This document shows, piece by piece, positions 1 through 34,540 of a stretch of 34,540 nucleotides of DNA. The translations under genes were made by a program, and so were the position numbers. Source of the stretch: an uncultured Rhodospirillales bacterium (GTDB taxonomy: Bacteria > Pseudomonadota > Alphaproteobacteria > Rhodospirillales > CAJXLG01); the NCBI GenBank assembly GCA_913055885.1, contig CAJXLG010000006.1, forward strand, positions 1-34,540. Reading direction: 5' to 3'. Every line of letters begins with the position of its first letter. Position 1 is the stretch's first letter. The notes beneath the pieces were generated by a model. It was given only the letters and a program-made list of their open reading frames with translations, did no database searches and was not told where the DNA came from.

Positions 1-98
1 CCCGGCACGTGGTTAGCTACCTCCAGGACGTGAACATGGCCATTGCAGAAGCCAGCTACCACGGGGAGACACCCGATGGAGGATCGGAGGGGGAGTAC

Positions 99-869
99 CT
101 AATATTGCAGATGCTCAGTGACGCGCTGGATTACGCAGCGGGGCAGGCGGCGGCGCGCCTCGTAATCGGCGAAGCCTTCCGCCCAATCGCCCTGCGCCAG
201 CCGCACCGTGGCGCGGCCGAAGCGGGCCTCCGCGTCGTCGGGCCGGCGCGCCAGCACGGCCTCCCACTGGGCCCGCGCCTCGGCCATGTATCCCAGGCGT
301 TGCCATGCCGCCGCCAGGTTGCGGCGGGCCGCGAGGAACCCGGGGGCCAGGGCGACGGCGCTGCGGAAGGCGTCGGCCGCCGCCGCGTGGGCCTGCCCGT
401 GCGCCAGGGCGCGGCCGTGGGCGTTGGCCAGCCGGGCGTTGCCCGGCCAGTGCTGACGGTCGGCGAAAAGAGCCTCCGCCGCCGCCGCCCAGTCGCCGCT
501 CTCGCCCGTCGCCATGGCCAGATCGGCCGCCGCCGCCGGGCCCGCCGCGCCCGCCGCATGCGCCAGACGCAGGGCGTTCAGGGCCGCTTCCGGGCGGCCC
601 AGTTGCCGCAGGCACACCCCCAGGGCATGCAGCATGTCCGGGTCGTCCGGCCGCGCCGCCACGGCCTCACGCAGCGGGACCAGCGCCGCCGCCGGCTGGC
701 CGGCGTCGAGGGCCAGAACGCCGCAGTTGTAACAGGCTTCCGGGCGCATCGGGGCGTCGCGCGGCACGGCGGCGTACAGCCGCCGGGCCGCCGCCGTGTC
801 GCCCGCCCGTCGGGCGGCCTCCGCCCGGGCGAAAGGCGCCTTCTCGCTCATGGGCCGACGGTAGCGCAC
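99..869 (-). CDS. TPR-repeat protein, probably C-terminally truncated
   Basis: Repeated TPR-like helices (ACYNCGVLALDAGQPAAALVPLREAVAARPDDPDMLHALGVCL; LAAAWQRLGYMAEARAQWEAVLARRPDDAEARFG; GDWAEGFADYEARRRLP). The usual post-TPR domain that follows the GW..YEWR-type motif is missing; the ORF ends in RCVIQRVTEHLQY. Confidence 0.7.
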   Translation of the reverse strand: MRYRRPMSEKAPFARAEAARRAGDTAAARRLYAAVPRDAPMRPEACYNCGVLALDAGQPAAALVPLREAVAARPDDPDMLHALGVCLRQLGRPEAALNALRLAHAAGAAGPAAAADLAMATGESGDWAAAAEALFADRQHWPGNARLANAHGRALAHGQAHAAAADAFRSAVALAPGFLAARRNLAAAWQRLGYMAEARAQWEAVLARRPDDAEARFGRATVRLAQGDWAEGFADYEARRRLPRCVIQRVTEHLQY

Positions 870-897
870 GCGCCCGCCGCGCTGCTACCCTCGCGGC

Positions 898-1671
898 ATG
901 ACGGACGCTGAGGACGGGGCGGCGGCCCGCATCCGGGCGGAAATGGCGCCCGAACGCGACGGGCCGCCCGTGGTCCCGCAAGTGCGCTACATTCTGTGCT
1001 CCGGGCCGCGCGTGGGCAGCGAGCTGGTGGCCGACGGACTCGCCGCCACCGGACGTGCCGGCCATCCCGTGGAATACCTCAACCAGCGCCACATCAACGC
1101 GTGGCTTGCGCGCACCGGCAACGGCAAGGCGGATTTCGCCGACTACTGGTACTTCCTCCTCACCCGCCGCAGCACCGCCAACGGCGTCTTCGGGATCAAG
1201 GCCCACTGGAACCATCTGTGGAATACCGTGGGCCCGGACGGCGCGGCGCGTTTCCTGGGCCAGTTCGACGCCTGCGTCCAGCTCTACCGGCGCGACCGTA
1301 TCGCCCAGGCCGTCTCCCTCCACCGGGCCATGGAAACGGATATCTGGCGGCTGGACGACGAAACCGCGGCGCCGGCGCGCGCCGGCTACGACGCACCGGG
1401 CATCGCCCGCGCCCTGCACCTCGCCCTGCGGCACGAGCACGGCTGGACGGCGGCCCTGGCGGCCACGGACCGGCCCGTCCTGGGCGTCGCCTACGAGGAC
1501 CTGGTGGCCGATTACAGCGCCACCATGCACCGCATCGCCGCCTTCCTGGGCCTCGACGACCTGGCGGCCGACGCCTTTGCCGCGCCCGTGGTAACGCGCC
1601 AGACGGACCCGGCGAAGGACACCTGGTACCGGCGGTTCCTGGCGGATGCGGGGCTACAGCCCCAGGACTGA
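898..1671 (+). CDS. Stf0-family sulfotransferase
   Basis: YILCSGPRVGSELVADGLAATGRAGHPVEYLN, then GVFGIKAHWNHLWNT and QLYRRDRIAQAVSLHRAMETDIW, match the Stf0 sulfotransferase pattern (PAPS-binding N-terminus). Confidence 0.8.
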   Translation: MTDAEDGAAARIRAEMAPERDGPPVVPQVRYILCSGPRVGSELVADGLAATGRAGHPVEYLNQRHINAWLARTGNGKADFADYWYFLLTRRSTANGVFGIKAHWNHLWNTVGPDGAARFLGQFDACVQLYRRDRIAQAVSLHRAMETDIWRLDDETAAPARAGYDAPGIARALHLALRHEHGWTAALAATDRPVLGVAYEDLVADYSATMHRIAAFLGLDDLAADAFAAPVVTRQTDPAKDTWYRRFLADAGLQPQD

Positions 1672-2694
1672 TTCCACGGCGCCGCGATCCAGGTCGTGGG
1701 CGCCGATGACCACGAGCCCCGGCGATTCCCCGTCGCGCCACGGGCGGTCGAAATAGTGGTCCAGCCGCCGGCCCACCCCCTGGAGCACCAGGCGCGCCGG
1801 CTTGCCGGCCACGCGGGCCGTGCCCTTGATGCGCAGCACGCCGGGAACGGCCAGGGCGCGTTCCACCCGCTCGGCCAGGGCGCCGGCATCGTCCGCCGGC
1901 GGTGGCGCCACGGCGAAGCTGGTGAAATCGTCGTGGTCGTGGTCGTGGTCGTCGTCCTCATCGTCGTGGTGCGACGGCCGGGCGTCCACGCCGTCCTCCA
2001 CGCCCTGGCCCAGCCCCAGCACCAGGGCCGGATCGAGCCGGCCGTGGGCGGCCGTCACGGCCTCCACGCCGGCCCGCAGGCCGCCTTCCACCGTGGTCCG
2101 CACGCGGTCCAGCGCCGCGTCGTCCAGGCGGTCCGCCTTGCCCACCACGGCCAGATCGGCGCAGGCGAGCTGGTCGGCGAACAGCTCCCCCAGCGGCGTT
2201 TCGTGGTCGAGGCTTTCGTCGGCCCGGCGGGCGGCGTCCACGGCGGCGGGATCGGCGGCGAACAGGCCGTCGGCCACGGCCGGGCCGTCCACCACCGCCA
2301 CCACGCCGTCCACGGTGGTGCGCGTGCGCACTTCCGGCCAGCGGAAGGCCTGCACCAGCGGCTTGGGCAGGGCCAGGCCGGAGGTCTCGATGACCATGTG
2401 GTCGGGCGGCGGGTCGCGGTCCAGGAGCTTCGTCAGCGTGGGCACGAAGGCATCCGCCACCGTGCAGCACAGGCAGCCGTTGGCCAGCTCCACCACGTCG
2501 TCGTCGGCGGGGCAGGCGGCGTCGCCGCAGCCCTTGAGGATCTCGCCGTCCACGCCCACGTCGCCGAACTCGTTGATGACGAGCGCCAGCCGCCGGCCGC
2601 CGGCATTGGCCAGCAGGTGCCGGATGAGGCTGGTCTTGCCCGCCCCCAGGAAGCCCGTGATGACCGTGACCGGTACGCGCCGTGCGTTGAGCAT
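1654..2694 (-). CDS. cobW: CobW-type GTP-binding metallochaperone
   Basis: Walker A GFLGAGKTSL, NEFGDVGVDGEIL, GCLCCTV metal-binding motif and an Asp/His-rich loop HHDDEDDDHDHDHDDF; located in a B12 cluster. Confidence 0.92.
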   Translation of the reverse strand: MLNARRVPVTVITGFLGAGKTSLIRHLLANAGGRRLALVINEFGDVGVDGEILKGCGDAACPADDDVVELANGCLCCTVADAFVPTLTKLLDRDPPPDHMVIETSGLALPKPLVQAFRWPEVRTRTTVDGVVAVVDGPAVADGLFAADPAAVDAARRADESLDHETPLGELFADQLACADLAVVGKADRLDDAALDRVRTTVEGGLRAGVEAVTAAHGRLDPALVLGLGQGVEDGVDARPSHHDDEDDDHDHDHDDFTSFAVAPPPADDAGALAERVERALAVPGVLRIKGTARVAGKPARLVLQGVGRRLDHYFDRPWRDGESPGLVVIGAHDLDRGAVESVLGL

Positions 2695-2880
2695 GCCTTA
2701 CCCTCTTTATACGCGATGTTTCGGGTCGCGCCGGAAGTTAGCCCGTATCTCTCACGGAGTCGATGGCCGTGAGCAATCCGGGCTGGATACGGGGCGGCCG
2801 CAACGGCCTGCGCTGCCGGCCTTCCTGTACGGGGTCTTGAACGTCGGCCGCCACCGTGGCATACATAGGTTATCCATTGT

Positions 2881-2940
2881 CCCCCGGCCGCGCGTTACCG
2901 GATTACCCATTGGCCGGTAGCCCGCCCCGGGGGATTTTTT
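2881..2940 (+). promoter_or_regulatory. terminator-like hairpin plus T6 just upstream of the NYN gene RBS (possible attenuator leader)
   Basis: Outer stem CCCCCGG (2881-2887)/CCGGGGG (2927-2933), inner stem TACCGG (2896-2901)/CCGGTA (2914-2919), followed by ATTTTTT to 2940, then CGGAGG and ATG at 2957. Confidence 0.45.
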
Positions 2941-2956
2941 GGTTCGGAGGCCATTG

Positions 2957-3649
2957 ATGCCCACCGCTGTTCTTGTTGACGCCGGTTTCTTCGTCAAACG
3001 CTTCTCCCACATCTACACCGACAAAAATCCGCATGATTCCCGGGCGGTGGCGCGCACGCTTCATCAGATGGCGCTCGCCCATCTCACGCAAAAAAAGGAC
3101 AACAGGGAAGAAAAAGAACGCCAGACACTCCATCGCATCATCGTTTATGATTGCCCGCCCCTCGATAAACGGGCCCACAAGCCCGTTTCCGGCGCGAGTA
3201 TTAATTTCGGAAAAAGCGATATCGCGCGTTTTCGGACCCTTTTTCATCAGGAACTTCGCAAACTTCGCAAAGTTGCTTTACGGCTGGGTGAGCTTGGCCA
3301 GGAAGATGGCTGGGTCTTGAAACCTCAATATACGAAACCTTTGGCCAATGGCACACTCAGGTCATCGGATTTAAACGACGACCACTTCAAGTACGGTGTC
3401 CACCAAAAAGGCGTGGACATGAAAATCGCCCTGGATATCGCAACGCTGTCTCTCAAGGGGCAAGTGGATCAGATCGTTCTGGTTGCCGGGGATAGCGATT
3501 TTGTCCCTGCTGCCAAACAGGCTCGTCGGGAAGGGGTCGATTTCATTCTCGATCCCATGTGGAATCCCATTTTGCCCTCCCTCAATGAGCATATTGACGG
3601 CCTTCGGTCCACGGCGCCCAAGCCGGGTGGTGCTGACACCAAACCATGA
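2957..3649 (+). CDS. NYN (LabA/DUF88-like PIN-fold) domain protein, putative RNase
   Basis: Starts MPTAVLVDAGFFVKRF; later VDMKIALDIATLSL and QIVLVAGDSDFVPAAKQARREGVDFIL, i.e. the conserved acidic residues of NYN nucleases. RBS CGGAGG before ATG 2957. Confidence 0.82.
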   Translation: MPTAVLVDAGFFVKRFSHIYTDKNPHDSRAVARTLHQMALAHLTQKKDNREEKERQTLHRIIVYDCPPLDKRAHKPVSGASINFGKSDIARFRTLFHQELRKLRKVALRLGELGQEDGWVLKPQYTKPLANGTLRSSDLNDDHFKYGVHQKGVDMKIALDIATLSLKGQVDQIVLVAGDSDFVPAAKQARREGVDFILDPMWNPILPSLNEHIDGLRSTAPKPGGADTKP

Positions 3650-3676
3650 ACGGTCTTTCCGGTCGCTGAGAGCGTG

Positions 3677-4699
3677 ATGGCTGCTCTTCCCAACGTCACG
3701 GCTCCGGTCCCCCACGGCGGCGACCTGGAACGCGCCCGCCGGCGCTTCGGCGAGCCGGACGCCGGCTGGCTGGACCTGTCCACGGGCATGAATCCGTGGC
3801 CCTGGCCGGTGCCGGCCCTCGATCCCGCCGTGTTCCATGACCTGCCCGACGCCGGCCGGGAGGCGCGCGTGGCCGCCGCCGCGCGCGCGTATTACGGCGC
3901 GCCGGAAGGCGCCGGCACGGTGCTGGCGCCGGGATCGCAGATGCTCATCCAGCTCCTGCCCCTCGTCCTGCCGCCGGGCAGGGTCGCCGTGGTGCATCCC
4001 ACCTACGGCGAGCACGCCCGCTGCTGGGCCCTGGCCGGGCACGACGTGGTGCTCATCGACGATCCCGCCGACATGCCCGGCGACGCCTGCGCCCTGGTGC
4101 TCGCCAACCCCAACAACCCGGACGGCCGGCGATGGGCGCCGGAAACCCTCGTCGATCGGGCGGCGACCATGGGCTGCCGCGCCGCCCTGATGGTGGTGGA
4201 CGAGGCCTTCGCCGACGTGGCGCCGGGGGCCAGCGTTGCCCCGTGGACGGCCGACACCGACCGCCTGCTGGTGCTGCGTTCCTTCGGCAAGTTCTTCGGG
4301 CTGGCGGGGCTGCGCCTGGGCGTGGCGCTGGGGGCGCCGCGCTGGACGGGCGCCCTGGCGCAGCGGCTGGGGCGCTGGGCCGTGAGCGGCCCGGCCCTGG
4401 CCGTGGCGGAGCGGGCCTATGCGGACACGGCGTGGATCGACGCCACGCGCGACGCCCTGGCCCGCGCCCGTGCCGACCTGGAAGCCCTGCTCACGGACGC
4501 CGGGCTCACCGTCCCGGGCGGCACGGACCTTTTCGTCCTGGCGGAACATCCCGACGCGGCGGCACTGGAGGCGCACCTGGGCCGCCAGGGCATCCTGGTG
4601 CGCGCCTTCCGCGACCATCCGGCGTGGCTGCGTTTCGGCCTGCCGCCCGACGCCGCCGCCCGCGAACGCCTGCGCGCCGCCCTCAGCAGCGGTCCATGA
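3677..4699 (+). CDS. cobC: threonine-phosphate decarboxylase / aminotransferase-fold PLP enzyme of B12 synthesis (CobC; CobD in Salmonella naming)
   Basis: PHGGDLERARRRFGEPDAGWLDLSTGMNPWPWP, LANPNNPDGR, VVDEAFADVAP, LLVLRSFGKFFGLAGLRLG (PLP-lysine motif). Confidence 0.9.
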   Translation: MAALPNVTAPVPHGGDLERARRRFGEPDAGWLDLSTGMNPWPWPVPALDPAVFHDLPDAGREARVAAAARAYYGAPEGAGTVLAPGSQMLIQLLPLVLPPGRVAVVHPTYGEHARCWALAGHDVVLIDDPADMPGDACALVLANPNNPDGRRWAPETLVDRAATMGCRAALMVVDEAFADVAPGASVAPWTADTDRLLVLRSFGKFFGLAGLRLGVALGAPRWTGALAQRLGRWAVSGPALAVAERAYADTAWIDATRDALARARADLEALLTDAGLTVPGGTDLFVLAEHPDAAALEAHLGRQGILVRAFRDHPAWLRFGLPPDAAARERLRAALSSGP

Positions 4700-5975
4700 G
4701 GTGCAGGAAGGAGCCGGCGACGGGGCCCACGCGCCGGCCGAGGAAGCCGCGCGGATTGCCCCGCGCGTCCCACGCCTCGGCGAAGGCCTCGCCGGGGCCC
4801 TCCGCCACCACCGTGGCGTAGTGGAACTCGTGGCCGCGCACCCGCGTCCCGTCTTCCGTCAGGCGTGCCGCGCGATAGCCCAGGTGCAGCCGGCGCCGGG
4901 CGAAGGAGGTGGTAAGGGGGAGGAGACCGGCCATGCGGTGGTGCGTGCCGTCGGCGTCGATGAGCCCTTCGCCCAGGGCCATGTAGCCGCCGCACTCGCC
5001 GTACACCCGCGCCCCCCGTCTGGCCGCCGCGTGCAGGCCGGCCCGGAAGGTTGCGTTCGCCGCCAGCCGGCCGGCGTGCAGCTCCGGATAGCCGCCCGGC
5101 AGGTAGACGGCGTCGGCATCGGCGTCCGGGGCCTCGTCGTTGAGGGGCGAGAAGGGCACCGTCTCCGCCCCGGCGCGCCGCCAGCCGTCCAGGACGTGGG
5201 CGTAGGCGAAGGCGAAGGCGGCGTCATCGGCCACGGCGATGCGCTGCCCCGGCGGCGGCAGGGGGGCGGGCGGCGCTGCCGGCGCCGGATCGGGCCCGGC
5301 GGCGGCGCGCACGGCGGCCAGGTCCACGCCCTCGCGCACGCGGTCGGCGGCCGTCGCCAGGGCCTCTTCCAGCCCGGCCTGCTCGGCGGCGGGAACAAGG
5401 CCCAGGTGGCGCGACGGCAGGGCGAGGGTGGCGTCGCGCGCCAGCGTGCCAAGCACCGGAACGCCCAGCGCGGCCACGGCCTGGCGCAGGGTCTCGGCGT
5501 GGGCACCGCCGCCCACGCGCGTGAAGATCACCCCGGCCAGGCGCACGCCCGGGTCGTGGTCGCGGAAGCCGCGCACCAGGGCGGCGGCGGAGGCCCCCTG
5601 GCCCGTCCCGTCCACCACCAGCACCACGGGCCAGCCGGTGCGCCGGGCGAGGTCGGCGGTGCTGCCGGAGCCGGCGGCGCCCGCCCCGGGCGCGCCGTCG
5701 AACAGCCCCATGACGCCCTCCGCCACCACCAGGTCGGCGCCGGCCGCCGCCCCGGCCAGCAGGCCGTCCACCACGGCGGGGCGCATGGCCCAGGTGTCCA
5801 GGTTGACGGCGGGCCGGCCGGCGGCGTGGGCGAGGAAGCGCGGGTCGATGTAGTCGGGGCCCGTCTTGGCCGGGGCGATGCGCAGGCCGTCCGCCGCCAG
5901 GGCGGCGCACAGGCCGGCGGTGGCGACGGTCTTGCCGCCGCCGGAGGCGGGCGCGGCGACGAGGAGTCCGGGCAC
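4683..5975 (-). CDS. cobB: cobyrinate a,c-diamide synthase (CobB/CbiA)
   Basis: N-terminal LLVAAPASGGGKTVATAGLCAAL, KTGPDYIDPRF; C-terminal glutamine amidotransferase segment YLPGGYPELHAGRLAAN, YGECGGYMALG. Confidence 0.93.
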   Translation of the reverse strand: MPGLLVAAPASGGGKTVATAGLCAALAADGLRIAPAKTGPDYIDPRFLAHAAGRPAVNLDTWAMRPAVVDGLLAGAAAGADLVVAEGVMGLFDGAPGAGAAGSGSTADLARRTGWPVVLVVDGTGQGASAAALVRGFRDHDPGVRLAGVIFTRVGGGAHAETLRQAVAALGVPVLGTLARDATLALPSRHLGLVPAAEQAGLEEALATAADRVREGVDLAAVRAAAGPDPAPAAPPAPLPPPGQRIAVADDAAFAFAYAHVLDGWRRAGAETVPFSPLNDEAPDADADAVYLPGGYPELHAGRLAANATFRAGLHAAARRGARVYGECGGYMALGEGLIDADGTHHRMAGLLPLTTSFARRRLHLGYRAARLTEDGTRVRGHEFHYATVVAEGPGEAFAEAWDARGNPRGFLGRRVGPVAGSFLHLMDRC

Positions 5976-5978
5976 GGC

Positions 5979-6386
5979 CTATTCCTCGAACGGGCTGCCG
6001 CCGAAATCGCGCCGGGCGGTGGAGATGGTCACGGTGAAGCCGCCCACCACGTCCGCCGCCGTCATGAGCATGATGAGGAAGACCACCGCGTTGCCCATGG
6101 GGGCCACCAGCAGGAACTCCAGAAGGAAGATGACGAAGACCAGCGTGGACAGGACGTGGTCCAGGATGGAGATGGAGCCGCTGCGCGTCGCCTTGAGCAG
6201 CTCCACGTAGAGCAGGACGACGGAAATGGCGAGCAGCACGTGACCGCCGGTCATCTTCCACGTCGCCCCCGACACCAGGGGCACGGCGAACCACACGCCC
6301 TCGAAGGCGGCCGGCGCGGCGAAGGCGAAAAGATTCACCAGCACCAGCATGAAGGCGAAGAGCGGCAGGGCGCGCAGGTACGACAT
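5979..6386 (-). CDS. small integral membrane protein of unknown function (about 4 TM helices)
   Basis: 135 aa, strongly hydrophobic segments (ALPLFAFMLVLVNLFAF; VLLAISVVLLYVELL; LVFVIFLLEFLLVAPMGNAVVFLIMLM); stop codon only 3 nt from the cobB start, same strand. Confidence 0.7.
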   Translation of the reverse strand: MSYLRALPLFAFMLVLVNLFAFAAPAAFEGVWFAVPLVSGATWKMTGGHVLLAISVVLLYVELLKATRSGSISILDHVLSTLVFVIFLLEFLLVAPMGNAVVFLIMLMTAADVVGGFTVTISTARRDFGGSPFEE

Positions 6387-6484
6387 GACGGCCTCTCTGC
6401 TTGCGGGGTGTCCGGGATTGTCGGAGAGCCGGGCCGTTGGTGCAAGCGTTGACAGGCGGCGCGCCGGATCGCCATGAAGACCCC

Positions 6485-7543
6485 ATGAGCAAAAGCGCCC
6501 CCCCGCGCCGGGGCTGGACCACCGGGGCGTGCGCCGCGGGCGCGGCGCGCGCCGCCTGGACCGCGTGGACGGCCGGCGCCTTCCCCGACCCCGTGCCGTG
6601 CCGGCTGCCGGGCAACCGGGCGGCCCGGTTCGCCCTGGCCGCCCGCGGGCTGAATGCGGAGTCGGCGTGGGCCACGGTCGTCAAGGACGCGGGGGACGAT
6701 CCCGACGTCACCCACGGCGCCCGCATCACCGCCACGGTGGCGCCCAACCCGCCGGGCGCGGGCACCACCTTCCACGCCGGCCCCGGCGTGGGGACGGTGA
6801 CGCGGCCGGGCCTGCCCCTGGAGCCGGGGGAGCCGGCCATCAACCCCGCACCCCGGCGCATCATCGCCGACAACCTGGCCGCCGTGGGGGCGGGCGCCGA
6901 CGCGGCGGTGACCGTGGCCATCGAGGACGGGGAAACCCTGGCGGAACGCACCCTCAACCCCCGGCTGGGCATCGCGGGGGGCCTGTCGGTGCTGGGCACC
7001 ACGGGGGTGGTGGAACCCTGGTCGGCCGGCGCCTGGATCGCCAGCCTGCGGCAGGCGGTGAGCGTGGCGAAGGCGGGCGGATTCCGCCGCGTGGCCGCCG
7101 CCACGGGACGCACCAGCGCCGCCGCCGCGCAGGCGGAAACGGGGCTCAACGATGCCGCCGTGGTGGAGATGGGCGATTTCGCCGCCGCCTTCCTGCGCTT
7201 CCTGCGGCGCATGCCCGTGCCGCGCCTCACCCTGGCCGGCGGCATCGCCAAGCTGGCCAAGCTGGCGGCGGGACACGGCAGCCTGCACTCGGCGCACGCC
7301 CCCCTGGACCCGGGCGCCCTCGCCGCCTATCTCCCGGACAGGCCGGACACGGCGGCGGCGGTGGCGGCGGCCCCGACGGCGGCGGCCGCCCTGGCAACGG
7401 CGGAGACCGCCGGCGCGCCCCTGGCCGACCGCGTGGCGGCCGCCGCGCGCGCCGCCGCGCTGGCGCGCCTGGACGGCGCGCCCGTCGCCGTTGATGTGCT
7501 GGTGGTGGATCGGGCCGGCCGCATCGCCGGTCGTGCGGACTAG
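6485..7543 (+). CDS. cbiD: cobalt-precorrin-5B C1-methyltransferase (CbiD)
   Basis: RRGWTTGACAAGAARAA, DDPDVTHGA, NPAPRRIIADNLA, GLSVLGTTGVVEPWS, GDFAAAFLRFL; typical CbiD signatures. Confidence 0.93.
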   Translation: MSKSAPPRRGWTTGACAAGAARAAWTAWTAGAFPDPVPCRLPGNRAARFALAARGLNAESAWATVVKDAGDDPDVTHGARITATVAPNPPGAGTTFHAGPGVGTVTRPGLPLEPGEPAINPAPRRIIADNLAAVGAGADAAVTVAIEDGETLAERTLNPRLGIAGGLSVLGTTGVVEPWSAGAWIASLRQAVSVAKAGGFRRVAAATGRTSAAAAQAETGLNDAAVVEMGDFAAAFLRFLRRMPVPRLTLAGGIAKLAKLAAGHGSLHSAHAPLDPGALAAYLPDRPDTAAAVAAAPTAAAALATAETAGAPLADRVAAAARAAALARLDGAPVAVDVLVVDRAGRIAGRAD

Positions 7544-7545
7544 CC

Positions 7546-8298
7546 ATGCGCAAAAAACGCGTCCTCATCCTGGGCGGCACGGAGGAGGCCTACGCCCTGG
7601 CCAACGCCGTCCGCGACATGCACGGCCTGCAGGCCGTCACCTCGCTCGCCGGGCGCACCAGCGACCCGCGCGAGCCGGCGGGCGAGGTGCGCCGGGGCGG
7701 CTTCGGCGGCCGGCGCGGCCTGGAGGACTACCTGAAAAGCGAGAAGGTGGACCTGGTGGTGGATGCCACCCACCCCTTCGCCACCGCCATGAGCCGCCAC
7801 GCCCACGCCGCCTGCGAGAATCTGCGGGTGCCCAAACTGCACGTGGAGCGCCCGCCGTGGGAAGAGAAGGCGGGCGATGCCTGGGTGCGGGTGTCCGACA
7901 TGACCCGCGCCGCCGACGCCCTGGCCGACCACCCGGGGGTGAGCTTCCTCACCATCGGGCGGCAGGAACTGGGCGCCTTCCGCCGCTGGCCGGGGCGCAC
8001 CTTCCTCGTCCGGCTGGCGGAGACGCCCGGGGAACCGCTGCCGCTGCCCGAGGCCAACGTCATCCTGACCATCGGCAAGGGCCCGGAGACGGTCTCCGGC
8101 GAGGCCCTTCTGATGACGCGCCATGCCGTCGCCAGCCTGGTGACGCGCAACAGCGGCGCCGAGAGCGGCCGGCCCAAGCTGGAGGCGGCCCGCCAGCTCG
8201 GCATCCCGGTGATCATGGTGGAGCGCCCGCCGCCCCCCGGCGGCCCGCGCGCGCCCGACGTGGCGGGCGCCGTGCGATGGCTGAAGAAGCAGCGGTGA
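7546..8298 (+). CDS. cobK: precorrin-6A reductase (CobK/CbiJ)
   Basis: VLILGGTEEAYALA, DLVVDATHPFATAMSRHA, FLTIGRQEL, LVTRNSGAESGRPKLEAARQLGIPVIMVERPP; directly follows cbiD. Confidence 0.92.
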   Translation: MRKKRVLILGGTEEAYALANAVRDMHGLQAVTSLAGRTSDPREPAGEVRRGGFGGRRGLEDYLKSEKVDLVVDATHPFATAMSRHAHAACENLRVPKLHVERPPWEEKAGDAWVRVSDMTRAADALADHPGVSFLTIGRQELGAFRRWPGRTFLVRLAETPGEPLPLPEANVILTIGKGPETVSGEALLMTRHAVASLVTRNSGAESGRPKLEAARQLGIPVIMVERPPPPGGPRAPDVAGAVRWLKKQR

Positions 8299-8404
8299 GG
8301 CCGGCCCTTAATGTGCGCCAGCGCACAGCGTCACACGGGCGTAACGGGGCATCCTGAAAACGCTGCCGGCCGTGGGGCCGGCTTTCGGACAATCGAGGCC
8401 CGCC

Positions 8405-8836
8405 ATGACGGCCGCTGAAGCGCCTGTCCCTGTTCCGGAAACCCTGAGCGCGCCGTCCGTCCGGGGCGGTCCGCCGCGCGGCGATCCCTTCCGGGCACCG
8501 GGCATGCCCAGTCTGTGTTTGGTGGTCCTGGACGACACGGCGGGGCGCGCCGTTTCCATGGTGCTGCTGGACGATTCCCGGGCCTGCTATGTGGTGGGCC
8601 GGAGCGGGCGCGGCGGTGTCGCGCGGGACGTGGACGTGGGCCTGCGGGACCCCGCCCTTGCCCATCGGCACTGCGAACTGGCCTGGGACCCGCAGTACGG
8701 CTGGCACGTGCGCGACCTGCACAGCGGCGGCGTGCATGTGGACGGCCTGCCCGTTCCGGACTGGGCACCGCTGGCGGACGGCAGCACCCTGACCGTCGGC
8801 GGCACCCGCATGAGCATCCAGCTCAAGGAAACCTGA
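8405..8836 (+). CDS. FHA-domain protein
   Basis: YVVGRSG...DVDVGLRDPALAHRHCELAWDPQYGWHVRDLHSGGVHVDGLPV...LADGSTLTVGGTRMSIQ: GRS...(S/A)..H and strand pattern of an FHA fold, though the canonical SRxH reads ALAHRH. Confidence 0.65.
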   Translation: MTAAEAPVPVPETLSAPSVRGGPPRGDPFRAPGMPSLCLVVLDDTAGRAVSMVLLDDSRACYVVGRSGRGGVARDVDVGLRDPALAHRHCELAWDPQYGWHVRDLHSGGVHVDGLPVPDWAPLADGSTLTVGGTRMSIQLKET

Positions 8837-9779
8837 GGGCCACGGCCCAGCCGGCCACCACGGCCGCCAGGATGCCGCAGGCCCGCACCAGCACCCCCAG
8901 GGCGGCGCGCGCGTGCGCCGCCCCCGCCTGTTCGCCCGTTTCGTTGAGCCACGGGTCGTCGGCCGTGTGGCCGGCATAGTGGCGCGGGCCGGCCAGGGCC
9001 ACGCCCAGCGCCCCGGCCATGGCGGCCTCGGGCCAGCCGGCGTTGGGGCTCCTGTGGGCGCCGCCGTCGCGCCACGCGGTGCGCAGGGCGCGCGGCCCGC
9101 GCCGGCCGGCCGCCGCCGCCAGGAGGAGCGCCGCCAGGCGCGCCGGGATCAGGTTGGCCAGGTCGTCCAGGCGCGCCGCCGCGAGGCCGAAGGCGCGATG
9201 GCGCGCATCGCGGTGGCCGAGCATGGAATCGCAGGTGTTCAGGGCCTTGTAGGCCGCCATCCCGGGCAGGCCGGCGAGGGCGAAAAAGAAGACGGGGGCC
9301 GCGACGCCGTCGGCGAAGTTCTCGGCGGTGGTCTCCACGGCGGCGCGCGCCACCCCGGCGTCGTCCAGGCGCGCCGGATCGCGGCCGCAAACCCGTCCCA
9401 CGGCGGCCCGCGCGGCGGCCGTATCGCCCCGGGCCAGCGGCGCCGCCACGGCCGCCACGTGATCGTAAAGGTCGCGCTGGGCCACCAGGGTGAAGGCAAG
9501 GACGGCCTCGGCGATCCCCGGCAGCGGGCCGGGCAGCGGGGCCAGCGCCCGCGCGATCCCCCACGCCGCCCCGGCGGCGGCGCCCACCACCACCAGCACG
9601 GCGACGCCCCCCAGCCCCCGGCGGCGGCTGTCGCCGCCCCGGTTCCAGGCCCGTTCCAGGGCCCCCGCGGCCCGCCCGGCGAGCACCACGGGATGGGGCA
9701 CGCGCGCCCACAGCCACGCCGGATCGCCCGCCACGGCGTCCAGCACGAGGGCCAGCAACAGGATTTCCGGGCGGGTCAT
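8823..9779 (-). CDS. cbiB: adenosylcobinamide-phosphate synthase (CbiB; CobD in Pseudomonas naming)
   Basis: LLLALVLDAVAGDPAWLWARVPHPVVLAGR, DDAGVARAAVETTAENFADGVAAPVFFFALAGLPGMAAYKALNTCDSMLGHR, RSPNAGWPEAAMAGALGV. Confidence 0.95.
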   Translation of the reverse strand: MTRPEILLLALVLDAVAGDPAWLWARVPHPVVLAGRAAGALERAWNRGGDSRRRGLGGVAVLVVVGAAAGAAWGIARALAPLPGPLPGIAEAVLAFTLVAQRDLYDHVAAVAAPLARGDTAAARAAVGRVCGRDPARLDDAGVARAAVETTAENFADGVAAPVFFFALAGLPGMAAYKALNTCDSMLGHRDARHRAFGLAAARLDDLANLIPARLAALLLAAAAGRRGPRALRTAWRDGGAHRSPNAGWPEAAMAGALGVALAGPRHYAGHTADDPWLNETGEQAGAAHARAALGVLVRACGILAAVVAGWAVALRFP

Positions 9780-9850
9780 TGACGCCCTCCGCCGTGGACC
9801 CGGGTGAGCGAATCTGGGAAGATGGCGGCCTGAACGACGGGCACCGTACC

Positions 9851-10057
9851 ATGGACCGTGCACACTTGGTCCGACGGGTGCGTCGGTTGGGACGGCAAAG
9901 GGAGGTTGCCGTGCGATGGGTCGCCGAGCGGGGCAAAGGGTCGCACGGAACCCTTTATTTCGGTGACCGCAAGGCCATCGTACCGGCTGGCGAGCTGAAA
10001 CGCGGAACCCTGCGGGCCATCTGTCGGCAACTGGCCATCGACCCGGACGACCTCTGA
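9851..10057 (+). CDS. hicA: HicA-type toxin (mRNA interferase), type II toxin-antitoxin
   Basis: Short 68-aa ORF with GKGSHGTLYFGDRKAIVPAGELKRGTLRAICRQLAID: the G.GSH catalytic His region and the L..GTLR.I..QL.I ending of HicA. Confidence 0.85.
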   Translation: MDRAHLVRRVRRLGRQREVAVRWVAERGKGSHGTLYFGDRKAIVPAGELKRGTLRAICRQLAIDPDDL

Positions 10058-10069
10058 GGGGCGACAGTG

Positions 10070-10495
10070 ATGGACTATCTGTATCCCGTAACCCTGGAGC
10101 CGGACCCCGACGGCGGTTTCGTGGTGACCTGTCCCGATCTGCCGGAGGTGGTGACCCAGGCCGACGACGAGGCCGGCGCCCTGGCGGGCGCCGAGGATGC
10201 CGTCGCGGAAGCTCTGGCCAGCCGGCTGGCTCACGGGGAATCGGTGCCCGCGCCGTCGACGGCCGGCGGCGGGCCTGTTGCCGGCCCGGGGCCGGTGATG
10301 GCGGCCAAGGCCGCCCTGGCCGACGCCATGGCCGGCGACGGGGTGACCCGTGCCGACCTGGCGGAACGGCTGGGCGTCGCGGCGGATGACGTGGAACGCC
10401 TTCTGAACCCCCGGCACAACACCCCCATCGAGCGTCTGGCGGCGGCCCTGCGTTGCCTGGGGCGCCGCCTCACGGTTGGGGTGGACGCCGCCTGA
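10070..10495 (+). CDS. hicB: HicB-type antitoxin with C-terminal HTH
   Basis: YPVTLEPDPDGGFVVTCPDLPEVVTQADDEAGALAGAEDAVAEAL (HicB fold), C-terminal RADLAERLGVAADDVERLLNPRHNTPIERLAAALRCLGRRLTV; 12 nt after hicA. Confidence 0.88.
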   Translation: MDYLYPVTLEPDPDGGFVVTCPDLPEVVTQADDEAGALAGAEDAVAEALASRLAHGESVPAPSTAGGGPVAGPGPVMAAKAALADAMAGDGVTRADLAERLGVAADDVERLLNPRHNTPIERLAAALRCLGRRLTVGVDAA

Positions 10496-10626
10496 TACCA
10501 ACGGCCCTGGAACGGGACTCGCCGGTGCTTGCCACAACCGCGGTAAGGCGGGGCCGGAAGCGGCGTTACCTGGGCTCCCACCCGGATGGGGGAGGGTCGG
10601 GGGCCGATGGCATGATGCCCCGCCCC

Positions 10627-12093
10627 TCATCCGTCCACCTCCCCGGCGGTACGCCACAGCGCATCCAGGTCCAGGGCGCCTTCCAGGCGGCGGGCGATGG
10701 CGTCGAGGGCGGCCTCCACACCCGCTTCGTGGGCCTGTTCGGCGAACACCCCGACCCCCAGGCGGTCCAGGAAGGCGCGGCGGAAGGCATCGTCCGTGAA
10801 GAGGCCGTGCAGGTAGGCGCCCATGACGCGGCCGTCGGGCGAGGTGGCGCCGCCGTCGCCGCCGCCGATGACCAGGGGGCGGGCCGTGTCGGGCCCCGTG
10901 GTGCGGCCCACGTGCATTTCGTAGCCGGCCACAGGCGCGCCCAGCGCAGTGCCGCGCGCCGGGCGCAGGGTCTTGTCGCCCGTGAGCACCGTCTCCACGG
11001 CGAGCAGGCCCAGCCCTTCCGTGGTCCCCGGTTCCCCCTCGATACCGTCGGGGTCGGCCACCGTGCGCCCCAGCATCTGATAGCCGCCGCACAGCCCCAG
11101 GACGGGCACGCCCTGCCGCGCCAGGGCGCGGAGGTCCGTGGCCCAGGCCGTGTCGAAGAGCATGGCGAGGTCGGCCCGCGTCGCCTTGGAACCGGGCAGC
11201 AGCACCAGGTCGGCGTCCAGGGGCAGGGGCTGCTCCGGCGGCACCACGGCCACCGTCACGTCCGGCTCGGCGGCCAGGGGGTCCAGGTCGTCGAAATTGG
11301 CAATACGCGCCAGGCGGGGCACGGCGATCTTCACGGTCCCGCCACCGCCTTCGCCGCCGCGCGGCCGCTCCAGGGCCACGGAATCCTCGGCCGGCAGGCG
11401 CGCCGCTTCCGGCATGTGCGGCACCACGCCCAGGCAGGAAAGGCCCGTATGGTCGCTCATGATGGGCAGGGCGGAGTCGAAAAGGGCGGGATCGCCGCGC
11501 AGCCGGTTGATGATATAACCGGCGAGCAGGGCGCGGTCGCCGCCGTCCAGCAGGGCGTGGGTACCCACGATGGACGCCAACACCCCGCCCCGGTCCACGT
11601 CGCCGATGAGCGCCACGGGCACGTTGGCGGCGCGCGCGAAGCCCATGTTGGCGATGTCGCCGGGGCGCAGGTTCATCTCCGCCGCGCCGCCGGCCCCTTC
11701 CACCAGCACCAGGTCGGCGTCGCCCGTGAGGCGGTGGAAGCTCTCCAGGACGGGATCCAGGAGGGCCGCGCGTTCCGAGTGATAGGCGCGGGCCGAGAGG
11801 CTGCCGCGCACTTCGCCGTGCACCACCACCTGGCTGCCCGCCTCCGCCTGGGGCTTGAGGAGCACGGGATTCATGTCGATGGCCGGCGGCACGCCGCAGG
11901 CGCGCGCCTGAAGGGCCTGGGCGCGGCCGATCTCGCCGCCGTCGGCGGTGACGGCGGCGTTGTTGGCCATGTTCTGGGGCTTGAAGGGCCGCACGGCGAG
12001 GCCCCGGCGTGTATAGGCCCGCGCCAGCCCGGCCAGCAGGACGGACTTGCCCACGTCCGAGCCCGTTCCCTGGAGCATCAGGGCGCGGGTCAT
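10627..12093 (-). CDS. cobQ: cobyric acid synthase (CobQ/CbiP)
   Basis: [74 protein letters not shown] amidotransferase Cys. Confidence 0.96.
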
Positions 12094-12124
12094 GGGGATG
12101 CCTCCGGCCGCCGTCGCGGAACGT

Positions 12125-12275
12125 CGTCTTTCGAGGCGTTTGCCGGGGGCAAAAGCACCTCATCTTTCGAGGCTTTTGCCGGGGGCAAAAGCACCTCAAG
12201 ATGACGATGATGGGCGATCCTTGTCGTCATCCCGAGGCGCCTCCGCCCCGTCAGGGGCGGAGCCTCGAGGGAGGA
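12125..12275. repeat. compound REP-like element: two tandem 36-bp copies plus a third related hairpin
   Basis: 12125-12160 and 12161-12196 are identical except 2 positions (CRTCTTTCGAGGCKTTTGCCGGGGGCAAAAGCACCT). Each contains (C)TTTGCC..GGCAAA(A)G. Third unit GTCATCCCGAGG...CTCCGCCCC-GTCA-GGGGCGGAG-CCTCGAGGGAGGAC (about 12226-12275). Confidence 0.85.
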
Positions 12276-12289
12276 CACGGGGCGACGAG

Positions 12290-16042
<3,753 letters not shown>

Positions 16043-16119
16043 GCGGGCCTCCGGGAACGGGCGGCGGATGGGTGCCCCGCCGCCCGCCCCGTGTCAAGGC
16101 GCTTCCGCGCCGGAAGGCG

Positions 16120-16524
16120 CTATTGCTGCTTCCGGTTGTCCATCATCCTGGGCGCGCCGGTGGAGGGGTCCACGCCCAGGGTGGGCTGCTCGGCTTCCTT
16201 CCAGCCCTGCAGGCCGCCCTTCACGTGGCGGAACTGGGCGGCGCCGCCCTTGTCGCAGCAACGCTGAACGGCCTTGGCGGACCGGCGGCCGGTGCCGCAG
16301 TGCAGGACGATGGTGCGCCCGCCGGCGCCGTCCGGCGGCAGGTAGGCGGGATCGAACTGCGCCAGGGGCAGCAGCAGGGCGCCCGGAATGCGCTCGAAAC
16401 CGTACTCGTAGGGCTCGCGTACGTCCACGAGCAGGATTTCGCCGCGGTCCAGGGCGGCCTTCACGTCGGCGGGGTCCATATCGACGACACGGGGATCGTT
16501 GCGGGGATCGTTCTGGTCGGCCAT
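16120..16524 (-). CDS. rhodanese-like domain protein
   Basis: ILLVDVREPYEYGFERIPGALLLPL...IVLHCGTGRRSAKAVQ: rhodanese fold with active-site loop CGTGRR. Confidence 0.88.
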   Translation of the reverse strand: MADQNDPRNDPRVVDMDPADVKAALDRGEILLVDVREPYEYGFERIPGALLLPLAQFDPAYLPPDGAGGRTIVLHCGTGRRSAKAVQRCCDKGGAAQFRHVKGGLQGWKEAEQPTLGVDPSTGAPRMMDNRKQQ

Positions 16525-16582
16525 GAGGGGTCCCGTCTCCTTTACATTAGGATTAACTCATAAAGATATGGGAGACATAAGG

Positions 16583-16598
16583 CACGCGGGCCCGCGTG
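16583..16598. promoter_or_regulatory. perfect 16-bp palindrome CACGCGGGCCCGCGTG between rhodanese and binding-protein genes
   Basis: Read directly; located between the rhodanese start (16524) and the 3' end of the upstream binding-protein gene (16623). Confidence 0.5.
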
Positions 16599-16622
16599 TC
16601 CAGGGGCGCGCGGGACGCTTTT

Positions 16623-17639
16623 TCACGGCAGGGCGGGCGCGCGGATGGCGCCGCCGTCGCGGACGAGGCGGTTGGGCCCGCGCGGCACGGGAACGGCGCC
16701 GTCGGGCCCGAAGTAGCGCGCATAGATCCCGCCGTAATTGCCCACGGCGGCGATGGCCCGGCGCAGCCACCGGGCATCGGGGGCCAGATCCCCCCACACG
16801 GCGCCCTCGGCCCCCAGCAGGCGGCGGGTGCGGCTGTTGCCGTCCGCCGCCCGGTCGGCCACGTTGGCGCGGGTGATGCCGTAGCGTTCCGCCAGCACCA
16901 GGCCGTTGCGCAGCCAGCGCACCAGCTTGAACCAGCGCCAGGAGTCGGCGCGCACGGCGATGCTGTTGCCGCCCCGGCTGATGGGGTCGGGGAAGATGAC
17001 ATAATCGTCCGGCCGGCCGAGGAAACGCGCCTTGATGATGTGCAGCGCCAGGGTGTCCGTGGCCAGGAGGTCGCAGCGGCCGGAAGCCAGGCCCTCCACG
17101 GCCATGCGGTAGCTCGCCACCGTTTCCACGCGCAGGTCGATGCCGTGGGTCCGGGCGGCGCGGCGCAGGTTGCGCTGCGCCGTGTCCGCCTTGACCAGGC
17201 AGGCCGTGGCCGCGTCCACCCCGGCCAGGCGTTCGGCCCCCAGGTCGCGCCGCGCCAGCACCTTCTGGCCGAACAGCAGCCAGGGAGTGACGAAGGTGAC
17301 GGGCCGGGCCGATTCGCGGGCCGCCGTGCCGCCGATGCCGCTCATGAGCACGTCGAGATCGCCGGCCGCCAGCCGGTCCAGGCGGTTTTCCGGCAGCACG
17401 GGCACGAAGCGCACGGCGTCCGCGTCCTTGAGCACCGCCGCCGCCAGGGCGCGGCAGAAGGCGACGTTGAAGCCGCGCCAGGGGCCTTCCGCCGTCTGGC
17501 GGGACAGGGGGCTGCCGCCGTTGTGGACGCCGCAAACCAGTTCGCCCCGCGCCTGCACCCGGGCCAGGGTGTCGCCGGCCGCCGCCCGGCCGGCCAGCAG
17601 CAAAAGCGCCGCCGCCAGAGCCAGCCCCCATGGTTTCAT
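16623..17639 (-). CDS. periplasmic amino-acid-type solute-binding protein (AapJ-like, SBP family 3)
   Basis: Signal peptide MKPWGLALAAALLLLAGRAAA; RVQARGELVCGVHNGG...GPWRGFNVAFCRALAAAVLKDADAVRFVPVLPENRLDRLAAGDLDVLMSG; GRCDLLATDTLAL; PISRGGNSIAVRADSWRWFKLVRWLRNGLVLAERYGITRANV, AapJ-like. Confidence 0.85.
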   Translation of the reverse strand: MKPWGLALAAALLLLAGRAAAGDTLARVQARGELVCGVHNGGSPLSRQTAEGPWRGFNVAFCRALAAAVLKDADAVRFVPVLPENRLDRLAAGDLDVLMSGIGGTAARESARPVTFVTPWLLFGQKVLARRDLGAERLAGVDAATACLVKADTAQRNLRRAARTHGIDLRVETVASYRMAVEGLASGRCDLLATDTLALHIIKARFLGRPDDYVIFPDPISRGGNSIAVRADSWRWFKLVRWLRNGLVLAERYGITRANVADRAADGNSRTRRLLGAEGAVWGDLAPDARWLRRAIAAVGNYGGIYARYFGPDGAVPVPRGPNRLVRDGGAIRAPALP

Positions 17640-19519
17640 GTCGCCTCCCCGTGGTCCGGTGTCGTGGCTTCCGCCGCCGGCGCGTGGGCCGGGAAGCGGA
17701 TGACGAAACACGCGCCGCCCGCCTCGGTCGCGCCCACGGCCACTGTACCGTTCAGCGGCCCGGTGACAAGGTTGTGCACGGTGCTCAGCCCCAGGCCGGG
17801 ATGGCCGTCGGCGCGGCGCGTGGTGAAGAAGGGCTCCAGCACCCGCTCTCCCGCCCCTTCCGGCAGGCCCGCCCCGTCGTCGCCCACCGCGAGGCGCACA
17901 TGGGTGTCCGGGCGGTCCGGATCGGGGCCGGCCGTCACGGTGACGGTGCCCGCCGCGCCCGCCGGCCATGCGTGCTGGGTGGCGTTGCGCACCAATTCCG
18001 TCACCACCCGGAACAGGACGTCGGGATAGAGGGTGGCTTCCAGGCCGGGCGACGCGTCCAGCCGGACATCGTGGTCCGTCCGGGGCAGCCCCGGCCCCAG
18101 GGCCGCCAGGCACTCGCCCAGATAGGTGGCGAGGTCCAGGCGCCGCGGCCGCTCGTGGCCCTGGTCGGCGGCCACCTCCTTGAAGCTGTCCACGAGCCGC
18201 GCCGCCCGCTCCGTGTTGCGCACCAGCAGATCGCCGCTCTCGCGCAGGGTGGCGAGGCCGTCCTGCAACTGGCGCCGGGTCAGGCGGCCTTCCGCGAAAG
18301 CCGCCTCCAGGGCCTGTACCTGGTCGCGCATGTGCGATCCGGCGGACAGGGCCGTGCCCACGGGGGTGCCCAGCTCGTGGGCCATGCCGGCGACGAGATG
18401 CCCCAGGGCGGCCATCTTTTCCGCCTGGACCAGGGCGGCGCGCGCCCGGCGGGCGTCGGCCAGGGCGTCCTCGGCGGCGTTGCGGGCGCGCGCCAGGGCC
18501 TTTTCCCGCCGGCGCAGGCGGCGCACGAAGATGTCCAGGCCGCGCGCCAGGTCGGCGAGTTCGTCGTTGCCGCCCAGGCGCAGGGGCGCGTCGCGGCCGG
18601 CCGCCGTGGCGCGCACGTTGCGGGTGAGGGTGCGCAGGCGCCGGAACACCCGTCGGCGCAGGAAGAGCATCAGCCCCAGGGTGGCGGTCACCGCCGCCAC
18701 GGCGGCCCCGCCCAGGCCCCAGGCGGCGACCACGGCGAGGCGACCGGCGGCGCCGGCCTGTTTCTCCACGCGGTCCTGGACGGTGTGCAGGAAGGCCCAG
18801 GCGGTGCCCGTGAGCCGGAGGGCCGTGGCCTCCATGTTGCGGTGGGTGCCCCGCAGGGCCCGGCGCGTTGCCAGCAGGTCGGCGCGCACCCGGAAAGCGC
18901 CGTCGGCGCCGGTGCCCAGCGGGGCCAGGGCGCGCCGCTGCGGGGGCGACAGGCCCGCCAGGGCGGTTTTGAAGCGGTCGCGCAGGCGGTCCAGGCGGTC
19001 CCTGTCACGGGCGGTCAGGGCACGCGCCACCAGGGCCCGGGCCCGCGCCGCGCCGGCGGCCGGCGCATCGTCCGGCGCGGGCAGGGCGCGGCCGATGGCC
19101 GCCAGCCGCCGGCGGCGCGCCAGGCGCCGGCGCACCAGGCGGGTCAGCCGATCGACGCGCTCGCCCAGGCGGCGGCGAAGGGCGGTGAGCCGATCCAGGC
19201 CGGCGCCGTCGGGGCCGGCCAGGCCGTCGATGAGGCCGCCCAGGGTGTCCAGGCGGTCGCGCAGGACGGTGGCGGCCGTGTCGGCGCTGCCGCTGTCCCG
19301 GGCGAAGACCAGGGTGGGGATATAGGCGGTGACGGCCTCCGCCTGCCGGGCCAGACGGCTGGCCTCGACGATGCGGGGGACGCGCATGTCGTTCAGGGTG
19401 TGGATGTCGGCGCGCAGGGCCAGGGCGACGGCCACCGCCGCCCCCGCGATGGCGGCCAGGATGACGGCCTGGACGCCGTAGGCGGTGGCCAGGCTGGCGC
19501 TTATGCCGAAACGGGGCAC
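17636..19519 (-). CDS. transmembrane sensor histidine kinase (TorS-like helical sensor, HAMP, HisKA, HATPase)
   Basis: GTG start at 19519 (VPRFGISASLATAYG...). Second TM LAVVAAWGLGGAAVAAVTATLGLMLF, HAMP, H-box EKMAALGHLVAGMAHELGTPVGTALS, N/G boxes ELVRNATQHA, VGDDGAGLP, FFTTR...GLGLSTVHNLV. ATGA overlap with the binding-protein gene. Confidence 0.88.
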   Translation of the reverse strand: MPRFGISASLATAYGVQAVILAAIAGAAVAVALALRADIHTLNDMRVPRIVEASRLARQAEAVTAYIPTLVFARDSGSADTAATVLRDRLDTLGGLIDGLAGPDGAGLDRLTALRRRLGERVDRLTRLVRRRLARRRRLAAIGRALPAPDDAPAAGAARARALVARALTARDRDRLDRLRDRFKTALAGLSPPQRRALAPLGTGADGAFRVRADLLATRRALRGTHRNMEATALRLTGTAWAFLHTVQDRVEKQAGAAGRLAVVAAWGLGGAAVAAVTATLGLMLFLRRRVFRRLRTLTRNVRATAAGRDAPLRLGGNDELADLARGLDIFVRRLRRREKALARARNAAEDALADARRARAALVQAEKMAALGHLVAGMAHELGTPVGTALSAGSHMRDQVQALEAAFAEGRLTRRQLQDGLATLRESGDLLVRNTERAARLVDSFKEVAADQGHERPRRLDLATYLGECLAALGPGLPRTDHDVRLDASPGLEATLYPDVLFRVVTELVRNATQHAWPAGAAGTVTVTAGPDPDRPDTHVRLAVGDDGAGLPEGAGERVLEPFFTTRRADGHPGLGLSTVHNLVTGPLNGTVAVGATEAGGACFVIRFPAHAPAAEATTPDHGEAT

Positions 19520-19550
19520 TGGCGTTGCTCTATGTGGCGCGAAAACGGTC

Positions 19551-20120
19551 TTATCCGGCGGCGGCACCGTAAGCCCGATCGGCCCGTTCCGCGTCGGCGA
19601 CGATGAGCCCGGCTGCGTGCCTCTGCAGGCGTCGCCCATTTTCCGCCATTATGAAGCCGACCATGATTCCCGGAAGCACCAGGATCGTCACGATGCTCAA
19701 TATTGCACTCAGGCCCGGTGAGCGCATCAGGAAGGCGATGGTCAAATCCTGGATAACGCGGTCCCGGATCTCCGCCGTTTTTTCGCCAACATCGGAGCGC
19801 GCCGTCAGCGTATCCAGCAACCTTTTGCGTTCCCGCGGCATCCCCGCCAAAATCAGATAGGCGACTAGGCGCGGCCAAGTCATCTGATGGACGAACCGTA
19901 TCAGGACTTCCAGTTCATGCCGGGCCTGGCGGTAGGCCGGCTCGTCAAAAGCGAGGGCCATGCCGGGACCGGCCAGGTCGAAAAGCGCGTCCCGCGCGAC
20001 AAACAGCCGCTCCCGCGTCCATTCGGTCCAGAAAGTCTGCCAGGGCCCGTACACAAGTCCGACCAACAGGAGAAGCGCGAAGACCAGGACGATCCCTTCC
20101 GGGGTGACCTCTCCGGCCAT
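19551..20120 (-). CDS. membrane protein of unknown function (189 aa)
   Basis: N-terminal TM (GIVLVFALLLLVGLVYG) and C-terminal hydrophobic segment (LSAILSIVTILVLPGIMVGFIM); AT-richer than flanks; 11 nt after the preceding gene. Confidence 0.65.
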   Translation of the reverse strand: MAGEVTPEGIVLVFALLLLVGLVYGPWQTFWTEWTRERLFVARDALFDLAGPGMALAFDEPAYRQARHELEVLIRFVHQMTWPRLVAYLILAGMPRERKRLLDTLTARSDVGEKTAEIRDRVIQDLTIAFLMRSPGLSAILSIVTILVLPGIMVGFIMAENGRRLQRHAAGLIVADAERADRAYGAAAG

Positions 20121-20131
20121 GACGTTCCCTC

Positions 20132-20533
20132 CTAATAATCATCCCGGGGATGGGTTGTGCCGTCCTTTTCCAGTCCGCTTGATGAGCGGTCGGGATCCAG
20201 CCGACTTTCCAGCCGTTGTATGGTCCCGCTCATGCGCCTGTTCTGCCGGCGGCGGAAAAAGCGTTCGCCAACGGCCCAGGTGACCGCCACGCCCGCAAGC
20301 GCCAGGGCCCCGCTGACAGCCAGACCACACCGCGTGCCGCTGAACCAGTCAACAACAAAAACCGCGCTGGTATCTTTGCCGGCCAGTGCCTCGACCATGT
20401 ACCGAAGCTGGTACACCAGCCACCCCAGGAAGCCAAACCGGGCAACCTTGTTGATCAGGTTGGTCAGGACATCGGCCCAGACAACCCAACCAGGGCCGGT
20501 GTGGCGCGGTTCGTTCTTATCATCCTGCACCAT
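20132..20533 (-). CDS. membrane protein of unknown function (133 aa)
   Basis: Hydrophobic segments FGFLGWLVYQL and CGLAVSGALALAGVAVTWAVG; charged tail RMSGTIQRLESRLDPDRSSSGLEKDGTTHPRDDY. Confidence 0.65.
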   Translation of the reverse strand: MVQDDKNEPRHTGPGWVVWADVLTNLINKVARFGFLGWLVYQLRYMVEALAGKDTSAVFVVDWFSGTRCGLAVSGALALAGVAVTWAVGERFFRRRQNRRMSGTIQRLESRLDPDRSSSGLEKDGTTHPRDDY

Positions 20534-20599
20534 GGGCGGACGGTAGCAGGCCCGTCACCACCCGGTCAATCAAGGGACGCCTTTCGCGCTGACATACCC

Positions 20600-20914
20600 C
20601 TAAAGGTTGCTTTCCAGCCACTCCTGGAGCTTGCCCTTGGGCAGGGCGCCGATCTTCTGGGCGGCCACGTCGCCGTCCTTGAAGAGCATCAGGGTGGGAA
20701 TGCCGCGCACGCCGTACTTGGCCGGCACCGTGGGATTCTCGTCGATGTTCAGCTTGGCCACCTGGACCCTGCCTTCCATTTCCTGGTCCAGCTCCTCCAG
20801 GGCCGGGGCGATCTGCTTGCAGGGGCCGCACCATTCGGCCCAGAAATCCACCAGCACCGGCGTTTCCGCGTTCACCACATCCTGGTCAAAGGACGAATCC
20901 GTGACTTCCTTCAT
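20600..20914 (-). CDS. trxA: thioredoxin
   Basis: [68 protein letters not shown] active site and cis-Pro motif. Confidence 0.95.
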
Positions 20915-21008
20915 GGGCTCCGTGTCCTGTTCGCCGTACAACATGCCGGGGCGCGGCGCGCCCCCGGCAGCATGACTGCGGCGAATCTAGGGCCGGGGCC
21001 TGCGGGCG

Positions 21009-21794
21009 TCAAGAAACGCCCGGCCCGGCGTCCGTGACGTGGGCGACCAGGGCGTCCACCGCGCGCTCCAGCCGGCGCAGGTCGGCGGCGCGGCTCAGGC
21101 GGTGGTCGCCCGCCTTGACGAAGGTGACCGCCACGTCCTCCGTGTACAGCCGCTCCATGAGGTCCAGGCTGGTGCGCCAGGGCACGTCCTCGTCACACAG
21201 GCCGTGGACGAGATGGACGGGGCAGGCCACCGGGATCTCGCGGTGCAGCAGCAGGTGGTCCCGGCCGTCCTCGATGAGCGCCCGGCTCACGGGCGTGGTG
21301 CCGCCGTAGGGGTTGATCATGGTGACCGACCCCTGGGTCATCAGGGTGTTGCGCTGGTCGTCGTCCAGTTCCTGCCAGATGAGACGCTCGGTGAAGTCGG
21401 GCGCCGCGGCGAGCCCCAGCATGCCGGCCACGCGGTCCGGCCGCGCCAGGGCCACCAGCAGCATCACCCAGCCGCCCAGGCTGGACCCCACCAGGATCTG
21501 CGGCCCTTCCGTGAGGGCGTCCAGCACGGCGATGGCGTCTTCCGCCCAGCCGCCGATGGTGCCGTCCTCGATGCGGCCGTCGGACTGGCCGTGGCCGCGA
21601 TAGTCGAAGCGCACGAAGGCGCGGCCGGTGGCGCGGCAGTGGGCCTCCAGGGTGGTGGCCTTGGTGCCCGTCATGTCCGACATGAAACCGCCCAGGAACA
21701 CCACGCCCGGCCCCTTGCCCGAAAGCCTGTGGTAGGCGATGGTGGGATGACCCGGGCGCTCGAGCCGTGCCGGGGCCGTCGTTTCCGTCGTCAT
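21009..21794 (-). CDS. alpha/beta hydrolase
   Basis: VVFLGGFMSDMTGTKA, FVRFDYRGHGQSDG, ILVGSSLGGWVMLLVAL (GxSxG nucleophile), PVHLVHGLCDEDVP, GDHRLS catalytic His. Confidence 0.87.
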   Translation of the reverse strand: MTTETTAPARLERPGHPTIAYHRLSGKGPGVVFLGGFMSDMTGTKATTLEAHCRATGRAFVRFDYRGHGQSDGRIEDGTIGGWAEDAIAVLDALTEGPQILVGSSLGGWVMLLVALARPDRVAGMLGLAAAPDFTERLIWQELDDDQRNTLMTQGSVTMINPYGGTTPVSRALIEDGRDHLLLHREIPVACPVHLVHGLCDEDVPWRTSLDLMERLYTEDVAVTFVKAGDHRLSRAADLRRLERAVDALVAHVTDAGPGVS

Positions 21795-21818
21795 GGTGCA
21801 GCCTCTCCAGGGAGTCCG

Positions 21819-23015
21819 GTGAAGTCCACGGAGCCTAGCATTCCGCCCGACCGGCGCAAAGGCCGGCCCACCGTCGTCCAGGTGCTGCCCGCCCTGGAGA
21901 CCGGCGGTGTGGAACAGGGCACCGTCGATGTCGCCGCCGCCCTGGTGAAGGCCGGCTGGCGGGCCGTGGTGGCCTCCGCCGGGGGCGCCATGGTGCCGGC
22001 CCTGCGGGAGGCCGGGGCGGAGCACGTCACCCTGCCGCTGGCGGCCAAGAACCCCGTGACCCTCCTGGCCAATGCCGGGCGGCTGGCGCGCCTGCTGCGC
22101 GACACCGGCGCCGACCTCGTCCATGCCCGCTCGCGCGCCCCGGCGTGGAGCGCCCTGCTGGCCGCCCGGCGCACGGGGACGCCGCTGGTCACCACCTACC
22201 ACGGCACCTACAACCGCGCGCCGCGCTTCCTGAAGGACCCCTACAACGGGGTCATGGGCCGCGGCGAGCGGGTCATCGCCATCTCCGGCTTCATCGCGGC
22301 GCACGTGCGCGCCGTCCACGGCGTGCCGGCGACCCGGCTGCGCACGGTGCCGCGCGGCATCGACACCGCCGCCTTCGACCCGCAGGCCATCACGCCCGGG
22401 CGGCTGGAGCGGGTGGCGGACGACTGGCCCGTGGGGCCGCGCACCCCCGTCGTCCTGCTGCCCGGGCGGCTCACCCGCTGGAAGGGCCAGATGGTGCTCG
22501 TCGAGGCCATGGCCCGGCTGCGCCATCCCGACGCCGTGGCCGTGCTGGCGGGCGGCGCCCAGGGGCGCGACGCCTATGTGGCCGAGCTGGCGGAACGCAT
22601 CGCCGCCCTGGGCCTGGACGGCCGGGTGGTGGTGGATACCGCCTGCCGCGATCTGCCTGCCGCCTACGCCCGCTCGGCGGTGGCCGTTTCCGCTTCCACC
22701 GATCCGGAAGCCTTCGGCCGTGTGCCCGTGGAGGCGCAGGCCATGGAGCGCCCCGTCATCGCCACCAACCACGGCGGCGCCGCGGAGACGGTGGCCGACG
22801 GCGCCACGGGCTGGCTCGTGCCGCCGGGCGATGCCGACGCCCTGGCCGCCGCCCTGGACCATGCCCTGGCCCTGGACGCGGGGGCGCGCGCCACCCTGGG
22901 GCGGGCGGGGCGCGACCGTGTCCTGTTGCGCTACACCCGCGAGGCCATGACGGCCGCCGTGCTGGAGGTGTACAGCGAACTCCTGCCCCGCGACGCCACG
23001 GCGGAGGCGGCATGA
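21819..23015 (+). CDS. glycosyltransferase family 4
   Basis: GTG start at 21819; VVQVLPALETGGVEQGTVDVAAAL, YHGTYNR, RTVPRGIDTAAFDP, VLLPGRLTRWKGQMVLVEAMARL, ASTDPEAFGRVPVEAQAMERPVIATNHGGAAETV. Confidence 0.92.
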   Translation: MKSTEPSIPPDRRKGRPTVVQVLPALETGGVEQGTVDVAAALVKAGWRAVVASAGGAMVPALREAGAEHVTLPLAAKNPVTLLANAGRLARLLRDTGADLVHARSRAPAWSALLAARRTGTPLVTTYHGTYNRAPRFLKDPYNGVMGRGERVIAISGFIAAHVRAVHGVPATRLRTVPRGIDTAAFDPQAITPGRLERVADDWPVGPRTPVVLLPGRLTRWKGQMVLVEAMARLRHPDAVAVLAGGAQGRDAYVAELAERIAALGLDGRVVVDTACRDLPAAYARSAVAVSASTDPEAFGRVPVEAQAMERPVIATNHGGAAETVADGATGWLVPPGDADALAAALDHALALDAGARATLGRAGRDRVLLRYTREAMTAAVLEVYSELLPRDATAEAA

Positions 23016-23950
23016 CGGACGCTGTGCTGGTCATCAAGCTGGGTGCGCTGGGCGACATGGTGCAGGCGACGGGGCCCTTCGCCGCCATCCGCGCCCACCA
23101 TCCCGACAGCCGGCTGGTCCTGCTCACGACCCCGCCCTTCCGCGACCTGGCGGAACGCATGCCGTGGTTCGATGCCGTGTGGACGGACGACAGGCCCAGG
23201 CCGTGGCACCCCCTGGCCCTGTGGCGCCTGCGCCGGCGGCTGCGCGGGGGCGGCTTCGGGCGCGTCTACGACCTCCAGACGTCGCGGCGCACCAGCCGCT
23301 ATTTCCGGCTCATGGGCCCGGGGCGGCGGCCCGAGTGGTCGGGCGTTGCGCCCGGCTGCTCCCATCCCCACCGCAACCCGGCGCGGGATCATCAACACAC
23401 CCTGGAACGCCAGGCGGAACAACTGGCCCATGCCGGCATCCCCGGCACGCCGGCCCCCGACGTATCGTGGCTGGGTGACGCGGCCGCCGCCGTGCCGCCG
23501 CGCCCGGTGCTCCTGGTGCCCGGCGGCGCGCCGCACCGGCCCGCCAAGCGGTGGCCCGCCGAGGCCTATGCCGCCCTGGCCCGCCACGCCGCCGCCGCCG
23601 GCGCCACGCCCGTGATCCTGGGCCGGGGGCCGGCGGAAAAGGCCATCGCCCGCACCATCCGCGACGCCTGTCCGGCCGCCGAGGACCGCGTGGACGCCAC
23701 GGACTTCGCCACCATTGCCACCCTGGCCCGGCACGCCGAGGCCGCCGTGGGCAACGACACGGGGCCCATGCACCTCATCGCCGCGGCCGGGGCGCCCAGC
23801 CTGGTGCTCTTCGCCACCAGCGAATCCGATCCCACCCTGTGCGCCCCGTGGGGCCCGGCGGTGACCGTCATCGCCCGCGACGACCTGCGCCGGCTGCGGG
23901 TGGAGCGGGTATTGGAAGAACTTCCGGGTGGCGTGCAACCAGCGGCCTGA
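23012..23950 (+). CDS. glycosyltransferase family 9 (heptosyltransferase-like)
   Basis: VLVIKLGALGDMVQATGPFAAIRAHHPDSRLVLLT, LLVPGGAPHRPAKRWPAEAYAALA, AVGNDTGPMHLIAAAGAPSLVLFA; ATGA overlap with the upstream GT4. Confidence 0.92.
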   Translation: MTDAVLVIKLGALGDMVQATGPFAAIRAHHPDSRLVLLTTPPFRDLAERMPWFDAVWTDDRPRPWHPLALWRLRRRLRGGGFGRVYDLQTSRRTSRYFRLMGPGRRPEWSGVAPGCSHPHRNPARDHQHTLERQAEQLAHAGIPGTPAPDVSWLGDAAAAVPPRPVLLVPGGAPHRPAKRWPAEAYAALARHAAAAGATPVILGRGPAEKAIARTIRDACPAAEDRVDATDFATIATLARHAEAAVGNDTGPMHLIAAAGAPSLVLFATSESDPTLCAPWGPAVTVIARDDLRRLRVERVLEELPGGVQPAA

Positions 23951-23973
23951 TCGCGCACCCTCGCGACACGAAA

Positions 23974-23997
23974 GGGGCGGGCCCGAAGGCCCGCCCC
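23974..23997. terminator. bidirectional intrinsic terminator between convergent genes
   Basis: Perfect 10-bp stem GGGGCGGGCC-CGAA-GGCCCGCCCC followed on + by TCGATTTT and on - by TTTCG. Confidence 0.85.
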
Positions 23998-24027
23998 TCG
24001 ATTTTGCGGTTCCGGCGACGGCCGGGA

Positions 24028-26013
24028 TCAGCGCGCGGCGTTGGGAACCCCGTCGCCGAAGTCCTCCGTGAGGGCTTCCACCTTCTTGTTGGGGATCCTG
24101 GACATCTCCATCCAGTAGGCCAGGAACCACATGATGGCCACGCCGATGATCCAGAAGATGATCTGCCAGGCCCAGATGGACGGGATGCCGAACACCCAGC
24201 TCGATTGATCGGCGGGATTGCCGAAGATGGTGTTGCCGATGACGGCGCCCGGGCCGATGGCGAAGAACATCCAGGCAATGGTGACGATCCAGGCCACCGG
24301 CTTGAGCTTCGCCTTCGTCGCCGGCAGGGCGGCGTGCTCGTACAGGAAGTCGTGGTACTTCTGCCGGTGCGCCCGGGCGTGGCCGTCCTGGGTCAGGGCC
24401 GAGACGGGCACCAGGATGGCCAGGTTCACCAGGATGCCCCAGCCCGCCGAGTGAATGGTCAGCGGCCAGCGGCCCCAGGGCTCCAGGCCGAGGGTGCCGA
24501 GGAGTTGCAGGCCCAGTTTCTCCGTCAGGATGACGGCGATGAGGCCCCCCGCGAGGCCCCACGTGGCGCCCTGGCGGGTGATCCACGGGAACCAGCACAC
24601 GGCGGCGAGCGACGGCCACATCTGGAAGCCGAAGGCCACCGCCAGACCGCCCATGAGCACCAGGGCGTCCTCGGAGACGGTGGCGAGCAAAAGCGCCAGC
24701 AGCACGATGACCACCACGCCCAGGCGGCCGAAAAGCTTCTGGGTGGCGTGACCGGCCGCCGGGTTCAGGTAGCGCTTGTACAGGTCCCGTGTGAGCATGC
24801 CGCCCGCCGTGGACATGTAGGCGGCGCCGGTGCTCTGCATGGCGGCCAGGGCGCACACGGCGAGCAGCCCCACCAGCCACGGCGCCTGATCGGCCAGGAG
24901 GTTGAAGTAGTGGGGCACGATGGAATCGGGCTTCTCGCTGATGCTCGCCGGAAGCGGCGTGCTCTGGGCGACGATGCCGGCGTCCACGAAGGCCGGGTTG
25001 GCGCCCAGGAACTGCGCCCCCAGGCCCTGGAAGGCCGTGAAGACGAACAGGATGAAGCCGATGACCAGGCTGGAGGCCCACACCTGCTGCGGCGCGAAGG
25101 GCTCCGGGTCGTTGTTGGAGAAGGCCCACATGCTGAAGGCGGGCGCGGCCTGGATGCCCATGAGGGCGAACATGTAGGTGAGGATCATGATGCCCGTCCA
25201 CAGGCCGCCGGTGGTGGGGTCCACCGTGTAGCCGGCCGTGTACTGGATCATGCCCGGAATGGCCAGATAGGCGGAATGCCCCTCGGGCGTCGCGCCCCAT
25301 TTGCCCACTTCGGGATGCGTGCCCATCCGCGCCAGCAGGTCGGTGAGCTGGCCCAGGCCGCCCACGGCGCTGATGGCGATGAGGCCCGTGATGACGATGC
25401 CCGCCGCCAGCATGATGCACTGCGCCGTATCCACGTAGGCCACGGCGCGCAGGCCGCCCGAGGCGACGTACAGCAGCACCACGATGGCCAGCAGCCACAT
25501 GCCCAGATCCTCGGGGATCAGGCCGTTGGTGAGGACGTCGAACAGATAGCCCGAGGCCCCCAGCTGCAGGCCCAGGTAGGGAATGGAGAACAGCAGGGCG
25601 ACGATGACCGTCAGGATGCGGATGGCATCGCCCTGGAAGTAGTCCGAGAACATCTCCCCGGGCGTGACGTAGCCGAAGCGCTTGCCCAGCATCCACTGGC
25701 GCTTGAGGAACATCACGCCGGTGAAGGGAATGGTGATGGCGTAGAAGGAGGCGTAGGCGTACTGGAAGCCGTCCCGGAACACCAGGCCGGGGTGGCCCAT
25801 GAACGTCCAGCCGGAGAACGAGGTGGCCGTGGCGGCCAGGATGAAGACCCACAGGGAAATCTTGCGTCCGGCGACGAAGTAGTCGCTCGCCGTCTTGGCC
25901 TGGCGCGCCCCCTTGATCCCCATGGCGATGCAGTAGCCCCAGTACAGGGCCACGAAGATGAAGAGCCAGTAGACTTTTGCTTCCAAGGCGTCTCCTCCCT
26001 GCTCGACGTCCAA
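24028..26013 (-). CDS. sodium:solute symporter (SSS) family transporter
   Basis: 661 aa, multi-TM; ASDYFVAGRKISLWVFILAATATSFSGWTFMGHPGLVFRDGFQYAY, RFGYVTPGEMFSDYF, GGLRAVAYVDTAQCIMLAAG, LAAMQSTGAAYMSTAGGMLTRDLYKRY. Confidence 0.9.
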   Translation of the reverse strand: MDVEQGGDALEAKVYWLFIFVALYWGYCIAMGIKGARQAKTASDYFVAGRKISLWVFILAATATSFSGWTFMGHPGLVFRDGFQYAYASFYAITIPFTGVMFLKRQWMLGKRFGYVTPGEMFSDYFQGDAIRILTVIVALLFSIPYLGLQLGASGYLFDVLTNGLIPEDLGMWLLAIVVLLYVASGGLRAVAYVDTAQCIMLAAGIVITGLIAISAVGGLGQLTDLLARMGTHPEVGKWGATPEGHSAYLAIPGMIQYTAGYTVDPTTGGLWTGIMILTYMFALMGIQAAPAFSMWAFSNNDPEPFAPQQVWASSLVIGFILFVFTAFQGLGAQFLGANPAFVDAGIVAQSTPLPASISEKPDSIVPHYFNLLADQAPWLVGLLAVCALAAMQSTGAAYMSTAGGMLTRDLYKRYLNPAAGHATQKLFGRLGVVVIVLLALLLATVSEDALVLMGGLAVAFGFQMWPSLAAVCWFPWITRQGATWGLAGGLIAVILTEKLGLQLLGTLGLEPWGRWPLTIHSAGWGILVNLAILVPVSALTQDGHARAHRQKYHDFLYEHAALPATKAKLKPVAWIVTIAWMFFAIGPGAVIGNTIFGNPADQSSWVFGIPSIWAWQIIFWIIGVAIMWFLAYWMEMSRIPNKKVEALTEDFGDGVPNAAR

Positions 26014-26329
26014 CCCTTCCTTTTCGGGAAAGGGCCGACGCCCCGGTGCCGCCGGTCGCGCCCCGCTTTCCCCCCGGTGTCGGCCGTGCCGGCCGACGCG
26101 TCATCCGGGCTCCGGCCGCGCCGGCCCGGGCCGGAAAAGGTTCTAGGTGCCGTGCAAAATAGCAGGGTGGCGGAAGGGCGGCAACAGACAAGACGCGGCG
26201 CCGCTTCATGTTTATTCTTTCTTATATTCCAGGGCGCTGATATGGGAGGCGGCGGCGCGTTCGCCGCAAGACTTGTTGTGCGGCGCAGCATATGATGCCC
26301 TGGAAGCGTGGCCACGACCCGGGGGAACC

Positions 26330-27796
26330 ATGACCGTCTCCGCCCGTACCGCCATCTTCAGCAAGCTGGTGCGCGATTTCATGCGCCCGGTGGCGGTGCG
26401 CGTGCCCCGCGGCACCGCGCTTGAGGCGGTGGTGGGGCGCATGCGTGACGCGGCCACGGCGTGTGCCCTCGTCACGGACACCGACGGCCGCGTCGCCGGC
26501 ATTCTCACGGAGCAGGACGTGACGCGCCGCGTCACCTTTTGCCACGGGGCGGATGAGCCCGTGGATACCGTCATGTCGGCGCCCGCCTTCACCATCGGGC
26601 GCGACGAGTATCTGTACCACGCCATCGCCGCCATGCGCCGGCGGCGCCTGCGGCACCTGCCGGCCGTGGACGACGACGGCATGCCCGTGGGCCTTCTGGA
26701 CCTGCACGAGGCCCTGGCCGTCACCGCCGAGGACGTGGTGGCCCAGATCGACCGTCTCACCCACGACGCCAGCCTGGAGGGCATGCGGGCCGTGAAGGCG
26801 GCGCAGGTGGACCTGGCCGCCGACCTGTTCGCCGAGCACCTGCCGGCCCCGGAGATCCAGGCGCTCATCACGCACGTCAACAACGACATCTACCGCCGCC
26901 TGACGGGGCAGATCGTGGCCGACATGAAGCGCCAGGGCTGGGGCGAACCGCCGGTGAATTTCGCCGTCATCGTCATGGGCTCGGGCGGCCGGGGCGAGAA
27001 CTACCTCTTCCCCGATCAGGACAACGGCCTCATCCTCGAGGACTATCCCAACGACCAGCACAATCAGGTGGACGGCTGGTTCCGCGCCTTTTCCGAGCGC
27101 CTGACGCGGGCGCTGGACGACGTGGGCTTCCCCCTGTGCCGGGGGTACTGCATGGCCGTGAACCCCCTGTGGCGCAAGACCCTGTCGCAGTGGACGGCCC
27201 AGGTGAGCCAGTGGACGCGCCGGCGCAGCACCGTCGCCATCCGGCTGGCCGACATCTTCTTCGACTTCCGCTGCGTCTACGGCGACACGGCGCTGGCCGG
27301 CGCCCTGCGCCGCCACGTGACGGCCCAGGTGCGCCGCAACCCCGCCTTCCTGCACGGCATGTTCGCCGAGGAGGCGGACCACAACGTGGCCCTCGGCCTG
27401 TTCGGGCGCTTCCAGACGGAATCGGAAAAGGAAGACTTCAAGGGCTGGATCAACCTGAAGCACACGGGGACCATCCCGCTGGTGGAGGCGGCGCGGCTCC
27501 TCGCCCTGCGCGAGGGCATTCCCGCCACCGGCACCCTGTCGCGCCTGAACGCCCTGCGCGGCAAGGAGGTGCTGAGCCGCGAGGAGCACACGGCCCTCAC
27601 CGACGCCTTCCACGTCCTCACGGACCTGCTGCTGCGCCGCCAGATCGACGACTTCCGCAACGACCGCCCGGTGAGCACCCACGTCCCGCCCGACAGCCTC
27701 ACCCACCGCGAGCGCGGCCGCCTGCGCGACGCCCTCAAGGCCATCGACAGCCTGCGCAAGCGCATCCGCATGGAGTTCACCGGGCACGTGTTCTGA
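26330..27796 (+). CDS. CBS-domain / DUF294-type putative nucleotidyltransferase signalling protein
   Basis: Two CBS motifs (ACALVTDTDGRVAGILTEQDVTRRV; LRHLPAVDDDGMPVGLLDLHEAL), then FAVIVMGSGGRGENYLFPDQDNGLILED (GSxGRxE..  DQDN nucleotidyltransferase-like) and C-terminal DUF294_C-like helical region. Confidence 0.88.
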   Translation: MTVSARTAIFSKLVRDFMRPVAVRVPRGTALEAVVGRMRDAATACALVTDTDGRVAGILTEQDVTRRVTFCHGADEPVDTVMSAPAFTIGRDEYLYHAIAAMRRRRLRHLPAVDDDGMPVGLLDLHEALAVTAEDVVAQIDRLTHDASLEGMRAVKAAQVDLAADLFAEHLPAPEIQALITHVNNDIYRRLTGQIVADMKRQGWGEPPVNFAVIVMGSGGRGENYLFPDQDNGLILEDYPNDQHNQVDGWFRAFSERLTRALDDVGFPLCRGYCMAVNPLWRKTLSQWTAQVSQWTRRRSTVAIRLADIFFDFRCVYGDTALAGALRRHVTAQVRRNPAFLHGMFAEEADHNVALGLFGRFQTESEKEDFKGWINLKHTGTIPLVEAARLLALREGIPATGTLSRLNALRGKEVLSREEHTALTDAFHVLTDLLLRRQIDDFRNDRPVSTHVPPDSLTHRERGRLRDALKAIDSLRKRIRMEFTGHVF

Positions 27797-27802
27797 GGAG
27801 CT

Positions 27803-28155
27803 TCAGGGCATGGCGTCGAAAAGCTCTGTTACCGCCTGCGTCCGCCGCAGCCAGCCGGCGGTGTGGGGGCAGCGCCAGCGCACCACTTCTTCCATGCGTT
27901 CGTAATCGCCGATGAGGTCCCGGTAGAAAACGGGCTCGTGGTGGGCGACGCGATTGCGCAGGCGCCGGATATGCTCCAGGTCGGCTTGGAGGCGCGTCCG
28001 GGCCTCGAAAGGGCTGTTCGCAACGTGCGCAGGAAAAGCATCATCCATGTGGGCGGCCCAAAGCCCCGGGTGAAAGCGTCGGGTAAGAAGTTTCTCCCAG
28101 AACACGAAAGGCAGATCAGCAACCCCCTCGCCAGTGTTTCTGGTACGGTCATGTT
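27803..28155 (-). pseudogene. C-terminal remnant of an Abi-like (abortive infection, HEPN-type) protein
   Basis: Frame reads ...VADLPFVFWEKLLTRRFHPGLWAAHMDDAFPAHV...ADLEHIRRLRNRVAHHEPVFYRDLIGDYERMEEVVRW: C-terminal Abi-family pattern including RNRxAHHEPxF. No N-terminal half is encoded upstream before the photolyase gene. Confidence 0.7.
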
Positions 28156-28341
28156 TTTCTCTCGTCTTCGTTAACCGGATTCGTCCGTGCTTTCGGGGGG
28201 GGGAAGGGCGCTCTATCGATACAAGGTCAGCGCGCAGGACGCATCATTTTTCGTAACATGAAGGTAACGCCGGAAACGGGCACGGGACACGGCATCCGGG
28301 ATCGTATAAGCTTCGTGGGCATGGAAACCGTAAGGTGATCG

Positions 28342-29700
28342 CTATTCGCGCAACGAACGGAACGCCTCCAGCGCCCGTTGCCGGGCCGCCTTGTGGTCCA
28401 CCAGGGGCGCCGGGTACCCGGTTGGCGGGGCCTTCCAGGGCGTGTGCACCGTCGTAGCGGGCAGGTCACGCAGCTCCGGCACCCATCTGCGCACGTAGGT
28501 GCCGTCCGGGTCGAATCGTTGGCCCTGCGTAACGGGATTGAAGATGCGGAAATAGGGCGCCGCGTCGGCGCCGCAGCCCGCCACCCACTGCCAGTTGGCG
28601 GCGTTGCTCGCCGGGTCGGCGTCCACCAGGCGCTCGCGGAACCAGCGCTCCCCTTCCTGCCACGGGATGAGCAGGTCCTTCACCAGGAAGGAGGCCGTCG
28701 CCATGCGCGCCCGGTTGTGCATCCAGCCGGTGGCCCGGAGCTGGCGCATGCCGGCGTCGATGAAGGGGAAGCCCGTGCGCCCGGCACACCAGGCGGCGAC
28801 GGCCGCCGCGTCGTCGCGCCAGGGAAAGGCGGCGAATTCCGGCTTCCAGGGGGTGTCGGCCAGGCCCGGATGCTGCCACAGCAGGTGGTAGCAGAAGCCG
28901 CGCCAGCCCAGTTCCCGCCGGAAGGCCGCCGCCCCCGCCGTGCCCTCGACGGCGTGCCACACCGTCGCCGCCGACAGATTGCCCGCCGCCAGGCAGGGCG
29001 ACAGGCCGCTGGTGCCGTCGCGGTCGGGCCGGTCCCGCGTCGCCGCGTAGTCGGGCAGAACCCGCACCGCGGCGTCCTCAAGCGCCGCCCGCGCCCCCGT
29101 CGGGTCGGGCTGCCAAGTGGCCTCCGGCGCCATGTCCGGCGGCGGCGGGGCGGCCGGCAGCGGCGCGCCATCCGGGCGGGGGCCGGGCCTCAGGGCCGCC
29201 GGCCGCGCCACCGGGCCGGGCGGCGGCCCCGCCCGTTCCAGCGCCCGCCAGTAGGGCGTGAAGACCCGGAACGGGGTACCGCCCTTGGTGCGCGGCCGGC
29301 CGGGGTCGGCCGGCCATTCGTGGGCGAAGCGCCGCACCCGCACGCCGGCGCGGTCCAGGGCGGCGGCCGTCTCCGCGTCGGCGGCCGCCGCGCCGGGCGT
29401 CACGGAATCGTTCCAGAAAACCGAGTCGGCCCCCGTTTCCGCCGCCAGGGCCGGCAGGCCTTCCGCCGCCGGGCCGGGGCGCACCACCAGGAACGCCCCC
29501 AGGGCGGCCAGGTCCCCGGCAAGCGCCGCCAGGGCGCGGTCGCGCCACCAGCGGGCCGCGGCGCCGGGCGGGGCGTGGGCCGGCTCGTCGGGCAGGCAGA
29601 CGGGCACCACGGGCCGGCCTTCCGCGGCCGCCGTGGCCAGGGCGGGATGGTCCGCCGTGCGCAGGTCGCGGCGGAACCAGACGAGGACAGGGACGGTCAT
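28342..29700 (-). CDS. phrB: deoxyribodipyrimidine photolyase / cryptochrome family
   Basis: VLVWFRRDLRTADHPAL; ELGWRGFCYHLLWQHPGLADTPWKPEF; GFPFIDAGMRQLRATGWMHNRARMATASFLVKDLLIPWQEGERWF; WQWVAGCGADAAPYFRIFNPVTQGQRFDPDGTYVRRWVPEL. Confidence 0.96.
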   Translation of the reverse strand: MTVPVLVWFRRDLRTADHPALATAAAEGRPVVPVCLPDEPAHAPPGAAARWWRDRALAALAGDLAALGAFLVVRPGPAAEGLPALAAETGADSVFWNDSVTPGAAAADAETAAALDRAGVRVRRFAHEWPADPGRPRTKGGTPFRVFTPYWRALERAGPPPGPVARPAALRPGPRPDGAPLPAAPPPPDMAPEATWQPDPTGARAALEDAAVRVLPDYAATRDRPDRDGTSGLSPCLAAGNLSAATVWHAVEGTAGAAAFRRELGWRGFCYHLLWQHPGLADTPWKPEFAAFPWRDDAAAVAAWCAGRTGFPFIDAGMRQLRATGWMHNRARMATASFLVKDLLIPWQEGERWFRERLVDADPASNAANWQWVAGCGADAAPYFRIFNPVTQGQRFDPDGTYVRRWVPELRDLPATTVHTPWKAPPTGYPAPLVDHKAARQRALEAFRSLRE

Positions 29701-29743
29701 GAGCCACCTTGTTTTGCGCTGCGAAGACGGGTAGGGTCCGGCA

Positions 29744-30721
29744 ATGTGGCGCTTCCTGACCTCCCCCTATTTCTACCTCATCCTGCCGCCCCTGTTCTGG
29801 TCGGGCAATGCCGTCGTGGGCCGCGCCATGGCCATGGACATCCCGCCCGTGGCCTTCAACTTCTGGCGCTGGGCGCTGGCGCTCGCCATCGTCCTGCCCC
29901 TGGCGGCGCCCCGGGCCGTCCGCCAGTGGCCCGCCGTGCGGGCGCGCTGGAAGACGGTGGTGGTGCTGGGCATCCTGGGCATCACGGCCTACAACAGCTT
30001 CCTGTACACGGCGGTGCAGACCACCACGGCCGTCAATGTCGGGCTCATCAGCGCCACCATGCCCGTGATGATCGTGGTGCTGTCGTGGCTGTGGCTGGGG
30101 GACCGCATCGGCCCGCGCCAGGCGGCCGGCGTGGCCGTCGCCCTGGCCGGGGTGGTGCTGGTGGTGGGCCGCGGCAATCCCGCCGTGCTGGTCGCCGTCG
30201 CCCCCGTGCCCGGCGACCTGTGGATGCTGGGGGCGGCGGCGGCGTGGTCCATCTATTCCGTGGTGCTGCGCCGCCACCCGGTGGCGCTCGACCCCATGAT
30301 GCTGCTCACCGTCACCGTGGCCGCCGGCCTGGTGGCGGCGGCGCCCCTCTATCTGTATCACTACGGCCTGACCCTGCCCTTCGCCCTGACCCCGGAGACC
30401 CTGGCCACCATGGCCTATGTGGCGGCCTTCCCGTCGGTGGCCGCCTATGGCGCCTGGAACAGCGGGGTGGCCACGGCGGGGCCCAACGTCGCCGGCTATT
30501 ACAGCTATCTGCTGCCCGTCTTCACGGGCCTCATGGCGGTGGGATTCCTGGACGAGCCCCTGCGCTGGTTCCACCTTGTGGGGCTGGCGGTGGTCTTTGC
30601 CGGCATCTGGCTGAGCACGCACGGCGGGGGCCATCGGACCCGGGGACGGCCGGATAAAAAATTCGGGCCGGCAGGCAACCGGCCCGAGTCAAGGGAGGAA
30701 TGCGTCATGGGGCGCGACTGA
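29744..30721 (+). CDS. EamA/DMT-family transporter
   Basis: PPLFWSGNAVVGRAMAMDIPPVAFNFWRWALAL, two EamA repeats, VPGDLWMLGAAAAWSIYSVVLRR, WFHLVGLAVVFAGIWL. Confidence 0.92.
   Translation: MWRFLTSPYFYLILPPLFWSGNAVVGRAMAMDIPPVAFNFWRWALALAIVLPLAAPRAVRQWPAVRARWKTVVVLGILGITAYNSFLYTAVQTTTAVNVGLISATMPVMIVVLSWLWLGDRIGPRQAAGVAVALAGVVLVVGRGNPAVLVAVAPVPGDLWMLGAAAAWSIYSVVLRRHPVALDPMMLLTVTVAAGLVAAAPLYLYHYGLTLPFALTPETLATMAYVAAFPSVAAYGAWNSGVATAGPNVAGYYSYLLPVFTGLMAVGFLDEPLRWFHLVGLAVVFAGIWLSTHGGGHRTRGRPDKKFGPAGNRPESREECVMGRD
30656..30687 (-). terminator. intrinsic terminator on the minus strand, inside the 3' end of the EamA ORF
   Basis: Minus strand reads TCGGGCCGG-TTGCCTG-CCGGCCCGAATTTTTTAT: 9-bp perfect stem followed by T6 (complement of 30656-30661). 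Confidence 0.55.
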
Positions 30722-30943
30722 AACAGCGAAAGGGCCCCGGCTGACGGGTGTTACCCTAGCGTGTGCCGGGCGCCAACGCAACGCCTTTTTGATCAATTTT
30801 ATCTATTTTTTGCCAAAACACCGCCGAGTCCCCGGCGTGCCGGGATACTGTTCCGGCGCGCCGGGGCCGCCCCCTTGAAACCGCGCGGGCGGATGGGGCA
30901 TATCACCCCCACCCTTGAACCGTCTTTCCCTGCAGGAGTCGCC

Positions 30944-32533
<1,590 letters not shown>

Positions 32534-32601
32534 CCCCTACCCTTCCGGGCCCGTGGTGGTTAGAGTGGGGCGGTCCGAAGCTTTTCGGGAGCGCAATCGC
32601 C

Positions 32602-33081
32602 ATGGCCCTGGCCGAAGAGGATTTCCGCGACATCCAGGAATACATTCGCCAGCACCTGCCGGAATGGCTGGCGGAAGTGCGCGCCGCCCCGGCCGCGCCC
32701 GGCGATCGCGAGATCTATGAGCGCGTCGTCCGCGTCGAGGAAGAGCTGAAACGTCAGTACGACGTGATGCAGCACGGCTTCCAGGCCATGGATAAACGCT
32801 TCCAGGCCGTGGACCAGCGCTTCGAGGAAATGCGCCAGGACATGGAAAAGCGCTTCGAAGCCGTGGACAGGCGCTTCGAGGCCGTGGACAGGCGCTTCGA
32901 GGAAATGCGCCAGGACATGGACAAGCACTTCCAGACCATGGACAAGCGTTTCCAGGCGGTGGAGCAGCGCCTGGAAGGCCTGGAGCGCCGCATGGACCGG
33001 TTCATGATGTGGTCCTTCGGCACCCTGGTCGCCGTCGGCGGTATCATCATCGGCGTCCTCAAGGTCTGGCCACCCGCCTGA
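32602..33081 (+). CDS. coiled-coil protein with C-terminal transmembrane helix
   Basis: Heptad-like repeats MDKRFQAVDQRFEEMRQDMEKRFEAVDRRFEAVDRRFEEMRQDMDKHFQTMDKRFQAVEQRLEGLERRMDRF, then TM MMWSFGTLVAVGGIIIGVLKVW. Confidence 0.8.
   Translation: MALAEEDFRDIQEYIRQHLPEWLAEVRAAPAAPGDREIYERVVRVEEELKRQYDVMQHGFQAMDKRFQAVDQRFEEMRQDMEKRFEAVDRRFEAVDRRFEEMRQDMDKHFQTMDKRFQAVEQRLEGLERRMDRFMMWSFGTLVAVGGIIIGVLKVWPPA
32860..32901 (+). repeat. perfect 21-bp tandem duplication in the coiled-coil gene
   Basis: GCCGTGGACAGGCGCTTCGAG at 32860-32880 and 32881-32901. A 30-bp direct repeat GCGCTTCGAGGAAATGCGCCAGGACATGGA also occurs at 32817 and 32892. Confidence 0.9.
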
Positions 33082-33185
33082 AAAGTGGTGGACCGGGCGC
33101 ACCCCGTCCTGGCGCGCGGCGGGCGTGACGGTTACAGTCCCGGTCGGATCCCCCGGAAACGCAGAAGGGGAAAGAGCGCCCGGTC

Positions 33186-34540
33186 ATGCTACGGTCCATC
33201 GCGTCGCGCATCGGGGTCAAGGTGGCCCTCGCCTTTGCCCTGGTGATGCTCCTCACCGGTGGGGCGCTCATCGCCGTTTCCACCAACCTGGCGGTGTCCC
33301 TGGGCGAGAAGGCCGCCGACCGCAGCGCCCGCGCCCTGCGCGAGCAGGCCTACGGCGCGCTGCGCAGCGTGACGGCCGAACAGGCCCAGCGCTACGGCGC
33401 CCTGTTCCGGCGCACGGCGGGCCTGAGCCGTCTCCTGGGGGAGCGGACGGAGACCCTGCTCGCCCACCGGGAGACCTACGCCACGCCCCTGCATCCCCCG
33501 GACCTGCATGCCGCCGAGGGCCGCGGGATGCTCACCAACAACCCGGACGCCCCGGCCTCCGTGGTCTATTTCGGCGGCCGCGCCCTGGACGACAGCACCC
33601 GGCGCGAGCTGGCCCTCACCTCCCACCTCGACCCGCTGCTGCGGCGCGCCCGGCGCGAGGCCTACTCCGCCCGCGCGGCATGGTTCAGCGGCGCCCGGCC
33701 CTTCGTGCGCTATGTGCCCAACCTGCCGCTGATCGACGAACTGCCCAAGGGCTTCGACGGCCGCGAGGGGCGCTACTACCGGGTGGCCGCCCCGGCCAAC
33801 AATCCGGGCCGGGAAACCGTGTGGACGGAGGTCTACCAGGACCCCGCCGGCCAGGGCCTCATGGCCAGCGTCGCCACCCCCGTCTACGGGCCGGATGACG
33901 GCTTCCGGGGTGTCGCCGGCATCGACGTCACCCTGGACACCATGGTCAATCGCGTGCTCAAGGGGGACAGCGTGACCATCGCCGGGGACGCCATCGCCCC
34001 GGACAAGCAGTTCAGCTTCCTGGTGGACCGCCAGGGCCGCATCATCGCTTTTCCCCTGAACCGCCTGGACGCTTTCGGCGTGACGGCCCCCGACGACGTG
34101 GCCGTGGGCGAAACCCTGGGCCTCAGCCTGTTGAAGTCCGACAAGCCGGCGGTGCGCCGGCTCATCGAGGCCACCGTGGGCGATGGCGGCCGTTCCGTGG
34201 GCCGGCTGGACCTCGACGGCAGCCCCCATCTGCTCGCCATGCACGCCATGCCGGGCACCGGCTGGGTGCTGGGCAACGTGGTGGCGGAGGGCGAGGTGCT
34301 GGCGGGCGTGCGCGCGGCGCGCCGCAACATCGAACACGACGTCGCCGGCATGACCCGTTCCCTCACCCTCGTTACCCTGGGGCTCCTGGTGGTGACCCTG
34401 GCCGGTGTGACGGGCTATGCCGTGTGGTCCCTGGTGCGGCCGCTGCGCACCCTGGCGGGGGCCGCCGAGCGGGGGCGCGACGGCGACTACGGCATCCAGG
34501 TCCCGGCCGGCCGGTCGGACGAGCTGGGCCGGCTGGGGGG
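33186..34540 (+). CDS. membrane sensor with dCache-like extracytoplasmic domain and HAMP, partial (runs off the window)
   Basis: ATG 33186; TM1 GVKVALAFALVMLLTGGALIAV; ETVWTEVYQDPAGQGLMASVATPVYGPDDGFRGVAGIDVTLDTMV (dCache); TM2 SLTLVTLGLLVVTLAGVTGYAVWSL then HAMP VRPLRTLAGAAERGRDGDY. Output domain lies outside the window. Confidence 0.82.
   Translation, partial: MLRSIASRIGVKVALAFALVMLLTGGALIAVSTNLAVSLGEKAADRSARALREQAYGALRSVTAEQAQRYGALFRRTAGLSRLLGERTETLLAHRETYATPLHPPDLHAAEGRGMLTNNPDAPASVVYFGGRALDDSTRRELALTSHLDPLLRRARREAYSARAAWFSGARPFVRYVPNLPLIDELPKGFDGREGRYYRVAAPANNPGRETVWTEVYQDPAGQGLMASVATPVYGPDDGFRGVAGIDVTLDTMVNRVLKGDSVTIAGDAIAPDKQFSFLVDRQGRIIAFPLNRLDAFGVTAPDDVAVGETLGLSLLKSDKPAVRRLIEATVGDGGRSVGRLDLDGSPHLLAMHAMPGTGWVLGNVVAEGEVLAGVRAARRNIEHDVAGMTRSLTLVTLGLLVVTLAGVTGYAVWSLVRPLRTLAGAAERGRDGDYGIQVPAGRSDELGRLG

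Follow-up and report, generated by a model that had tools for sequence, protein, structure and literature searches.

What does an amino-acid-type binding protein do when its gene is coupled to that of a sensor kinase and no transporter lies nearby? This question is raised by four genes within a 34,540-nucleotide stretch of DNA (the window) from an uncultured Rhodospirillales bacterium, whose family holds one genome. A preliminary description had proposed that two membrane proteins (here P1 and P2), a TorS-like histidine kinase and an AapJ-like periplasmic binding protein form a single sensory operon. All four minus-strand open reading frames are real, with the positions and spacings first described (Table 1): P1 and P2 are separated by 11 nt, the GTG of the kinase gene follows 31 nt beyond P2, and the kinase stop codon overlaps the start codon of the binding-protein gene as ATGA. 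Their strand was scanned for terminator-like sites, and none separates the four genes. The set is flanked by trxA upstream (20917-20600) and by a rhodanese gene (16524-16120) and cobN downstream; as had been remarked, neither a permease nor an ABC ATPase or response regulator was detected next to it. Elsewhere in the window (1654-16042), a run of open reading frames resembles cobalamin biosynthesis genes, cobN having been assigned by Pfam and the others by eye.

Table 1 Features of the gene set, in window coordinates.
Feature	Position	Strand	Basis
P1, membrane protein, 133 aa, member of putative passenger pair	20132..20533	-	beside P2 in 5/5 other loci; phrog_27816, 2e-6
P2, membrane protein, 189 aa, member of putative passenger pair	19551..20120	-	beside P1 in 5/5 other loci; phrog_13156, 1.1e-11
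Sensor histidine kinase, 627 aa, GTG start	17636..19519	-	Pfam HATPase_c 1.7e-17; motifs; profile versus PDB; AlphaFold and Foldseek
AapJ-like periplasmic binding protein, 338 aa, signal peptide	16623..17639	-	SBP_bac_3 5.2e-12; PDB 4z9n 4.8e-48
Weak terminator-like hairpin, after the binding-protein gene	16583..16598	-	consensus scan only

The four genes look like two modules rather than one four-gene system. All have syntenic homologues elsewhere, as two separate pairs. GC3 is 0.93 in the genes for the kinase and binding protein and 0.72 and 0.75 in the membrane genes, so the greater AT-richness noticed earlier in the latter is real. P2 was found in five other genomes of the order; in each of them P1 lies next to it, in differing surroundings and unaccompanied by this kinase. 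A viral contig of 84 kb likewise carries the pair without the kinase, next to a transposase-like open reading frame, and the two genes are AT-richer than every host locus (window 19551-20533; L079-L083; L251). A pair conserved elsewhere without the kinase, AT-richer and carried on a viral contig argues for passengers, a reading that the preliminary description had itself entertained and that proves the better one. We regard P1-P2 as probably a mobile passenger pair, unrelated to the kinase and binding protein. The two PHROGs that they match are of unknown function; searches of Pfam, PADLOC and phage records returned no match, and none of the TorS-type kinase loci examined contains the pair. 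The predicted model of P2 is uncertain (pLDDT 70). The pair is possibly a mobile or phage-borne module.

The kinase possesses two transmembrane helices, a TorS-type helical periplasmic domain (approximately residues 38-262), a HAMP domain (286-336), a HisKA-like region carrying His381 and a HATPase domain (500-611), and its kinase motifs are intact. No receiver domain was found in its 627 residues; hence, it is not a hybrid kinase. An alternative in-frame ATG exists at 19639, and the GTG at 19519 is preferred as fitting both the usual distance to the first transmembrane helix and the homologues. The likening to TorS is borne out for the sensor domain. Taken alone, the window sequence matches Pfam TorS without significance (E 0.17), whereas homologous linked sensors score down to E 3.4e-10, several of them beyond the Pfam cut-off. 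A family profile built from twelve sensor regions, the window's included, gave the TorS structures 3i9y and 3o1h/3o1i/3o1j as its top PDB matches (E 1.5e-5, profile positions 51-277), the next standing at 0.016. An AlphaFold model of residues 1-336, built with 31 sequences, reached a mean pLDDT of 93.5. Foldseek placed TorS sensor domains first for this model (3i9y, E 1e-3, TM 0.65 on target), ahead of the other helical sensors NarQ and PilJ; since helical bundles match easily, this is support and not proof. A plasmid search with the kinase returned matches to the kinase core only.

The binding protein is AapJ-like, as had been described, by its SBP_bac_3 family profile, by its closest solved structure (4z9n) and by a kept ligand clamp. 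AapJ-like homologues, approximately 29-39% identical, occur in most genomes of the order. Arg108 and Asp195 are conserved, at positions that are invariant in transporter-linked AapJ and that in this fold hold the carboxylate and amino group of the ligand; several residues near the arginine, in the Arg loop, deviate. The ligand is likely to be amino-acid-like.

The apparent lack of a transporter for this protein extends beyond the locus. AapQ, AapM and AapP are absent from beside its gene, and no amino-acid ABC permease (TIGR01726) exceeded the cut-off in the draft genome (2.96 Mb in 393 contigs, 88.6% complete), by a search that was positive in 11 of 14 control genomes. The single sub-threshold match adjoins an ABC ATPase with a CBS domain, which we take to be the arrangement of glycine-betaine transporters. 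SBP_bac_3 has three matches in the genome, one of which, on contig C161 (L088 3041-4891), is fused to a histidine kinase. Receiver domains were matched 83 times in the genome, but never next to the kinase, and none of the matches could be named its cognate response regulator; nor did kinase paralogues with a similar core point to a common regulator.

Adjacency of kinase and binding protein, which the preliminary description had set as a test of its proposal, is present in relatives. AapJ-like loci of the order were collected by binding-protein similarity and classed by their neighbours. A TorS-type receptor lies within 1.2 kb at 9 of 20 permease-less loci (excluding the window and one locus fetched via its kinase; 11/22 with both) and at 0 of 59 permease-linked loci. 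Fisher's test gives p 8e-7, although the loci are related and the figure is to be read as a strong contrast rather than a calibrated probability. The reverse search started from the sensor profile; of 385 genomes of the class, 64 gave such sensors. An AapJ-like gene was adjacent in 12 of the 40 loci examined from this side, a share that may be high given that the profile derives mostly from sensors linked to binding proteins. Most of these loci thus have no AapJ-like neighbour; among the remainder the neighbours include eight Peripla_BP_6, two DctP and one Peripla_BP_4 proteins. The binding-protein gene comes first in 14 same-strand pairs, the genes are divergent in eight, and only in the window does the kinase come first. 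Linked TorS-type receptors have kinase, hybrid-kinase or, at L140, GGDEF outputs.

Several of the loci surveyed merit description in their own right. At L140 (3375-5996), the gene of an AapJ-like protein is followed by one that joins a TorS-type sensor domain to a GGDEF diguanylate cyclase domain, and the same input unit may there drive a c-di-GMP output. At L216 (168-7241), aapJ-aapQ-aapM stand next to another aapJ-like gene, a divergent one, and to the gene of a TorS-type kinase, which makes the locus a candidate for a transporter-to-sensor duplication; the binding protein L216_2629 was rejected as TorS-linked, having its own AapQ and AapM. L071 was likewise rejected as a kinase-linked locus, its neighbour having many transmembrane helices and an MMPL-like look. 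At L072 (2874-5540), an AapJ-like domain lies towards the C-terminal side of an 888-residue open reading frame with a caspase-like-looking N-terminus, adjacent to kinase-like open reading frames. Transporter-less AapJ-like genes of Caulobacter (L007 5881-6963 and L008) lie amid sulfur-amino-acid-like genes (sulfurtransferase, cysteine synthase), a context that hints at a sulfur amino-acid ligand in that branch. In one family (L093, L109 and L110), genes for a hybrid kinase and a response regulator precede the AapJ-like genes, the kinase having been read without its N-terminus.

Phylogenetic analysis divided the binding proteins along the same line as their neighbours. In a tree of 46 rows, comprising 22 permease-linked proteins drawn at random and 24 TorS-linked ones, the two groups separate with a support of 100/100 and the window protein lies on the TorS side; with L216_2629 counted as permease-linked, the distribution requires one single change. 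The window protein has the longest branch in the tree and a deviating composition, and forcing it to the permease-linked side gave a p-AU of only 0.03. Distances between binding proteins and between sensors are correlated when 23 pairs are taken (r 0.80), but the 16 most diverged pairs show no correlation (r 0.02). With this loss among diverged pairs, the distances give no sign of co-evolution over and above common descent.

How far can other explanations account for these observations? The binding protein might belong to a transporter, with the permease and ATPase encoded in a part of the genome that the draft lacks; the kinase would then be a chance neighbour or a regulator of that transporter. 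The incompleteness of the draft leaves room for this, most AapJ homologues in the order are linked to transporters, and adjacency of a binding-protein gene and a kinase gene does not always mean a functional link; AgtS and AruS, indeed, do not interact with the binding proteins whose genes lie near theirs (PMC11113362). Nevertheless, the permease search succeeded in most control genomes and found nothing over its cut-off here, and the protein groups with TorS-linked rather than transporter-linked relatives, so that we consider this explanation unlikely. Somewhat less likely still is that the kinase senses its ligand directly through the helical domain, in the manner of NarQ or PilJ, beside a degenerate or independent binding protein. 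The structures of NarQ and PilJ do match the kinase model, and the binding protein is strongly diverged; yet both match less well than TorS, which is best by profile and by fold, the clamp residues are kept, and the pairing recurs in many loci.

The shared strand, short gaps and uninterrupted run of the four genes would also suit one sensory operon in which P1 and P2 serve the kinase as accessories. Against this, five genomes and a viral contig have the pair unaccompanied by this kinase, its AT content exceeds that of every host locus, and the TorS-type kinase loci searched do not contain it. We therefore hold the four-gene operon to be very improbable, and this part of the preliminary description is not supported.

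Its other part, that the binding protein has been repurposed as the sensor of its kinase, fares better. A TorS-like domain, an AapJ-like partner, the lack of a permease over the cut-off, the recurrence of the pairing and the tree make the sensor idea a well-supported inference. Taken together, the fold families, kept clamp residues, intact kinase motifs, recurrent adjacency and failure to detect an amino-acid ABC permease lead us to believe that the binding protein and kinase probably constitute a binding-protein-dependent two-component receptor that serves as a nutrient sensor. Of the characterized couples of this kind, 10 of 11 are encoded by adjacent genes (PMC11113362). The AapJ-like protein would be exported to the periplasm and there close on an amino-acid-like ligand. 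In its closed form it may then dock on the TorS-type helical domain of the translationally coupled kinase, altering autophosphorylation, and phosphate would pass to a response regulator encoded elsewhere; P1 and P2 would play no part in signalling. The docking, the ligand class, the sign of the signal and the unlinked regulator are elements that we infer.

It is tempting to extend this reading beyond the window. The transporter-free AapJ branch could represent a periplasmic sensor of TorS-type receptors across Alphaproteobacteria-like relatives, with varying outputs (kinase, hybrid kinase and, in one locus, GGDEF) and partner classes (AapJ-like, Peripla_BP_6, DctP and Peripla_BP_4). If so, TorS-type domains would offer binding proteins a general platform on which to dock; we judge the case for this wider proposal to be evenly poised. 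For most sensor kinases the signal has yet to be identified, and if the branch does mark the sensor of TorS-type receptors, the ligand could be found via the soluble binding protein. What annotation now calls AapJ transporter components would moreover in many cases be sensors.

Comparison with known systems places the proposed receptor among several partial precedents. As in TorT/TorS, which senses TMAO, a binding-protein gene adjoins that of a kinase whose sensor domain is helical and of TorS type. However, TorT belongs to the type I (LacI-like) binding proteins, whereas the partner here is AapJ-like and of the SBP_bac_3 family; and the TorS family model is a sensor histidine kinase/response regulator, whereas the window kinase has no receiver domain. 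With AapJ of the AapJQMP general amino-acid transporter the binding protein shares its sequence family and ligand-clamp residues, but AapQMP is neither adjacent nor detected in the genome, and the protein falls outside the transporter-linked group. BvgS-type kinases with a built-in SBP_bac_3 domain likewise have an amino-acid-type clamshell feeding a histidine kinase, there as part of the kinase and here as a separate protein. The nearest amino-acid case is GlnH-GlnX-PknG of Actinobacteria, in which an amino-acid-type binding protein is proposed to signal to a kinase (PMC6069109); that kinase is a Ser/Thr kinase reached via a separate membrane protein, whereas here the TorS-type histidine kinase is itself the membrane receptor. 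No paper on AapJ-type partners of TorS-type receptors was found among the open-access papers searched. Receptor activation by binding proteins is already established, as in TorT/TorS; what stands out here is that a TorS-type receptor has an AapJ-type partner, with a presumptive sensory function, and that this pairing is widespread.
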